Positions 1 to 64,000 of a stretch of DNA of 64,000 bases are shown piece by piece. Source of the DNA: Achromobacter pulmonis (GTDB taxonomy: Bacteria; Pseudomonadota; Gammaproteobacteria; Burkholderiales; Burkholderiaceae_B); the NCBI RefSeq assembly GCF_002885955.2, contig NZ_POQS01000002.1, positions 598,303 through 662,302 on the forward strand, read 5' to 3'. Position 1 is the first letter of the stretch. Every line of letters begins with the position of its first letter. The position numbers were made by a program, and so were the translations under genes. The notes beneath the pieces were generated by a model. It made no database searches and was not told where the DNA came from. It saw only the letters and a program-made list of their open reading frames with translations.

Positions 1-38
1 GACTCATGGCATTCGACGGGCCGGACCGCAAATTCAAA

Positions 39-57
39 ATTGATAACGATTATCAAT
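39..57 (-). promoter_or_regulatory. Candidate Fur box for a gene leaving the left edge
   Basis: A perfect 8+3+8 inverted repeat, ATTGATAACGATTATCAAT, sits in an AT-rich stretch between the Bug gene and the left edge. Aligned by eye to the 19-bp Fur consensus (GATAATGATAATCATTATC), the overlapping 19-mer at 42-60 agrees at about 15 positions. An ATG on the minus strand at position 7 reads out of the window, so the most likely target is an iron-regulated gene whose body is not visible. The function is inferred from the motif only. Confidence 0.5.
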
Positions 58-86
58 ATTAATTCAAAATCCGGCCCGCGCATGCC

Positions 87-1058
87 TCAATCCAGCTTCA
101 CCCCCGAGTCCTTCACCACCTTGGCCCAGCGTTCGACTTCGCTGTCGACGAACTTGCCGAACGCCGGTCCGGTCAAGGTCGGCACGGCCGAGCCGTTGCT
201 GGTCCAGGTTTCCTTGATCTTGGGCGCGTTCAAGGCCTTGGTGATTTCGGCGCTCATCTTGTCCACCGCTTCCTGCGGCGTGCCGGCAGGCGCCCAGATC
301 GCGTACCAGGTCGAGACCACGTAGTTGGGCACGCCCGCCTCGGCGGCGGTGGGCACGTCGGGCAGCGAAGGCGAGCGCTCGGCCGCGGCCACCGCCAGCG
401 GCTTGATCGTGCCGGAGCGGATATGGCCGGCCGAGGAGCCCAGGCCGTCGAAGGCCAGGTCCACCTGCCCGCCGATCAGCGCCGACAGCATCGGCCCGGC
501 GCCCTGGTACGGCACGTCCACCAGCTTGATGCCGGTCTGCATCGCGAACAGCTCGCCGGCCAGGTGGTGGGTGCTGCCCTTGCCGGCGGTGCCGAAGTTG
601 ATTTCGCCCGGACGCTTCTTGACGTAGGCGATCAGCTCCTGCACGGTCTTGACCGGCAGCTTGCCCGGATTGATGACGATGACCTGCGGCGGCTGCGCCA
701 CCAGCGCGACCGGCACGAAGTCCTTCTGGATGTCGTAGCTGAGGTTCTTGTAGAGCGAGGGGGCCAGCGCGTGGTGGGCGCCGCCCATGAAGAAGGTGTA
801 GCCGTCCGGCCTGGCCTTGGCCGCCACGCCGGCGCCCACGGTGCCGCCGGCGCCGCCCTTGTTGTCGATGACCACGGTCTGGCCCAGCTGGGTGGTCAGT
901 TGCTGGGCCAGCGGACGGGCGAAGGTGTCGGTGCCGCCGCCGGCCGGGAACGGCACGATCAGCGTGATCGGACGTTCCGGCCATTGGGCGGCGGCCGCGC
1001 CGCCGTAGCCCGCGGCGCAGACGGCGACCAGGGCCGCGGCGATAGTGCGATATTTCAT
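87..1058 (-). CDS. Bug-family tripartite tricarboxylate transporter substrate-binding protein
   Basis: Periplasmic solute receptor of 323 aa, the usual size for the Bug/TctC family. It has a Sec-type signal peptide (basic start, Ala-rich core, likely cleavage after AAAAQ near residue 25), then the family hallmarks WPERPITLIVPFPAGGGTD and a VIDNKGGAGG-like segment that shape the ligand pocket. ATG is preceded by AGAGGAG. It is the last gene behind matB, so its ligand may be malonate or a related short dicarboxylate, but this is inferred from context alone. No TctA/TctB membrane genes are in the window, as is common for orphan Bug receptors, which must borrow a permease encoded elsewhere. Confidence 0.92.
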   Translation of the reverse strand: MKYRTIAAALVAVCAAGYGGAAAAQWPERPITLIVPFPAGGGTDTFARPLAQQLTTQLGQTVVIDNKGGAGGTVGAGVAAKARPDGYTFFMGGAHHALAPSLYKNLSYDIQKDFVPVALVAQPPQVIVINPGKLPVKTVQELIAYVKKRPGEINFGTAGKGSTHHLAGELFAMQTGIKLVDVPYQGAGPMLSALIGGQVDLAFDGLGSSAGHIRSGTIKPLAVAAAERSPSLPDVPTAAEAGVPNYVVSTWYAIWAPAGTPQEAVDKMSAEITKALNAPKIKETWTSNGSAVPTLTGPAFGKFVDSEVERWAKVVKDSGVKLD

Positions 1059-1193
1059 TTTGTCTCCTCTTGCTGCAGCTCGGGGAAGCCCCTTGGGGTC
1101 TTCCGGTTTTTTTATGGAATGATGCTGCTCGGTCTTTGGGGCTTTATCTGGGCATGGGCTCCTGGAAGAAGGATTCGGAACGGGCGGACGGCC

Positions 1194-2735
1194 TCACAAC
1201 GTGCCGTACGTTTCGCGCAGCACGTTCTTCTGGACCTTGCCCATGGTGTTGCGGGGCAACTGGTCGACGATGTGCACGCGCTTGGGCACCTTGAAATTGG
1301 CGATGCGCGCCTTCAGCTCGGCCTGCATGGCGTCCGCGTCCAGCGCCGCGCCGTTCCTGGGCACCACCACGGCGACCACGGCTTCGCCGAAATCGGCATG
1401 CGGCACCCCGATGACGGCGGACTCGGCCACGCCGGGCATGTCGTCGATCAGGGTCTCGATTTCCTTGGGGTAGACGTTGTAGCCCCCCGAGATGATCAGG
1501 TCCTTGCTGCGGCCCACGATGGACAGGTAATCGGCGGGCACGTCGCGGCCGGCGGATTCGCCGCCCCAGCGGCCCACGTCGCCCGTCTTGAACCAGCCGT
1601 CCTCGGTGAATTCCTCGCGGGTCTTTTCCGGCATGCGCCAGTAGCCCGAGAACACGTTGGGGCCGCGCACCTGCACGTTGCCGATCTCGCCCGGCGCCAG
1701 CGCGACGCCCGCGTCGTCCACCACCCGGACCTGCACGCCCGGCAGCGCGCGGCCGACGGTGCCGGCCAGGCGCTCGCCCAGCGCGGGATCGTAGGGGTTG
1801 GAGGTCAGCATGACGGTTTCGCTCATGCCGTAGCGCTCCAGGATGGCGTGGCCGCTGCGTTTCTGGAACTCCGAGAAAGTCTCGGCCAGTAGCGGCGCCG
1901 AGCCCGAAATGAACAAGCGCATGCGCGCGCAGACCTTGCGGTCGAAGCGCGGGTCGGCCAGCAGCCGCACATAGTAGGTGGGCACGCCCATCATCACCGT
2001 GCTCTGCGGCAGGTAGCGCAGCGCCTGGTCGGCGTCCAGCTTGGGCAGCCAGATCATCTTCGCGCCGGCCAGCAGCGCGCCGTGCGAGGCGACGAACAGG
2101 CCGTGCACGTGGAAGATGGGCAGCATGTGCAGCAGCACGTCGTCGCTGCGCCAGCCCCAGTAGTCGTGCAGCACGCGGGCGTTGGCGGCCAGGTTGCCGT
2201 GCGACAGCATCGCGCCCTTGCTGCGCCCGGTGGTGCCGGACGTGTACAGGATGGCGGCCAGGTCGCCGGGCTCGCGCGCCACGGTCTCGAAGCGCTGCGA
2301 CAGGCTTCCCGCGGCCTCCAGCAAGGTGCCGGTGCGGTCCTCGTCCAGCGTGTAGACGTGCGCGCAGCCGGCCTTGTCGGCGGCGCGGCGCACCCATTCC
2401 AGGTTCTTGCTGGCGCAGACCACCACGGCCGGCTCGGCGTTGCCCAGGAAGTATTCGATTTCCGATTCGCGGTAGGCGGTGTTCAGCGGCAGGTACACCA
2501 GGCCGGCGCGCAGCGTGGCGAGATACAGCAGCAAGGCTTCCGGCGACTTCTCCACCTGCACCGCCACGCGCGATCCGTCGGGCAGGTCCAGCGAGGCCAG
2601 CAGATTGGCCAGGCACGCGGTGGCGCGGTCGATGTCGTCCCAGGTGTATTTCAGCTCGGGGGTTTCCAGCGCGACTTTGCTGCGGTCCGCGGGAAAGCCG
2701 CCTTCCAGCACGGCATATAGATTAGCGTTGCTCAC
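1194..2735 (-). CDS. matB: Malonyl-CoA synthetase (MatB-type acyl-CoA ligase)
   Basis: ATP-dependent ligase of 513 aa, cytoplasmic, expected to convert malonate, ATP and CoA to malonyl-CoA and AMP. The ANL adenylation signatures are in order: P-loop TSGTTGRSKGAMLSH from residue 165, PIFHVHGLF, the YGMSE core, GRSKDLIISGGYNVYPKEIE, and the C-terminal catalytic lysine in NTMGKVQKN near residue 500. The PIFHxHGLF and GGYNVYPKEIE segments match MatB better than acetyl- or long-chain ligases. A short insert (GGESAGRDVPADY) before the A8 motif is unusual. The start is a GTG 5 nt after the crotonase stop, with GGAGA about 10 nt upstream; a much longer upstream reading frame is only a shadow of the crotonase. 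Co-occurrence with malonyl-CoA decarboxylase supports the malonate assignment. Confidence 0.88.
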   Translation of the reverse strand: MSNANLYAVLEGGFPADRSKVALETPELKYTWDDIDRATACLANLLASLDLPDGSRVAVQVEKSPEALLLYLATLRAGLVYLPLNTAYRESEIEYFLGNAEPAVVVCASKNLEWVRRAADKAGCAHVYTLDEDRTGTLLEAAGSLSQRFETVAREPGDLAAILYTSGTTGRSKGAMLSHGNLAANARVLHDYWGWRSDDVLLHMLPIFHVHGLFVASHGALLAGAKMIWLPKLDADQALRYLPQSTVMMGVPTYYVRLLADPRFDRKVCARMRLFISGSAPLLAETFSEFQKRSGHAILERYGMSETVMLTSNPYDPALGERLAGTVGRALPGVQVRVVDDAGVALAPGEIGNVQVRGPNVFSGYWRMPEKTREEFTEDGWFKTGDVGRWGGESAGRDVPADYLSIVGRSKDLIISGGYNVYPKEIETLIDDMPGVAESAVIGVPHADFGEAVVAVVVPRNGAALDADAMQAELKARIANFKVPKRVHIVDQLPRNTMGKVQKNVLRETYGTL

Positions 2736-2740
2736 CTTGT

Positions 2741-3532
2741 CTAGTCTCCGGAGAAGTTGGGATCTGTGCCGGCCAGGAACGCGCGCACGCCTTCTTTGTG
2801 GTCGCGGCTGTCGGCGTAGGAAAAGTAATCCTGGTATTCGTCCTCGCTGAGCGCGCCGCCGGCGGCGAGCCTGCGGGACAGGCGTTTGTTGATGCGGGCG
2901 GCCAGGGGCGCGCCGCGGGCGATGCGCTCGGCGCTCTGGCGGGCGGCGTCTGCCACCTCGGAATCGGCCACGATGCGGGTCAGCAGGCCGAGCTCGCGCG
3001 CTTCTTCGGCGCCGAATACACGGCCCTCCAGCAGGATGGCCAGGGTCGCGGCCCGCCCGGCCAGCGCCAGCAGGCCGCTCATTTCGTCGGGCGCCATGGG
3101 AAAGCCCAGCCGGTTGATCGGCACGCCCAGGCGCGCCGAACTGCCGGCGATGCGCAGGTCGCACTGGCTGGCGATTTCCAGGCCGCCGCCCACGCACACG
3201 CCCTCGATCTGCGCCACCACCGGCTGCGGGCACAGCGCCACCGCGCGCAGCGCCGGCGCCAGCAGTTCGCGGTGGTAGCGCTGCACCGCGGCCATGTCGC
3301 CGCGCTGCTGCGGGAATTCGCGTATGTCGGCGCCGGCGGCGAAATTGCCGCCGGCGCCGCGCACGATCACGCAGCGCACGCCGTCGTCGGCCGCGATGTC
3401 TTCGAAGACCTCGCGCAGTTCCTGCCACATGCCCACCGTGATGGCGTTCAGGCGCCCCGGGTGCGACAGCGTGACCCAGGCCAGATGGCCCTCGCACGCC
3501 AGCAGCACGCGGCCAGCCGCGTTTTCCGTCAT
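2741..3532 (-). CDS. Enoyl-CoA hydratase/isomerase family protein (crotonase)
   Basis: Crotonase-fold protein of 263 aa, normal for the family. The oxyanion-hole loop GGNFAAGADIREF lies near residues 60-72 and the second motif IEGVCVGGGLEIASQCDLRIA near 110-130. The usual hydratase glutamates are not clearly placed, so it may be a hydratase, isomerase or decarboxylase-like member. It sits between the malonyl-CoA decarboxylase and matB, with 5 nt to matB and 40 nt after the decarboxylase, so it is almost certainly co-transcribed. Known mat operons do not need a crotonase, so its presence hints that the substrate is a substituted or unsaturated relative of malonate, or that the cassette feeds another CoA pathway. 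Confidence 0.85.
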   Translation of the reverse strand: MTENAAGRVLLACEGHLAWVTLSHPGRLNAITVGMWQELREVFEDIAADDGVRCVIVRGAGGNFAAGADIREFPQQRGDMAAVQRYHRELLAPALRAVALCPQPVVAQIEGVCVGGGLEIASQCDLRIAGSSARLGVPINRLGFPMAPDEMSGLLALAGRAATLAILLEGRVFGAEEARELGLLTRIVADSEVADAARQSAERIARGAPLAARINKRLSRRLAAGGALSEDEYQDYFSYADSRDHKEGVRAFLAGTDPNFSGD

Positions 3533-3572
3533 GTCCCCTCCTCTATGGTCCCGCGGCTGCCGCGGGACCGGA

Positions 3573-4886
3573 TCAATCTTGTAGTTTCGCCACGCGCCCC
3601 ACGCCCCGGCTGACCTGGGGCTTGCCCTCGCCCAGGCGGGCCAGGTTGTCGTCCAGTTCGTCCAGGTCGTACAGGTAGTTGACCATCATGGCGCAGGACT
3701 GCTTGAGCCCCTTGGGCGAGGTGTCCGCCGCCCAGTTCAGCCTTTCGATGCGCGCGCCGTTGCCCAGGTGGAAACGCGCCACCGGGTCCAGCGGCTGGCC
3801 GTTCTTCATGGATTGCAGGTAACTGGCCGCCAGCCGCAGTCCGGCCCGCTTGACCACGTCCGGCGCCTTGCCCTGGGCGGCCCGCGCCAGGCGCGCGACC
3901 CAGCGCTGTCCGTCGGGCGCGGCCTCGCGCTTGCGGGCTTGCGCGCGCGCCTTGTCCTCGCGCACGATGGCCTCGACCGCATCGGCCTCCAGCTTGCCCA
4001 GCCAGTCCGCGAAGCCCGGAATGGGCGACAGCGTGGCGAAGGACTTGAGCTTGGGCAGTTCGTCCAGCAATTGCTCGACCACGCGCTTGAGCAGGAAGTT
4101 GCCGAAGCTGATGCCCTTCAGTCCGGGCTGCGTGTTCGAGATGGAATAGAAGATGGCCCAGCGCGCCTTGTCCAGGTCCTGCGGCGGCAGCGTGCTGTCG
4201 AGCAGCACCTGCACGTCGTCGGCCATGTGGCTGGCGAAGGCCACTTCCACGAAGATGAGCGGCACGTCCGGCATCTGCGGATGGAAATAGGCGTAGCAGC
4301 GGCGGTCCGGCGACACGCGGCGGCGCAGGTCGTCCCAGGACGTGATCTCGTGCACGGCCTCGTAGAGGATCAGCTTTTCCAGCAGCGAGGCCGGCGAATC
4401 CCAGGTCAGCGGACGCAGTTCCAGCAGGCCCACGTCGAACCAGGCGGACAGCAGCCCTTCCAGGTCCTTGTCCAGCGCCTGCAGGCCGGCGACCTGCTTG
4501 CGCCAGCGCAGCATGTCGGCGCGCAATTCCACCAGGAAGCGCAGCCCCTGCGGCTGGGCGTTGAAGCGCTTGAACAGGCGCGCGCCCTCGCCGGCGGATT
4601 CCGCGAAACTGCCGCGGACCTGGGCCAGCGCGGCCAGCATCAGCCGGCGGTCCTTGGACTGGGCCGCGGCGTACTGCTCACACCAGCGGCGCGCCAGCTT
4701 GTTGGCGGCCACGTCGGTCAGGCGCGCCTCGAACAGGCGGCGCACTTCGGATTCGCTGGGCAGGCGGCCGCGCTCCCAGAGCCGGCCGAGCCGGGTGATC
4801 AGGCCCGCGGCTTCCTCGGCGCCGTCGGTCTCGGGCTCAGGCGTGCGCGCGCCGCGCGCGGGTGCGAGATTGGCGGGTGCGGACAT
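3573..4886 (-). CDS. matA: Malonyl-CoA decarboxylase
   Basis: Decarboxylates malonyl-CoA to acetyl-CoA and CO2. The product is 437 aa, typical of bacterial MCD. The N-terminal helical domain (about residues 30-140) is followed by the GNAT-like catalytic domain with HEITSWDDLRRRV, CYAYFHPQMPDVPLIFVEVA, the SISNTQPGLKGISFGNFLLK active-site stretch, and FHLGNGARIERLNW, whose His373 corresponds to the catalytic His of the family. The start chosen is the ATG preceded by GAGGAG; it lies inside the upstream GntR gene (50-nt overlap), indicating translational coupling. The regulator-decarboxylase-synthetase order mirrors rhizobial matRAB, with a Bug receptor in place of the MatC carrier. Confidence 0.9.
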   Translation of the reverse strand: MSAPANLAPARGARTPEPETDGAEEAAGLITRLGRLWERGRLPSESEVRRLFEARLTDVAANKLARRWCEQYAAAQSKDRRLMLAALAQVRGSFAESAGEGARLFKRFNAQPQGLRFLVELRADMLRWRKQVAGLQALDKDLEGLLSAWFDVGLLELRPLTWDSPASLLEKLILYEAVHEITSWDDLRRRVSPDRRCYAYFHPQMPDVPLIFVEVAFASHMADDVQVLLDSTLPPQDLDKARWAIFYSISNTQPGLKGISFGNFLLKRVVEQLLDELPKLKSFATLSPIPGFADWLGKLEADAVEAIVREDKARAQARKREAAPDGQRWVARLARAAQGKAPDVVKRAGLRLAASYLQSMKNGQPLDPVARFHLGNGARIERLNWAADTSPKGLKQSCAMMVNYLYDLDELDDNLARLGEGKPQVSRGVGRVAKLQD

Positions 4887-5589
4887 GGGCGGGCTCCTCG
4901 ATGACGATGGGTTCCGGCGGCGCCGGCTCGCCGGCCTCCGCAAGGCTCAATGCGCGCAGCGCTTCCAGCTGCCGCATCAGGTGGGTATGCGCGAGCGCCT
5001 GCGCGGCCTCGCCGTCGCGCGCCTTGAGCGCTTCGAAAATGGCCAGGTGCTCGGCGCAGGACTGCTCGATCCGGCCCGGCTGCGACAGGCTGCGGTGGCG
5101 CGACAGGCTCAGCACCTTGCGCAGGTTGCCGACCATGTCCGACAGCCACTGGTTGCCGGCCAGCGCCTGCACCGCCTCGTGAATCAGATAGTTGGTCTTG
5201 TAGTAGGCGTCGATGCGCCCGGCCCGCGCATGGCCGGCCAGCGCCGCATGCAGCGGCTCCAGCGCCGCCAGCTGTTCGTCGCTGGCCTTGCGCGCGGCCT
5301 CGAACGCGCAACGCCCTTCCAGCATGGCCATCAGCGGAAAAATGTCTTCCAGGTCCTGCGCCGACAGCTCGTTGACGAAGCAGCCGCGGCGCGGCTCCAG
5401 CCGCACCAGGCCTTCGGTGGCCAGCACCTTGAGGGCTTCGCGCAAGGGCGTGCGCGAGATGCCCAGCTCGCCCGCCAGACGCAGCTCGTCTATCCATTCG
5501 CCGTTGCGCAGCGAGCGCGCATGGATCATGCCGCGCAGCCGGTCGGCGACTTCCAGGTACAGCGCTTGGCGGACAATGGGCTGGGTCAT
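4837..5589 (-). CDS. GntR-family (FCD domain) transcriptional regulator of the malonate cassette
   Basis: DNA-binding regulator of about 250 aa. The N-terminal winged helix-turn-helix (RNGEWIDELRLAGELGISRTPLREALKVLATEGLV) is followed by a helical FCD ligand domain with the expected HEAVQALAGN and late His (EHLAIFEAL, HTHLMRQLEAL) positions. The C-terminus is an Arg-rich tail (TRQSRTRARRAHA). An earlier in-frame ATG at 5613 would lie inside the palindromic operator, so the ATG at 5589 is preferred, although its Shine-Dalgarno is weak. As first gene of the operon and by analogy with MatR, it is probably a malonate- or malonyl-CoA-responsive autoregulator. That ligand is an inference. Confidence 0.85.
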   Translation of the reverse strand: MTQPIVRQALYLEVADRLRGMIHARSLRNGEWIDELRLAGELGISRTPLREALKVLATEGLVRLEPRRGCFVNELSAQDLEDIFPLMAMLEGRCAFEAARKASDEQLAALEPLHAALAGHARAGRIDAYYKTNYLIHEAVQALAGNQWLSDMVGNLRKVLSLSRHRSLSQPGRIEQSCAEHLAIFEALKARDGEAAQALAHTHLMRQLEALRALSLAEAGEPAPPEPIVIEEPAHVRTRQSRTRARRAHA

Positions 5590-5607
5590 GGGCGCGGCTT
5601 GCCTGTA

Positions 5608-5659
5608 ATTCATAATTATGAATAAACCCATGATAGGCCCCGTTCGCGTAGGCCGTAAA
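5608..5659 (-). promoter_or_regulatory. Promoter and operator of the malonate cassette
   Basis: On the minus strand a TTTACG -35 (5654-5659) and TATCAT -10 (5630-5635) are separated by 18 bp. Immediately downstream, at the expected transcription start, is a perfect 16-bp palindrome ATTCATAATTATGAAT (5608-5623), 18 bp upstream of the GntR start codon. The position is ideal for a steric operator, and the length and symmetry suit GntR/FCD dimers, so autoregulation by the adjacent gene is the simplest reading. The promoter hexamers were assigned by eye. Confidence 0.55.
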
Positions 5660-5706
5660 GCCCCCGCCGCCCTGGGACCTACCCTAGCTTGCCGTCCGGC
5701 CGCGGC

Positions 5707-6714
5707 TCAGACGGCGATGACGATTTTCCCGAAGTGCCCGCCGGACGCTTCGTGCCTGAAGGCGGCGGCCAGCTCGGCCAGCTCGAACGTGCTGTCGATC
5801 TGCGGCTTCAGGCCGGTGCTTTCGAGGGCGCGGACCATGTCTTTCTGATCCTGCCGGCTGCCGACGATCAAGCCCTGCAGCCGCAATTGCCTGGCCATTA
5901 TCAGCGCCGTGGGAATCGGCCCGGCCATGCCGGTCAGCACGCCGATCAAGGCGATGTGCCCGCCTATGCGGCACGCGGCGATCGACTGCGGCAAGGTGCC
6001 CGGGCCGCCGACCTCGACGACGTGGTCCACGCCCCTGCCGCCGGTAAGGTCGAGCACCGCCTGTCCCCACTCGGGGACTTCCTTGTAGTTGAGGACATGA
6101 TCGGCGCCCAGCGCGCGCAGGCGCTCAAGCTTGGCGGCCGAGGACGAGGTGGCGATGACGCTGGCCCCCATTGCCTTGGCCATCTGCAAGGCGAATATCG
6201 ACACGCCGCCCGTGCCCATGACCAGGACGCTGTCGCCGGCCTTCAGGCCGCCGTCAACCACCAGGGCGCGCCAGGCGGTCAGCCCCGCGGTGGTCAGGGT
6301 GGCCGCCTGCGCATGGCTGTATCCCTTGGGCGCCCGCGTGAACCAGGTGGCGGGAAGCGTGACCTTTTCACGCGCATAGCCGTCCACGCCGTCGCCCGGC
6401 GTGGTGGAGAAATCCGCGATGGCGGGCGCGCCGCTTTCCCATAGCGGAAAGAAGCAGGACACCACGTGATCGCCGACCGCGAATTCCGTGACGCCCTTGC
6501 CAACCGCCTCGACGACGCCGGCGCCGTCCGACAGCGGAATGCGTCCGTCCTCGGTGGGCATCAATCCGGTCGCCACCGCGTAGTCGTGGAAATTCAGCGA
6601 ACTGGCACGGATCCGCACCAGGATCTCGCCGGCGGCCGGCGCGCGCGGCGCGTCGAGCCGGACCTGCGTCAGATTGTCCAGGCCGGCCGGCAGCTTCAGT
6701 TGAATGGCGTTCAT
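5707..6714 (-). CDS. Zinc-independent NAD(P)H:quinone oxidoreductase-like medium-chain dehydrogenase
   Basis: Medium-chain dehydrogenase/reductase of 335 aa. The GroES-like N-terminal domain has SSLNFHDYAVATG and IPLSDGAGVVEAVGKGV, followed by a Rossmann domain with VLVMGTGGVSIFALQMAKAMG near residue 167. Neither the usual catalytic-zinc Cys nor the four-Cys structural-zinc loop is visible, which places it with quinone-oxidoreductase-like, zinc-free members acting on quinones or enones with NAD(P)H. It is on the same strand as the malonate operon but ends about 70 nt upstream of that promoter, so it is probably a separate unit. The physiological substrate cannot be told from sequence. Confidence 0.85.
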   Translation of the reverse strand: MNAIQLKLPAGLDNLTQVRLDAPRAPAAGEILVRIRASSLNFHDYAVATGLMPTEDGRIPLSDGAGVVEAVGKGVTEFAVGDHVVSCFFPLWESGAPAIADFSTTPGDGVDGYAREKVTLPATWFTRAPKGYSHAQAATLTTAGLTAWRALVVDGGLKAGDSVLVMGTGGVSIFALQMAKAMGASVIATSSSAAKLERLRALGADHVLNYKEVPEWGQAVLDLTGGRGVDHVVEVGGPGTLPQSIAACRIGGHIALIGVLTGMAGPIPTALIMARQLRLQGLIVGSRQDQKDMVRALESTGLKPQIDSTFELAELAAAFRHEASGGHFGKIVIAV

Positions 6715-6789
6715 GGGTAACCCCCTGGTGGCGATCGTCGATGGAAAATTCTAGTCCTCGGACGAAGCCCGGCCAATCAGCGGCACGGC

Positions 6790-7560
6790 CTAGAAGTGCA
6801 GCACGCCGTCCACCGCGTGGCGCGTCAGCGAGCGCGCCCAGCGCCGCGCCGGCAGGCCGTAGCGCGCCTCCACCGCTTCGGCGCGGGCCAGCAGCTGCGC
6901 CGGCGTGATGGCCAGGGCCGGGCCGGAGAAGGCCAGCACGATCTGGTTGCCCGCGTCGATTTCGGGCAGCAGCAGCACGCGGTCGTCGAAGGCCTTGGAC
7001 AGGTTGTCGATGTTGCGCCCGAAGCTCTCGTGGCGCCCGAACAGGTTCACCGCCAGCACCCCGACCTCGCCCAGCACGCGGCGGCAGTCGCGGTAGAACT
7101 TCACGCTGTCGCGCACCGGGCCTTCGGCCGCGGCGTCGTAGAGGTCCACCATCAGCACCGGGCAGCGCCCGGCGTTGAGCGGGTCGGCCACCCAGACGCC
7201 GGCGTCGGCGTGCTCGACCTCGAGCCGGTTGGCGCCGGGCAGGCGGAAGAACATGTGACAGGCGGCGGTCACGCGCGGATTCCATTCCACCGCCAGCAGC
7301 GGGCTGCGGGTGTGCTTGACGCAGAACCGCGCCAGCGATCCGGCGCCCAGGCCCAGCATGCCGATGGGCTCGTCCTTGGGCGGCTCCAGGAACAGCAGCC
7401 AGGCCATCATCTGGGCGGTGTACTCCAGCACCAGCTCGGCGGGGCTCTTGATGCGCATGGCGCCCTGCACCCATTCGGTGTTGAAGTGGAGGTAGCGGAT
7501 GCCGTCCACTTCGGAAAGGGTCGGCTGGTCGAGTTCGGACGGGAAGGCGGATTTTTTCAT
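6790..7560 (-). CDS. Spermidine synthase-like protein (SAM-binding fold)
   Basis: Protein of 256 aa with the Rossmann-like fold shared by spermidine synthases and methyltransferases. The glycine-rich nucleotide loop MLGLGAGSLARFC lies near residues 68-80, the acidic strand end VEWNP near 92, and a DADAGVW-like third motif near 117. The N-terminal tetramerisation/beta domain of true SpeE is short here and the polyamine-binding Asp signature is not evident, so it is a spermidine synthase-like protein of uncertain substrate. Similar stand-alone proteins are widespread in Burkholderiales. It is monocistronic by appearance, with an inverted-repeat element upstream of its start. Confidence 0.75.
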   Translation of the reverse strand: MKKSAFPSELDQPTLSEVDGIRYLHFNTEWVQGAMRIKSPAELVLEYTAQMMAWLLFLEPPKDEPIGMLGLGAGSLARFCVKHTRSPLLAVEWNPRVTAACHMFFRLPGANRLEVEHADAGVWVADPLNAGRCPVLMVDLYDAAAEGPVRDSVKFYRDCRRVLGEVGVLAVNLFGRHESFGRNIDNLSKAFDDRVLLLPEIDAGNQIVLAFSGPALAITPAQLLARAEAVEARYGLPARRWARSLTRHAVDGVLHF

Positions 7561-7618
7561 GGCGCGATTGTAGGCGGATGCAGGCGTTTGTCTCTTGCCA
7601 CGAAAGGCGGCGGCTGGC

Positions 7619-7766
7619 GCCGCCTGATGGGTTTCGCGCGTTCGATATCTGAGTTTTTTTGCAAGGAATCTCGCGCTGCACCCATCCTACGCATCAGGGT
7701 CCGAACGTAGGATGGGTGCAGCGCGAGAGAACGCAACTGCCAAGCGCGCGAAACCCATCAGGCGGC
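7619..7766. repeat. Nested inverted-repeat element (about 148 bp)
   Basis: Two perfect inverted repeats are nested. The outer arms are 22 bp (7619-7640 and 7745-7766; core GATGGGTTTCGCGCG). The inner arms are 23 bp (7669-7691 and 7706-7728; core GCACCCATCCTACG) around a 14-nt loop. The right outer arm contains the stop codon and last codons of the acyl-CoA dehydrogenase gene. The short motifs GATGGGT, TCGCGCG and ACCCATCCTACG recur in the intergenic region at 44511-44617, so this is a dispersed family rather than a one-off. It could fold into a long hairpin in RNA from either strand, and could end transcription or protect mRNA ends. It resembles MITE/REP-type intergenic repeats. No transposase is visible. 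Confidence 0.75.
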
Positions 7767-8780
7767 CTCCCAGATCCGCTCCAACAGATCCGCGCAAGAC
7801 ACCTCTGCCTCCAGGCTGGCCGCCAGCCGCAGCACGCGCTTCAGATACAGATGCGCGTCGCATTCCCAGGTCACGCCCATCGCGCCGTGGGTCTGGATCG
7901 CGTTCTGCACGGCCCGCCTGCCGGCCTCGACCGCCAGCAGCGGCACGAACAGGGCGTCGCGCGACGCCGAAGCCGCGGCCTCGTCCAGCGCGGCCGCGGC
8001 CGCCCAGCCGGCCAGCCTGGCGTCGTCCAGGGCCATCCAGTCCTCGGCCAGCCGGTGCTTGATGGCCTGGTTGGCGCCGATGGCGCGGTCGAACTGGCGG
8101 CGTTCGCGCGCGTACGCCGCCGCCATGTCGAGCGCGGCCGAGGCCGCGCCCAGCAGTTCCGCCGAGCGCAAGAGCCGCAGGCGCGTGCGCAGGCGTTCCC
8201 AGACGCCGGGGGCCGATTCGAGTTCGACGCTCTCCAGCACTTGCACGCGCGCGGCCTGCGCCACCGGCATGGTCGGGTCCAGCCCGGCCTCGCCCGCCAG
8301 CGGCGCCAGCAGTTCGGCGCGCAGCGAGGCCTCGCCGGTGCGGCGCAGGGCCAGCGCGCGCACGCCCTCGCCCGCGCCTTCGACATAGGCCGAGCCGTCG
8401 GGACGCAGCGCGGCGTCGGCGTAATAGGTTTCGCCCGCCATCATGGCGGCGGCCCATTGCGGCGCCGGGCCGCCCGCGCCGGCCTCGCACAGCGTGGGCA
8501 GCAGCGTCATGTTGGCCGCCAGCGGCAGGCCCAGCAGATGGCGGCCGGCGGCTTCGGCCACGATCCAGGCCTCGCGCATGCCCAGGCCCAGCCCATCGTG
8601 CGCGGCGGGCGCCAGCAGCGCCGGCCAGCCTTGTTCGGCGATGCCGCGCCATTGTTCCAGGCGCGTGCGCGCGGGCTGCTCGCAGGCGGCCCGGGCCGTG
8701 GACAGGGGATGGCGTTCGGCCAGGTAGCGCCGGGCCGCGTCTTGCAGCATGCGCTGGTCTTCGGTCGGATGCAGGTCCAT
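7758..8780 (-). CDS. Acyl-CoA dehydrogenase family protein (small subunit-like)
   Basis: FAD-dependent acyl-CoA dehydrogenase of 340 aa, shorter than the usual 380-400. It has an ACAD N-terminal helical part (MDLHPTEDQRMLQDAARRYL), a poorly conserved middle domain, and the C-terminal flavin-binding helices with RRQFDRAIGANQAIKHRLAEDW and QTHGAMGVTWECDAHLYLKR. The start is the ATG 5 nt after the upstream gene; a longer open frame overlaps that gene and was discarded. Together with its neighbour it resembles the two-gene alpha/beta acyl-CoA dehydrogenases known from steroid side-chain degradation. The substrate is unknown. Its stop codon lies inside an arm of the adjacent inverted-repeat element. 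Confidence 0.85.
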   Translation of the reverse strand: MDLHPTEDQRMLQDAARRYLAERHPLSTARAACEQPARTRLEQWRGIAEQGWPALLAPAAHDGLGLGMREAWIVAEAAGRHLLGLPLAANMTLLPTLCEAGAGGPAPQWAAAMMAGETYYADAALRPDGSAYVEGAGEGVRALALRRTGEASLRAELLAPLAGEAGLDPTMPVAQAARVQVLESVELESAPGVWERLRTRLRLLRSAELLGAASAALDMAAAYARERRQFDRAIGANQAIKHRLAEDWMALDDARLAGWAAAAALDEAAASASRDALFVPLLAVEAGRRAVQNAIQTHGAMGVTWECDAHLYLKRVLRLAASLEAEVSCADLLERIWEAA

Positions 8781-8785
8781 GGAAT

Positions 8786-9973
8786 TCAAGCCTTGGGCAG
8801 GCCGAGCATCTGCTCGGCGATGATGTTGCGCTGGATCTCCGAAGTGCCAGCCAAAATGGTTTCGGCGCGCGACCACAGGTAGGCGTGCACCAGCCCCGCC
8901 GCGCGCGGATCGGCCGGGCCTGCCGCCACGCAGGCCGCTTCGCCCAGCAGTTGCAGCGACAGTTCGAGCAGGCGCTGGTGCGCCTCGCTCCAGTGGATCT
9001 TGGTGGACGAGCCTTCCGGTCCCGGCGGATCGCCGCGCATGGCGCCGGCCAGCGCGCGCTGCGACTTCAGCGCCAGCACGTGGCTGTCGGCGGCCAGCCG
9101 CGCCCAGCGCTGGCGCACGGCGGCCGAGGCCGCCGGCACCCGGCCGTAGGCGTCGGCGCGCTGCGCCAGTTCGCGTATCTGCTGCAGCTCCTGCGCGAAG
9201 CGCACCAGGCGCGGGATGAAGTAGGTGCCGCGCTCGAAGCTGGCCGCGGCCATGGCGATCTTCCAGCCCTGGTTTTCCTCGCCCAGCAGGTCTTCGCGCG
9301 GCACGTGGACGTTCTCGAAGAAGACTTCGCAGAACTCGGCCTCGCCGGTGAGCTGGCGGATGGGCTCGACGCGCACGCCCGGGCTGCGCATGTCCACCAG
9401 CAGAAAGCTCAGGCCCTTATGGCGCGCCGACTGCGGATCGGTGCGCGCCAGCACGAAGCAGCGCTGCGCGCGATCCGCGAACGAGGTCCAGATCTTGTGG
9501 CCGTTGAGCACGTAGCCGCCCGGCGCAGGCTCGGCGCGGGTGCGCACCGAGGCCAGGTCGGAGCCGGCGCCCGGCTCCGAATAGCCCTGGCACCACACTT
9601 CGCGGTTGGACAGGATGCCGGGCAGGAAGCGGCGCTTCTGCTCCTCGCTGCCGAAATGCAGCAGCGTGGGCGCGAGTATGCCGTGGCCGATCAGGTTCAC
9701 GCCCAGCGGCGCGCCGCAGCGCGCATGCTCTTCGTGAAAGACCGCCTGGCGCGACAGCGGCAGCGCCTGCCCGCCGTACTCTCTGGGCCAGCCCAGCCCG
9801 GACCAGCCGTGCGCGCACAGCGTGTCCTCCCAGGCGCGCCGGAAGTCCAGATCGCGCGGATCGGCCGCGCCCGGCCAGCCGCGGACGAAGTCCGCATAGG
9901 CCGATTGCAGCCACGCGCGCAGCTCGCGGCGGAAAGTCTCGTCGTCCGCCGCGGCGGTTTCCAACTGGGTCAT
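8786..9973 (-). CDS. Acyl-CoA dehydrogenase (large subunit-like)
   Basis: Full-length acyl-CoA dehydrogenase of 395 aa, oxidising an acyl-CoA to the 2-enoyl-CoA with electrons passed to electron-transfer flavoprotein. Visible signatures: WCQGYSEPGAGSDLASVRTRA (flavin/substrate loop, about residues 127-148), GYVLNGHKIWTSFADRA, and C-terminal ILAGTSEIQRNIIAEQMLGLP. The Glu that precedes the GT motif in medium-chain enzymes is Ala here (ILAGT), so the catalytic base must be elsewhere, as in FadE-type enzymes. Five nucleotides separate it from the downstream small subunit-like gene and 4 from the upstream Bug gene, a tight operon. Confidence 0.9.
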   Translation of the reverse strand: MTQLETAAADDETFRRELRAWLQSAYADFVRGWPGAADPRDLDFRRAWEDTLCAHGWSGLGWPREYGGQALPLSRQAVFHEEHARCGAPLGVNLIGHGILAPTLLHFGSEEQKRRFLPGILSNREVWCQGYSEPGAGSDLASVRTRAEPAPGGYVLNGHKIWTSFADRAQRCFVLARTDPQSARHKGLSFLLVDMRSPGVRVEPIRQLTGEAEFCEVFFENVHVPREDLLGEENQGWKIAMAAASFERGTYFIPRLVRFAQELQQIRELAQRADAYGRVPAASAAVRQRWARLAADSHVLALKSQRALAGAMRGDPPGPEGSSTKIHWSEAHQRLLELSLQLLGEAACVAAGPADPRAAGLVHAYLWSRAETILAGTSEIQRNIIAEQMLGLPKA

Positions 9974-9977
9974 GCCT

Positions 9978-10961
9978 TTACTCCAGGCGGATGTTCGAAT
10001 CGCGCGCGACCTTGGCCCAGGTCGTCACGTCCTGGCGGATGAAGGCGGCGAAGGTCTTGGGATCGCTGCCGATGATGTCCAGCCCCAGCCCCACGAACTG
10101 CGTCTTGACCTCGGGCTGCTGCAGGATCTGGGCCAGGTTCTGGTAGAGCTTGTCGACCACCGGCTGCGGCGTGCCGGCCGGCGCCACCAGGCCCAGCCAC
10201 GGCATGGCGGAGTAGCCGGGCAGGCCGGAAGCCGCCACGGTCGGCAGGTCCGGCACCGAAGCCGAAGGCTTGGTGGTGGTCACCGCCAGCGCGCGCAGCT
10301 TGCCGTCCTTGACGAAGGGACCGGACGAGGCCCAGGCATCGAACATGACCTGCAGGCGGCCGGCCACCAGGTCGTTCAGGGCCGGCGAGCTCCCCTTGTA
10401 CGGGATGTGCGTCATCTGCACGCCGGCCATGCTGTTGAACAGTTCGGCCTCCAGGTGGGTGGAGCTGCCGGTTCCCACCGAGCCGTAGCTCACCTTGCCC
10501 GGGTTGGCCTTCAGGTAGGCGATGAGTTCGCCCACGTTCTTGGCCGGCACGGAGGGATGCACTTCCAGCACGTGCACCACCGAGGCCACCTGGGTGACGG
10601 GAGTGAAGTCCTTGATGGGATCGTAGTTGACCTTGGCGTAGATGCTGGGCGCGATGCCCAGCGAGGACGCCGCCATCAGCAGGGTGTAGCCGTCGGGCGC
10701 GGCGCGCGCCACGTAGTCGGACGCGATCATGGTGCCGCCGCCGGGCTTGTTCTCGACGATGACCGGCTGGCCCAGCCTGGCGCCGAGCTTCTCGGCCAGC
10801 ACGCGGCTCATGATGTCGGCCGCGCCGCCCGGCGAGAACGGCACCACGATGCGCACGGGGCGATTGGGATAGTCGTCCTGGGCCAACGCCGGACCGGCGG
10901 CGCCCAGGCAGGCCAGCGCCACGCCGGCCAGCAGTTTCTTCATCATGCTTTGCTTCATCAT
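9978..10961 (-). CDS. Bug-family tripartite tricarboxylate transporter substrate-binding protein
   Basis: Periplasmic receptor of 327 aa with a clear Sec signal peptide (MMKKLLAGVALACLGAAGP, cleavage after ALAQ). The Bug hallmarks are YPNRPVRIVVPFSPGGAADI and VIVENKPGGGT. The start ATGATG is preceded by AGGAGGAG. It is embedded inside an operon for acyl-CoA activation and dehydrogenation, so it probably delivers that operon's carboxylic acid substrate to the cell. No TctAB permease genes are nearby. Ligand identity cannot be read from the sequence. Confidence 0.92.
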   Translation of the reverse strand: MMKQSMMKKLLAGVALACLGAAGPALAQDDYPNRPVRIVVPFSPGGAADIMSRVLAEKLGARLGQPVIVENKPGGGTMIASDYVARAAPDGYTLLMAASSLGIAPSIYAKVNYDPIKDFTPVTQVASVVHVLEVHPSVPAKNVGELIAYLKANPGKVSYGSVGTGSSTHLEAELFNSMAGVQMTHIPYKGSSPALNDLVAGRLQVMFDAWASSGPFVKDGKLRALAVTTTKPSASVPDLPTVAASGLPGYSAMPWLGLVAPAGTPQPVVDKLYQNLAQILQQPEVKTQFVGLGLDIIGSDPKTFAAFIRQDVTTWAKVARDSNIRLE

Positions 10962-10995
10962 GTCTCCTCCTGGGATTACGGTGAGCGCCTGCGCG

Positions 10996-13080
10996 CTACG
11001 GGGTTACGGGCAGAATCAGGGCGTCCAGCACCGCGACGCCTTGTTCCGCCTCTTTGATCAGCAAGGGATTGACTTCGATTTCCGACACGGCCGCCGGCGC
11101 GGCCAGCAGGGCGTTGCCCACGGCCACGATGCTGCGGCAGGCGGCCGCCAGGTCGGCGCGCGGCTTGCCGCGGTAGCCGTCCAGCAGCGCGAACGCCTTC
11201 AGTTCGCGCAGCATCTGCAGGGCGATGTCCTCGTCCACCGGCAGCAGGCGATGGCTGGTGTCCTGGTACAGCTCGGTCAGCACGCCGCCCAGGCCCACCG
11301 TCAGCACCGGGCCGAACACCGGATCGCGGGTCGCGCCCACGATGATCTCGGCGACGCCGCGTTCCATCTTCTGCACCAGCACGCCGTCGATGCGCGCATC
11401 GGGCTGGGCCCGCGCCGCGGCCTGCGTGACCGCGTCGTAGGCGGCGCGCACGGCCGCGTCGTCGGCCAGGTTCAGGGCCACACCGCCGATCTCGGTCTTG
11501 TGCGCGATGTCGGCGCTGAGGATCTTCAAGGCCACCGGATAACCGGCAGCGCGCGCGTCCGCCACGGCCTCGTCGGCACTGCGCGCGGCGCGCGCCCGGG
11601 CCTGCGGCAGGCCGAAGGCGGCCACATAGGCGCGGGCGTCGGCCTCGTTGCACGGCAGGGCCGGCACCGCGGCCGGCACGGCCGCCGGCGCGGCGGCGAT
11701 GCGGCGGGCGCCGCGCGCCTCGCACCACAGCAGGTAGGGCGCCAGCGCCGAGACCGCCAGGCCCAGGTCTTCGAACACCGCCACCCCGGCCTCGCGCAGC
11801 GCGGCGCGGCTCTGGGCCAGGCCGGTGTCGATGGCCACGAACAGCCGCGGATGCTGGCGCGACACCTCGGCCAGGGCGTCGGCCATGCGGTCCAGCATGT
11901 AGCCGGGCGCATACACCACCACGGCGTCGATCGCGTCGCTGGTGGCCAGCGCCTGCAGCGCGGTGCGCACGAATTCGGGATCGTTGACCACGTTGCCGGT
12001 CACGTCCACCGGGTTGCCCACCATGCCGTAGTCCGGGATGCCGCCGCGCAGCACCGCCTGCAGATCGGCCGGCAGGTCGGGCAGTTCCAGCCCGGCGCCG
12101 ATGAACTTGTCGGCCAGGATGGCGCCCAGCGCGCCCGACATGGTCAGCACCGCGACGCGCTTGCCCGCGCTGCGGTGGCGCAGCGTCGCCAGGCTGGCCA
12201 GGTGCGCCATCTGCGCGAAGTCGGTGGCCTCGATCACGTTGAGCTGGCGGAAGGCCGCGCCGTACACGCGCCGGTCGCCGGCCAGCGCCGAGGTGTGCGA
12301 CTGCACCGCCTGCGCGCCCTTGTCCGTGGTGCCGGCCTTGAGCGCGATCAGCAGCTTGCCCTGGCGCTCCAGCTCGCGGCAGGCGCGCACGAAGCGCTCG
12401 CCGTCGCGCAGCTGTTCGATATAGCCCAGCACGATTTCGGTCTGCGGATCGGCGGCCAGGTATTCGAGGTACTGCGAGAAATCCAGGCAGGCCTCGTTGC
12501 CGGTGTTGATGAAATGCGAGAACGGCAGGTCCAGCCTGCGCGCGATGGCGTAAACCGCGGCGCACACGTTGCCGCTTTGCGTCAGCAGGCTGACGTTGCC
12601 CGGCCCGCTTTGCCGGGGCGACGTCTTGAAGACCGAAGCGAACGCGGTATAGGCCTGGGTGTTGAGATTGGCGAAGCCCATGCAGTTCGGCCCGGCCACG
12701 GCCATGCCGCTCTCGGCCACGAAGGCTTCCAGCTCCTGCTGCAGGCGCGCGCCCTCCCCGCCAGCCTCGGCGAAGCCCGCGGCGTAGACGATGGCGGCCC
12801 GCACGCCCTTGGCATGGCAGCGGCGCAGCATGGGCGTCACGTCGGCGGCCGCGATCGCCAGCACCGCCAGGTCCACGGCCTCGGGCACGGATTCGATATC
12901 GGGCCAGCAGCGCCGGCCGAACACTTCCTGGTACTTCGGGTTCACCGGATAGATGCCGCCCTCGTAGCCGAAGCGGGTCAGCAGGTCCAGCGGCATGCCG
13001 CCGATGCGCCCGGGATCGGCGCTGGCGCCGATCATCGCGATGGAGCGCGGATTGAGCAAGGGGTCCAGGCTGAGGGTCAT
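10996..13080 (-). CDS. ADP-forming acyl-CoA synthetase (fused alpha-beta, acetate-CoA ligase family)
   Basis: Single-chain NDP-forming acyl-CoA synthetase of 694 aa. Order of domains: CoA-binding Rossmann domain (SIAMIGASADPGRIGG, residues 13-28), two succinyl-CoA-ligase-like domains, with the phosphohistidine candidate His262 in QSHTSALAG, then a C-terminal ATP-grasp domain (about 490-694; PVALKILSADIAHKTEIGGV and EIEVNPLLI). It would activate a carboxylic acid to its CoA thioester using ATP to ADP and phosphate. Its start overlaps the upstream crotonase stop in an ATGA arrangement, showing translational coupling. In this operon it probably starts the pathway that the two acyl-CoA dehydrogenases and the crotonase continue. 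Substrate unknown. Confidence 0.88.
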   Translation of the reverse strand: MTLSLDPLLNPRSIAMIGASADPGRIGGMPLDLLTRFGYEGGIYPVNPKYQEVFGRRCWPDIESVPEAVDLAVLAIAAADVTPMLRRCHAKGVRAAIVYAAGFAEAGGEGARLQQELEAFVAESGMAVAGPNCMGFANLNTQAYTAFASVFKTSPRQSGPGNVSLLTQSGNVCAAVYAIARRLDLPFSHFINTGNEACLDFSQYLEYLAADPQTEIVLGYIEQLRDGERFVRACRELERQGKLLIALKAGTTDKGAQAVQSHTSALAGDRRVYGAAFRQLNVIEATDFAQMAHLASLATLRHRSAGKRVAVLTMSGALGAILADKFIGAGLELPDLPADLQAVLRGGIPDYGMVGNPVDVTGNVVNDPEFVRTALQALATSDAIDAVVVYAPGYMLDRMADALAEVSRQHPRLFVAIDTGLAQSRAALREAGVAVFEDLGLAVSALAPYLLWCEARGARRIAAAPAAVPAAVPALPCNEADARAYVAAFGLPQARARAARSADEAVADARAAGYPVALKILSADIAHKTEIGGVALNLADDAAVRAAYDAVTQAAARAQPDARIDGVLVQKMERGVAEIIVGATRDPVFGPVLTVGLGGVLTELYQDTSHRLLPVDEDIALQMLRELKAFALLDGYRGKPRADLAAACRSIVAVGNALLAAPAAVSEIEVNPLLIKEAEQGVAVLDALILPVTP

Positions 13081-13880
13081 GCCGTCTTGCCCTCCTTGTT
13101 GCGCTGGATGGCCTGGGCCAGTCCACGGTCGCGCACGGCGCGGAATTCTTCGCTCATGTGCGACAGCTGGTGCGTATCGAAGTGCGCCGACAGCGCCGTG
13201 CGCAAACCCTGGGCGTCGGCGGTGCGGTTGAGCGAACGCTTGATCAGGCGCAGGCCGAAAGGCGGCGCCTGGGCGATGCGCTGCGCCAGCGCCAGCGTCG
13301 CGGCCTCCAGCTCGGCCTCGGGCACCACGCGGTTGACCATGCCGATCCGCAGCGCTTCCTGGGCGTCGACCTTCTCGCCCGTGTAGAGCATTTCCTTGGC
13401 CTTGCGCAGCCCCATCACCCAGGGATGGATCAGCACCTCGGTGGCCGCGGCCGCCAGCGTGTGGCCGACGGGGTCGGAAAAATAGGCGTTGTCGGCGCAG
13501 ACCACCAGGTCGCACATATTGGCGATCATGAATCCGCCGGCCACGCAGGCGCCCTGCACCTGCGCCACGGTGGGCTTGGGAAAGTCCCAGATGCGCATGC
13601 AATAGCCGTAGTAGCGGCGCGATTCATATTCCCAGCGCTCTTCCACCGTGAAGTCGGCGCGCTTGGCCTGGGCTTCCTTGAGGTCGTGCCCGGCCGAGAA
13701 ATGCGCGCCGCGGCCCGCCAGGACCACGACCCGCACCGAGTCGTCCTGCTCGGCCCGGGTCAGGGCGTCGTCGAGTTCGTCCAGCATCTGCTGGCTCTGG
13801 GCATTGCGCGCGGACTCGCGCGCCAGGCTGATGCGGCATACGGCGTCGTACCGATCGACGGCCAGGGTGGCGTATTCCAT
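13077..13880 (-). CDS. Enoyl-CoA hydratase/isomerase family protein (crotonase)
   Basis: Crotonase-fold protein of 267 aa and first gene of the operon. The oxyanion-hole motif GRGAHFSAGHDLKEA lies near residue 58, with a long insert (ADFTVEERWEYESRRYYGY), then VQGACVAGGFMIANMCDLVV. The start ATG is preceded by GAGGAG; ten more residues upstream are in frame but lack a ribosome site. The insert after SAGHDLKE is like crotonases that act on bulky acyl-CoAs, but hydratase, hydrolase or lyase activity cannot be separated by eye. It diverges from the IclR gene across about 110 bp. Confidence 0.85.
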   Translation of the reverse strand: MEYATLAVDRYDAVCRISLARESARNAQSQQMLDELDDALTRAEQDDSVRVVVLAGRGAHFSAGHDLKEAQAKRADFTVEERWEYESRRYYGYCMRIWDFPKPTVAQVQGACVAGGFMIANMCDLVVCADNAYFSDPVGHTLAAAATEVLIHPWVMGLRKAKEMLYTGEKVDAQEALRIGMVNRVVPEAELEAATLALAQRIAQAPPFGLRLIKRSLNRTADAQGLRTALSAHFDTHQLSHMSEEFRAVRDRGLAQAIQRNKEGKTA

Positions 13881-13964
13881 GGTCTCCTCGTCCTTGTCTT
13901 GCCGCGCCATCGAGGGCGGCGCGGTCCGTTGGATTGAATTAACGCACCCGGAATCCTAAAATAC

Positions 13965-13984
13965 AAAATATTCATCAATTTTTT
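13965..13984. promoter_or_regulatory. Imperfect palindrome between IclR gene and catabolic operon
   Basis: In the AT-rich divergent gap, AAAATATT and AATTTTTT flank a 4-nt centre (CATC) and are inverted repeats with one mismatch. It lies 8 bp before the IclR start codon and about 85 bp before the crotonase start, a position from which one regulator could control both directions. IclR-family proteins commonly bind such sites. The assignment is by position only. Confidence 0.35.
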
Positions 13985-13992
13985 CCCACATT

Positions 13993-14766
13993 ATGAACAA
14001 ACAGGCGTCAACCGGCGGGACCCAAAGCATGCGGCGGGCGCTGGCCCTGCTGCGCGTGCTGGCCCAGCACCAGGAAGAAGGCATCGATCTGCAAGGCGTG
14101 ATGGCCGCCACCGGGCTGGAGCGCTCGACCGCGCACCGCCTGCTGAGCAGCCTGCTTGAGGAACAGTTCGCCGAGCGCGATCCCGGCACCCGGCGCTACC
14201 GCCTGGGCGTGGATTCCATGCAGCTCGGCTTCGCGGCGCTGCGGCGCGCGCCGCTGCTGGACGCGCTGCGGCCGTTCGCGCAAAGGCTGGCGCGGCTATC
14301 GGGCGATACGGTGTTCCTGGTGATACGCCAGGGCGATTACGCGCTGTGCCTGCTGCGCGAGGCCGGCTCGTTTCCGGTGAAGGTGTTCACCACCGACCAG
14401 GGGGAGCGGCGTCTGCTGGGCGTGGGCGCCGGCGGGCTGGCGCTGATGGCCGCCCTGCCGGACGAGGAAATCGCCGCGCTGTACGCGCGCCATGCCGCCG
14501 GCTACGCGCAAAGCGGCGTCACCGGCGCGGCGCTGATGCAGGCGGTCAGGCAGACCCGCAAGGCGGGCCATTCGGAGATCGTGGACACCATCACGCCGGG
14601 CGTCTCCGGCGTGGGCGTGGCGTTCCAGGTGTCGGAACTGACGTGGGTGGCTTTCAGCTTCGGCGCGATCAGCAGCCGGCTGGACGCGCCCCGGCGGGCG
14701 CAGATGGGCGCGCTGCTGCAGGCGGAATGCCAGGCGTGGGCGCGCGACTACGCGTCCCCCGCCTGA
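13993..14766 (+). CDS. IclR-family transcriptional regulator
   Basis: Regulator of 257 aa with an N-terminal winged helix-turn-helix (SMRRALALLRVLAQHQEEGIDLQGVMAATGLERSTAHRLLSSL split across residues 12-54) and a C-terminal IclR effector domain (GDTVFLVIRQGDYALCLLREAGSFPV, LGVGAGGLALMAAL, HSEIVDTITPGVSGVGVAF). The length is standard. It is transcribed away from the acyl-CoA operon at 7758-13880 and converges with the thiolase gene, 13 nt away. The divergent arrangement predicts control of the acyl-CoA operon; the inducer is unknown. Confidence 0.9.
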   Translation: MNKQASTGGTQSMRRALALLRVLAQHQEEGIDLQGVMAATGLERSTAHRLLSSLLEEQFAERDPGTRRYRLGVDSMQLGFAALRRAPLLDALRPFAQRLARLSGDTVFLVIRQGDYALCLLREAGSFPVKVFTTDQGERRLLGVGAGGLALMAALPDEEIAALYARHAAGYAQSGVTGAALMQAVRQTRKAGHSEIVDTITPGVSGVGVAFQVSELTWVAFSFGAISSRLDAPRRAQMGALLQAECQAWARDYASPA

Positions 14767-14779
14767 GACCTAACTGCGG

Positions 14780-15961
14780 TCAGATGCGCTCGAAGATCGC
14801 GGCGATGCCCTGCCCGCCGCCGATGCACATCGTCACCAGCGCATAACGGCCGCCCACGCGCTGCAGTTCATGCAGCGCCTTGACGGTGATGATGGCGCCG
14901 GTCGCGCCGATGGGGTGGCCCAGGCCGATGCCGCTGCCGTTGGGGTTGACCTTGGCCGGGTCCAGCTTCAGCTCGCGCGTCACCGCGCAGGCCTGGGCCG
15001 CGAAGGCTTCGTTGGCTTCGATCACGTCGAGCTGGTCCACGGTCAGGCCGGCGCGCTTGAGCGCGGCCTGGGTGGCCGGCACCGGGCCGATGCCCATGAT
15101 TTCCGGGTCCACGCCGGCGTGGGCGTAGGCCACCAGGCGGGCCAGCGGCTTGATGCCGCGCTTGGCCGCGACCGAGGCGTTCATCAGCACCACGGCGCCC
15201 GCGCCGTCGTTCAGGCCCGAGGCGTTGCCCGCCGTGACGGTGCCGTTTTCTTTCTTGAACACCGGCTTGAGCGTGGCCAGGCTGTCGGCGGAGACGTCGC
15301 GGCGCACGTGCTCGTCGGTGTCGAACACGACTTCGCCCTTGCGCGACTTCAGCACCACCGGCACGATCTGGTCGCGGAAATAGCCGGCGTCGATCGCGGC
15401 CGCGGCGCGGCGGTGCGATTCGGCGGCCACCGCGTCCTGGTCCTGGCGGCTGATGTCAAAGCGCGCCGCCACGTTCTCGGCGGTCACGCCCATGTGCATG
15501 CGGCCGAAGGGATCGGACAGCGCGCCGGTCATCATGTCCAGCATGACGCTGTCGCCCATGCGCGCGCCCCAGCGCTGGGCCGGGGCGATGTAGGGCGCGC
15601 GGCTCATGCTTTCGGCGCCGGCGCCGATGGCGATGTCGGCGTCGCCCAGCATGATGGTCTGGGCCGCCGACACGATGGCCTGCAGGCCCGAGCCGCACAG
15701 GCGGTTGACGTTGAAGGCCGGGGTTTCCTTGGAGATGCCGGCGTTCATGGCGGCCACGCGCGACAGGTACATGTCGCGCGGCTCGGTGTTGATGACATGG
15801 CCGACCGCGACGTGGCCGACCTCGTCGCCCTTGACGCCGGCGCGTTCGAGCGCGGCCTTGATGACGGTGGCGCCCAGGTCGCACGGCGGCACGTCTTTCA
15901 GCGCGCCTCCGAAATCGCCGATGGCGGTGCGCATGGCGGACGCGACGATGACTTCATTCAT
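14780..15961 (-). CDS. Acetyl-CoA acetyltransferase / 3-ketoacyl-CoA thiolase
   Basis: Thiolase of 393 aa, the standard length. The catalytic residues are all in place: nucleophile Cys89 in NRLCGSGLQAI, His near 349 in GLGHPIGATGA, and the second Cys near 379 in MCIGGGQG. It either condenses or cleaves acyl-CoA with CoA; with the upstream crotonase and divergent acyl-CoA dehydrogenases, a cleavage (beta-oxidation) role is likely. A 3-hydroxyacyl-CoA dehydrogenase is missing from the cluster and must come from elsewhere. It is 60 nt downstream of the crotonase on the same strand. Confidence 0.92.
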   Translation of the reverse strand: MNEVIVASAMRTAIGDFGGALKDVPPCDLGATVIKAALERAGVKGDEVGHVAVGHVINTEPRDMYLSRVAAMNAGISKETPAFNVNRLCGSGLQAIVSAAQTIMLGDADIAIGAGAESMSRAPYIAPAQRWGARMGDSVMLDMMTGALSDPFGRMHMGVTAENVAARFDISRQDQDAVAAESHRRAAAAIDAGYFRDQIVPVVLKSRKGEVVFDTDEHVRRDVSADSLATLKPVFKKENGTVTAGNASGLNDGAGAVVLMNASVAAKRGIKPLARLVAYAHAGVDPEIMGIGPVPATQAALKRAGLTVDQLDVIEANEAFAAQACAVTRELKLDPAKVNPNGSGIGLGHPIGATGAIITVKALHELQRVGGRYALVTMCIGGGQGIAAIFERI

Positions 15962-16021
15962 GGTGTTTCCTCCTTGTGATGCTTCCCATCATACTGCCGC
16001 GCCCGGCCCCGCGTCTGCCGT

Positions 16022-16816
16022 TCAGGCCTTGCGCGCGGCGCGGCGGGCGACGAATTCCTGCACCGCCTGCGCGTGCGCCGGCGTCTTGTGGGCGAGCGCC
16101 TGATAGGCCGCCGACAGCTCCAGCAGCGTGTCCAGGCGCGCGTGCTGGCTTTCGCGCAGCAGGCGCTTGGTCAGGCGCACCGCGTCGGGCGAATTGGCCG
16201 CCATGCGCGCGGCCAGCGCATGCGCCGCGGGCAGCAGTTCGGCCGCCGGCACCACGCGCGAGACCAGGCCCCATTCGGCCGCGGTGCGCGCGTCGATGGC
16301 GTCGCCGGTGAAGGACATCTCGGCCGCGCGCGCCATGCCGATCAGGCGCGGCAGGAACCAGGCGCCGCCGTCTCCGGGCACGATGCCCAGCTTCACGAAG
16401 CTCTCGGCGAAGGCGGCTTCCTCGGCCGCGATGCGCACGTCGCACATGCAGGCCAGGTCGCAGCCCGCGCCGATGGCCGGGCCGTTGACCGCGGCGATGG
16501 TCGGGACTTCCAGCGCATGCAGCGCCAGCGGCAGGCGCTGGATGCCGTGGCGGTATTCCTGGCGCAGCGCCGCGCTGCCGACTTCCGGGCCGATCTGGCG
16601 CTGCATGTCGTTGACGTTGCCGCCCGACGAAAACACGCTGCCAGCCGCGGTGATCACCAGCACCCGGACTTCGGGGTCGCGTTCGATCCGCGCGAACGCC
16701 GCCAGCAGTTCGTCCACCATCGTGCTGCCGGTCAGGGCGTTGCGGGTCTTGGGATCGTTCAAGGTCAAGGTGACCACGCCGTCGGCGCGCTGCTCGTACT
16801 GCACCAGATCCGTCAT
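16022..16816 (-). CDS. Enoyl-CoA hydratase/isomerase family protein (crotonase)
   Basis: Crotonase of 264 aa. The oxyanion-hole motif GSVFSSGGNVNDM near residue 63 and NGPAIGAGCDLACMCDVRIA near 108-127 are clear, and FVKLGIVPGDGGAWFLPRLIG carries the conserved second active-site loop with an acidic residue, consistent with hydratase activity. The start ATG is preceded by AGGAGGAG; an upstream extension of 45 residues runs through the control region and was rejected. It is the promoter-proximal gene of a two-gene operon with the thiolase and diverges from the acyl-CoA dehydrogenase genes. Confidence 0.88.
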   Translation of the reverse strand: MTDLVQYEQRADGVVTLTLNDPKTRNALTGSTMVDELLAAFARIERDPEVRVLVITAAGSVFSSGGNVNDMQRQIGPEVGSAALRQEYRHGIQRLPLALHALEVPTIAAVNGPAIGAGCDLACMCDVRIAAEEAAFAESFVKLGIVPGDGGAWFLPRLIGMARAAEMSFTGDAIDARTAAEWGLVSRVVPAAELLPAAHALAARMAANSPDAVRLTKRLLRESQHARLDTLLELSAAYQALAHKTPAHAQAVQEFVARRAARKA

Positions 16817-16903
16817 GGATCTCCTCCTGTTCGATGAAAAAAGCCAGCCGGGCGACGCGACGCGCGCGCCCCCTCCATCAGCGTAGGGATGCGGGAGGTT
16901 GCC

Positions 16904-17005
16904 GTCCAATATTAAATTTTTCCATCCCGATACGGGATCGGTATCGGCCATCCTTGCTCATTCGATTCGAAACCGATATCGGAAATCAAAAAAATAATAT
17001 TGGAC
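16904..17005. promoter_or_regulatory. Palindrome-rich divergent control region
   Basis: This AT-rich core of the 261-bp divergent gap holds several symmetric elements: outer inverted repeat GTCCAATATT (16904-16913) with AATATTGGAC (16996-17005); CCGATAC (16927-16933) with GTATCGG (16941-16947), 7-nt spacer; a 10-bp perfect palindrome CCGATATCGG (16973-16982); and TTCGATTCGAA (16961-16971). The repeated CCGATA half-site argues for multiple copies of one regulator's operator, possibly the LysR protein at 20528-21433. No confident -35/-10 pair was assigned. Confidence 0.5.
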
Positions 17006-17077
17006 AGCTTTCACCACGCTCATCGATAGTGAAGCCCGGCGCCATGCTGCGGCGCCTGGCCTGCATCGGAGCGCCCC

Positions 17078-18226
17078 ATGATAGATACGCTGGAACTTAC
17101 CGCCATCCCGCCCGAAGACGAAGCCTTGCGCGCCGAGGTCCGGGACTTCCTGGCGCAGACGCTGGACGGACTCGAACCCGACGCGCGCGCCCGCTCGTGG
17201 ATGGGCTACGACGCCGAATTCAGCCGGCGCCTGGCCGAACGCGGCTGGCTGGGGCTGACGCTGCCGCGCGAGCATGGCGGATCGGCGCGCGGCCATTTCG
17301 CGCGCTTCGTCCTGTCCGAAGAGCTGCTGGCCGCCGGCGCCCCGGTCTCGGCGCACTGGATCGCCGACCGCCAGAGCGCGCCCCTGATCCTCAAGTACGG
17401 CACGCCCGCGCAGCAGGCGTTCTACCTGCCCCGCATCTGCCGCGCCGAAGCGTTCTTCTGCATCGGCATGAGCGAGCCGGGATCGGGCTCGGACCTGGCC
17501 AGCATCCGCACGCGCGCCGAACCGGCCGCCGGCGGCTGGCGCCTGAACGGCAGCAAGATCTGGACCACCAACGCGCACCGCTCGCACTACATGATCGCGC
17601 TGGTGCGCACGTCCGGCACCGCCGAGGACCGCCACCAGGGGCTGTCGCAATTCATCGTGGACCTGTCGCTGCCCGGCGTCTCGGTGCGCCCCATCGAAGA
17701 CCTGGCCGGCGATGCGCATTTCTCGGAAGTGTTCTTCGACAACGTGGCGCTGCCCGCCGACGCCCTGATCGGCGCGGAGGGCGCGGGCTGGGCCCAGGTG
17801 AACGCCGAACTGGCGTTCGAGCGCAGCGGACCCGAACGCCTGTATTCCAGCATCGCGCTGCTGCAGTGCTGGTTGACGCACTGCCGCGGCCAGGACCCGG
17901 ACGCCGGCGACCGCGCGCTGCTGGGCGGCATCCTGTCGCAGATGGCGGTGCTGCGCGCCATGTCGCTGGCCATCGCCGGCAAGCTGGCGGCCGGGCTCAG
18001 CCCCGCCACCGAGGCCGCGCTGGTCAAGGACCTGGGCACCGAACTGGAACAGGCCATCCCGCGGCTGATCGGCGACGCGCTGGCGCGCCGGCCGGACCAG
18101 CCGCCTCCCCCGCCGCTGCTGCGCACGCTGGCGTACCTGGAACAGGTGGCGCCCACGTTCTCGCTGCGCGGCGGCACCCGCGAAATCCTGCGCGGCATCA
18201 TCGCCCGCGGCCTTGGCCTTCGATAA
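17078..18226 (+). CDS. Acyl-CoA dehydrogenase (large subunit-like)
   Basis: Acyl-CoA dehydrogenase of 382 aa. It has the flavin/substrate loop FFCIGMSEPGSGSDLASIRTRA near residues 125-146, GWRLNGSKIWTTNAHRSHYMI, and a C-terminal segment SLRGGTREILRGIIARGLGL replacing the usual YEGTSEIQR-type end; the medium-chain catalytic Glu position is Gly or Arg. Electrons would go to ETF. The gene is followed after 10 nt by a second, shorter acyl-CoA dehydrogenase and then a CoA-transferase. As in the 7758-9973 operon, the pair looks like a heteromeric enzyme. Confidence 0.9.
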   Translation: MIDTLELTAIPPEDEALRAEVRDFLAQTLDGLEPDARARSWMGYDAEFSRRLAERGWLGLTLPREHGGSARGHFARFVLSEELLAAGAPVSAHWIADRQSAPLILKYGTPAQQAFYLPRICRAEAFFCIGMSEPGSGSDLASIRTRAEPAAGGWRLNGSKIWTTNAHRSHYMIALVRTSGTAEDRHQGLSQFIVDLSLPGVSVRPIEDLAGDAHFSEVFFDNVALPADALIGAEGAGWAQVNAELAFERSGPERLYSSIALLQCWLTHCRGQDPDAGDRALLGGILSQMAVLRAMSLAIAGKLAAGLSPATEAALVKDLGTELEQAIPRLIGDALARRPDQPPPPPLLRTLAYLEQVAPTFSLRGGTREILRGIIARGLGLR

Positions 18227-18236
18227 GGACAGACTC

Positions 18237-19241
18237 ATGGACAATATTTTTGGCGACGCGGCAGAACGCCTGTTCGCGCAGACCTGCACGCCCGACGTCA
18301 TCCGCCGCGCCGAGCAGGGTCAGCGGCCCGCCGAGGCCTGGCAGGCCTGCGAAGACGCCGGCTTCGGCGACGCGCTGGTGCCCGAGGCGGACGGCGGCGC
18401 CGGACTGGAGCTGGCCGAGGCGCTGCCCGTGGTGCTGGCCGCCGGCCGCCACCTGTGCCCCTATCCCATCGCCCACACCGTGCTGGCGCGCCCCTGGCTG
18501 TGCCGCGCCGGACGGCCGCAGCCCACCGGCTCGATCGCGCTGGCCCCGCACGGCGTGACGCTGCGCGACGGACGCCTGCATGGCGCCGGCGTGCCCTGGA
18601 TGCGCAGCGCGGACTACGTGCTGGCCCAGGCCGACGGCCAGGCCTGGCTGCTGCCCGCGCAGGCCGCGCGCATCGAAGCCGGCGGCGTGCACGCCAGCCT
18701 GTCGGCGGATGCGTCCTGGGATCTGGCCGACGCCGAACGCATCGAGGGCGGCGGCGCGCTGGACACGCTGGCCGCGGCCGCCTATGCCGGCCTGATGGCC
18801 GGCGCGATGGAACGGGTGCTGGCCATGACGCTGGACTACGCCAACCAGCGCGCGCAGTTCGGCAAGCCCATCGGCCGCTTCCAGGCCATACAGCAGCAGG
18901 TCAGCGTGATGGCCGAACAGGTATGGGCCGCGCGCATGGCCGCGCAGCTGGCGTTCCAGGGCGCCGAGGGCCGGCCCGCGCCGCTGCTGGCCGCGACCGG
19001 CAAGGCGCGCGCCAGCCTGGCCGCGCCGCTGGTGGCCGATATCGCGCACGCCGTGCACGGCGCCATCGGCGTGACCGAGGAATACGACCTGCAGCTCTAC
19101 ACCCGGCGGCTGCGCGAATGGCGGCTGGCCGGCGGCTCGGAAAGCCACTGGCACGAACGCATCGGCGCGCAGGCGCTGGCCGATGGCGGCGATGCGCTGT
19201 CGTTCCTGCGTGGCGCGCTGTGCGCCAAGGAGGCCGCATGA
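18237..19241 (+). CDS. Acyl-CoA dehydrogenase family protein (small subunit-like)
   Basis: Acyl-CoA dehydrogenase relative of 334 aa, short for the family. The N-terminus is degenerate; the C-terminal four-helix part is clear, with YANQRAQFGKPIGRFQAIQQQVSVMAEQ and HAVHGAIGVTEEYDLQLYTRRL. The start ATG follows AAGGA at the end of the previous gene. The stop overlaps the CoA-transferase start (ATGA), so the three genes are translationally coupled. It probably partners the preceding dehydrogenase; that partnership is an inference from gene pairing and size. Confidence 0.87.
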   Translation: MDNIFGDAAERLFAQTCTPDVIRRAEQGQRPAEAWQACEDAGFGDALVPEADGGAGLELAEALPVVLAAGRHLCPYPIAHTVLARPWLCRAGRPQPTGSIALAPHGVTLRDGRLHGAGVPWMRSADYVLAQADGQAWLLPAQAARIEAGGVHASLSADASWDLADAERIEGGGALDTLAAAAYAGLMAGAMERVLAMTLDYANQRAQFGKPIGRFQAIQQQVSVMAEQVWAARMAAQLAFQGAEGRPAPLLAATGKARASLAAPLVADIAHAVHGAIGVTEEYDLQLYTRRLREWRLAGGSESHWHERIGAQALADGGDALSFLRGALCAKEAA

Positions 19242-20449
19242 GCGACGCGCCGCGCGACGACCTGCCGCTGGCCGGCATCCGCGTGCTCGACCTGAGCCGC
19301 GTGCTGGCCGGCCCCTGGTGCACGCAGACCCTGGCCGACCTGGGCGCCGAAGTCTGGAAGATCGAGGCCCCCGGACAGGGCGACGACACCCGCAGCTGGT
19401 CGCCCCCCGACGTGGGCGGCGAATCCACCTATTTCCTGTGCGCCAACCGCAGCAAGGAATCGGTGGCCGTCAACCTCAAGCATCCCGAGGGCCAGCGCAT
19501 CGTGCGCGAGCTGGCGCGGCAGGCCGACGTGCTGGTCGAGAACTACCGGCTGGGCGCGCTCGAGGCTTTCGGGCTGGGCTACGAAGACCTGGCCGCCCTC
19601 AATCCCGGCCTGGTCTATTGCTCCATCAGCGGCTACGGCCGCAGCGGGCCGCGCGCGGCCGAGCCGGGCTACGACTTCGTGATCCAGGCCGAAAGCGGGC
19701 TGATGTCGATCACCGGCGAACCGGAAGGCGCGCCCATGAAGCTGGGCGTGGCCATCACCGACCTGGTCACCGGCATGAACGGCGTGCAGGCCATCCTGGC
19801 CGCGCTGCTGGCGCGCGCGCGCAGCGGCCGCGGCCAGCACATCGACTTGGCGCTGCTGGACGGCGCGGTCAGCGTGCTGGCCAACGTGGGCGCTGGCTAC
19901 CTGGCGGCCGGCCACAAGCCGGGACGCCTGGGCAACGGCCATCCCACCGTGGTGCCCTACCAGATCTTCGCCACGCGCGACGGCTCTTTCGCCCTGGCTG
20001 TCGGCAACGACGGCCAGTTCGCGCGCCTGTGCGCCCTGCTCGGGCATCCGGAATGGAGCGCCGACCCGGACTACGCCACCAACCGCGCGCGCGTGCTCAA
20101 CCGCGAGCGCCTCATTCCCATGCTGCAGGCGGAGTTCGCCGAGGCCGGCACGGCGCACTGGCTGGAACGGGTGCGCGCCGCCGGCATACCCGCCGGCGCG
20201 GTGCGGCGCGTGGACGAGGCCCTGGAGGCGCCCGAGATCGCGGCGCGCGGCATGATCGCCGACACGCCCGACGCCCGGCACGGCACGCTGCGCCTGCTGC
20301 GCTCGCCGCTGCACCTGCGCGGCACGCCGCCGCGCGAACCCGCCGCGCCGCCGCGCCTGGGCGAACACACCGACGCCGTGCTGGGCCGCGCGCTGGCCCT
20401 GGACGACGCGGCGCTGGCCGCGCTGCGCGCGGCCGGCGCGATCGCCTGA
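19238..20449 (+). CDS. Class III CoA-transferase (CaiB/BaiF family)
   Basis: CoA-transferase of 403 aa that moves CoA between acyl-CoA and a free acid through an aspartyl-CoA anhydride. It has the N-terminal LAGIRVLDLSRVLAGPWCTQTLADLGAEVWKIE, the loop VAVNLKHPEGQRIV, and the catalytic Asp candidate in EPGYDFVIQAESGLMSITG near residue 147. The length matches formyl-CoA transferase/CaiB. In this operon it probably activates the acid substrate that the dehydrogenase pair, crotonase and thiolase then degrade. The donor and acceptor are unknown. Confidence 0.9.
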   Translation: MSDAPRDDLPLAGIRVLDLSRVLAGPWCTQTLADLGAEVWKIEAPGQGDDTRSWSPPDVGGESTYFLCANRSKESVAVNLKHPEGQRIVRELARQADVLVENYRLGALEAFGLGYEDLAALNPGLVYCSISGYGRSGPRAAEPGYDFVIQAESGLMSITGEPEGAPMKLGVAITDLVTGMNGVQAILAALLARARSGRGQHIDLALLDGAVSVLANVGAGYLAAGHKPGRLGNGHPTVVPYQIFATRDGSFALAVGNDGQFARLCALLGHPEWSADPDYATNRARVLNRERLIPMLQAEFAEAGTAHWLERVRAAGIPAGAVRRVDEALEAPEIAARGMIADTPDARHGTLRLLRSPLHLRGTPPREPAAPPRLGEHTDAVLGRALALDDAALAALRAAGAIA

Positions 20450-20527
20450 TAGCGGCGGGATAGCACCGATGCCGGAAACGATATGCAGCCCGTATCATCT
20501 GTGGCACGCCCCAACCGGACCGCCACC

Positions 20528-21433
20528 ATGGATTTCCGTCACCTGCAGCAGTTCCTCGTTCTGGCCGAAACGCTGAACTTCCACCGCGCGGCCGAAAAGC
20601 TGCACATGTCGCAGCCGCCGCTGTCGGTGTCCATCCGCAAGCTCGAAGAGACCGTGGGCGTGCCGCTGTTCATCCGCGGACGCCAGGGCGTCAAGCTGAC
20701 CGAAGCCGGCCTGGCGGCGCTGGACGAGGCGCGACGCGCCCTGTTCCATGCCGAACAGTTCCGCCAGGCCGCGCGCGCCGGCGCGGCCGGCGAAGGCGGC
20801 ACGGTGCGCATCGGCTTCGTGGGCTCGGCCACCCACGCGGTGCTGCCGCGCATCCTGCCGCCGTTTCGCCAGCGCTATCCGGGCGTCAACGTGGTGCTGC
20901 GCGAAGCCACGTCGATACGCATCATGCAGGAGCTGGAAGAAGACACGCTGGAGATCGGCATCGTGCGCGTGCCGGTGGCGATGGGCTCGAACGTGCGGCT
21001 CACGCCGCTGACCACCGAGAACTTCGCGCTGGCCGTGCCCAAGACGCATCCGCTGGCGCGGCGCGGCCGCATCCGGCTGGCGGACCTGGCCGACGAAGCC
21101 TTCATCATGTATACCGCCGACGAGGCGGCCGGCCTGCGCATGGCCGCCATCAACGCCTGCCAGCTGCGCGGTTTCACGCCGCGCATCACGCAGGAGGCGG
21201 TGCAGGTGCAGACCCTGCTCAGCCTCGTCGAAAGCGGCCTGGGCGTGGCCCTGGTGCCGGCCGGCGGCCGCCGCCATCCAGGCACCAACGTGGTCTACAA
21301 GACGCTGGCCGATTTTCCCGGCGACGCCACCATCGGCATTTCGCTGGCCTGGAACCCGGCCACCGAACGCAGCGCCGCCCGCAACCTGCGCGCCATGGCC
21401 AGCCAGGCCTTCCGTGACAAGGCGATGAAATAG
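20528..21433 (+). CDS. LysR-family transcriptional regulator
   Basis: LysR regulator of 301 aa. The N-terminal helix-turn-helix begins MDFRHLQQFLVLAETLNFHRAAEKL and includes SQPPLSVSIRKLEETVGVPLF; the effector domain from about residue 90 starts GTVRIGFVGSATHAVLPRILPPF. The start is placed at the MDFRHL Met, the canonical LysR start; 15 upstream in-frame residues are not family-like. It is 78 nt downstream of the CoA-transferase on the same strand, so it may be co-transcribed and feed back on the palindromic region at 16904-17005. Confidence 0.9.
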   Translation: MDFRHLQQFLVLAETLNFHRAAEKLHMSQPPLSVSIRKLEETVGVPLFIRGRQGVKLTEAGLAALDEARRALFHAEQFRQAARAGAAGEGGTVRIGFVGSATHAVLPRILPPFRQRYPGVNVVLREATSIRIMQELEEDTLEIGIVRVPVAMGSNVRLTPLTTENFALAVPKTHPLARRGRIRLADLADEAFIMYTADEAAGLRMAAINACQLRGFTPRITQEAVQVQTLLSLVESGLGVALVPAGGRRHPGTNVVYKTLADFPGDATIGISLAWNPATERSAARNLRAMASQAFRDKAMK

Positions 21434-21536
21434 TCAAGCCGAAAAAACCACAGGGAAGCGGGCGGCTTGCGGCAACACGGCCGACCGGCTTAGGATGGAG
21501 CATGGTTCGACTTCACCAGCGATTCGGGAGCACATC

Positions 21537-21977
21537 GTGAAGACAGTTGCTGAGCTTCTCAGGGAAAAGGCCAACCAATCCGTCGTGACGGTCTCGCCGG
21601 ACGCATCGGTCTACGACGCAATCAAGACCATGGCCGAACGCAGCATAGGCGCCGTGGTGGTGGTCCAGGGCGACGCGGTCCTGGGCATGCTGACCGAGCG
21701 CGACTACGCCCGCAAGATCGTTCTGCAGGACCGCTCGTCGCGCACCACCAAGGTCCGCGACATCATGACCGACTCGGTGTATTACGTGGGCCGCGCCGAC
21801 ACCCGCGAACACTGCATGGCGATGATGACCGAAAGGCACTTCCGCCACCTGCCGGTGATCGAGGACGGCAAACTGATCGGGCTGCTGTCCATCGGCGACC
21901 TGGTCAAGGACGTGATGAGCGAACAGAAATTCATCATCCACGAACTCGAACGCTACATCACCGGCGAACGCGGCTAG
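21537..21977 (+). CDS. CBS-domain-pair protein
   Basis: Small cytoplasmic protein of 146 aa made of two CBS motifs (Bateman module), about residues 8-65 (VVTVSPDASVYDAIKTMAERSIGAVVVV, LGMLTERDYARKI) and 72-130 (VRDIMTDSVYYVGR, RHLPVIEDGKLIGLLSIGDLVKD). Such modules bind adenine nucleotides and act as energy or redox sensors. The start is a GTG with GGGAG in front; the reading frame extends upstream but has no ribosome site. It overlaps the convergent permease gene by 4 nt at the 3' ends. The partner protein is unknown. Confidence 0.88.
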   Translation: MKTVAELLREKANQSVVTVSPDASVYDAIKTMAERSIGAVVVVQGDAVLGMLTERDYARKIVLQDRSSRTTKVRDIMTDSVYYVGRADTREHCMAMMTERHFRHLPVIEDGKLIGLLSIGDLVKDVMSEQKFIIHELERYITGERG

Positions 21978-22735
21978 CCCGCCAGCGTCCTGAAGGCCGG
22001 CACGATCAGCCCCAGGCCGGCCGCCAGCAGCAGCATGAACACCAGGCGCTTGACGGTCTGCATCGAGCCGGCCGTGGCGTAGCGGCGCGCCACCCAGGTC
22101 ACGCCGATCACGATCGGCAGCGCCAGCACGCTCAGCCAGAACGAGGACGCCATGAATTCGCCCTGTCCCGTCACCAGGGTCAGGCGCGCCATCGCGTTGA
22201 CCGAGAACAGGATCAGCAGGCTGTTGCGGATGGCGGCCAGCGGCAGCGGCTGGCGGTACAGGTGATAGACCATGGGCGGCCCGGCGCTGGAGAACAGCCC
22301 GCCCAGCACGCCCGACACGGCGCCGAAGAACAGGAACGACCCGCGCGAGGACACCTGCGCCAGCGGCTGTGCGCGCGCCACCAGCAGGACGGCGCAGGCC
22401 ACGATGGTGCAGCCCAGCAGCAGCTGCAGCAGCACCGCCATGGAACCGCTGATCCACGCCAGCGCGGTCACGCCCACGCCCACGCCGACCAGGCTGCTAA
22501 ACATGGCAGGCCGGATCAGCGACCAGTTCACCTGCGGCCTGGCCCGCGCCAGCGTGACGGCGGCGTTGACCAGCGACAGCACGCTGACCACGTTGGCCAC
22601 CTCGGCCACGGAGGCCAGCTGGAACACGCCCGACAGGCCCAGCAGCACCAGGCCGAAGGCGAAGCCCGTCATCGTCTGCGCATAGGTGGCCAGCGCCACG
22701 CAAACCAGGAACAGCAAGTGTTGGGAAATACTCAT
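21974..22735 (-). CDS. TauE/SafE (TSUP) family sulfite/organic anion exporter-like membrane protein
   Basis: Inner-membrane permease of 253 aa with about eight hydrophobic segments. The two TSUP-type repeats are visible: an N-terminal ATYAQTMTGFAFGLVLLGLSG and a mid-protein FFGAVSGVLGGLFSSAGPPMVYHLY with the conserved G-x-x-G-G-L-F-x-x-A/G-P-P signature. Members move sulfite, sulfoacetate or other small anions. The start chosen is the ATG of MSISQHL before the first membrane helix; the ribosome site is poor and the long upstream open frame is Arg/Pro-rich and unlikely to be coding. Monocistronic. Confidence 0.85.
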   Translation of the reverse strand: MSISQHLLFLVCVALATYAQTMTGFAFGLVLLGLSGVFQLASVAEVANVVSVLSLVNAAVTLARARPQVNWSLIRPAMFSSLVGVGVGVTALAWISGSMAVLLQLLLGCTIVACAVLLVARAQPLAQVSSRGSFLFFGAVSGVLGGLFSSAGPPMVYHLYRQPLPLAAIRNSLLILFSVNAMARLTLVTGQGEFMASSFWLSVLALPIVIGVTWVARRYATAGSMQTVKRLVFMLLLAAGLGLIVPAFRTLAG

Positions 22736-22994
22736 TGCTAGGGGTAGAGCCTGACCTGCCTCGGCTCTGCCCGGCGCCGCGCGGGACGGCGGCATGGGAG
22801 CGGATCGACGGGGGGAACGGCGTACTAGGGGATGGGCGATTTTCAGGCGGCGATGATAGCATCGGCCCGCGCACCGTCGCTCATGTTTTGTCACAAATGG
22901 ATGCGCTCATGCACGCGGCCCCGCCCGCGGTCCGCTATCCTTGCCGCCCTGCCTTCCGCTCGCGCCCCGCTATCCGCGCCCCCTACTCGCGCCC

Positions 22995-23876
22995 ATGACG
23001 CCCCGACAGACCACGATCAATACGGTGACCCTGACCTGCTCCACCTGCGGCAGTGCGCAGTTCACCAAGCTGGACACCAACGAATACCGCTGCAGCCACT
23101 GCCATGCCGTGACGCTGGTGGAAGACAACGTCGCCCAGCGCCTGGAGAAGATCCTGCGCAACATGCAGCAGCCGGCCGCCAAGCCGCGCTCCGGCAGCGT
23201 GGCCGCGGCCGCCGTCGCCGTGGCGCTTGCCGTCGCGATTCCGGTGGCAGCGGTGCTGCTGACCGAAGGCGGCCGCAGCAGCCCCGTGCGCCAGCCGGCG
23301 CCTGCGCCCGCGATCGACGCTTCCCTGGTCAAGCTGACCGACGTGCGCGAAGTGCAGACCCGCGGCGCCCGCCTGCTCGTCATGATGGTGCGCAACGAGA
23401 CCGGCAGGAAAATCGACATGCCGCGCGTCACGGCCTCGTTCTTCCAGGGCGAGCTGTCGCTGTCCTCGGCCTCGGGATCGGCGCCGGCGCGTTCGCTGGA
23501 GCCGGGCGAATACGCGCCGCTGACGATCCAGGCGCCGGACAAGGCCTACACCCGCTACGCCCTGGAAGTGGCCAGGCCCATGCCCGCGCGCGGCAAGAAC
23601 AACGCCGTCACCGCCAGCCGGGTCCAGCTGGTGCGCAACGACGGCAGCTACCGCCTGGTGGGCCTGCTCAAGAACGAAGGCGCCGAGGCGGCCAACAGCA
23701 GCCAGGTCACAGTCATGCTGTACGCCGACGACGGAACCCTGATCGGCATCGGCAACGGCTACGGCTCGGCCAGCCCGCTGGCGCCGGGCGCGCTGACCGC
23801 CTTCGACGCGCGCTGCGAAATGCTGGCCGACAGGCCGGTGGCTTCTTACGACTACATGGTGCAAAGTGAACGCTAG
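22995..23876 (+). CDS. Zinc-ribbon, single-pass membrane protein with extracytoplasmic FxLYD-like domain
   Basis: Protein of 293 aa. A zinc ribbon is formed by Cys15, Cys18, Cys33 and Cys36 (CSTCG and CSHCH), followed by a basic linker and one membrane helix (about 68-89). The extracytoplasmic part has a beta-rich region with LVGLLKNEGAEAANSSQVTVMLYADDGTLIG, resembling the FxLYD fold. The zinc ribbon would face the cytoplasm. It overlaps the next gene by 11 nt; the two proteins share the C-terminal domain type and are probably partners. I do not recognise a defined function. The Met chosen removes a Pro-rich, non-conserved extension. Confidence 0.7.
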   Translation: MTPRQTTINTVTLTCSTCGSAQFTKLDTNEYRCSHCHAVTLVEDNVAQRLEKILRNMQQPAAKPRSGSVAAAAVAVALAVAIPVAAVLLTEGGRSSPVRQPAPAPAIDASLVKLTDVREVQTRGARLLVMMVRNETGRKIDMPRVTASFFQGELSLSSASGSAPARSLEPGEYAPLTIQAPDKAYTRYALEVARPMPARGKNNAVTASRVQLVRNDGSYRLVGLLKNEGAEAANSSQVTVMLYADDGTLIGIGNGYGSASPLAPGALTAFDARCEMLADRPVASYDYMVQSER

Positions 23877-24762
23877 CCATTCCCATTCCGGACGCCTGTC
23901 CCGGCCGGCCATGGCCGCCCTGGGGCTGATCCTGCTTGCCGCCGGCGGCTACGCGCTGTGGAAATACACCGCCATCCTGCCCTGGAGCGCGCGCGCCGAC
24001 GCGCCCGCCTCCGCCGCGCCGCGCGAGGAAGCCCCGCGCGAGAGCGCCCCGACCACCCGCATCGTGCGGGTCAGCCCGGCCAACGTGCGCGTCATCGACC
24101 ACGTGCGCCTGAGCACGGAGGAACTGCTGGACCCCGGCTTCGCGCTCTTCGACCCGGCCGCGCTCAAGCTGTCGGCGCCGCGCCGGCTGCTCGACGAAAT
24201 CGAACGCCCGGTCCTCTACGCCGAACTGGTCAACACCAGCAAGGAATACGTGATGCTGGCGCCCAAGGCCGAGATCACGGTGTACGACGGCTCGCGCGCG
24301 CTGGACCTGCGGCAGTCGTGGAGCCTGCCCGCGCGGCTCTATCCCGGCGAACGCGTGCCGGTCGCGCTGACCGGCCGCGTCGAGCGCTACACCGAAGTCA
24401 AGACCGACTGGCTGCCGGCCAAGCGCGCCGCCCTGCCCGGCCCGCGGCCGCAGCTGGCCGTGACCGTGGAGAACACCGAGGCCGCGGTCGGCACCGGCAC
24501 CCTGAACTTCACCTACCGCTATCGCTACAAGTACGTCACCGTCCACGGACGGGTGCGCAACGACAGCGCGGCCGAGGTCGAGAACGTCAAGCTGTGGGTC
24601 AGCCTGTACGACGCCCAGGGCCAGTTGACCGGCGCCACCTTCCAGACGCCGCGCGTGTCCCGGCTCAAGCCCGGCGAGAGCGCGCCGTTCCAGGCGCACG
24701 TGAAGCAGCATGGCGCCAATTTCGCCCGGGTGGAAATCGTCTACAACGCGGACGCGCGCTAG
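23866..24762 (+). CDS. Membrane-anchored protein with FxLYD-like domain, paired with the zinc-ribbon protein
   Basis: Protein of 298 aa starting with GTG inside the previous gene (11-nt overlap). One membrane helix (about residues 15-36) is followed by an Ala/Pro/Glu linker and two beta-rich regions: VLYAELVNTSKEYVMLAPKAE and VTVHGRVRNDSAAEVENVKL (written here in part), the latter ending with a QGQLTGATFQTPRVSRLKPGE-like strand pattern typical of FxLYD domains. Unlike its neighbour it has no zinc ribbon. A scaffolding or envelope role is possible, but no function is known to me. Confidence 0.65.
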   Translation: MNASHSHSGRLSRPAMAALGLILLAAGGYALWKYTAILPWSARADAPASAAPREEAPRESAPTTRIVRVSPANVRVIDHVRLSTEELLDPGFALFDPAALKLSAPRRLLDEIERPVLYAELVNTSKEYVMLAPKAEITVYDGSRALDLRQSWSLPARLYPGERVPVALTGRVERYTEVKTDWLPAKRAALPGPRPQLAVTVENTEAAVGTGTLNFTYRYRYKYVTVHGRVRNDSAAEVENVKLWVSLYDAQGQLTGATFQTPRVSRLKPGESAPFQAHVKQHGANFARVEIVYNADAR

Positions 24763-24813
24763 CGCCGCCTTGCGGCCCGCCCGGGGTCGCGCTTAAGCAA
24801 CGTCTATCATGCC

Positions 24814-24868
24814 AAGTCTTATATAAGATATAAGACATTTGCCTGCGCCCCCCTCTTCCCTCTACAAT
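24814..24868 (+). promoter_or_regulatory. acnB promoter with palindromic operator
   Basis: An inverted repeat, core TCTTATATAAGATATAAGA (24817-24835), has 8-bp arms GTCTTATA/TATAAGAC with a 5-nt spacer. It is followed by TTGCCT (24839-24844), an 18-bp spacer and a TACAAT -10 (24863-24868), 46 bp before the acnB start. Virtually the same element precedes acnA at 41620-41643. Shared position and sequence indicate one regulator acting on both aconitase genes. FCD-type GntR regulators are plausible binders, but the regulator is not identified. Confidence 0.65.
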
Positions 24869-24914
24869 TCGGGCCGACAACCCTTCTTCCAACCCGACTT
24901 TGAGCAGGCCTCAC

Positions 24915-27506
24915 ATGCTGGATAACTATCGCCAACACGTTGCCGAACGCGCGGCTCTGGGGATTCCCCCGCTGCCCCTTACGGCCAAACAAACCGCTGA
25001 ACTGATCGAACTGCTGAAGAACCCGCCCGCCGGCGAAGAGCAGAACCTGGTCGAGCTGTTGACCCACCGCGTGCCGGCCGGCGTGGACGATGCCGCCAAG
25101 GTCAAGGCCTCCTACCTGGCCGCCGTGGCGCTGGGCAAGGAAAACTGTGCGCTGGTCAGCCGCGCCAAGGCGACGGAACTGCTGGGCACGATGCTGGGCG
25201 GCTACAACATCGGCCCCCTGATCGAGCTGCTGGACGACGCCGAAATCGGCACCATCGCCGCCGACGCGCTGAAGAAGACCCTGCTGATGTTCGACGCCTT
25301 CCACGACGTGAAGGAAAAGGCGGACAAGGGCAACGCCAACGCCAAGGCCGTGATGCAGAGCTGGGCCGACGCCGAATGGTTCACCAGCCGTCCGGAACTG
25401 CCGGAAAGCCTGACCATCACCGTCTTCAAGGTGCCGGGCGAAACCAACACCGACGACCTGTCGCCGGCTCCGGACGCCACCACCCGCCCCGACATCCCCA
25501 TGCACGCCCTGGCGATGCTCAAGAACAAGCGCGAAGGCGCCGCGTTCCAGCCGGAGGAAGACGGCAAGCGCGGCCCGGTGCAGTTCATCGAATCGCTCAA
25601 GGAAAAAGGCCATCTGGTGGCCTACGTCGGCGACGTGGTCGGCACGGGCTCCTCGCGCAAGTCGGCCACCAACTCGGTGCTGTGGTTCACCGGCGAAGAC
25701 ATCCCCTTCGTGCCGAACAAGCGCTTCGGCGGCGTGTGCCTGGGCGGCAAGATCGCCCCGATCTTCTACAACACCATGGAAGACGCGGGCGCCCTGCCGA
25801 TCGAGCTGGACGTCTCCAAGATGGAAATGGGCGACGTGGTCGAACTGCGCCCCTATGAAGGCCGCGCCCTGAAGAACGGCGAAGTGATCGCCGAGTTCCA
25901 GGTGAAGTCCGACGTGCTGTTCGACGAAGTGCGCGCCGGCGGCCGCATTCCGCTGATCATCGGCCGCGGCCTGACGGCCAAGGCGCGCGAAGCGCTGGGC
26001 CTGGCGCCCTCGACGCTGTTCCGCCTGCCCAAGGACCCCGCCGACAGCGGCCGCGGCTACACCCTGGCCCAGAAGATGGTCGGCCGCGCCTGCGGCCTGG
26101 CCGAAGGCAAGGGCATCCGCCCGGGCACCTACTGCGAACCGAAGATGATCTCGGTCGGCAGCCAGGACACCACCGGCCCCATGACCCGCGACGAACTGAA
26201 GGACCTGGCCTGCCTGGGCTTCTCGTCCGACCTGGTGATGCAGTCGTTCTGCCACACCGCCGCCTATCCGAAGCCCGTGGACGTCAAGACCCACCACACG
26301 CTGCCGGAATTCATCAGCACCCGCGGCGGCGTCTCGCTGCGCCCGGGCGACGGCGTGATCCACTCGTGGCTCAACCGCATGCTGCTGCCCGACACCGTCG
26401 GCACCGGCGGCGACTCGCACACGCGCTTCCCCATCGGCATCTCGTTCCCGGCCGGCTCGGGCCTGGTGGCCTTCGCCGCCGCCACCGGCGTGATGCCGCT
26501 GGACATGCCTGAATCGGTGCTGGTGCGCTTCAAGGGCAAGATGCAGCCCGGCGTCACGCTGCGCGACCTGGTCAACGCCATCCCGCTGTACGCGATCAAG
26601 CAGGGCCTGCTGACCGTGGCCAAGCAAGGCAAGAAGAACATCTTCTCGGGCCGCATCCTCGAAATCGAAGGCCTGCCCGACCTGAAGGTGGAACAAGCCT
26701 TCGAACTGTCGGACGCCTCCGCCGAGCGTTCGGCCGCCGGCTGCACGGTGCGCCTGAACAAGGAACCGATCATCGAGTACATCAACAGCAACATCGTGAT
26801 GCTGAAGTGGATGATCGCCAACGGCTACGAAGACGAGCGCACGCTGGGCCGCCGCATCAAGGCCATGGAAGCCTGGCTGGCCGATCCCAAGCTGCTGGAG
26901 CCGGACGCCGACGCCGAATACGCCGCGGTCATCGAGATCGACCTGGCCGACGTGCACGAGCCCATCGTGGCCTGCCCGAACGACCCCGACGACGTCAAGA
27001 CGCTGTCGGACGTGGCCGGCGCCAAGATCGACGAAGTGTTCATCGGCAGCTGCATGACCAACATCGGCCACTTCCGCGCGGCTTCCAAGCTGCTGGAAGG
27101 CAAGCGCGATATCCCGGTCAAGCTGTGGGTCGCTCCGCCCACCAAGATGGACGCCACCCAGCTGACCGAGGAAGGCCACTACGGCGTGTTCGGCACGGCC
27201 GGCGCCCGCACCGAAATGCCGGGCTGCTCGCTGTGCATGGGCAACCAGGCGCAGGTCCGCGAAGGCGCGACGGTCATGTCGACCAGCACCCGCAACTTCC
27301 CGAACCGCCTGGGCAAGAACACCAACGTGTACCTGGGTTCGGCCGAACTGGCCGCGATCTGCTCGAAGCTGGGCCGCATCCCGACCAAGGACGAGTACAT
27401 GGCCGACATGGGCGTCATCAACAAGAGCGGCGACCAGATCTACCAGTACCTGAACTTCGACAAGATCGCCGACTACAAGGACGTGGCCGACGTCATCGAG
27501 GTCTAA
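24915..27506 (+). CDS. acnB: Aconitate hydratase B (bifunctional 2-methylisocitrate dehydratase type)
   Basis: TCA-cycle enzyme interconverting citrate and isocitrate; AcnB also dehydrates 2-methylcitrate derivatives. The 863-aa length matches E. coli AcnB. Domain order is typical: N-terminal HEAT-like domain ([20 protein letters not shown]), the swivel domain moved to the N-terminal half ([20 protein letters not shown]), then the catalytic domains. The 4Fe-4S ligands are Cys713 ([12 protein letters not shown]), Cys771 and Cys774 ([10 protein letters not shown]). The start is the ATG of MLDNYR after GAGCAGG. Monocistronic, with its own promoter and a strong terminator. Confidence 0.97.
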
Positions 27507-27532
27507 GCACCCGCCAGGCCCGCGCCTGCAAG

Positions 27533-27562
27533 ACGGCCCCGGATCGCTCCGGGGCCGTTTTT
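27533..27562 (+). terminator. Rho-independent terminator of acnB
   Basis: A perfect 10-bp stem, ACGGCCCCGG with CCGGGGCCGT (27533-27542 and 27549-27558), 6-nt loop ATCGCT, is followed by five T residues. It starts 27 nt after the acnB stop and touches the stop of the convergent XRE gene. Confidence 0.9.
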
Positions 27563-28368
27563 CATTTGCGGCCGCCCTGCGCGGCGTCCGGCTGCCTCGC
27601 ATACACGACCAGGCGAAGATGCCGGTCCTCGTCGATGGTCAGCGAAGTGTGCTCGTAGGGCTCGGCCCGGCCGTCCATCGCCAGGGTGCGCACGCCGCTG
27701 CATGGCGCATGCACGTCATGCTTGCGCCACCATGCCTTGAATTCCGGCGACACCTGCTGCAGCTCGTCGACCAGCTCGTGGATGTCGGCTTCCTGCGTGG
27801 CGCGCGCGAAATCGCGGCGAAAGCTCGACAACATCAACGGCGCCTGTGCTTCCCAGTCGTGCACGCGCTCGCGCAGCAAGGCATCGGTGAACAGCATCCA
27901 CAGCAGGTTGCGCCGCCCGGGCGCATGCGAACCGAAGGCGAACATGGCATCGGCCAACGCGTTGTAGCCCAGCACGTCCCAGCGCAGATTGAGCACGAAG
28001 GCCGCATGGGGCAGATCGTGCATCAGGCGCGCCACCAGCGGCGGCAGTTCGCACCAGGTCTTGCCGGGTTCGGCGGGCGGCCGTTCGTGGGCCAGCAGGA
28101 ACAAATGGCGGCGTTCGGCGGCGTCCAGTTTCAGCGCGCGCGCCAGGTTCTCCAGGAACGCGGCGGACACGCCGATGTCGCGCCCCTGCTCCAGCCAGGT
28201 GTACCAGGTCAGTCCGACCCCCGCGAGCGCGGCCACCTCTTCGCGGCGCAGGCCCGGCGTGCGCCGCCGGCCGCCGCTGGGCAGGCCCGCATCCGCGGGC
28301 GACAGGCGCTCGCGGCGCGCGCGCAAGAAGGCGGCAAGGTCGGCGCGGGTACGTTCCAGGGTGCGCAT
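27562..28368 (-). CDS. XRE-family regulator with MmyB-like ligand-binding domain
   Basis: Regulator of 268 aa. The N-terminal helix-turn-helix (RTPGLRREEVAALAGVGLTWYTWLEQGRDI, shown in part) is followed by a PAS-like MmyB-type C-terminal domain (LPHAAFVLNLRWDVLGYNALADAMF, RNLLWMLF, VHDWEAQAPLML). This family often represses an adjacent transporter or oxidoreductase. It diverges from an MFS efflux gene across about 100 bp containing repeated ATTGCTT motifs, so it probably controls that transporter. The ligand is unknown. Confidence 0.88.
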   Translation of the reverse strand: MRTLERTRADLAAFLRARRERLSPADAGLPSGGRRRTPGLRREEVAALAGVGLTWYTWLEQGRDIGVSAAFLENLARALKLDAAERRHLFLLAHERPPAEPGKTWCELPPLVARLMHDLPHAAFVLNLRWDVLGYNALADAMFAFGSHAPGRRNLLWMLFTDALLRERVHDWEAQAPLMLSSFRRDFARATQEADIHELVDELQQVSPEFKAWWRKHDVHAPCSGVRTLAMDGRAEPYEHTSLTIDEDRHLRLVVYARQPDAAQGGRK

Positions 28369-28378
28369 GGCTTATCTC

Positions 28379-28425
28379 ATTGCTTTAAGTAATACCATAA
28401 ACGGTTAAATTGTAATTGCTTAACC
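28379..28425. promoter_or_regulatory. Divergent operator region of XRE/MFS pair
   Basis: The short AT-rich gap contains the inverted repeat GGTTAA (28403-28408) and TTAACC (28420-28425) with an 11-nt spacer, and two copies of ATTGCTT (from 28379 and 28415). Their place between divergent start codons suggests a regulator site for the XRE protein. No promoter hexamers were assigned with confidence. Confidence 0.4.
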
Positions 28426-28466
28426 AGGCCAGCAGAATGATTGCCTCTCTATTCTGGATAAGCAAG

Positions 28467-29921
28467 ATGAACCCGCATTCCTGTATTTCCGCGCCGCCCG
28501 CGGGCGCGCTCGCCGCCCCGCCCTGGCTTGGCCTGTCCGTACTGCTGCTGGGGGGCTTCGTCACCATCTTCGACCTGTTCGTGGTCAACGTCGCCATCCC
28601 CGCCATGCAGGCCGGACTGGGCGCCAGCTTCGCGCAGATAGGCTTCATTGTGGCCGGCTACGAACTGGCGTTCGGCGTGCTGTTGATCACGGGCGGGCGG
28701 CTCGGCGATCTGTATGGGCGGCGCCGCCTGTTCGCCGTCGGCATGGCCGGATTCACGCTGGCCTCGGCGCTGTGCGGGCTGGCCCCCGACGCCGGCTTCC
28801 TGATCGGCGCCCGGGTGTTGCAGGGCCTGGCGGCCGCCTTGCTGTTCCCGCAGGTGTATGCGTCCATCCGCGTCAATTTCGAGGGCGAGCACGGCCGCCG
28901 CGCCTTCGGCCTGCTGGGCATGACGCTCGGCCTGGCGGCCATCGCCGGACAGGTGCTGGGCGGCTGGCTGGTGCACGCGGATCTGTTCGGGCTGGGCTGG
29001 CGCAGCATCTTTCTCATCAACGTGCCGATCGGCCTGGGCGCCATCGCGGCCGCGCGGCGCATTCCGGAATCGCGCGCGCCGCAGCGTCCGGCGCTGGACT
29101 GGAGCGGCGTGCTGCTGGTCAGCCTGGGACTGGCGCTGCTGCTGGTGCCGCTGATCGAAGGCCCCGGACAGGGCTGGCCCGCCTGGAGCCTGTGGGCGCT
29201 GGCCGCGTCGGCCGCGCTGCTGGCGGCGTTCTATCGCCACCAGGAACGGCGGCGCATCGCGGGCGGCCTGCCGCTGGTGGACATGCGCCTGTTGGGCGAA
29301 CGGCGCTTCGCACTGGGCGCGCTGCTGGTGCTGCTGATCTATTCCACTTCCAGTTCGTTCTTCCTGTGCTTCGCGCTGCTGACGCAGACCGGACTGGGAC
29401 TGGACCCCTTCGTGGCGGGCAGCATATTCGCCCCATGCAGCGTGGGCTTCGTCGCCGCCTCGCTGGCCGCGCCCCGGCTGGTGTCGCGCTGGGGCATCCG
29501 GGCCATCGCCGCGGGCGCGCTGGCCTATGCCGCGTCGCTGGCGCTGCTGATCGCGCAGGTGTGGGCCGCGGGCGCCGGCCTGGAGCCGCCGCGGCTGATT
29601 CCGGCGCTGATCGCGGTGGGCGCCGGCCAGGGCATCATCATGACGCCGCTGCTGAATCTGGTGCTGGGGTTCGTCAGGCAATCGCAGGCGGGCATGGCGG
29701 CGGGCGTGGTCTCCACCGTGCAGCAGGTCGGCGCGGCGCTGGGCGTGGCGGCGGTCGGCATTCTGTTCGGCGCGACGCTGGCCGACGGCGTTGCGGCGGC
29801 CCGGGCGGACCTGTACGTCTCGGCCTTCGTGGCGGGCATGCTGTACAACCTGGGCGCCGCCTTGCTGGTTTGCGTGCTGTTGCGGATGCTGGCGAGCATC
29901 CAGCGGGAGGCGGGCCGATAG
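28467..29921 (+). CDS. MFS transporter, DHA2 (14-helix) drug exporter family
   Basis: Inner-membrane proton-coupled exporter of about 484 aa with 14 predicted hydrophobic segments. DHA2 hallmarks are the first-helix motif FVTIFDLFVVNVAIPAMQ, the A-motif GGRLGDLYGRRRLFAVG after helix 2, and motif C-like GLAAIAGQVLGGWLV in helix 5. It resembles EmrB/QacA-type multidrug exporters. Three upstream in-frame starts exist; the ATG at 28467 has GGATAAG in front and gives the usual short cytoplasmic N-terminus. Probably controlled by the divergent XRE regulator. Substrates unknown. Confidence 0.88.
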   Translation: MNPHSCISAPPAGALAAPPWLGLSVLLLGGFVTIFDLFVVNVAIPAMQAGLGASFAQIGFIVAGYELAFGVLLITGGRLGDLYGRRRLFAVGMAGFTLASALCGLAPDAGFLIGARVLQGLAAALLFPQVYASIRVNFEGEHGRRAFGLLGMTLGLAAIAGQVLGGWLVHADLFGLGWRSIFLINVPIGLGAIAAARRIPESRAPQRPALDWSGVLLVSLGLALLLVPLIEGPGQGWPAWSLWALAASAALLAAFYRHQERRRIAGGLPLVDMRLLGERRFALGALLVLLIYSTSSSFFLCFALLTQTGLGLDPFVAGSIFAPCSVGFVAASLAAPRLVSRWGIRAIAAGALAYAASLALLIAQVWAAGAGLEPPRLIPALIAVGAGQGIIMTPLLNLVLGFVRQSQAGMAAGVVSTVQQVGAALGVAAVGILFGATLADGVAAARADLYVSAFVAGMLYNLGAALLVCVLLRMLASIQREAGR

Positions 29922-29990
29922 CGGCGCACTGCGATACGTTTCAATACAATCGCAACACCCGTCTACATAGCCCCGGAGGAAATCCCGCCA

Positions 29991-30587
29991 ATGACCCGGC
30001 TCCTGCTGCCGCCGCTGCTGCTGGCGCTCGCCGGCTGCGCCACCGCGCCGCCGTCCAACCCGGAGAACATCTGCGCCATCTTCCGCGAAAAGCCGGACTG
30101 GCACGACGCCGCGCTGCGGGTGCAGAAGAAATGGGGCGCGCCGGTGGCGGTGCCGATGGCGATGATGTACCAGGAATCCTCGTTCAAGCAGGACGCGCTG
30201 CCGCCGCGCTATTACTTCCTGGGCTTCATCCCGTGGGGCCGGGTCAGCTCGGCCTACGGTTACGCCCAGGCCAAGGACGAAACCTGGGCCGACTACAAAA
30301 AAGACGCCGGCGGCTGGGGCGCCAGCCGCGACGACTTCGCCGACGCGCTGGACTTCATGGGCTGGTACATGAACAAGACCCAGCGCATCAACGGCGTCTC
30401 CAAATGGGACGCCTACGGCCAGTACCTGAACTATCACGAAGGCTGGACCGGTTACCGCAACCGCAGCTACGAGCGCAAGGCCTGGCTCAAGACGGTGTCG
30501 GGCAAGGTCCAGGCGCGCGCCGAGAAATTCAGCGCGCAGTACAAGAGCTGCGAAGCCAGCCTGACGCGCGGCGGGTGGTTCTGGTGA
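29991..30587 (+). CDS. Lytic transglycosylase-like (SLT) lipoprotein
   Basis: Lipoprotein of 198 aa: signal peptide with lipobox LAGC (lipidated Cys16). The body has SLT-fold features: Glu62 in MMYQESSFKQDA as candidate catalytic acid, then SSAYGYAQAKDETW, matching the E-S and G-x-A-Q signatures of goose-lysozyme-type transglycosylases. It would cleave glycan strands in the periplasm from the outer membrane. Preceded by an excellent ribosome site (GGAGGAAA). Converges with the broken TonB receptor gene. Catalytic competence is likely but not certain because the C-terminal half is divergent. Confidence 0.85.
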   Translation: MTRLLLPPLLLALAGCATAPPSNPENICAIFREKPDWHDAALRVQKKWGAPVAVPMAMMYQESSFKQDALPPRYYFLGFIPWGRVSSAYGYAQAKDETWADYKKDAGGWGASRDDFADALDFMGWYMNKTQRINGVSKWDAYGQYLNYHEGWTGYRNRSYERKAWLKTVSGKVQARAEKFSAQYKSCEASLTRGGWFW

Positions 30588-30603
30588 GGGCCGGGGCCGC
30601 GCC

Positions 30604-32814
30604 CTAGAAATCCATGCTCGCGCTCAGCGAGAAGGTGCGCGGCCCGCCCAGCGCCAGATAGCCGTTGCCGGGATACCCGCCCACCGAGGACCAGTAGTTG
30701 CGGTTGGCGATGTTGTCCACGCGCGCGCGCAGGGTCAGCACGTGGCCGTCCACGTCCATCATGTAGCGCAGGCCGGCGTCGAAACGGGTCTAGCCCGGGA
30801 CCTTGAGCGTGTTGGCGTCGTCGGCGTAGGACGAGCCGGTATAGACCACGCGGCCGTCCACCGCCAGGCCGGGCACGCCCGGGATGTCCCATTCCACGCC
30901 CAGGTTGGCCTGGAAGCGCGGCACGCCGATCACGCGGTTGCCGTCGATGGAGGGCGTGCCGGTGGCGCGCTGCTCGGCGTCCAGCCAGGTCAGCCCGCCC
31001 AGCAGGCGCACGCTGTTGACGGGCTCGCCGTAGAAGGTCAGCTCGGCACCCTGGTGGCGGTCCTTGCCGGAGATGGTGAGCGCGTTGCTGGCGTCGTACA
31101 TGGCGCGCGGCCGGTCGGTGGAGAACAGCGCCAGGCCCGCGCCCAGTCCGTCGCCCTCGTACTTCACGCCGACTTCCTTCTGCTTGGAAACGAAGGGCGG
31201 CAGGCTCTGGCCGACGTTGGGCACCGGCTTGCCGCCGGCCATGGCCGGAGCGGTCGGGCCTGCCGTCAGGGCCTCGATGTAGTTGGCGTACAGCGAAACG
31301 TCGGGCGCGACCTTGACCACCAGGCCGGCGGCCGGCGAATTGTGGCTGGCGTCATAGGCGCTGCTTTCGTTGCCGGTGTTGTACGCATACGCGCGCTGCG
31401 ACAGGCGCTGGTGGCGGATGCCCGCCGTCAGCCGCACCCGGTCGTCGAGGAACGACAGCGTGTCGCCGATGGCGTAGCTGCTCAGGCGGATGCGGTTCTG
31501 CAGCGCCGGATCGTCCAGGTCGTTGCCGCGCAGCGCGCCGGCGCTGAACGCCGGCTTGTCGTACGAAACCGGGTCGTAGATGTTGGTGGGGAACTTGTTG
31601 CCGAAGTCCATCACGTAGGCGTTCCTGGTCTTCAGGTCGAAGAACGAGGCCGACACCACGAATTCGTGGCCCACCGGGCCGGTGCGGGCCTTGCCGCGCA
31701 GGCCGAACTCGCCGGTGTTGACGCTGTCCTCGCGCGTGTTGTCGAACCGGTAGAAGGTGCCGTCGCCCGTGCTGCCGTTGGTCAGCGTGACATTGCCCAG
31801 CGAGTTGGCTTCGTCGCTGCGGCGCATGCCGAAGGCCGCGTAGGCCGTCAGCCGGTCGCTGAAATCATGTTCGGCGCGCACGGTGCCGAAGAGATCGCGT
31901 TCGTTGGAATAGGTCCAGGGCTGCGCGTAGTTGGAACTGGCGTCGGGCGCGTCGGGCACCGTGGTGACCCCGGCGCCCAGCGTGACGTTGGGACGCGCGC
32001 GCTTGAGCTTGTTTTCCTGCCAGCCGATGTCGGCCGACAGGCGCGTATCGGCCGAGCGCCAGTCCAGGCCCAGCGACACCAGGCTGGTGCGCGAATGTTC
32101 GTCATCGATGCCGGTGTCGCCGCTATGCTGCGCGGCGTTCAGGCGGATGCCGGTGCTGTCGCCCGGACCGAAACGGCGCGCGAGGTCGGTGGACAGCTGG
32201 ATGCGGCCGCCGCTGGACACGCCGGTGGTGACGCGCGTCAGCGGTTCGTTGGGCGCGCGCTTGGGCACCAGGTTGATCACGCCGCCGATGCCGCCGCCGC
32301 CGGGCGCCGCGCCGGTCAGGAAGGTCGAAGCGCCGCGCAGCACCTCCACGCGCTCGAACAGTTCGGTGGCGATGTACTGGCGCGGCAGCAGGCTGTAGAG
32401 ACCGTTGTAGGCCACGTCGTCCGAGCCCAGAATGAAGCCGCGGATGAAGTACGACTCCTGGAAATTGCCGAAGCCCCGCGCCACGCGCACGCCGGCGTCG
32501 TTCTGCAGCACGTCGCCCACGCTGCGCGCCTGCCGGTCCTGGATCAGCTCGTTGGTGTAGCTGGTGATGCTGAACGGCGTGTCCATGATGTCCTGCGTGC
32601 CCAGCACGCCGATGCGCCCGCCGCGGGCCACCTGCCCGCCCGCGAACGGCGCGGCCAGGCCGCCGGCCGAGGCGTCGGCGCTGGCTTCGACGGTAATGGC
32701 GTCCATGGAAACCACCGGCTCCTGGCCGGTGGCGGAAGAAGCGGCGTTCTGGGCGTAGACGGAAGCGCAGCACGGCAGCGCGGCTGCCATGCAGGCTAGG
32801 GCTTTGATCTTCAT
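30604..32814 (-). pseudogene. TonB-dependent siderophore receptor with a premature stop near the C-terminus
   Basis: Outer-membrane receptor gene with signal peptide (MKIKALACMAAALPCCASVYA), plug domain (DTPFSITSYTNELIQD, SVGDVLQNDAGVRV, VEVLRGASTFLTG, GGVINLVPKRA) and a long beta-barrel. Reading stops at an in-frame TAG (30790-30792) after residue 674. The same frame continues for exactly 61 good barrel codons, including VDNIANRNYW and the terminal SLSASMDF ending in Phe, to a second TAG at 30604-30606. Family members usually have Trp or Tyr at the stop position, so one base change (for example TGG to TAG) explains it. Without the last strands and terminal Phe signal the barrel should not assemble. 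A sequencing error or stop suppression cannot be excluded. Confidence 0.85.
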
Positions 32815-32905
32815 ATCGGGATGTCCGCGTGGGCGGGTCTTGAGTGGAAAACTGCAGAATCCCGATCGGCCGGGCTTCAATTCATCCCGGCCATAATACA
32901 CAAAA

Positions 32906-32924
32906 CGGAATCGTTCTCATTAGT
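32906..32924 (-). promoter_or_regulatory. Candidate Fur box upstream of the TonB receptor gene
   Basis: On the minus strand ACTAATGAGAACGATTCCG agrees with the Fur 19-mer at about 11 positions, including the AATGAGAA core common in Alcaligenaceae iron-receptor promoters. It lies about 92 bp upstream of the receptor start in an AT-rich stretch. Iron control is inferred from motif plus gene type. Confidence 0.5.
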
Positions 32925-32991
32925 TTTACTAATTACTGAACATGTGAATGTTGTGGTGGGGCAACGTCGATTCCCGTTGTTCAATGGGTCA

Positions 32992-34491
32992 TCAGCTACG
33001 CGGGTCGTAATCCTCGGGGGCCATCGGCTCCAGCGGAAAATGCGGGCCCGTGCGCTTGCGGAATTCGAACAGCGACCAGTCCGAACTGGTCACGCCGGGG
33101 CTGTCGCACTCCACCAGCGCCGATGAGATCGGCACGAATACGGGCCGGCAGTACATGCGCGACTTGACCAGGATGTAGCGCGCCTCGGTGGGCTCCACGC
33201 CCAGGCTGCGGAATACGCCCAGGTCCCAGGGCTCGTGGGTGCGTTCGGTGATGACCAGGCGCGCCGCGCCGATGTCGAGCACGGCGCTGCGGCCCATGCA
33301 GGCCATCTGCCCGGTGTAGGTGGGCCCCGTGATGAGATATTCGCCGTTGCTGAGCGCCTCCACCCGGCCGCGCAGCGTGACCGGGCGGGCCGGACGACCG
33401 ATGCTGTCGATGGCGCGCTTGTTGCCCACCGGCAGTTCCACCTGCGCCCCCACGCCGGCGCGCGTGAGCGCAGCGACCGCTTCCGGATCGCAATACAGCC
33501 CCGCCACGATGCCGTCCAGTCCCGCGTCCAGCGCCGCCGTCAGCACGTCCATGGTGTCGCAGGTGCCGCCGCTCATGCAGTTGTCGCCGTGGTCCAGCAG
33601 CAGCACGGGCCGGCTTGCGCCTTCGGCCAGCTGGCGCGCGCGCGCCAGCGATTGCGTCAGCGGCTCGCTGCGGTACAGAAAGCCCTCGCGGTCGGCCCAG
33701 ATGGACGCGGCCATGTCGCCGGCGATGCGCTCGGCCTCCTCCTGGCTGCCGTCGGCCACCGCCACCACGCTGAGGCAGGGATGGGGGATGTCGGCCAGCC
33801 CGAAGCCGGCCAGCACCGAGACGCCGAGCGCGCCGGCGGCTTCGGCGCGCCGCGCGGCCTCGACGGCTGCGCGCATCGCGCCCTCGCCGGTGTTGCTGCG
33901 CAGCGTGTGCGATACCAGCGGCAGCCGGCGCCAGGCCATGAACGGCCTGGTGCGGCCGTCGATGGCGTCGAACAGTAGGCGGCCGGCGTGCTCGCCGGTT
34001 TCGTACATGTCGATGTGCGGATAGGTCTTGAAGCTGACGATGACATCGGCGTTGGCGACCATCTTCGGCGTCACGTTGCCGTGCAGGTCCAGCGCGACCG
34101 CGATGGGCGCGTCCGGCGCCGCGCGGCGCACGCGTTCGAGCAGGTCGCCTTCGCCGTCGTCGGTGCTTTCCACCGCCATCGCGCCATGCAGGTCCAGCAG
34201 GATGGCGTCGCAGCCCGGCGCGGCCGCGACGATGCGCGCGCACAGGGTTTCGTAGGCGTCGGCGGCCACCCGGCCGCTGGGATAGGCGGTGGCCGACACC
34301 GGCGTCACCAGCTGCGCGCCGCGCGCCTCGGCCAGGTCGATGAACGCCGCCATCGCGGTGCGCTTGCCGTGGTTCTCGGCATAGGCCTCGGCGTCGAAGG
34401 TCGGCCCCGCCACGCCGAAGGCCGACAGCGGCGTGGGCACCGGCGAGAAGGTGTTGGTCTCGTGGTTCATGCGGGCGATCAGGACTTTCAT
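32992..34491 (-). CDS. M81 (MlrC-like) metallopeptidase
   Basis: Zinc-dependent hydrolase of 499 aa. MlrC hallmarks: N-terminal MKVLIARMNHETNTFSPVPT (M81 zinc-site Asn-His-Glu), DAILLDLHGAM near residue 98, VALDLHGNVT near 135, then SFKTYPHIDMYETGEHAG, and a C-terminal MlrC domain (VLLLDHGDNCMSGGTCDTM). The family was named after the microcystin-degrading enzyme MlrC, but most members are of unknown substrate and probably cleave small amides or peptides. The start overlaps the upstream amidase stop (ATGA). It is the last gene of the transporter-hydrolase operon, so it probably processes the imported solute. Confidence 0.87.
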   Translation of the reverse strand: MKVLIARMNHETNTFSPVPTPLSAFGVAGPTFDAEAYAENHGKRTAMAAFIDLAEARGAQLVTPVSATAYPSGRVAADAYETLCARIVAAAPGCDAILLDLHGAMAVESTDDGEGDLLERVRRAAPDAPIAVALDLHGNVTPKMVANADVIVSFKTYPHIDMYETGEHAGRLLFDAIDGRTRPFMAWRRLPLVSHTLRSNTGEGAMRAAVEAARRAEAAGALGVSVLAGFGLADIPHPCLSVVAVADGSQEEAERIAGDMAASIWADREGFLYRSEPLTQSLARARQLAEGASRPVLLLDHGDNCMSGGTCDTMDVLTAALDAGLDGIVAGLYCDPEAVAALTRAGVGAQVELPVGNKRAIDSIGRPARPVTLRGRVEALSNGEYLITGPTYTGQMACMGRSAVLDIGAARLVITERTHEPWDLGVFRSLGVEPTEARYILVKSRMYCRPVFVPISSALVECDSPGVTSSDWSLFEFRKRTGPHFPLEPMAPEDYDPRS

Positions 34492-35771
34492 GCCGGCGCT
34501 CCCTGGGCGGATTCGATGCGGCCGCAGCAGCGCAGCATGGCGTGCAGCAGCACGTTGCAGCCGGCCTCGAGGTGTCCGGGTTGCGCATCCTCGATCTCGT
34601 TGTGGCTGATGCCGTCCTTGCACGGCACGAAGATCATGGCGGTGGGCGCGACCCGCGCCATGTAGACCGCGTCGTGGCCGGCGCCGCTGATCACGTCCAG
34701 CGAATCCAGCCCCAGCGTGCGCGCGCCGTCGCGCACGGCCTGCACCAGCCGCGGCTCGAAGGGCTGCGGCGGGAAGTACACCACTTCCTTGCGTTCGACC
34801 TCGAAGCGGCCCGGCTGGGCCAGTTCGTCGCAGGCCCGCGCCAAGGCCGCGGCCATGCTGTCGAGCGCGGCGTCGTCGGCCGCGCGCAGGTCCACGGTCA
34901 GCGACACCCGCCCCGGAATCACGTTGCGCGAATTCGGATAGCCGTCGATGCAGCCCACCGTGGCGCGGCCGTGCGGGGCGTGGTCCAGCGCGATCCGGTT
35001 GACCGCCAGCACCAGCTGCGAGGCCGCCACCAGGGCGTCGCGGCGCAACTCCATCGGCGTCGGGCCGGCATGCGCCTCCTGGCCGGTGATGGTGATGTCG
35101 TACCAGCGCTGGCCCAGCGCGCCCTGCACCGCGCCGATGGTGATGCCGTGCGCCTCCAGGATCGGCCCCTGCTCGATGTGCGCCTCGAAATAGGCGCCCA
35201 CGGCCCGCGGGCGCGCCGGCTCCGGTCCGGCATAGCCGATGGCGCGCAGCGCGTCGCCGACGCTGACGCCGTCGCGGTCGCGCGCGGCCAGCGCGTGTTC
35301 CAGCGTGAAGGCGCCGGCATAGACGCCCGAGCCCATCATCACCGGCACGAAGCGCGAACCTTCCTCGTTGGTCCACACCACCACTTCCAGCGGCGCCTCG
35401 GTGACGAGGCCGCGCTGGTGCAGAGTGCGCAGCACCTCGATGCCGGCGAGCACGCCATAGTTGCCGTCGAACTTTCCGCCGGTGGGCTGGGTGTCGATGT
35501 GGCTGCCGGTCATCACCGCCGGCAGGTCGTCGCGCAGGCCAGCGCGGCGCATGAAGATATTGCCGATGGCGTCGACCCGCACGGTGCAGCCCAGCTCGCG
35601 CGCCCAGCGGCAGACCAGGTCGCGCCCCTGGCGGTCCAGGTCGGTCAGCGCCAGCCGGCACACGCCGCCCTTTTCGGTGGCGCCGATGCGCGCCAGTTCC
35701 ATCAGCGACGCCCACAGGCGCGCCCCGTCGATGCGGATGCCGCTCACGGCCTCCAGTGCGTTCATTTCCAT
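34488..35771 (-). CDS. M20-family Zn-dependent hydantoinase/carbamoylase-type amidase
   Basis: Amidase of 427 aa. M20/carbamoylase signatures: GNIFMRRAG, metal-binding TGSHIDTQPTGGKFDGNYGVL (His/Asp ligands), VVWTNEEGSRF with tandem Glu, GAYFEAHIEQGPILE, and dimerisation-domain GQEAHAGPTPM. Related enzymes hydrolyse N-carbamoyl-amino acids, ureidoglycolate-type or allantoate-type ureides. The start ATG follows GAGGAAA; an extra 26 upstream residues lack a ribosome site. It is 19 nt downstream of livF and overlaps the M81 gene, so uptake and hydrolysis appear coupled. Likely natural substrates are N-carbamoyl or N-acyl amino acids; this is inferred. Confidence 0.88.
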   Translation of the reverse strand: MEMNALEAVSGIRIDGARLWASLMELARIGATEKGGVCRLALTDLDRQGRDLVCRWARELGCTVRVDAIGNIFMRRAGLRDDLPAVMTGSHIDTQPTGGKFDGNYGVLAGIEVLRTLHQRGLVTEAPLEVVVWTNEEGSRFVPVMMGSGVYAGAFTLEHALAARDRDGVSVGDALRAIGYAGPEPARPRAVGAYFEAHIEQGPILEAHGITIGAVQGALGQRWYDITITGQEAHAGPTPMELRRDALVAASQLVLAVNRIALDHAPHGRATVGCIDGYPNSRNVIPGRVSLTVDLRAADDAALDSMAAALARACDELAQPGRFEVERKEVVYFPPQPFEPRLVQAVRDGARTLGLDSLDVISGAGHDAVYMARVAPTAMIFVPCKDGISHNEIEDAQPGHLEAGCNVLLHAMLRCCGRIESAQGAPA

Positions 35772-35790
35772 GATGATTTCCTCGTAGATC

Positions 35791-36485
35791 TCAGACTCCC
35801 ACGCCCAGGTAGCGGTCTTTAACGTTCTCGTCCGCCATGAATTCCGCATTGCTGCCCTGGTAGACGATGGTTCCCTGTTCGATGACGAAATGCCGGTCGG
35901 CCAGCTGGGTACAGACCTCCAGGTTCTGTTCGACCAGCAGGATGGTGACGCCGGCGCGCTTGATGGACTGGATCTGCGCCACGATTTCCTCGACGATCAC
36001 CGGCGCCAGGCCTTCGACCGGCTCGTCCAGCATCAGCACGCGCGGATGGTTCATGAGCGCGCGCCCGATGGCCAGCATCTGCTGCTCGCCGCCGGACAAC
36101 TGGCCGCCGCCGTTCTTGCGCCGCTCCTTCAGCCGCGGAAAGATGCGGTAGACATCTTCCAGCTGCCACGGCGAATCGCGGCGCATGCCCAGCTTGAGGT
36201 TTTCCTCCACCGTCAGCAGCTTGAAGATGCCGCGGTGTTCGGGCACCAGGCACACGCCCATGGCGGCGATGCGGTGGGCCGGCAGCCCGGCGATGTCGCG
36301 CCCGCCGAAGCGCACCGCGCCGGCCTTGGGCGCGATCACGCCGGCGATGGTCTTGAGCGTGGTGGACTTGCCCGCGCCGTTGCGCCCCAGCAGCGTGACC
36401 ACCGTGCCCTGCTCCAGCTGCAGCGACACCCCTTGCAGGATGTGGCTCTTGCCGTAGTAGCTGTGTATGGCGTCGACGTCCAGGA

Positions 36486-36489
<4 letters not shown>
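35791..36489 (-). CDS. livF: ABC transporter ATP-binding protein, LivF-type
   Basis: Cytoplasmic ATPase of 232 aa in a branched-chain-type (HAAT) importer. Walker A is GRNGAGKST near residue 35, the signature LSGGEQQMLAIGRAL near 131, and Walker B VLMLDEPVEGLAP. The VEGLAP tail is diagnostic of LivF. The start overlaps the livG stop in ATGA fashion. The name shows subfamily, not proven leucine transport; the linked hydrolases point to an amide or carbamoyl amino acid instead. Confidence 0.88.
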
Positions 36490-37261
<772 letters not shown>

Positions 37262-37265
<4 letters not shown>

Positions 37266-38251
37266 GCGCGGTTCTCCTCGACGGCGGACTGCCCGCCGGG
37301 ACGGCGCCGCAGCGCCAGCCAGATGCGTTCGCCCAGGCCCCACAGCCCTTTCTGCATGAACAGGCTGACGGCGATCAGCAGAAAGCCCAGCAGCATCAGC
37401 CAGCGCGGCCAGAGCGTGGAGAGCCAGTCGGCGGACAGCACATAGAACGCCGCGCCCAGCACCGAGGCGAACAGATTGCCGGTGCCGCCGATGACGGTCA
37501 TCACCAGGATCATTTCGCTGCTGTGGTATTCGATGCTGGAGAGCGGCGCGATGCCGGTCATCATGGCCAGGAAGGCGCCGGCCAGCGCCGTCACCGCCCC
37601 GGAAATGGCGAAGGCCGCCAGCTTGAACAGGCGCACGTCGTAGCCCACCGCCATGGCGCGCGCCTCGTTGTCGCGGATCGCCAGCAGCGTGCGGCCGAAC
37701 ACCGAATTGGTCACCCGCAGCAACAGCCAGAACACCGCCAGGAAGCACGCGGCCACGAAGGCGTAGAAGCGCCAGGGCGTGTCCAGCGGCAGGATCTCCA
37801 GCCCCGCCACCGACAGCGGCGGACGCGGCACGTCCAGCAGGCCGTTGTCGCCGCCGGTCAGATCCGGCAGGCTGTAGGCCAGGAAATAGAACATCTGGGC
37901 GAAGGCCAGGGTCAGCATCACGAAATACGCGCCGCGCTGGCGGATCGCGAACCAGCCCACCAGCGTGGCCGCCAGCGCCCCCACCGCCATGGCCGACAGC
38001 AGCGCCAGCGGCATCGGCATGCCGGTGCGCGTGAGCAGCAGCCCCGCCGCGTAGCTGCCCAGGCCGAAGAAAATGCCCTGCCCGAACGACAGCAGCCCGG
38101 TAAAGCCCAGCAGCAGGTTGCAGCCCAGCACGGCCAGGGCGTAGATCAGCACTTCCGCGGCCAGCGAACCCGACTGCATGACGAGCGGCAGCAGCAGCGC
38201 CACGGCCAGCGCCAGCAGCAATTGCGCGTGCGATTTCAAGCGCGTCATCAT
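37262..38251 (-). CDS. livM: ABC transporter permease, LivM-type
   Basis: Inner-membrane permease of 329 aa with about ten hydrophobic segments. LivM features: LGCNLLLGFTGLLSFGQGIFFGLGSYA, FGRTLLAIRDNEARAMAVGYDV (the coupling EAA-like loop), and GGTGNLFASVLGAAFYVL near the C-terminus. The start is the first Met of MMTRLK; the ATG overlaps the livH stop. Forms the channel with LivH. Confidence 0.9.
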
Positions 38252-39105
38252 CCTCTCCCCATCAGGCCGTGAGGCCGCAGCAGCAGAACCGCGGCCATCG
38301 CCACATAAATCATCAGCCGCGCGCCTTCCGGCCACAGCGTGCTCATCACGCTCTGCACCACGCCGATCAGAAGGCCGCCGACCAGCGCGCCGAAGAAACT
38401 GCCCATGCCGCCGACCACCACGATGACGAAGGCGATGCCCAGGGCCTCCACGCCCATGAAGGGCTCCACCCCGCGGATCGGCGCGGCCAGCACGCCGGCC
38501 AGCGCCGCGGTGGCCGCGCCCAGCGCGAACACCAGGCTGAACATGCGGAACACGTTGATGCCCAGCATCGACACCATCTCGGTGGACTCGCTGCCGGCGC
38601 GCACCGCGCTGCCCAGCCGCGTGCCTTCCAGCACGTACCAGAGCAGCAGCGAGAACACGGCGGTGAAGCCGATCACGAACAGGCGGTACTTGGGATAGAT
38701 GAAGCTGCCCCACATCACCACGCCCTGCAGCGAGGCCGGCACGGCCACGTTGTCGCCGATCGGCCCCCACACCACGATGACCAGTTCCTGCAGCACCAGG
38801 GCCAGGCCCACGGTGATGAGGATGTGGAACTCGTGCGCCTGCGCGTAGACGTGACGCAGCACGATTTTTTCGGCGGCCCAGGCGCATGCGCCCACCAGCA
38901 GCGGCACCACCGCCAGGGCCAGCCAGAAGTCCAGCCCCCATTCGATGGCCTGGAAGCAGAAGTAGGCGCCCAGCAGATAGAACGCCCCGTGGGCGAAGTT
39001 CACGAAGCGCAACAGACCGAAGACGATGGACAGGCCGACTGCCAGCAGGAAGTACAGCATGCCCACTCCGATCCCGTTGATGACCTGGAGCAGATAGACG
39101 TTCAT
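38248..39105 (-). CDS. livH: ABC transporter permease, LivH-type
   Basis: Inner-membrane permease of 285 aa with about eight helices. LivH features: INGIGVGMLYFLLAVGLSIVFGLLRFVNFAHGAFYLLGAY at the N-terminus (in part) and VVGGMGSFFGALVGGLLIGVV near residue 230. The channel partner of LivM. It lies 66 nt downstream of the periplasmic receptor gene. Confidence 0.9.
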   Translation of the reverse strand: MNVYLLQVINGIGVGMLYFLLAVGLSIVFGLLRFVNFAHGAFYLLGAYFCFQAIEWGLDFWLALAVVPLLVGACAWAAEKIVLRHVYAQAHEFHILITVGLALVLQELVIVVWGPIGDNVAVPASLQGVVMWGSFIYPKYRLFVIGFTAVFSLLLWYVLEGTRLGSAVRAGSESTEMVSMLGINVFRMFSLVFALGAATAALAGVLAAPIRGVEPFMGVEALGIAFVIVVVGGMGSFFGALVGGLLIGVVQSVMSTLWPEGARLMIYVAMAAVLLLRPHGLMGRG

Positions 39106-39171
39106 GGAAAAGCCCGGAAGAAGTGGCGCCGGGCCGCGGGACGGCGCCCGCGGCCTCCCTGGGTCGGGCTG

Positions 39172-40380
39172 CTAGAGCTTGCAGCCGGTTTCCGCGGGCG
39201 GCAGGAACGAGCGGCCGCTATGCACGATCTCGGCGTAGTCGTCCTTGTCCTTCATGTCCTTCTTGGCGCGTCCCTTGAGCAGGTAGTAGTTCTTCATGAC
39301 CTGGTGGTCGGCCTTGCGGATCTCCTCCGGCCCGGTCAGCCCTTCGTAGGCCATGCCTTCCATCACGGCGACCACCTTGGCCGGGTCGGCGCTGCCGGCC
39401 TTGACGATGGCGTCGAGCATGATGCGGGTGCAGATGTAGGAGCCCGCCAGGCTGTAGTTGGGATTGGCGCGGGTCTTTTCCCGGGAGAGCTTGACCAGCT
39501 CCTTGTTCAGCGGGCTGTCGATGCCGTGCCAGTACTGCGCGCCGAAATACACGCCTTCGCACAGGTCGGCGCCCAGGCTTTCGAACTGCTCCAGGCCGGA
39601 CGCCCAGGCCACCAGGATGGTGCAGTTCTGCTTCATGCCGAAGCTGACCGCCTGGCGCAGCGTGTCGGACGACTGCGAGCCGAAGTTCAGGATCAGCAGC
39701 ACGTCGGGCTTGGCGGCCAGCGCGTTGGTGAGGTAGCCGCTGAATTCCTTTTCGGTCAGCGAGTGATAGCTGTTGCCGACGTGCTCGATGCCTTTTTCCT
39801 TGAAGATGGCCTTGGCCGCGTTGAGCAGGCCGTCGCCGAACACGTATTGCGGCGTGATGGTGTACCAGCGCTTGGCCTTGGGCAGTTTTTCCAGCAGCGG
39901 GCGCACGGTCTGCTCGATGGCGCCGAAGGTCGGCACCGACCAGCGGAAGGTCGCCCGGTTGCAGTCCTTGCCGGTGATCTCGTCGGCGCCGGCGGTGGTG
40001 ATGAACACGCCGCCGGCGCGCTCGATCTCCTTGCCCATGGCCAGCGCTTCGGACGACAGGATGCCACCGGCGAAGAACTTGACGCCTTTCTGCTGCGAGA
40101 CTTCCTGCACCTTGCGCACCGCCGTGGCCGGCTTGCCCTCGGTGTCCAGCACGGTATAGGCCAGCGGCCGGTCCAGCGCGCGGCCGTACTGCTCCAGCGC
40201 CAGCTTCATGCCCAGGTCGGCGTATTTGCCGTTGGCGGCGAACGGGCCCGACATGGGCACGGGACAGCCGAACTGGATGGCCTCGGCCGTCTTGGCCTGG
40301 GCCAGCGCGGACCGGGCGGTCCACAGCGATCCGGGCAAGGCGCCGAGCGCGGCGATTTTCAACAGGTTGCGGCGATTCAA
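39172..40380 (-). CDS. Periplasmic ligand-binding protein of branched-chain-type ABC transporter
   Basis: Type I periplasmic receptor of about 402 aa. The N-terminus NRRNLLKIAALGALPGSLW resembles a twin-arginine signal, with cleavage after ALAQ near residue 28. The body has the LivJ-like GCPVPMSGPFAANGKYADLGMKL and VFGDGLLNAAKAIFKEKG. The start is taken as a TTG with GGGGAG 7 nt upstream; a longer frame upstream has no ribosome site and is Arg/Gln-rich. First gene of the operon, downstream of the 26-bp palindrome. The ligand may be an amide or ureido acid, given the two hydrolases in the operon. Confidence 0.88.
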   Translation of the reverse strand: MNRRNLLKIAALGALPGSLWTARSALAQAKTAEAIQFGCPVPMSGPFAANGKYADLGMKLALEQYGRALDRPLAYTVLDTEGKPATAVRKVQEVSQQKGVKFFAGGILSSEALAMGKEIERAGGVFITTAGADEITGKDCNRATFRWSVPTFGAIEQTVRPLLEKLPKAKRWYTITPQYVFGDGLLNAAKAIFKEKGIEHVGNSYHSLTEKEFSGYLTNALAAKPDVLLILNFGSQSSDTLRQAVSFGMKQNCTILVAWASGLEQFESLGADLCEGVYFGAQYWHGIDSPLNKELVKLSREKTRANPNYSLAGSYICTRIMLDAIVKAGSADPAKVVAVMEGMAYEGLTGPEEIRKADHQVMKNYYLLKGRAKKDMKDKDDYAEIVHSGRSFLPPAETGCKL

Positions 40381-40505
40381 GATGATTCTCCCCTGGACGC
40401 CGCGGACTGCCGCCGCGGCATGTTGACGATGTCGGGAGCGCCCCATGCGCGTCCCCCTTCCGACTCTGTCTGCTCCAAGCTGCGGGCCGGCCGGCCCATA
40501 CCGCG

Positions 40506-40546
40506 ATCCTATTTATCATGATAAATAGGATAATTATCATGATCAG
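40506..40546. promoter_or_regulatory. 26-bp perfect palindrome plus second half-site (operator)
   Basis: Between the divergent transporter operon and the GntR gene lies a perfect palindrome of 26 bp (40506-40531) with core TTTATCATGATAAA. Its central TTATCATGAT recurs at 40534-40543, 21 bp further, that is two helical turns. The tandem arrangement suggests two GntR dimers binding side by side and controlling both directions. It is about 85 bp from the GntR start and 125 bp from the receptor start. Confidence 0.65.
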
Positions 40547-40629
40547 ATTGCGGGTCCGGCCCTGTCAATACCGGCCGCATCAGGTATAACCCTGGGCCGC
40601 GGCCCAGCCCGCAGCAACGGAGAAACGCG

Positions 40630-41469
40630 ATGGCGTTCGACAGTCAGGACCTACCGGCAGGCGGCATCACGAGTCCGCCCAAGCGCAGCGATCTGGTCGC
40701 CGAAGAGATCAAGCGGCTGATCACCGCCAAGAACCTGCTGCCCGGCGACAAGCTGCCGCGCGAAAGCGAGCTGCAGAGCATGTTCTCGGTCAGCAAGAGC
40801 ACCATGCGCGAGGCGCTCAAGTCGCTGGAGGTGCAGGGGCTGGTTAAGGTCAGCACCGGCCCGGGCGGCGGCGCCACCGTGGTCGAGGTGCCGCTGGACC
40901 GCACCTTCCAGCTGATGCAGAACTACCTGTTCTTCAAGGAAGTCAGGATTGAGGACATCTACCAGGTGCGCCGGCTGCTGGAGCCGGAGCTGGCGGCCAG
41001 CGCCGTGCCTTTCCTGACCGAGGCGCACTTCGCCGCGCTGCAGGAGAACATCGCGTGCTGCGATCCCAGCGCCGGCCACGTGCACGACCCGCTGGCCCAG
41101 CGCCAGGAAGAAATGAACTTCCATGACATCCTGGCGTCGGTCTGCCCCAATCCGTTCCTGCGCTTCAGCTGCGAAATGACCAACGAGATGATCCGGCAGC
41201 TGACGGTGTTCGACAACGACATGCCGCTGGCCGAACAGCAGCGCTTCGGCAGCGCCAACACGGGCTTTCACCGCCAGATCCTGGCCGCGGCGCGCGAGCG
41301 CGACGTCGAGAAAGTGCGCGCGCTGATGAGCGAGCACATGCAGGACGCGATGCGCTCGGTCAAGCGCATGCACGGCAAGCTCGAAGGCCGCCTGATCCTG
41401 GATTCCGAAATGTCGCGGCGCAACGCCGCGCGCAACGTCCGCCGCGTGCGCCGCCGGAAAACGTCCTGA
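40630..41469 (+). CDS. FadR-subfamily GntR transcriptional regulator
   Basis: Regulator of 279 aa. Winged helix-turn-helix LVAEEIKRLITAKNLLPGDKLPRESELQSMF followed by SVSKSTMREALKSLEVQGLVKVSTGPGGGATV (read as residues 22-86, FadR pattern), then an FCD domain with the metal/ligand residues Asp (RRLLEPELAAS region), His (EMNFHDILASVCPNPF) and His (NTGFHRQILAAARERD). A basic C-terminal tail (RRNAARNVRRVRRRKTS) is unusual. Preceded by GGAGAAA. Its divergence from the Liv-type/hydrolase operon over a large palindrome makes it the probable local regulator. Confidence 0.9.
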   Translation: MAFDSQDLPAGGITSPPKRSDLVAEEIKRLITAKNLLPGDKLPRESELQSMFSVSKSTMREALKSLEVQGLVKVSTGPGGGATVVEVPLDRTFQLMQNYLFFKEVRIEDIYQVRRLLEPELAASAVPFLTEAHFAALQENIACCDPSAGHVHDPLAQRQEEMNFHDILASVCPNPFLRFSCEMTNEMIRQLTVFDNDMPLAEQQRFGSANTGFHRQILAAARERDVEKVRALMSEHMQDAMRSVKRMHGKLEGRLILDSEMSRRNAARNVRRVRRRKTS

Positions 41470-41619
41470 TTCTCGCGGCCGGGCCGTCCGCCCGGGCGTT
41501 GCCGGCGCGCATACGTCTGTAGGATTTTTCTGGATATATTCCGGGCATCTTGCAGGGTTGGCGCGCATCCGCCACAGTATGGGATCGCGACCGCTGCACG
41601 GAACTTTGACGTGCCGTTT

Positions 41620-41676
41620 AAGTCTTATATAAGATACAAGACACACCACTGCGCGCGGCCTTGTCTCACATACAAT
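41620..41676 (+). promoter_or_regulatory. acnA promoter with the same operator as acnB
   Basis: TCTTATATAAGATACAAGA (41623-41641) is identical to the acnB element apart from one base (T to C). It is followed after 27 bp by a TACAAT -10 (41671-41676; 25 bp in acnB). The -35 region is poor, suggesting activation or a different promoter class. The start codon is 62 bp further. Flanking sequence is otherwise unrelated, so conservation is specific to the element. Confidence 0.65.
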
Positions 41677-41738
41677 GACAAACGCGCAAAAACGCCAGAA
41701 AATGCCGGCTTTAGGCGGGCAAAACCACGGAGTCCATC

Positions 41739-44444
<2,706 letters not shown>

Positions 44445-44461
44445 TCGGCGGCAGGCTGTAC

Positions 44462-44497
44462 AAAAAACCCCGGGACCGCGAGGTTCCGGGGTTTTTT
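44462..44497. terminator. Bidirectional terminator between acnA and ygiD
   Basis: Stem AAAAAACCCCGGGACC with GGTTCCGGGGTTTTTT (44462-44477 and 44482-44497), loop GCGA. The A-tract before and T-tract after make it active in both directions. It lies 17 nt after the acnA stop. Confidence 0.9.
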
Positions 44498-44510
44498 GCT
44501 TTTTGGGTGG

Positions 44511-44617
44511 GCCGACCGATGGGTGTCGCGCGTTGTATTGCGGTGTTCTTCTATGTGGCGTCTCGCGCTTTACCCATCCTACGGGTTGCAAGGCCAGCGC
44601 GCCACCCATCGGCCGGC
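44511..44617. repeat. Intergenic inverted repeat related to the 7619-7766 element
   Basis: Outer arms GCCGACCGATGGGTG (44511-44525) and CACCCATCGGCCGGC (44603-44617) pair with one mismatch. Inside, CTCGCGCTTTACCCATCCTACG-like sequence (44561-44582) closely matches the inner arm of the element at 7619-7766 (same ACCCATCCTACG and CTCGCGCT blocks). It lacks the second inner arm, so it is an incomplete or diverged copy. No genes are inside. Confidence 0.6.
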
Positions 44618-44633
44618 AAAGCCGGCAACCCCA

Positions 44634-45410
44634 TCAATCGTCGAACGCATACGCGTCCATCGCCAACGCCCCGTACGAGATTTCATCGGTCAAACGGGTG
44701 GCCGACGCGCCGCCCGCGCCCAGGGCCACATAGAACGGCATCAGGTGGTCGTCATGCGGATGCGCCTGGGCCGCGCCCGGGGCCTGGGCCTGCCAGTCCA
44801 GCAGCGCGGGCAGGTCGCGCGCGGCCAGCCGGCCGGCGTACCAGTCCTGGAAGGCCGGCACGTACGGCAGCGCCGGCGCGTTCTGCGGCATGCGGACGTG
44901 GCGCAGGTTGTGGGTCAGAGAACCCGATCCGACGATCAGGATGTCCTCGTCGCGCAGCGGCGCCAGCGCGCGGCCCAGCGCCAGCTGGCCGGCCGCGTCG
45001 CGCCCCATGTCCAGCGACAGCTGCACCACCGGCACGTCGGCCTCGGGGTACAGGTAGCGCAGCGGCACCCAGGCGCCGTGGTCCAGCGGGCGGCGCGGAT
45101 CGTCGGCCGCTTCGATGCCGGATTCCGCCAGCAGGGCCTGCACGCGCGCGGCCAGCGCCGGCGAGCCGGGCGCGCCGTATTGCAGCGTATAGAGTTCCGG
45201 CGGGAACCCGCCGAAATCGTGCCAGGCCACCTGGCGGTCGCGGGTCGACAGCGCCAGCCCCTCGCCCATCCAGTGCGGCGACACCACCAGCACGCCCTTG
45301 GGCTTGCGGCCTTGCGCGGCGCTCCAGCCCGCCAGCGCGGGGCCGGTCAGGCCGGGTTCGACGGCCAGCATGGGCGAGCCGTGGGAAACGAAAAGCGTGG
45401 GCCAGCGCAT
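44634..45410 (-). CDS. ygiD: 4,5-DOPA extradiol dioxygenase family protein (YgiD)
   Basis: Class III extradiol ring-cleavage dioxygenase of 258 aa, metal-dependent. His motifs: LFVSHGSPMLA near residue 12, VVSPHWMGEG near 44, SLTHNLRHVRMP near 160, and HPHDDHLMPFYVALGA near 213 which supply the metal site and base. Bacterial YgiD cleaves DOPA-type catechols in vitro; the physiological substrate is uncertain. The start ATG has AGGAGG upstream; a 17-residue in-frame extension was rejected. Confidence 0.9.
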   Translation of the reverse strand: MRWPTLFVSHGSPMLAVEPGLTGPALAGWSAAQGRKPKGVLVVSPHWMGEGLALSTRDRQVAWHDFGGFPPELYTLQYGAPGSPALAARVQALLAESGIEAADDPRRPLDHGAWVPLRYLYPEADVPVVQLSLDMGRDAAGQLALGRALAPLRDEDILIVGSGSLTHNLRHVRMPQNAPALPYVPAFQDWYAGRLAARDLPALLDWQAQAPGAAQAHPHDDHLMPFYVALGAGGASATRLTDEISYGALAMDAYAFDD

Positions 45411-45620
45411 GGCGGGGCCTCCTGATAATGCGTCGATGACAGCATTGTCCGCCGTTTCCAATCAGCAATAAACTACCCACAAAGGGATGATATGTTGCTC
45501 ATTCAGCATCAATAGGCACGCATGCCCGGCCCGGAGCCCGGCTTGGGGTCGACCGCAAGCGGGGCGTTCCATGGGCGTTAAACTATCGCGTTGCACACTT
45601 TCTGGATGTACTCCGAAGTT

Positions 45621-46823
45621 ATGGCCCGATCCCGCAGCCAATCCACTCCCCGCATGTCGCGCGACGCCACCCGGCTGGTCACGCTGGCCCAGGCGCTGAA
45701 CCGCTCGGGCAGCCGCCTGGAAGACGTGTTCTGGGAGACCCAGCTTGGCGAAGCGATCCCGAAGCTGCTCAAGGGAGGGCAGGACGCTCCCCTGGAGGCG
45801 GCCCTGGACCACCTCGCGCAGAGCGACGTGGGCGCTTATGAAATCCTGATCGAACAGGCTGAAACCCTGTCCGAATCCATGAAGATCGAGAAGAACGGCG
45901 TGCGCTACGACGTTCTGCTGATCGTGGCGCCCATCGTCGCCTGGACGCGCTACGCGATTCCCACCGGCTCGATTCCCGCCGGCGCCCAGCAGGCCCTGCT
46001 CGCGCAGCTGCACGGGCACGTGCTGTCCAGCAAGGCGCGCAGCGCGCTGATGCCCGTGCTGGTCAGCGTCGACCAGATGCCGCGCACCTTCTCGGAAACC
46101 TGGCAGTGGCTGCAGCGCCTGGGCTCGCAGGCGCTGGGCGCCGAGACCGCCAAGCCCTCGCTCAACACCGAGGTCGAGACCGCCAACATGCTGGCCGACA
46201 CCCGCTACATCGTGGCGGCCGTGGCCGTGCCGGAGAACGAGCCCATCTTCCGCTGGCAGGAACAGATGGGCGAAGCCGACGCCAGCCGCGACGCCAGCCA
46301 GCAACAGTGGGCCGCCCAGGCCCAGCCCACGCTGGCCGCCCTGCTGCCCGGCTGCGGCTTCGAAATGCTGCTGCCCGACGCCTATTACGTGAGCAACCGC
46401 GAAGCGGACCGGCGCGTGCGCCCGCTGTCGCTGCGCGCGGCGGTCAGCTGGCTCGAAGGCGCGGTCAGCCTCGAGGCCTCGCAGCTGCGCGCGGTGGTGG
46501 CCGGCTGCGGCGAAAACCGCATCGACGAATACCGCGTCGGCTTCACGGCCCGCAACAGCAACGACGTCTATTACGGCTGCGTGTGGCCGCTGTACGGCCG
46601 CGAGGAAGACCTGCCGGTCGACGAAGGCCAGCCCGACGTGATCGACGAGATCGCGGCGCTGCTCAAGGAATACGGCGTGACCGACGTGCGCCGCATCCCC
46701 GGCGTGCTGCCGCCCGAGTACTGCGAAGACTGCGGCGCGCCCTACTTCCCCAACCCGCTGGGCGAACTGGTGCACGCCGAACTGCCCGAGGACGCGGAAG
46801 CCTCCCCGGCCAAGTTCCACTAG
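45621..46823 (+). CDS. DUF2863 family protein
   Basis: Hypothetical cytoplasmic protein of about 400 aa, matching the Burkholderiales-restricted DUF2863 family by overall pattern (MSRDATRLVTLAQALNRSGSRLED at the N-terminus and CEDCGAPYFPNPLGELVHAELPE at the C-terminus). The C-terminal Cys-x-x-Cys could bind metal. The exact start is uncertain: in-frame ATGs exist at 45606 and 45621, and neither has a strong ribosome site. It is 13 nt before earP and probably co-transcribed. Function unknown. Confidence 0.8.
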   Translation: MARSRSQSTPRMSRDATRLVTLAQALNRSGSRLEDVFWETQLGEAIPKLLKGGQDAPLEAALDHLAQSDVGAYEILIEQAETLSESMKIEKNGVRYDVLLIVAPIVAWTRYAIPTGSIPAGAQQALLAQLHGHVLSSKARSALMPVLVSVDQMPRTFSETWQWLQRLGSQALGAETAKPSLNTEVETANMLADTRYIVAAVAVPENEPIFRWQEQMGEADASRDASQQQWAAQAQPTLAALLPGCGFEMLLPDAYYVSNREADRRVRPLSLRAAVSWLEGAVSLEASQLRAVVAGCGENRIDEYRVGFTARNSNDVYYGCVWPLYGREEDLPVDEGQPDVIDEIAALLKEYGVTDVRRIPGVLPPEYCEDCGAPYFPNPLGELVHAELPEDAEASPAKFH

Positions 46824-46836
46824 GCCGCGCGCTGCC

Positions 46837-47949
46837 ATGCGGGCGGACATCTTCTGCCGGGTCGTCGACAACTACGGCGACATCGGCGTGTGCTGGCGCC
46901 TGGCCCGCCGCCTGGCGCACGGCCGCGGCTGGGACGTGCGCCTGTGGGTCGACGACCTGGCCAGCTTCGCCCGCATCCAGCCCGGCATCGCGCCCGGCCT
47001 GGCGCAGCAGCGGCTGGCCGGCATCGACATCCAGCACTGGAGCGACGCGCCGGACCCCGCCCTGGCCTCGCGCGACGTGGTGATCGAGGCGTTCGCCTGC
47101 GATCCGCCCGCGGCGTTCCTGGAAAGCATGCGGCGCCGGCCTCCCGTCTGGATCAATCTGGAATACCTGAGCGCCGAGTCCTGGGTCGAAAGCTGCCATG
47201 GCCTGCCCTCGCAGCGGCCGGACGGGCTGGTCAAGCATTTCTTCTTTCCCGGTTTTACCGAAGCCACCGGCGGCCTGCTGCGCGAGCCCGGCCTGTCGGT
47301 CGAACGCGACGCGCTGCAGGCCTCGACGGATGCGCAAATCGCGTTCCTGCGTTCGCTGGGCGTGGGCGAGGAGCTGCTGTTGCGCCGCCGCGACGGCGCC
47401 CGCACCGTGTCCCTGTTTTGTTATCCCAGTGCGCCGGCGGCCGAGCTGGTCGGCGCGCTGGCGGCCGATCCGCGCCCCAGCGTGCTGCTGGCCCCCGAAG
47501 GCGTCGCGCCCGGGCTGGAAGCCGCCTGCGCGGCGCCCGGCGCGCCGCTGCTGGCCCGTCTGCCCTTCGTGGCGCAGCCGGACTTCGACCGCCTGCTGTG
47601 GTGTTGCGACCTGAACTTCGTGCGCGGCGAGGATTCTTTCGTGCGCGCCGCCTGGGCCGCGCGCCCGCTGGTCTGGCAGATCTACCCCCAGGACGGCAAC
47701 ATCCACCTGGAAAAGCTGGAGGCCTGGCTGGCGCGCTATCCGGCCCCGGAAACCGCCCAGGCCCTCATCCGCGCCTGGAACCAGCCCGAGCCCGGCCGGA
47801 CGGCGGCCGCGCTGGCCGCCGCCCTGGCGCCGGATGCCTGGAACGGCTGGGCCGAGGCGGCCCGGGCCTGGGACGCCAGCCAGGCCGCGCGGCCCGACCT
47901 GGGCGAAAATCTGGCCGATTTCTGCGCAGAGTTGGCGAAGAAACGTTAG
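46837..47949 (+). CDS. earP: EF-P arginine rhamnosyltransferase EarP
   Basis: Glycosyltransferase of 370 aa that attaches rhamnose from TDP-L-rhamnose to Arg32 of translation factor EF-P. The EarP signature DNYGDIGVCWRLARRL carries the conserved Asp11 and Asp15, and RGEDSFVRAAWAARP contains Glu265, the counterpart of the essential Glu in characterised EarP proteins. GT-B inverting fold with a nucleotide-sugar site in the second half. It lies directly upstream of efp, whose product has Arg at the target position, so the pair is functionally complete. Confidence 0.95.
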   Translation: MRADIFCRVVDNYGDIGVCWRLARRLAHGRGWDVRLWVDDLASFARIQPGIAPGLAQQRLAGIDIQHWSDAPDPALASRDVVIEAFACDPPAAFLESMRRRPPVWINLEYLSAESWVESCHGLPSQRPDGLVKHFFFPGFTEATGGLLREPGLSVERDALQASTDAQIAFLRSLGVGEELLLRRRDGARTVSLFCYPSAPAAELVGALAADPRPSVLLAPEGVAPGLEAACAAPGAPLLARLPFVAQPDFDRLLWCCDLNFVRGEDSFVRAAWAARPLVWQIYPQDGNIHLEKLEAWLARYPAPETAQALIRAWNQPEPGRTAAALAAALAPDAWNGWAEAARAWDASQAARPDLGENLADFCAELAKKR

Positions 47950-47965
47950 AATAGAGAGTTTTCCG

Positions 47966-48103
47966 AGAGCCCTGTATTTTGTCGGGCCTCAACTATGACG
48001 CCTCCCGGGGTGTGCACTAAGCCCAGGCGCCGGCCTTACGGCCAGCTTCCCGGGGGCTTTCTGCTAGCACGGCGAGTGCACCTATCACCCCGGAGTTTTA
48101 TCG
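47966..48103 (+). promoter_or_regulatory. Structured leader of efp (candidate cis-regulatory RNA)
   Basis: The gap between earP and efp can form one large folded unit by eye. CTCC (48002-48005) pairs with GGAG (48092-48095), the efp Shine-Dalgarno; GGGGTG (48007-48012) pairs with CACCCC (48086-48091); TGCACT (48013-48018) pairs with AGTGCA (48075-48080). Inside, AAGCCC (48019-48024) pairs with GGGCTT (48054-48059) and encloses GGCC-TTAC-GGCC (48032-48043). An alternative CCCGGG/CCCGGG pairing (48004-48009 with 48049-48054) would free the ribosome site. The two exclusive states are what a translational switch needs. A TAGAAT -10-like box is at 47947-47952. Not computed; needs folding and covariation tests. 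Confidence 0.5.
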
Positions 48104-48201
48104 ATGAAAACCGCTCAGGAACTGCGAGTCGGCAACGTGGCCATGGTTGGCAAGGACCCCCTGGTGGTCCAGAAGGCCGAATACAACAAGTCCGGCCGTA
48201 A
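47995..48201 (+). CDS. Candidate leader ORF with Pro-Pro-Gly stall motif, overlapping efp
   Basis: An ATG in the efp leader opens a 68-codon frame starting Met-Thr-Pro-Pro-Gly-Val. Codons 3-5 (48001-48009) form Pro-Pro-Gly, a known EF-P-dependent pause sequence, and lie on the 5' arm that pairs with the efp ribosome site. The frame runs past the efp start in another phase and ends at TAA 48199-48201. The upstream ribosome site is weak, so translation is uncertain; only the first few codons may matter. No homology recognised. Confidence 0.25.
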
Positions 48202-48664
48202 CGCCGCCGTGGTCAAGCTGAAGTTCAAGAACCTGCTGACCGGCGCCGCCAGCGAATCGGTCTACAAGGCCGACGAAAAGTTCGAAGTCGTCCAGCTCGA
48301 CCGCAAGGAGTGCACCTACTCCTACTTCGGCGACCCGATGTACGTCTTCATGGACGAAGAGTACAACCAGTACGAAATCGAAGCCGACAGCATGGGCGAC
48401 GCCCTGAACTACCTGGAAGAAGCGATGCCCGTGGAAGTGGTCTTCTACGACGGCCGCGCCATCTCGGTGGAACTGCCCACGACCATCGTGCGCGAAATCA
48501 CCTACACCGAACCCGCCGTGCGCGGCGATACCTCGGGCAAGGTGACCAAGCCGGCCAAGATCAACACCGGCTTCGAACTGAACGTGCCGCTGTTCTGCGC
48601 CATCGGCGACAAGATCGAAATCGACACCCGCACCAACGAATACCGCAGCCGCGTCAACAACTGA
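48104..48664 (+). CDS. efp: Translation elongation factor P
   Basis: EF-P of 186 aa, three beta-barrel domains: KOW-like N-terminal domain ([18 protein letters not shown]), OB domain ([20 protein letters not shown]), C-terminal OB domain ([22 protein letters not shown], given in part). It relieves ribosome pausing at consecutive prolines. The domain I loop YNKSGRNAA has Arg32 at the tip, the residue rhamnosylated by EarP, rather than the Lys used by EpmA systems. Ribosome site CGGAG is 9 nt before the ATG and can be sequestered by the leader. Confidence 0.97.
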
Positions 48665-48677
48665 TCGGCCACGGACG

Positions 48678-48714
48678 AAAAAAATGCCAGACCTTCGGGT
48701 CTGGCATTTTTTTT
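48678..48714. terminator. Rho-independent terminator of efp
   Basis: Stem ATGCCAGACC with GGTCTGGCAT (48684-48693 and 48698-48707), UUCG-type tetraloop TTCG, preceded by seven A and followed by eight T counting the last stem base. It acts after efp and, by its symmetry, could also end transcription from the right. Confidence 0.93.
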
Positions 48715-48731
48715 GGCTGGCGGGCCTTTTT

Positions 48732-48807
48732 GCCGCCGGGCCGCCCCAAGGCAAAAACGCCCCCTCGGGGGGCAGCAAGCACGCGCAGCGTGCGCGGCGT
48801 GGGGGCC
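48732..48807. repeat. GC-rich intergenic hairpin repeat
   Basis: A GC-rich block between efp and the DUF1178 gene contains GCCCCC-TC-GGGGGG and a perfect hairpin GCACGC-GCA-GCGTGC (48779-48793), with blocks (GCCGCCCC, CCCCTCGGGGGGCAGC) that I recall as common intergenic repeats in Achromobacter and Bordetella. No coding potential. Family membership should be confirmed by counting genome copies. Confidence 0.5.
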
Positions 48808-48813
48808 TTTTCT

Positions 48814-49272
48814 CTATTGCAGGCGGTCGTCGTCCAGGAAGTCGGGCACGGCCATCACCTCGATGCCTTCGTCGGCCAGCTCGGCGCGCTCCTGCGGCGT
48901 GGCGGTGCCGCGGATGGGCCTGTCGTCGGCGTCGCCGGCATGGATGCGGCGGGCCTCTTCGGCAAAGCGCGCGCCGACGTTTTCGGTGTTGCGCAGCACG
49001 GCGCGGACCTGGCGCATGACCACGGCCTGCAGCGCCGCCATTTTTTCGGCTTCGCTGGCGTTGGCCGGCAAGGCGGGCCGGGAAGCCGGCTCGTGCAGAT
49101 TGGCCACGTTCAGCCGCGGCGCCGACAGGCGCTTGGTGATGCTGGCCGACGCACAGACGGGGCACGTGACCAGGCCGCGCGCCTGCTGCGCGTCATAATC
49201 TTCGTGCGAACCGAACCAGCCTTCGAAGAGGTGGCCGTGTTCGCACTCGAGGTCGAATACTTTGAGAGCCAT
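48814..49272 (-). CDS. DUF1178 family protein
   Basis: Small cytoplasmic protein of about 152 aa. The N-terminus MALKVFDLECEHGHLFEGWF with a following CPVCAS forms a likely zinc-binding pair of Cys motifs (Cys in LECEHGH and CPVC), the DUF1178 pattern. The middle is helical (SEAEKMAALQAVVMRQVRAVL) and the C-terminus acidic. Two ATG starts 9 nt apart are possible; the inner one gives the family-like MALKVFD start. Function unknown. Confidence 0.82.
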   Translation of the reverse strand: MALKVFDLECEHGHLFEGWFGSHEDYDAQQARGLVTCPVCASASITKRLSAPRLNVANLHEPASRPALPANASEAEKMAALQAVVMRQVRAVLRNTENVGARFAEEARRIHAGDADDRPIRGTATPQERAELADEGIEVMAVPDFLDDDRLQ

Positions 49273-49338
49273 GGCATTCATATGGGGTGCAATGGCCAGA
49301 ATACAAGAAAACGCCGCCCGGCCCGCCCCCGCCTCGGG

Positions 49339-50049
49339 CTACTTCCCGCGCTTCTGGGCCGGCGCGCCCGCCACCTGGGCCTGCTGGGCCTGCAGCGCGT
49401 CGATCTGGCGCTGCAGGTCGCGCAGCTGCTGGCGCACGTCCTTTTCCTGTTCGGCCAGCGCCGTCGCTTCCTGGCGCGACTGTTCCTGGCGCGCGGCGAC
49501 CTGCTGTTCCTGCTGCAGGCGCAGCGCGCGGTCGGCCTGCAGGGTGCTCAGTTCGGCGCTGCGCGTGGCCAGCAGTTTTTCGGCGTGGGCGGTTTCGGCC
49601 TGCAGCTTGATGCGCTTGATGTCCACCTCGGCCAGGTCCGCCGATTGGGCGGCGAAGGCGCGATAGGTCGATTCGGCCTGCTTGTCCGACTGGGTCTTCA
49701 GCACGCGCCAGAAATCCTTCTGCTGGAACAGCGCGACGTAATAGGTCAGGTCGTCGGGCTTGAACAGCAGGCTCGCGCCATAGGTGCCGTTATAGGCCGT
49801 GCGCAGTTCGGAAACCTGGCGGTTCTGTATCAGCGACTGCAGTTCGGAAACGGTGGACGAGGGCCGCGCGGCCAGCGCCGGCGCGCTCGCCGGCGGCGTC
49901 ACGGGCGTGGACGCCGCCTGCGTATCCTCCACCTGTTTAACCGTGGGACGCGGCTCCTCGGGCTGCGCCACGGCGCAGGCCGCCAGGCCGGACAGGGCCG
50001 TTCCCAACAGCGCCATGCGTGCGGCGCCACGGATAAAGTGGACTTTCAT
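49339..50049 (-). CDS. DUF2968 family lipoprotein-like protein with coiled coil
   Basis: Protein of 236 aa. The signal peptide ends in lipobox LAAC (Cys25). A Pro/Ala linker (30-65) is followed by SELQSLIQNRQVSELRTAYNGTYGASLLF, the DUF2968 core, and a long Glu/Gln/Arg-rich coiled coil (about 125-220, QEQQVAARQEQSRQEATALAEQ in part). Probably periplasmic, attached to a membrane. It sits between DUF1178 and the tad locus on the same strand but 67 nt from the 3' neighbour. Function unknown. Confidence 0.8.
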   Translation of the reverse strand: MKVHFIRGAARMALLGTALSGLAACAVAQPEEPRPTVKQVEDTQAASTPVTPPASAPALAARPSSTVSELQSLIQNRQVSELRTAYNGTYGASLLFKPDDLTYYVALFQQKDFWRVLKTQSDKQAESTYRAFAAQSADLAEVDIKRIKLQAETAHAEKLLATRSAELSTLQADRALRLQQEQQVAARQEQSRQEATALAEQEKDVRQQLRDLQRQIDALQAQQAQVAGAPAQKRGK

Positions 50050-50110
50050 GCCTACCCCAAAAAAAAGTTTGCGGAACTATAGCAATTTATTTCACCAAGG
50101 ACGCCCGGAT

Positions 50111-51478
50111 TTACACCTCGGCGGCCTCTCCCTGCCCTGCGCCCAGGTGCAGCTTGCGCATTTTTTCCCATAGCACCTTGCGGCTGATTCCCAGCGCGTT
50201 GGCGGTGTCCTGGCGGCGCCAGCCGTTGCCGTCCAGCGCCGCCAGGATGCGGGCGCGTTCGGCGCGCTCGGCGTCGGTGAACACCGGCGGCTCGCACTGC
50301 GCGCCGGCGGCCGCCAGCGGCTCGGCGAGCTGGCCGAAGATGCGTTCGATGCGCGGCGGGTCCCAGGCATCGAGCTGGCGCCGCATGATGGCCACGCGCT
50401 CGGCCACGTTGGACAGTTCGCGCACGTTGCCGGCGAAGCGCGTCTGCGCGACGCGCTCCAGCAGCCACGCGGGCGGCTCGTCCGGCGCGCCCAGCCGCTC
50501 CAGCAGGGCGCGGAAGATCGCCGCCTTCTCGGCGCCGCCGCGCTCGTCCAGGTTGGGGATGCGCAGTTCGATCACCGCCAGCCGGTAATACAGGTCGGCG
50601 CGGAACTCCTCCTGCCCCACCAGGGCGCGCAGGTCCTTGTTGGTGGCGGCGACCAGGCGGAAGTCCACCGGCACTTCCACCGTCGAGCCCAGGCGCGTCA
50701 CGCTGTTCTGCTCCAGCACGCGCAGCAGCTTGACCTGCTGGTAGCGCGGCAGGTCGCCGATCTCGTCCAGGAACAGCGTGCCGCCGTGGGCCTGTTCGAA
50801 ATAGCCCTTGTGCGCGCCGATCGCGCCGGTGAACGCGCCCTTGGCGTGGCCGAAGAAATGCGCCTCGAACAGGCCTTCGGGAATGGCGCCGCAGTTCACC
50901 GCCACGAAGGGGCCGTCCGACCACGGCGCGCGCTCGTGCAGCAGGCGCGCCACGCGCTCCTTGCCCACGCCGGTTTCGCCGTGGATCAGCACGTTGCTGC
51001 GGCAGTCGGCGTACAGCTCGGCTTCGGCCAGCAGTTCGCGCATCGGCGCAGACACCGCGATCAGCGGCTGTTCGCGCCGGGGCGCGGCGCGCTTGACCTG
51101 GTCCAGCACGCCCAGCAGTTCGAACAGCAACTTGCGCAGATCGGAGGCGGTGAACGACGGCGGCAGCGTGTACGAGTATTCGGGCGGGTAGTAGCGCGGA
51201 TCGCGCCCGCGCGCCTCGGACGCCACCCAGATGATGGGCAGGCCCTGCGCGGCCAGCCAGTCGTAGCCGCTGAAGCGCGTATCGCCCATCACCGACACCG
51301 ACACCAGGGCCACCGCCGGCCGTCCGGCATCGCGCGGTGGCGGAAAGGCCGTGCCGGCGTCGGCCCGCAGCAGCGCCACGTCCATGCCGGCCAGGCAACG
51401 CTCGGCGCGGCTGGCGATGTCGGAGGTGCCCTCCCAGACATAGAGATCGAATTCGTCGCGCATGAATTTCTGGCTCAT
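50111..51478 (-). CDS. Sigma-54-dependent activator with degenerate receiver domain (tad locus)
   Basis: Activator of 455 aa. The central AAA+ domain has Walker A GETGVGKE (167-174), GAFTGA (214-219) that contacts sigma-54, and Walker [12 protein letters not shown]; a Fis-type helix-turn-helix ends the protein ([21 protein letters not shown]). The N-terminal 125 residues look like a receiver fold ([27 protein letters not shown]) but the phosphoacceptor Asp is replaced by Ser or Val, so it is probably not phosphorylated. No kinase is adjacent. Being the last gene of the tad region, it may control pilus genes, but no clear sigma-54 site was found upstream of flp. Confidence 0.87.
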
Positions 51479-51527
51479 GGCGCGAACCTCGCGTGCAGGC
51501 AGGCAGCGGAAATCACGATATTCACCA

Positions 51528-53669
51528 TCAGTACACCAGGCGGGGCTTGCCGCAATCGACGGAAATCAGGGAGACGTCGGTCTGGCCCAGGCTCAGGCCC
51601 AGCAGATTGAGCAGCTGCTGCAGCAGCACCGACAGCGCGTCCAGCAAGGGCGTCAGCAGCGCGACGACCACCGACAGCACGCCGCCGACCTGCCCGCCGT
51701 CGCTCAGGGCGAGCGCGCCGACCGCTTTGACGCGGCATTGCCGGATATCGTCGGGGCCGCCGGCCATGAAGCAGGCCACGTCGCTCAGCGGCGCCGCCAG
51801 CAGCGTGTTCAGGATGCCGCCGACCAGCTGCAGCGTGCCGCCCAGCACGCCGGTCAGGCCGCCGGTGCTCAGGCGGGTGCCGAGCCGCTCCATCGCGTCC
51901 TTGGACCACTGCATGTCGTTGACGACCTTGGACACGGTCTTGCCGGCATGCGAGGCGTCGCCGCCCACCAGCCTGGCGGCAAGGTCCGCGCGCTCCTTGT
52001 CCGTCAGCGGCGTGCCGGTACTGAACAGATCGCCCAGGATGCCGCCGATCAGCGCGTCCGACAGGTTGGACGCCAGCTGCGCCAGGTCGACCTGGGAGGC
52101 GTTGATCGTGGTGCTGGAGTCCGGCGACGGCGGCTCGGTCAGCAGCACCGATACCGGCGTGGACGACGGAAACACCGACAGCGGCGGGTCGGCGATCTTG
52201 GCGGTCAGCGGCAGGATGCCCAGCACGTTCAGCACCTCGTGGCGTCCGATGGCGGCCGAGGCCGAGGACTCGCAGCTATTGGTCAGCGACACGAAATGAT
52301 TCGGGTCCCGGTCGGTGCTGGACTGCATGGCGGGGAAGCTGCCCAGGCACAGGTTCACCAGCGACGAAGACACGTCGATGACGGCCTGCGATTCGGTCAG
52401 CGGCGCCTCGCACAGCTTGCTGACGGTGCCGGTCGATTGCGCCACGTCGATGATGATGGGCAGGTCCACGCGGGTGCCCAGCGTGTCCGACAGCAGCGGG
52501 CCGACCAGCGGGATGGTGGCGGTGTTGACCCGCAGGTACACGCGGATGCCGGCGCTGGTCGCGCGCGCGCCCACGCCGCCGATGCCGATGGAAGGCGGCT
52601 CGACCACGCGCACCTGCGCGTCCACGCCCAGCAGCGGCACGCTCAGCCCGAGGTTGATGAGGTTCTCGCCGTTGGCGATCACCAGCGCGGTCTCCAGGAT
52701 GTTGCGCGCGTTGATGTCGGCCTGCAGCGCGGAATGCGCGCCGCCGCCCTGCACCGACAGGTCGAGCAGGCCGCCGTCGCCGAACAGCTTGACCGGCAGG
52801 TCCAGCGGCATCACGTCCAGCGCCACGCCGATGGCCCGGGCCAGCAGCCCCACGTCGGCGCTGGCCGTGCCCATTTTGTCGATGACGCTCAGGGTCGCGT
52901 TGAGCAGCTGGCCCAGCGTCAGGTTCTCCACGGCCGCCAGCTGTTCGGGCGTGCCCACGCCGGTTGCGACCGACAGCGGCAGGCCCAGGGCCTTGAGCAG
53001 GCCGGCCGGCGTGATCTGGACGCTGGCCAGCCCGGCCGCGTCCAGCACGTCGAGCTGGGCCGGCGAGGCGCCGACGGTGGCCAGCAGCCGCGACAGCAGG
53101 CCGCCGCGCTCCAGGCGCAGCAGGCGCGAGCCGACCGAGAAGACGGCGACCGGCCTGGAATTGGCCGCCACCGCCGAGACCGAGGCCGGCAGGCCGCCAT
53201 CGCCGCCGCTGAAGCTGGGGATGATGCGGCTCAGCCGCTTGCTGACCGTCACGCGCACGGCGTTGAACGCCTCGTCGCCGGCCGGATCGAACAGGTGCAT
53301 GCCGGCGGCGTCGGCGCGGTCCGGGTCCCAGACCTTGCATTCGACGGTGATGTCGGCATCCGTGAAGCGGTCGATCAGCGTGGGGATGTTGCGCCGCGCC
53401 GAGGCCCGGCCGGCCGCGATCGCCGGCGCGCAATCGGCTGGCGCGCCCAGCCCCAGCGCCTGCACCGCCGACAGCGCGGCAAGGTCCGCGCCCTTCTGCA
53501 TCTCGCGCTTCATGTAGAAGCTGTAGGCCAGCTGCGCCGCGCCCAGCAGCACCACCCCCACCAGGATCGCGAAGACCACGGCCACGGTGATGCTGCCGCG
53601 CTGGCGCGGCAACGGGACGGGACGCGAAGAATGAGCGCGCATGTTCGGTTCCGGCTCGGGTCCGGGCAT
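51528..53669 (-). CDS. tadG: TadG-like pilus-assembly protein
   Basis: Large protein of about 713 aa. After a Pro-rich start a Tad-type anchor [46 protein letters not shown] (given only as the hallmark [11 protein letters not shown]) marks the TadE/TadG N-terminal membrane segment followed by the [10 protein letters not shown] motif. The long extracytoplasmic part is rich in Leu/Gly/Val with repeated TSLxx-LGL patterns and low Cys, and no von Willebrand MIDAS was seen. Start ATG overlaps the upstream stop by one base (TGATG). Probably anchors or caps the Tad apparatus in the periplasm. Confidence 0.75.
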
Positions 53670-54091
53670 CAGTTTGTGTTCTTGGTTTCGACGCGCTTCT
53701 GCAGCCACTCGGGGATCGGGTGCTTGAAGCTGTCCAGATAGCGGTTCCAGGCGGCGGTGGACACCGGCCCCAGGATGGGCAGCGCGCCGCCCGCGCGCCG
53801 GCCGTCGGCCTGCGCCGCCAGCAGGCCGCGCGTGACGTCGCCGAACGCTTCCGGCGCGGCCTCCTGCGGCGCGGCGCTAGCCTGTTGCGGCAGCGGCGTG
53901 GAAACCTGCTGTACCACCGGACGGTCGGGCATGGCGGCCGGCGCCGCAGCCGGGGCGGTCGGGGCCGCGGGCGTCGGCGCGCCGGCGGCCATGCCGCCGG
54001 TCAGCGGCGCATTCGACTGCGCATGCGCGGCGGGCGCGGCCAGCGCCAGGGCGGAGAACAGCAGCGTGGTGTAGGAACGGATGTGGGACAT
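53669..54091 (-). CDS. Small secreted DUF3613-like protein in the tad locus
   Basis: Secreted protein of 140 aa: signal peptide with cleavage after AHAQ (residue 25), then a low-complexity Ala/Pro linker to about residue 95, then a compact C-terminal block AAWNRYLDSFKHPIPEWLQ that resembles DUF3613 proteins found in Burkholderiales tad operons. It may be a periplasmic accessory for TadD/RcpA. One-base overlap with tadG. Function not known. Confidence 0.65.
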   Translation of the reverse strand: MSHIRSYTTLLFSALALAAPAAHAQSNAPLTGGMAAGAPTPAAPTAPAAAPAAMPDRPVVQQVSTPLPQQASAAPQEAAPEAFGDVTRGLLAAQADGRRAGGALPILGPVSTAAWNRYLDSFKHPIPEWLQKRVETKNTN

Positions 54092-54115
54092 GTCGAAATT
54101 CCTGGCTGAATACGG

Positions 54116-54982
54116 TTAACGCACGATGGGCCCGTTGCCCAGGCCCTCCATCAAGGGGCTCATCATCGGCATCACGGCGCCGCCCGCGCCGGAGACGCGG
54201 GTGGCCGGCAGGCCGGCCGCGGGCATGGGCATGGGCGCGACCTGGCCGCGGATCTCGGCAGCCAGGCGCAGCACCTGGCCGCGGGCCTCCTCGCCCAGCT
54301 GCGCCTGGTCCATCAGGCGCTGCGCCTTGAGCGGGTCGCCTTCGACCAGCAGCAGCACCGCCATATTGGCCAGCACCCGGCCGTTCTCGGGCGCGAGTTC
54401 GGCCGCCTGGCCCAGCGGCACGCGGGCGCCGTTCAGGTCGCCGGCGCGCAGCCTGGCGTAGCCCAGGTCGCCCAGGATCTGCGCGTTCATCGGCGCCAGC
54501 CGCGCCGCCTGCGCGAAGTCGTCGGCCGCCTGCTCGTACTGGCCGCGGCCGCCGGCGATCAGGCCCAGGCCATGCCAGCCCTGCGCGGCCTGCTCGCCGC
54601 GGGTCAGCGCGCGGTAGGCCTGTTCGCTGGCGGCGGTCTGGCCGGTCTGGCGCAGCGCGTCGGCGCGCATGACGGCCACGCGGCTGTCGGCGCCGAACTT
54701 CTGCTGATAGGCGTCGATGTAGGCCAGCGACGCGAAATAGCGCTCCTGGCGCTGCGCCTCGGCGATCATCGACAGCATCATCTCCGGCTCGCGCGGCCGG
54801 TTGCGGCCCTGGGCCTCGTCTTCCTGCTGGCGCGCCAGCGCCTGCTCCTGCTGCTGTTGCTGGATCAGCTGCCACGCCGACTCGGCGCCGTTGCTCTTGC
54901 ACCCCGCCAGGCCCGCCAGCACCGCCGCCGCGGCCATGCCGCGCGCGCAGCCGCGCCGCCAATTCATCGCGCCCGCCATCAT
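54116..54982 (-). CDS. tadD: TadD-type TPR lipoprotein
   Basis: Lipoprotein of 288 aa with lipobox LAGC near residue 28 and several tetratricopeptide repeats (AAQGWHGLGLIAGGRGQYEQAADDFAQAARLAP, ILGDLGYARLRAGDLNGARVPLGQAAELAP, seen as repeats of about 34 residues at 140-240). TadD is the pilotin-like factor for the RcpA secretin in tad systems. The start overlaps the tadC stop (ATGA) and has GGGGGG upstream. A Gln-rich segment (QQQQQEQA) follows the lipobox. Confidence 0.85.
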   Translation of the reverse strand: MMAGAMNWRRGCARGMAAAAVLAGLAGCKSNGAESAWQLIQQQQQEQALARQQEDEAQGRNRPREPEMMLSMIAEAQRQERYFASLAYIDAYQQKFGADSRVAVMRADALRQTGQTAASEQAYRALTRGEQAAQGWHGLGLIAGGRGQYEQAADDFAQAARLAPMNAQILGDLGYARLRAGDLNGARVPLGQAAELAPENGRVLANMAVLLLVEGDPLKAQRLMDQAQLGEEARGQVLRLAAEIRGQVAPMPMPAAGLPATRVSGAGGAVMPMMSPLMEGLGNGPIVR

Positions 54983-55977
54983 GTTCCCCCCATGCGCGAC
55001 AACGCGCGTATCACCGCTATGAATCCCGCTCCGCCCGTGACGATCAGCAGCGCCGGCAGCAGGGTCACGATCATGACGCCCGTCATCTTGACCGTGGTCT
55101 TGCCGACCCGCTCCTTCAGCTCCAGGCGGCGCGATTCGCGCAGCCGTTCGCCGAAGCGGTTCAGCGGCTCCTGCACCGCGCCGCCGTGCTGGTCCACCTG
55201 CGCGATCAGGCGGCAGATGGCGGACAGATCGTCGTTGTCGAAGCCGGTCGCCAGCCGCGCCAGCGACTGTTCGCGCGTGCGGCCGCGCACGTAGAGTTCG
55301 GAGGCCAGCCGCAGTTCCTGCGACAGCACCGGCAGCACCTGGCCGAATTCCGCCACCAGCACCTGCAGGCTCTGGTCGATGGACAGCCCCACTCCCTGCA
55401 GCAGGCGCAACAGGTCCACCAGCAGCGGCAGTTCGTCGGCCGCCAGGCGCCGGCGGCGCGCCACGCGGCGGCGCAAGGCCCATTTGGGCAGCATGTAGCC
55501 GAACCCGAAGCCGAAGAAAGCGGCGAGCAGCATGCCGCCCAACGAGCCGATGTGGCCATAGCGCAGGCCCGCCGTCACCGCAGCCACCGGCAGCAGCAAC
55601 GCCAGGCCGAAGCGCGCCACCACGAAGCGCGAGCGGGCCGTGGCGGCGTCGGCATAGCCGGCCATGTCCACCAGCTTGCGGTCTTCGGCGGCCAGTAGCG
55701 CATCGGCCAGGCGCCCCTGGCTCAGGCGCCTGCCGAACGAATCGGCGGCGCGCGCGGCGGCCGCGAGGCGGCCCTGCGCGTCGGCGGCCGGCAGGGGCGC
55801 GGCCGCGCCCTCGCCCATCTGGCGCGCCGCCAGCGCCTGGTCCACCACCTGGCGGCTGCGGCTCTGGCCGCGCAGGCGCCGCACCAGGCCCACGCCCAGC
55901 ACCAGCATGGCCGCCGCGATCAGCATCAGCGCCGCGGCCAGCGTGGTCGAGGCGTTCCAGGATTGCAGGATATGCAT
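54979..55977 (-). CDS. tadC: Tad inner-membrane platform protein TadC
   Basis: Type II secretion system F-domain membrane protein of 332 aa. N-terminal helix (STTLAAALMLIAAAMLVLG), then two membrane segments near 125-160, a cytoplasmic T2SF domain (DELPLLVDLLRLLQGVGLSIDQSLQV, EELYVRGRTREQSL-like) and a C-terminal helix (VMIVTLLPALLIVTGGAGF). Start ATG follows GAGGAG. It partners TadB to form the platform for Flp assembly. Overlaps tadD by 4 nt. Confidence 0.88.
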   Translation of the reverse strand: MHILQSWNASTTLAAALMLIAAAMLVLGVGLVRRLRGQSRSRQVVDQALAARQMGEGAAAPLPAADAQGRLAAAARAADSFGRRLSQGRLADALLAAEDRKLVDMAGYADAATARSRFVVARFGLALLLPVAAVTAGLRYGHIGSLGGMLLAAFFGFGFGYMLPKWALRRRVARRRRLAADELPLLVDLLRLLQGVGLSIDQSLQVLVAEFGQVLPVLSQELRLASELYVRGRTREQSLARLATGFDNDDLSAICRLIAQVDQHGGAVQEPLNRFGERLRESRRLELKERVGKTTVKMTGVMIVTLLPALLIVTGGAGFIAVIRALSRMGGT

Positions 55978-55988
55978 CGCGCCTCTCC

Positions 55989-56915
55989 TCAGATCGACTT
56001 GGCCATGCGGTACAGCCAGTAGCTGCCGCCGATCTGCAGCGCCACCGCGGTCACCAGCATCTTGAAGCCCGCCGGGTCGTGCCACAGTCCCATGAAGAGA
56101 TTGTTGTTGGTCACGATGATGAAGCCGGCGATCCCCACCGGCAGCAGCGCCAGTATCCAGGCCGACAGCCGCACCTCGGCCGAGCTGGCCGACAGTTCGT
56201 TGCGCGCCTGGGCCACATCGCGCATGAACGCGGCCATGCGCTCCAGCACCTGGTCGCTGCGCCCGCCGAAGCGCATCGCCAGCGACACCACGGCGGCGAT
56301 CATGTACAGCTCTTTCAGCCCGTACAGGCGCGACACGTGCACCAGCGCCGCGTCCAGCTCCTTGGCCGAGCGGCTCAGGCTGGCCGCCGTCTCCACCACT
56401 TCGCGCAAGGGTTCGTCGGTGTTGGCGGCGGCGGTCTGGAAGGCCGAGCCCATGCTGTTGCCGATGGTGACCAGGCGCACGATGTTGTCCAGGAACGCCG
56501 GCAGCTGCGCGATCATGCGGCGCTGGCGCTTGTCGGCGCGCAGCCACAGCAGGAAATACTCCAGCACCGCCACCAGCACCAGCGTCACCGCGCCGGACAG
56601 CCCGCCCAGCAGCAGCCAGGCCAGCGCCGCGCCGCCGAACAGCGGCGCCGCCAGGCGCAGATAGAAGCCGGGGCTCTGGCGTATGCCGGCCACCAGCAGC
56701 AGGCGGTCCCATCCCAGCAGGCCGCTGCGCATGGCGCGCGAACCGGCCGCGAACGTGTCGTCGTCCGGGCGCGCGTCGCGCACGCGGTTGAGCTGGTTCT
56801 CCAGGAACGCCGAGCTCGCGGCGCGGCGCGCGCCGCGGCTGGCGTGGCGCCACAGCAGCGCCGCGCCCAGCATCAGCGCCAGCGCCAGGCCGGCCAGTAT
56901 CAGGACCCGCTCCAT
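55989..56915 (-). CDS. tadB: Tad inner-membrane platform protein TadB
   Basis: Platform protein of 308 aa with an N-terminal helix (ILAGLALALMLGAALLW), two helices at about 95-125 and a T2SF domain (IAQLPAFLDNIVRLVTIGNSMGSAFQTAA) plus C-terminal helices (LSAWILALLPVGIAGFIIVT). Its start overlaps the tadA stop (TGATG), showing coupling with the ATPase gene. Confidence 0.88.
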   Translation of the reverse strand: MERVLILAGLALALMLGAALLWRHASRGARRAASSAFLENQLNRVRDARPDDDTFAAGSRAMRSGLLGWDRLLLVAGIRQSPGFYLRLAAPLFGGAALAWLLLGGLSGAVTLVLVAVLEYFLLWLRADKRQRRMIAQLPAFLDNIVRLVTIGNSMGSAFQTAAANTDEPLREVVETAASLSRSAKELDAALVHVSRLYGLKELYMIAAVVSLAMRFGGRSDQVLERMAAFMRDVAQARNELSASSAEVRLSAWILALLPVGIAGFIIVTNNNLFMGLWHDPAGFKMLVTAVALQIGGSYWLYRMAKSI

Positions 56916-58279
56916 CAGCGCCTCCGGCTCCAGAACCCGCCGCCACCGCCGCCATCGCCGTCGCCGGACGCGGCGTCGTTGGCGCGCGCCTCGCTGCGCA
57001 TCCTGGCCAGCTTGGGCGTATGCGGATGGATGCCCAGCCATTTCCAGCGGTCTTTTTCCTCGCCCTCCGGCGTCAGGAAGGTTTCGTGGCGGTACAGCTC
57101 CTGCGTGGAAATCACGTTGTCGCCCATGCCCGTCACCTCGGTCACCGACAGCACGCGGCGCTTGCCGTTGGACAGGCGGCCGATCTGCACGATGAAGTCG
57201 AGCGCGCTGGCGATCTGGCGGCGCAGGCTGTCCTCGCTGCCCTGGAAGCCGGCGAAGCCCGCCAGCATCTCGATCCGGTACAGGCACTCGCGCGGCGAGT
57301 TGGCGTGGATGGTGGCCATGGAGCCTTCGTGCCCGGTGTTCATGGCCTGCAGCATGTCCATGACTTCGGCGCCGCGCACTTCGCCCACCACCACGCGGTC
57401 CGGGCGCATCCGCAGGCTGTTGCGGATCAGCTCGCGGATGGTCACCGCGCCGCTGCCGTCGAAGCCGCCCTGGCGCGATTCCAGCCGCACTACGTGCGGG
57501 TGGTTGAGCGACAGTTCGGCCGTGTCCTCGACCGTGACCACGCGCTCGGTGCCGGGGATGAAGAACGCCAGCGCATTGAGCAGCGAAGTCTTGCCCGAAC
57601 TGGTGCCGCCGGACACCAGGATGTTGCAGCGGTTCTTCACCGCCTCGTGCAGCAGCCGGTAGATCTCTTCGTCGAACGTGCCCAGCGTCAGCAGGTCGGC
57701 GGGCTTGAGCGGGTCCTGGCGAAACTTGCGGATCGACACCATGGGGCCGTCCACCGCCAGCGGCTCGATCACCACGTTCAGCCGCCCGCCGTCGGGCAGG
57801 CGCGCGTCCACCATGGGGCTGGATTCGTCCAGGCGGCGGCCGATGGGCGCCAGGATGCGGCGCACGATGCGCAGCACGTGCTGATTGTCGGTGAAGCGCA
57901 GCGTCTCGCGCGCCAGCACGCCGCGGCGCGACACGAACACGTTGTCGTAGCCGTTGATCAGGATGTCTTCCACCGCCGGGTCCGCCAGCAGGTCCTCCAG
58001 CGGCCCCAGGCCAGCCAGTTCCTTGGTCAGGGCCTCGGCGATCTGCCGCATCTCGCCTTCGTTGATCGGCACCCTGCGCAGCCGCACGAAGCTCGCGACC
58101 TCGATGTCCACGAACTCCTGGATAGCCGAGCGCGCCCAGCGGCCGAACTCGGCGCCCAGCTCCTCGATGCGGGAAAGCAGGTGCTCGTAGGCCGCCGTCT
58201 TCACTTCCTGGTAGCGGTTCGACGCCGAAAAACCGGAGTCGCCTTCGCCGCCGAACTCAACCGTCGCTGTCATGATCAT
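56915..58279 (-). CDS. tadA: Tad pilus secretion ATPase TadA (CpaF family)
   Basis: Secretion ATPase of 454 aa that powers Flp pilus assembly. N-terminal domain to about residue 100 (GPLEDLLADPAVEDILINGYDNVFV), then Walker A GGTSSGKT (224-231), Asp box VVTVEDTAELSL, Walker B RPDRVVVGEVRG near 300, and His box TGHEGSMATIHANSPRE. The C-terminal tail (DGDGGGGGGFWSRRR) is glycine-rich and poorly conserved. Two ATGs, 6 nt apart, could serve as start. Confidence 0.95.
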   Translation of the reverse strand: MIMTATVEFGGEGDSGFSASNRYQEVKTAAYEHLLSRIEELGAEFGRWARSAIQEFVDIEVASFVRLRRVPINEGEMRQIAEALTKELAGLGPLEDLLADPAVEDILINGYDNVFVSRRGVLARETLRFTDNQHVLRIVRRILAPIGRRLDESSPMVDARLPDGGRLNVVIEPLAVDGPMVSIRKFRQDPLKPADLLTLGTFDEEIYRLLHEAVKNRCNILVSGGTSSGKTSLLNALAFFIPGTERVVTVEDTAELSLNHPHVVRLESRQGGFDGSGAVTIRELIRNSLRMRPDRVVVGEVRGAEVMDMLQAMNTGHEGSMATIHANSPRECLYRIEMLAGFAGFQGSEDSLRRQIASALDFIVQIGRLSNGKRRVLSVTEVTGMGDNVISTQELYRHETFLTPEGEEKDRWKWLGIHPHTPKLARMRSEARANDAASGDGDGGGGGGFWSRRR

Positions 58280-58312
58280 GTGGGATTCCGTTGCTGTCCG
58301 TCCGTGTTGCCG

Positions 58313-59650
58313 TCAACCCGCCATGCGGCGGTGCACGCCGGGCAGCCAGGTCGCGAGCCAGCCGGCGCGCCCGCCGGCGGCGTGTTCGTGGGCGCTCAGT
58401 TTTTCGGCCAGCGCCTGCACCGCGCGCACGTAGATGTCGCGTTCGGCTTCTTCATGCAGCAGATGGCCCTGGTTGGTGCACACCATCAGCGCCAGCGTGC
58501 GGTCGGGCAGCGTGCCCACCAGGTCCAGCTGGAAGCGCTCGGCGATCTGCTGCGCGGTCATGCCGTAGCGCTCGTCGTAGCGGTTGACGATCAGCCCCAG
58601 GCTGCGGCGGTCCACGTGCATCTGCTCCAGTTCCTGCAGCAGGCCGGCCAGCGACACCAGCGCGCCCACGCTCTGGTCCGTCACGATCCAGTTCTGCTCC
58701 GAGGCGCGCGCCAGGCCGGCCACGAATTCGGGATTGGTGAAGCCGCCGGCATCGGCCACCACCACGCCGAAATGCTGGCGCATGCGCTCGAACACCAGCA
58801 GCGAATCGGACAGCGAGGCGTCGCGCATCTGCGCCAGGTCGCGCGGCAGCGACAGCACGCTCAGGCCATTGGCCGTGTGCGGCATGGCCGAGCCCAGCAG
58901 CGTGGAGTCCAGGCGGCGCAGGTTGCGCGCCGCCTCGGCGAAGTCGAAGTCGCCGCCAATGTTCAGGTACAGCTGGCAGTCTCCCACTGGCCAGCCCAGG
59001 TCCATCAGCGCCACGCGGCTCGACAGCGGCAGCGTCGAGCCGGGCTCGGCCGCGGCCGCGCGCGCAGCCTTGCCACCGGCCGCGTTGCGCGCGCAATGGG
59101 CCTGTTTGAGGCGGTCCTGCACCATGCCGGCCAGGTGCACGGCCAGCGTGCTGGCGCCCACGCCGGGGCGCGCGCTCAGCAGCAGCACGCTGCGCCGCGA
59201 TCCGCCGCCGGGCGCGTCGCCCGCCTGCGCGTTCATCAGGCGCTGCACGATTTCCTTGATTTCCTGCGGCGCCACCGTGGGATCGACGAAGTCGCTGACC
59301 CCGGCGCGCAGGGCCGCGATCGCGCCTTCGGGCTGGCTCAGCAGCCCCACCGCCACGCGCGGCAGGCTGGGCGCGATGCGCGCCAGCAGGCGCGCCAGCT
59401 CGGCCGACTTGAACAGCTTGCCGGGCTCGTCCTCGCTCAGCGTGAAATCCAGGAACACCACCTGCGGCGCGATGTCCGCCAGGCGCCGCGCCAGTTCTTC
59501 CGTGCCGGGCGACTCCTGGGTCAGCATGCCCATGTCGCCCAGCGCCTGCCCCAGCTGGGCGGCGATGTCCGCCCCCCGGGAGCAGAACAGGAATCGCCTG
59601 CCGTTCTGCAGGCCCTTCCATTCGCTCGTATGTGTCTTCATATCGTTCAC
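58313..59650 (-). CDS. tadZ: TadZ/CpaE-like pilus localisation protein
   Basis: Protein of 445 aa with an N-terminal pseudo-receiver domain (FLFCSRGADIAAQLGQALGDMG, PQVVFLDFTLSEDE) and a C-terminal MinD/ParA-like P-loop domain. The Walker A is degenerate: SARPGVGASTLAVHLAG (Ala and Ser replace the usual Lys-Thr), so ATP hydrolysis may be lost, as in several TadZ proteins. It marks the pole or assembly site for the Tad machine. Start overlaps the rcpA stop by 4 nt. Confidence 0.85.
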   Translation of the reverse strand: MNDMKTHTSEWKGLQNGRRFLFCSRGADIAAQLGQALGDMGMLTQESPGTEELARRLADIAPQVVFLDFTLSEDEPGKLFKSAELARLLARIAPSLPRVAVGLLSQPEGAIAALRAGVSDFVDPTVAPQEIKEIVQRLMNAQAGDAPGGGSRRSVLLLSARPGVGASTLAVHLAGMVQDRLKQAHCARNAAGGKAARAAAAEPGSTLPLSSRVALMDLGWPVGDCQLYLNIGGDFDFAEAARNLRRLDSTLLGSAMPHTANGLSVLSLPRDLAQMRDASLSDSLLVFERMRQHFGVVVADAGGFTNPEFVAGLARASEQNWIVTDQSVGALVSLAGLLQELEQMHVDRRSLGLIVNRYDERYGMTAQQIAERFQLDLVGTLPDRTLALMVCTNQGHLLHEEAERDIYVRAVQALAEKLSAHEHAAGGRAGWLATWLPGVHRRMAG

Positions 59651-61008
59651 CGCGAAAATCCCGGCATCTGCTGGCCGCCCATCGGGCCGGTCAGGTAATA
59701 GCCCCAGGCGTTGAAGCCGTTGTCGGCGCGCTCCTGCCTGGCCCCCGGCAGCGGCAGCGTGACGCCGCGCGCGATGGGGCGCACCAGGCGCGGCGTCACC
59801 ACGATGACCAGCTCGGTGTCCTCCTGCTTGTAGTCCAGGCTGCGGAAGAAAGTGCCGATGATGGGCAGGTCGCCCAGCAGCGGCACCTTGCTGACCATCG
59901 CCTTGGTCTGGCGCGACACCAGGCCGCTGATCACGAAGCTCTCGCCGTCGCCCAGCTCCACCGTGGTGTCCGCGCGGCGCGTGCGCAGCGCCGGAATGAT
60001 GGAGGCGGAGTTCTCGCCGTTGCTGATCGCGATGCCGTTGCTGTAATCGAGTTCGCTGGCCTCGGGCGCCACCTTCAGCGAGATGCGGTCGCGCGACAGC
60101 ACGGTGGGCGTGACGGTCAGGCCGATGCCGAACGGCTTGAACGTGACCGACACGGTGCCCAGCCCGCCGGATTCAGGGATGGGCAGCTCGCCGCCGGCCA
60201 GGAAGCTGGCGCTCTGGCCCGTCAGCGCCACCAGCGTGGGCTCGGCCAGCACGCGCGCCATGCCGTTGTTCTGCAGCAACCGCAGATTGGCCGAGAAGTT
60301 GTTGGTGTCGTAGAACAGCGAGAAGCCCGAGGCCGCCGCGCCCAGGTTGGCCGGCACCAGGCTGGCGCTGGCGCTCCACGGGCCGCTGCCGCCGGCCGAC
60401 CAGTTGATGCCCGCTTCTTTCATGACGGAGCGCGACACCTCGACCACTTTTACCTCCACCTGCACCACGCCGCTGGTGCCGGCCGAGGATACGTCCACCA
60501 CGTTCTTTTCGCCGCCCACGGCCGAGGCCGCCATCGCCACGGACGCGACCTGCCCCATCGGCGTTTCGGCGTGGCCGGACACCACCGCGCGGTCGCCGGC
60601 AATATCGATGTTGGCGCCGCCGGCGATGCCGCGGCTGGCCAGCGCGCCCTGCACGCTGCCGCCCACGCGCAGGTTCCAGACCTGGGGCGCGGGATTGGAG
60701 CCGCTCCAGACCTGCAGCTGCGTGGTGCCGGCCTTCTTGCCGTAGACCAGGATGGCGCCCGCGCGCTTGCCGCCGGCGGGCAGAATCTTGACGTCGGCCA
60801 CTTCCGGGTCGCCGATGGCCAGGCGCGAGGGCACGGCGCCGTCCAGCAGCAGGGTCTGCTGGCCCTTGACCGCCAGGTTCAGGTCGCGGACCGGCGCCGG
60901 CGCGCTCGCGGCCGGCGTCGCGGTTTGCGCTACGGCGCTCGCGCCGCAGCCGAACGCGGCAAGCGCCGACAGGACACAGATGACGGTGGTGCGCTGATGT
61001 TTCTTCAT
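59647..61008 (-). CDS. rcpA: Tad pilus outer-membrane secretin RcpA (CpaC)
   Basis: Secretin of 453 aa forming the outer-membrane pore for the Flp pilus. Signal peptide with cleavage after AVAQ near residue 28; N-terminal BON-like domain (LLDGAVPSRLAIGDPEVADVKIL, about 50-110), N1 region, and the secretin core with VQVEVKVVEVSRSVMKEAGINW, VLAEPTLVALTGQSASFLAGGELPIP and VPLLGDLPIIGTFFRS (standard secretin hallmarks). The start is the MKKHQRT Met; a longer frame is not signal-like. Confidence 0.92.
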   Translation of the reverse strand: MKKHQRTTVICVLSALAAFGCGASAVAQTATPAASAPAPVRDLNLAVKGQQTLLLDGAVPSRLAIGDPEVADVKILPAGGKRAGAILVYGKKAGTTQLQVWSGSNPAPQVWNLRVGGSVQGALASRGIAGGANIDIAGDRAVVSGHAETPMGQVASVAMAASAVGGEKNVVDVSSAGTSGVVQVEVKVVEVSRSVMKEAGINWSAGGSGPWSASASLVPANLGAAASGFSLFYDTNNFSANLRLLQNNGMARVLAEPTLVALTGQSASFLAGGELPIPESGGLGTVSVTFKPFGIGLTVTPTVLSRDRISLKVAPEASELDYSNGIAISNGENSASIIPALRTRRADTTVELGDGESFVISGLVSRQTKAMVSKVPLLGDLPIIGTFFRSLDYKQEDTELVIVVTPRLVRPIARGVTLPLPGARQERADNGFNAWGYYLTGPMGGQQMPGFSR

Positions 61009-61073
61009 GGTGCTGGATCGAGTTATTTGGGAGAGTCCAGCCGCCGGGGCCCGCATCGGCCCCGCGGCCGCTG

Positions 61074-62030
61074 TCAGTAACGCACGCGCTCGGTCTTGTC
61101 GCCGCGCACGATTTCCACCGACCGGCCGCCGCCGGCATTCGCGCCGCGCGCCACGGCCGCGGGCGTACGCGCCGCCGTCGTGGTGCCGTCGAGCTGCACC
61201 AGGCTTTCGCCGGCATAGGCGCGGTTCGGCGCGAGCTTGAGCGCATCGCGCTGGGCCGGCGTCAGGTCGGCGCGCACCGGCAGCACGCTGCCGCGCTGCA
61301 CGAACAATTCCGTGTCCGGCAGGGCCTCGTCGCCCAGCGGCCGCAGCGCCAGCTGCAGGCGGCCGGCGCGGCTGGCCAGCATCAGTTCATTGACGCGTTC
61401 CAGCGGCACGGCCAGCACCGCGGTCTTGGCCGGCTGGTTCGGCACGCCCGCCTGCCCTGCCGGCTTTTCCTCCGGACCGTCCACCGAAGCCTTGCCGTAG
61501 GCCAGCACGCGCAGCTGCGATTGCAGCAGGCGCGCCTGCGCGCCAGGCACTTCCTGGCCTTTCTCGATCATGAAGAACACGTCGACCCAGTCGCCCGGAC
61601 CGATGCGGTTGCCGCCGCCCACGACTTCGTCGACCGCGATGGCCACGGCGCGTTCTCCTTCCTTGAGCTGGCGCGCCAGTCCCTGCGCCAGCAGGCTGGG
61701 CAGCATGGGGTCGCCCGCGGCGATATCGACCTTGGCCACTGCGCCTTCCAACGGCGCGGCCGCCTCATAGCCGCCCGACAGCGCCGCCTGCCACTGCGCC
61801 ACTTCCAGCATCCGGGCCGCGTCGATGCGCGTGCCGGCCGCGATCGGCGTCTTGGCCACGACAACCGGATAGCGCTTGACGGGCGCGGCGACCGGCGCCG
61901 CCGGCGCGGGCGCCGACGCCGCGGCGGCCGGCGCGCTGGCCGGCGCGGACGCCAGCCTCCAGGCGATGAAGGCCAGAACCAGCCCCGCTACCAACAACAT
62001 CCCTGCGACGATCTTGCTCAAACTGCTCAT
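61074..62030 (-). CDS. rcpC: Tad pilus assembly protein RcpC (CpaB)
   Basis: Periplasmic/inner-membrane protein of 318 aa. N-terminal anchor (IVAGMLLVAGLVLAFIAWRL), an Ala/Pro linker, an SAF domain (VVVAKTPIAAGTRIDAARMLEVA) and the RcpC/CpaB core (AIAVDEVVGGGNRIGPGDWVDVFF). The SAF fold is shared with type III antifreeze and flagellar chaperones. It works with RcpA; the 65 nt between them has no terminator. Confidence 0.9.
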   Translation of the reverse strand: MSSLSKIVAGMLLVAGLVLAFIAWRLASAPASAPAAAASAPAPAAPVAAPVKRYPVVVAKTPIAAGTRIDAARMLEVAQWQAALSGGYEAAAPLEGAVAKVDIAAGDPMLPSLLAQGLARQLKEGERAVAIAVDEVVGGGNRIGPGDWVDVFFMIEKGQEVPGAQARLLQSQLRVLAYGKASVDGPEEKPAGQAGVPNQPAKTAVLAVPLERVNELMLASRAGRLQLALRPLGDEALPDTELFVQRGSVLPVRADLTPAQRDALKLAPNRAYAGESLVQLDGTTTAARTPAAVARGANAGGGRSVEIVRGDKTERVRY

Positions 62031-62509
62031 GGTGTCCCCTGCGATATCTGTACGACGGCTTGCGAATGCAATTGGTTGGGAATCCAGTTCCGGCCCATGC
62101 CCGGCAACGAGGTGATCAGGCCCTGCAGGGTGGCCAGCAAGGGCCAGGACTGGGTTTCATAAGTCAGGTTCACGGTGGCGCAGTCGGACTGCCGGCCGGC
62201 CGGGCCGCTCCACTCGCAAGGCGCGCGCGAGGCCGCGCACACCACGCTGGAGCCGGACGAGAACGCGCTCATGGCGGCGGAACAGGCCGCCGCCGGCACG
62301 TCGGGCTCGCCGTTGTAGCGGGCCGAAACCGCGGCGCGCGCGCCGTCGGTCGCGGCCGCGGCCAGTTGCTGCTGCATCCAGAACAGCGCGCTCACGCCCA
62401 GCACGCCGCAGATGAACAGCAGCAGCACGATCAGGGTCAGCGAAAACTCCAGCGCCGCGACGCCGCGCTGGCGCCGCGGCCGGCAATGGAGCGGATGAGG
62501 GGTGCGCAT
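62027..62509 (-). CDS. TadE-like pseudopilin (second TadE-family protein)
   Basis: Pseudopilin-like protein of 160 aa. The basic start and the prepilin-type segment RRQRGVAALEFSLTLIVLLLFICGVLG have a Glu at +5 of the cleavage site (RG/VAALE). The periplasmic part has paired Cys (AACSAAM, VVCAASRAPCEW, DCATV) suggesting disulfides. TadF-like by position, TadE by the ALEF motif. Overlaps rcpC by 4 nt and is 1 nt after the other TadE gene. Confidence 0.82.
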   Translation of the reverse strand: MRTPHPLHCRPRRQRGVAALEFSLTLIVLLLFICGVLGVSALFWMQQQLAAAATDGARAAVSARYNGEPDVPAAACSAAMSAFSSGSSVVCAASRAPCEWSGPAGRQSDCATVNLTYETQSWPLLATLQGLITSLPGMGRNWIPNQLHSQAVVQISQGTP

Positions 62510-62510
62510 C

Positions 62511-63050
62511 TCAGCCCTCCCCGTCCAGCTGGTCCAGATGCACGGTCGCGCGCGCGCTCAGCACGCCGGAGGCCGGCATCAGCGCCGTGCGCAGCAGCGG
62601 CACCGTGGGGATGAGCGGATGGGCGCCATACGGATAGGACACCGTCACTTCGATCTGGCCGTCGGCCAGCGGCAGGCCGCTGCACGCGCCGCCGCCCGAA
62701 CTGCTCAGCGCGCCCGCGCTGCCGCACACCGCCACCCGCACCGGCGAGGCCGACAGCGTGCTGATCCATTCGGCCCGCTGCAGCGCGGTGTCGCGTCCCG
62801 CCCCGGCCCGCGCCGCCAGCGAAGCGGCGCCGCCCTGCCATTGCAGGATCTTGCGCGCGCCGTCCTGCGCGGCCAGCGCGACGGAGTTCTGTGCGGCGGC
62901 GACCAGCGAATAAGTCAGAATCCCGTAGAACAACAGGAAGAACACTACGAATACCAGGCCGAATTCCAGGGCATAGACGCCACGCTGAGCGCGGCGATTC
63001 CCATGTATGCGGCGTACGGAATCTGGCGCAGCCGCGCGCCCGGCGCCCAC
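62511..63050 (-). CDS. tadE: TadE-family pseudopilin
   Basis: Pseudopilin-like protein with RRAQRGVYALEFGLVFVVFFLLFYGILTYS (shown as the TadE hallmark: RG/VYALE cleavage-type site with Glu+5, then a hydrophobic helix). The periplasmic part contains VAVCGSAGALSSSGGGACSG with two Cys. The start codon is uncertain: no ATG precedes the motif in frame, and the nearest upstream candidate is the GTG at 63050, inside tadV (about 106-nt overlap), giving 179 aa. Confidence 0.75.
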   Translation of the reverse strand: MGAGRAAAPDSVRRIHGNRRAQRGVYALEFGLVFVVFFLLFYGILTYSLVAAAQNSVALAAQDGARKILQWQGGAASLAARAGAGRDTALQRAEWISTLSASPVRVAVCGSAGALSSSGGGACSGLPLADGQIEVTVSYPYGAHPLIPTVPLLRTALMPASGVLSARATVHLDQLDGEG

Positions 63051-63436
63051 ACGCGCGAGAGCGCCAGCACCAGCAAGGCATGCAGGCCCGCCAGCAGGCT
63101 CGACAGCACGAGCACCGCCAACAGCGCAGGCAGCCCCAGCAGCAGTCCCAGCACGGCGATGGCCTTGACGTCGCCCGCGCCCATCAGGCGCCGGCTCCAC
63201 AGCAGCAGGAACGGCAGCGCCGCGGCGAACCCCAGCCAGGCCATGAGCCAGCCGGACCAGCGCGGCGGATAGGCCCAGCCGGGGGCCAGCCACGCGGCCA
63301 GCAGCCACAGCAGCTGAAGCGCGAACCCCGACACCACCAAGGCGTTCGGGACGCGGCGGTAGCGCAGGTCGTTGTAGACCAGCGCCAGATTCCAGCTTGC
63401 GAACAGCAACCACCACAATGCTTCCCCTGGAGACAA
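62945..63436 (-). CDS. tadV: Tad prepilin peptidase TadV
   Basis: Aspartic prepilin peptidase (type IV/A24 family) of 163 aa with about five membrane helices, processing Flp and TadE-type precursors. The two catalytic aspartates are Asp23 (VYNDLRYRRVPN) and Asp89 in the GxGD motif (MGAGDVKAIA). A TTG start is inferred, with GAAGG upstream; no ATG precedes. It lacks the N-terminal methyltransferase domain of PilD, as TadV proteins do. Confidence 0.88.
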   Translation of the reverse strand: MSPGEALWWLLFASWNLALVYNDLRYRRVPNALVVSGFALQLLWLLAAWLAPGWAYPPRWSGWLMAWLGFAAALPFLLLWSRRLMGAGDVKAIAVLGLLLGLPALLAVLVLSSLLAGLHALLVLALSRVWAPGARLRQIPYAAYMGIAALSVASMPWNSAWYS

Positions 63437-63503
63437 GGCAGGACCTTCAAGAATCGGAAATCGGATACGACAGCGGACGCGCGGCGTGCTTTTCGAATCA
63501 AAT

Positions 63504-63560
63504 AAAAAAAGCTGGACGGGAGCCGCGGCAGCGGGCGGGCGGCCCGCCGTCGCGGCATGG
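63504..63560 (-). terminator. Possible attenuator downstream of flp
   Basis: On the minus strand the GC-rich stretch after flp (CGGGCCGCCCG, then GCTGCCGCGG with a partial CAGC return) is followed by seven T (63504-63510 read on plus as A). Stem pairing is imperfect, so this may be a weak terminator allowing much flp mRNA and less downstream tad mRNA. Based on eye only. Confidence 0.35.
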
Positions 63561-63573
63561 GAAGCGATCGGGA

Positions 63574-63753
63574 TCAGCCCGGCGTGTTGTCGCTCAGCGC
63601 GCCGCCCAGTCCCGTGAACAGGCCTTCGAGCGCGTCGGTGAACGTGCCCACCACGGCCAGCAGCGCCACCGCGATCATGCCGGCGATCAGGCCGTATTCG
63701 AGCGCGGTGATGCCCTCTTCTTCATTCCAGAATTGCATGAGTTTTTGCTTCAT
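63574..63753 (-). CDS. flp: Flp-type pilin prepilin
   Basis: Major pilin precursor of 59 aa, too short for ordinary ORF size cut-offs. The prepeptide MKQKLMQFWNEEEG ends at the cleavage site and the mature start ITALEYGLIAGMIAVALL has the Flp hallmark with Glu at +5 and Tyr at +6. The C-terminus is short (FTDALEGLFTGLGGALSDN). The ATG at 63753 has GTGAGG 8 nt upstream. It is the first gene of the tad locus, followed by tadV, and should be the most abundant product. Confidence 0.9.
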   Translation of the reverse strand: MKQKLMQFWNEEEGITALEYGLIAGMIAVALLAVVGTFTDALEGLFTGLGGALSDNTPG

Positions 63754-63875
63754 TTTCGAACCTCACTGGTCTCGATTGATCATCAAGCCGCCCCGCCGGC
63801 GGCAGGCCCGGCCACACTTCCAGAACCACTCGCACACCGTCGCAACTGCAAGGCGGCGCGCGTCCGGAATCCTGC
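63754..63875 (-). promoter_or_regulatory. Region upstream of flp
   Basis: This gap should hold the flp/tad promoter. An 11-bp odd palindrome TTGATCATCAA (63776-63786) lies 23 bp before the flp ATG. I searched the minus strand for the sigma-54 pattern GG-N10-GC and found no good match, and no convincing sigma-70 pair either. A possible regulator site rather than a defined promoter. Confidence 0.3.
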
Positions 63876-64000
63876 TCATTCCGGCCCCTGGACGGACCCG
63901 GGATACTTGCCCGGATGCGCCACCGGCGCCGATTCAATGATCGAGTCAATGCGCTGCGCCGTGCGCACGCGAAACCGCCGGGACGCCCGCTGCAGATGCC
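63876..64000 (-). CDS. C-terminus of an unidentified protein cut by the right edge
   Basis: One minus-strand frame is open from the window end to TGA at 63876-63878: last visible residues ...LQRASRRFRVRTAQ, then RIDSIIESAPVAHPGKYPG and SVQGPE. Third codon positions are mostly G or C, unlike the other two frames, which supports coding. It ends 122 nt before flp. Too little is present to identify it. Confidence 0.4.
   Translation of the reverse strand, partial: HLQRASRRFRVRTAQRIDSIIESAPVAHPGKYPGSVQGPE

Follow-up and report, generated by a model that had tools for sequence, protein, structure and literature searches.

The gene for elongation factor P (EF-P), efp, follows earP, the gene for the EF-P arginine rhamnosyltransferase, in Achromobacter pulmonis, and the gap between the two genes raises the question of whether it controls efp and by what means. 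In this study, we analysed the gap in a window of 64,000 nucleotides of this genome, with positions counted from the first letter of the window, and in related bacteria. We read the gap as a cis-acting leader RNA that controls the translation of efp, in which one anti-Shine-Dalgarno (anti-SD) strand is shared by the efp Shine-Dalgarno (SD) sequence and an SD-like decoy, and we put the probability of this reading at about 0.6. The features are collected in Table 1.

Table 1. Features of the earP-efp region, in window coordinates.
Feature	Position	Strand	Remark
earP, EF-P arginine rhamnosyltransferase gene	46837..47949	+	Pfam PF10093, E 5.1e-132
TAGAAT, -10-like box of probable efp promoter; first half is the earP stop codon	47947..47952	+	arrangement shared by 41/41 Achromobacter
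efp leader (earP-efp gap, 154 nt)	47950..48103	+	match in 41/43 genomes of the genus
Candidate leader ORF of the sequence-only reading, rejected	47995..48201	+	start, frame and SD not conserved
Anti-SD strand GCCTCCCGGGG	48000..48010	+	kept in Achromobacter and Bordetella-type leaders, flanks differ
P2 5' arm GTGCAC	48012..48017	+	pairs with 48076-48081; two pairs changed on both sides between genera
Variable hairpin P3, base 48019-48024 with 48054-48059	48019..48059	+	by eye in alignment; middle length varies between species
Conserved block CGGCGAGTGC, SD-like decoy; pairs with GCCTCCCG (48000-48007), two bulges	48070..48079	+	RNAalifold choice; 8/8 pairs invariant in 37/37
P2 3' arm GTGCAC	48076..48081	+	pairs with 5' arm 48012-48017
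CCCCGGAG, efp SD and upstream Cs lengthening the pairing	48088..48095	+	7/8 anti-SD:SD pairs invariant in 37/37
efp, elongation factor P gene	48104..48664	+	Pfam EFP_N, EFP, Elong-fact-P_C

The gap and its Pro-Pro-Gly reading frame

An earlier sequence-only reading of the window had placed earP, efp, the SD core GGAG (48092-48095), the facing CTCC (48002-48005) and an ATG at 47995, and all of these positions were correct. The two genomes of the genus without a leader match, out of 43, had a completeness of 78% and 57%. An alignment of 46 distinct leaders, five of them labelled Bordetella, showed conservation of TAGAATAGAGAGTTTTC at the earP stop, of GCCTCCCGGGGTGTGCA, and of GCWAGCACGGCGAGTGCACC...CCCCGGAG ahead of the efp ATG, with a freely variable middle. 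In the Bordetella-labelled leaders, the part from the promoter box to the block had mostly diverged and GCCTCCCGGGG and ACGGCGAG were retained, except in L040, which has no block and was excluded from alignment A1. The length of the gap ranged from 127 to 247 nt within Achromobacter, and that of the variable hairpin differed greatly (L014, L029, L033, L113-L121). The stretch GCCTCCCGGGGTGTGCA had a single exact match in the genome; two further matches, each with 2 mismatches, were considered as copies of the block and taken as chance.

A TARAAT box with the earP stop as its first half was present in all 41 Achromobacter leaders and at 64 of the 115 loci examined; in the Burkholderia-type loci among those shown, the -10-like box overlapped the earP stop or was located just before it. 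We only infer the efp promoter, because a consensus scan, which is a weak test, gave no sigma-70 pair in the leader. A consensus scan also gave no intrinsic terminator in the leader. Its silence is weak since it left unreported an evident inverted repeat with a T run after efp. This strong repeat, ATGCCAGACC TTCG GGTCTGGCAT at 48680-48718, lies directly after efp with A and T runs and is a terminator by eye. In the leader alignment, a short T run was found behind P3 in many species.

The ATG at 47995 is followed by ACG CCT CCC GGG and reads Met-Thr-Pro-Pro-Gly as had been claimed, with the Pro-Pro-Gly codons at 48001-48009 overlaying the anti-SD strand. The sequence-only reading had proposed that, when EF-P is low, a ribosome stalled at Pro-Pro-Gly in this frame (47995-48009) occupies the anti-SD arm, so that the efp SD is exposed. 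Because CCTCCC reads Pro-Pro, an anti-SD strand can bring proline codons into a leader incidentally, so conservation of the start and the frame has to be tested first. Both the ATG and the Pro-Pro-Gly codons were kept in 35 of the 41 Achromobacter leaders, in favour of this proposal. They were lost in six of these close relatives, with ATT or CTG in place of the ATG in four, a one-base shift in one and Pro-Ala-Gly in one, and the losses need at least 4 changes on the tree. None of five SD-like tetramers tried occurred at -16 to -4 of the leader ATG position in any of the 41 leaders. There was no synonymous change in the Pro-Pro-Gly codons of these leaders, and the sole change in them (CCT GCC GGG in L121) altered the peptide and kept the RNA pairing.

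The Bordetella-type leaders were examined in the same way. The letters CCTCCCGGG were intact in all 21 block-bearing leaders. However, an in-frame TGA was located two codons ahead of them in 15, and 17 had no in-frame ATG, GTG or TTG upstream. In the other four (L155, L157, L158 and L159), an in-frame ATG was located at a distance of 11 to 76 codons upstream, and in no case at the same place. The frame after Pro-Pro-Gly also differed in extent between species, running for about 12 codons in some and overlapping efp in others. Judged from these sequences, the constraint is on the RNA rather than on the codons. Since neither start, frame nor SD is conserved, the proline codons are a reading of the anti-SD strand and not a conserved sensor. 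The EF-P-sensing leader ORF was therefore not supported, and we regard control by ribosomes stalled in it as extremely improbable.

The anti-SD strand and its two partners

We next consider the pairing itself. The pairing of CTCC(C)GGGGTG with CACCCCGGAG was confirmed, with a duplex energy of -15.6 kcal/mol. In the window alone, this duplex exceeded chance by little (p 0.065 against dinucleotide shuffles), and the folding of the whole region was not unusual (z -0.61; 59 of 200 shuffles as good). The opening cost of the efp SD was 5.9 kcal/mol, which ranked 6 among the 57 ORFs of the window, some of which are perhaps not genes. The pairing by itself is thus near chance in the window, and it is conservation that raises it above chance. 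The anti-SD GCCTCCCGGG (48000-48009) was found in all 41 Achromobacter leaders, identical in 40 and with one pairing-preserving substitution in the remaining leader. The strand was also present in 21 of the 24 leaders of two Bordetella-type genera (g7 and g8). The block was absent from the other three (L176, L181 and L182) and from all six leaders of genus g9.

Alignment A2 was built from 37 leaders, namely 19 of the 41 Achromobacter and 18 of the 21 block-bearing Bordetella-type leaders; those with a long middle were left out. The one anti-SD:SD pair that varied in A2 was kept in 28 of the 37. P2, which adjoins the anti-SD:SD arm, changed from U-A to C-G in 18 sequences and from A-U to G-C in 8. 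It had 26 cells changed on both sides against 8.7 +/- 5.1 in shuffles, with 0 of 500 shuffles as high, and these changes probably represent few evolutionary events. The anti-SD:SD arm was mostly invariant, and invariant pairs yield no covariation. The broader claim of a conserved efp leader with an anti-SD able to sequester the SD gained support from conservation across relatives. A structured, SD-pairing efp leader is well supported.

The same anti-SD strand can pair with a second conserved element, whose core is CGGCGAG (48070-48076) and which we call the decoy because of its resemblance to an SD. In an unconstrained RNAalifold prediction with 45 leaders, the anti-SD strand was paired with CGG(C)GAG(Y)GC and not with the SD. 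The sequence-only reading had also suggested an alternative partner, a CCCGGG pairing (48004-48009 with 48049-48054). The window contains both halves of this pairing, but only 2 of the 41 Achromobacter leaders had the second CCCGGG, which is therefore not a conserved part. The idea that a competing partner exists for the anti-SD held, though the conserved one is the decoy CGGCGAG and not CCCGGG.

Both GCCTCCCGGGG and ACGGNGAG were fixed between Achromobacter and the Bordetella-type genera, with diverged flanks. Invariant pairs are neutral on pairing as such; what they show in this comparison is that both partners are under constraint. A trans-acting protein (EF-P, a ribosomal protein or another RNA-binding protein) could recognise the block near ACGGNGAG and stabilise one fold, giving autoregulation. 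The retention of ACGGNGAG in 40 of the 41 Achromobacter and all 21 block-bearing Bordetella-type leaders agrees with such recognition. However, the genera with a compact leader, described below, do not keep the block letter for letter, and pairing alone could account for most of its conservation, so that we consider a binding protein unlikely.

A compact form of the leader in part of the family

The Alcaligenaceae set contained 268 genomes of 43 genera, of which 215 had efp at E <= 1e-98. Outside Achromobacter, leaders were sampled from 103 of the 174 efp-bearing genomes, covering 27 genera and leaving out five efp places among the matches listed, and 20 further stretches were added later. By eye, 15 of the 25 sampled genera besides g7 and g8 showed the three-part layout of anti-SD, decoy and SD, with letters and loops that differed. 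Its compact forms include TGCTCCGG - loop - CTGGCGGAGCA - spacer - CCCCGGAG - ATG and CTCCGG - loop - CCCGGAG - spacer - CCGGAG - ATG, and variants also occur. Two of the 15 genera (g12 and g38) had weak SD complementarity. The layout was absent from g9 (6 of 6 leaders), g31, g39 and 3 of the 15 leaders of g7. The long efp leaders of g9 (L154, L163, L169 and L171) share, by eye, a GGCAATGGTGCCAGCGACGCC...GGCGTCC inverted repeat and have no anti-SD layout.

A shared-anti-SD statistic, with a floor of 0.0099 in a shuffle test, scored how well one strand can pair both with the SD and with a partner further upstream. The median p was at most 0.04 in 12 of 28 genera of the family, which are not independent since they share ancestry; of 13 leaders taken from related families, 2 reached this level. 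Single sequences of Achromobacter, g7 and g8 were not significant (medians 0.10-0.21), and the p of 0.020 for the window itself rests on its window-specific CCCGGG partner.

For alignment A3, 39 leaders were picked for their layout from the 73 outside g1 (Achromobacter) and g7-g9, and 36 were used after removal of 2 duplicates and L192; percentages from A3 are not family rates. In five rows (L203, L246, L247, L235 and L188) the register is visibly off, and these rows were kept unchanged. The anti-SD:decoy covariation score was 0.166 against 0.132 +/- 0.011 in shuffles, with 0 of 500 as high. When the register of the decoy stem was slid, both-sided cells numbered 10 and 14 (8 in a third register) against 7, and the two registers with 10 and 14 had fewer paired cells and a lower score than the unslid one. 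The SD pairing showed slight covariation (0.088 against 0.075; 11 of 500), and two slid registers scored higher. Little covariation is expected here because the ribosome fixes the SD. C-to-U changes in the anti-SD arm of compact leaders preserve both pairings through G-U pairs.

A covariance model, R1, was built from the 36 A3 leaders. It matched once each in 78 of the 268 family genomes, in 22 of the 43 genera, and in no Achromobacter genome. In 64 of the 78, the match was verified to adjoin efp; 12 of the other 14 had no comparable efp place and 2 were on other contigs than an efp match at a contig end. Genera with no sequence in the model (g14, g18, g29, g32 and g35) also showed the three parts. 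In g27, one of three leaders showed them; the other two, together with g40, matched R1 without a good anti-SD. Among 399 genomes of the order, R1, run with strict filters that may lose weak matches, gave 3 matches, all within this family.

These leaders also bear on two other explanations. The first is a simple hairpin upstream of the SD, which would stabilise the 5' end of the mRNA or insulate the start site, and in which the complementarity to the SD is incidental to a GGAG 3' arm and nothing switches. Leaders with a hairpin ahead of the efp SD and little or no anti-SD complementarity were observed in g11 (L178 and L180), g27 (L274 and L276) and g12 (L184-L200). The last genus is Castellaniella-like and retains the hairpin with mostly weak SD pairing. 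These leaders, and the covariation that is clearer in hairpin pairs than in SD pairs, speak for a simple hairpin, though they may instead be a decayed or different form. On the other hand, the 5' arm keeps its SD complementarity in 93% of 215 cells of A3, an alignment selected for layout and thus not unbiased. By eye, L235 has a shifted hairpin register (TCCTG/CAGGA) and nonetheless retains CTCC. The Cs that lengthen the pairing on the SD side are likewise fixed in Achromobacter. We consider a simple hairpin possible though rather doubtful. The second explanation is that the conserved blocks are DNA elements, that is, parts of an operator or promoter. Their position downstream of the -10-like box fits this, but the arms of compact leaders stay complementary over loops whose length varies between 7 and 24 nt, 14 of 252 cells are G-U pairs, and one pairing partner is the SD itself. 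DNA elements therefore have a very small probability.

Two further candidates were rejected in the compact leaders, both of them upstream ORFs. A TG was found at the start of the 5' arm in 20 of the 36 A3 leaders, preceded by T in 9, A in 5, C in 4 and G in 2, so that 16 of the 20 can be read as a start codon. An ORF from this position was rejected because the base before the TG shows no preference of the kind expected for a selected ATG and 16 of the 36 have no TG; the codons after the TG are not Pro-Pro. An ORF using the decoy as its SD was rejected as well, with an NTG at 4-12 nt past the decoy in only 1 of the 36 compact leaders.

Folding, proposed switch and known systems

In compact leaders, the probability of the decoy hairpin exceeded 0.5 before the SD was made in 31 of 35, and its median was 0.14 once the SD was made. 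The early formation of this hairpin and its weakening thereafter suggest that these leaders are open at first and closed later. In the Achromobacter and Bordetella-type leaders, the decoy fold had a probability above 0.5 before the SD in 6 of 37 and in the full leader in 0 of 37, and it is not favoured in energy. Forcing the decoy fold changed the modelled opening of the SD from 0.21 to 0.35 (median of the 37 leaders), and in the window it lowered it from 0.43 to 0.26. The two folds are nearly equal in energy, which was set aside as evidence because both partners share GGAG.

Across genera, conservation, complementarity to both partners and pairing-preserving changes are shown at the level of sequence. 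We consider a two-state switch in the efp leader likely; that both folds occur in the cell, that they affect EF-P output and that their balance is regulated, we infer. In the proposed mechanism, pairing of the anti-SD with the SD would keep initiation low, and the SD would be freer when the decoy holds the anti-SD. The decoy is transcribed before the SD and would capture the anti-SD during transcription. A newly made transcript would then be open, and it would close if neither a ribosome nor some other binder loaded onto it. RNA folding is probably what tunes the production of EF-P. The decoy may further be a true SD mimic. Free 30S subunits, or ribosomes that are stalled or carry EF-P, would then compete for it and leave the anti-SD to pair with the SD. 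We hold this extension to be improbable. If it were true, the leader would read the supply of initiating ribosomes and match EF-P output to it with no leader peptide and no small ligand. An efp leader RNA common to much of the family would offer a direct handle on the control of EF-P levels. The decoy-SD layout, in which two SD-like sequences can pair with one mRNA strand that mimics the 16S anti-SD, is a compact design and possibly a general sensor.

In the mgtA and mgtB genes of Salmonella, the leader ORF is the regulator. Consecutive proline codons were proposed for the efp leader too, but unlike in mgtA and mgtB, the start codon, frame and SD of its ORF are not conserved. Control of both Salmonella genes is EF-P-dependent according to passages of two reports (PMC6460261, PMC5299641). 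Passages of another report describe CruR of Bordetella pertussis as a conserved protein-coding upstream ORF that acts through Rho and has a proline-containing stall motif, RAPP; in them, an efp knockout had no effect on this system (PMC9426467). As far as these passages go, CruR is similar in belonging to the Alcaligenaceae and in placing a proline-containing stall motif upstream of the regulated gene, whereas no ORF is conserved in the efp leader. PMC3110155 links a transcript of B. pertussis to rpsB. The efp leader resembles ribosomal protein autoregulatory leaders in being a leader RNA on a gene of the translation machinery. Among the matches listed in a literature search, judged by title and the start of the abstract, with preprints and most subscription journals outside its range, no paper on control of efp by its leader was found, and passages of three further papers held nothing on the efp leader.

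In the expression platform of a translational riboswitch, either the SD or an anti-anti-SD holds the anti-SD. One such riboswitch is that for adenine in Vibrio (PMC8342710). By eye, the leader alignment held no aptamer-like conserved junction, and the middle hairpin is variable. Rfam 15 gave no match at the gathering score in the window, and in ten loci of the family it gave one chance-level match (E 0.36), which was outside the leader. Lacking a known aptamer and a matching Rfam family, the efp leader was not filed as a riboswitch. We read it as an undescribed translational leader RNA. Unlike a translational riboswitch, it has no identified aptamer or ligand and belongs to no Rfam family, and its competing partner resembles an SD. 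Like one, it has a single strand complementary to two partners, of which one is the SD; the two pairings would exclude each other and would act on initiation.
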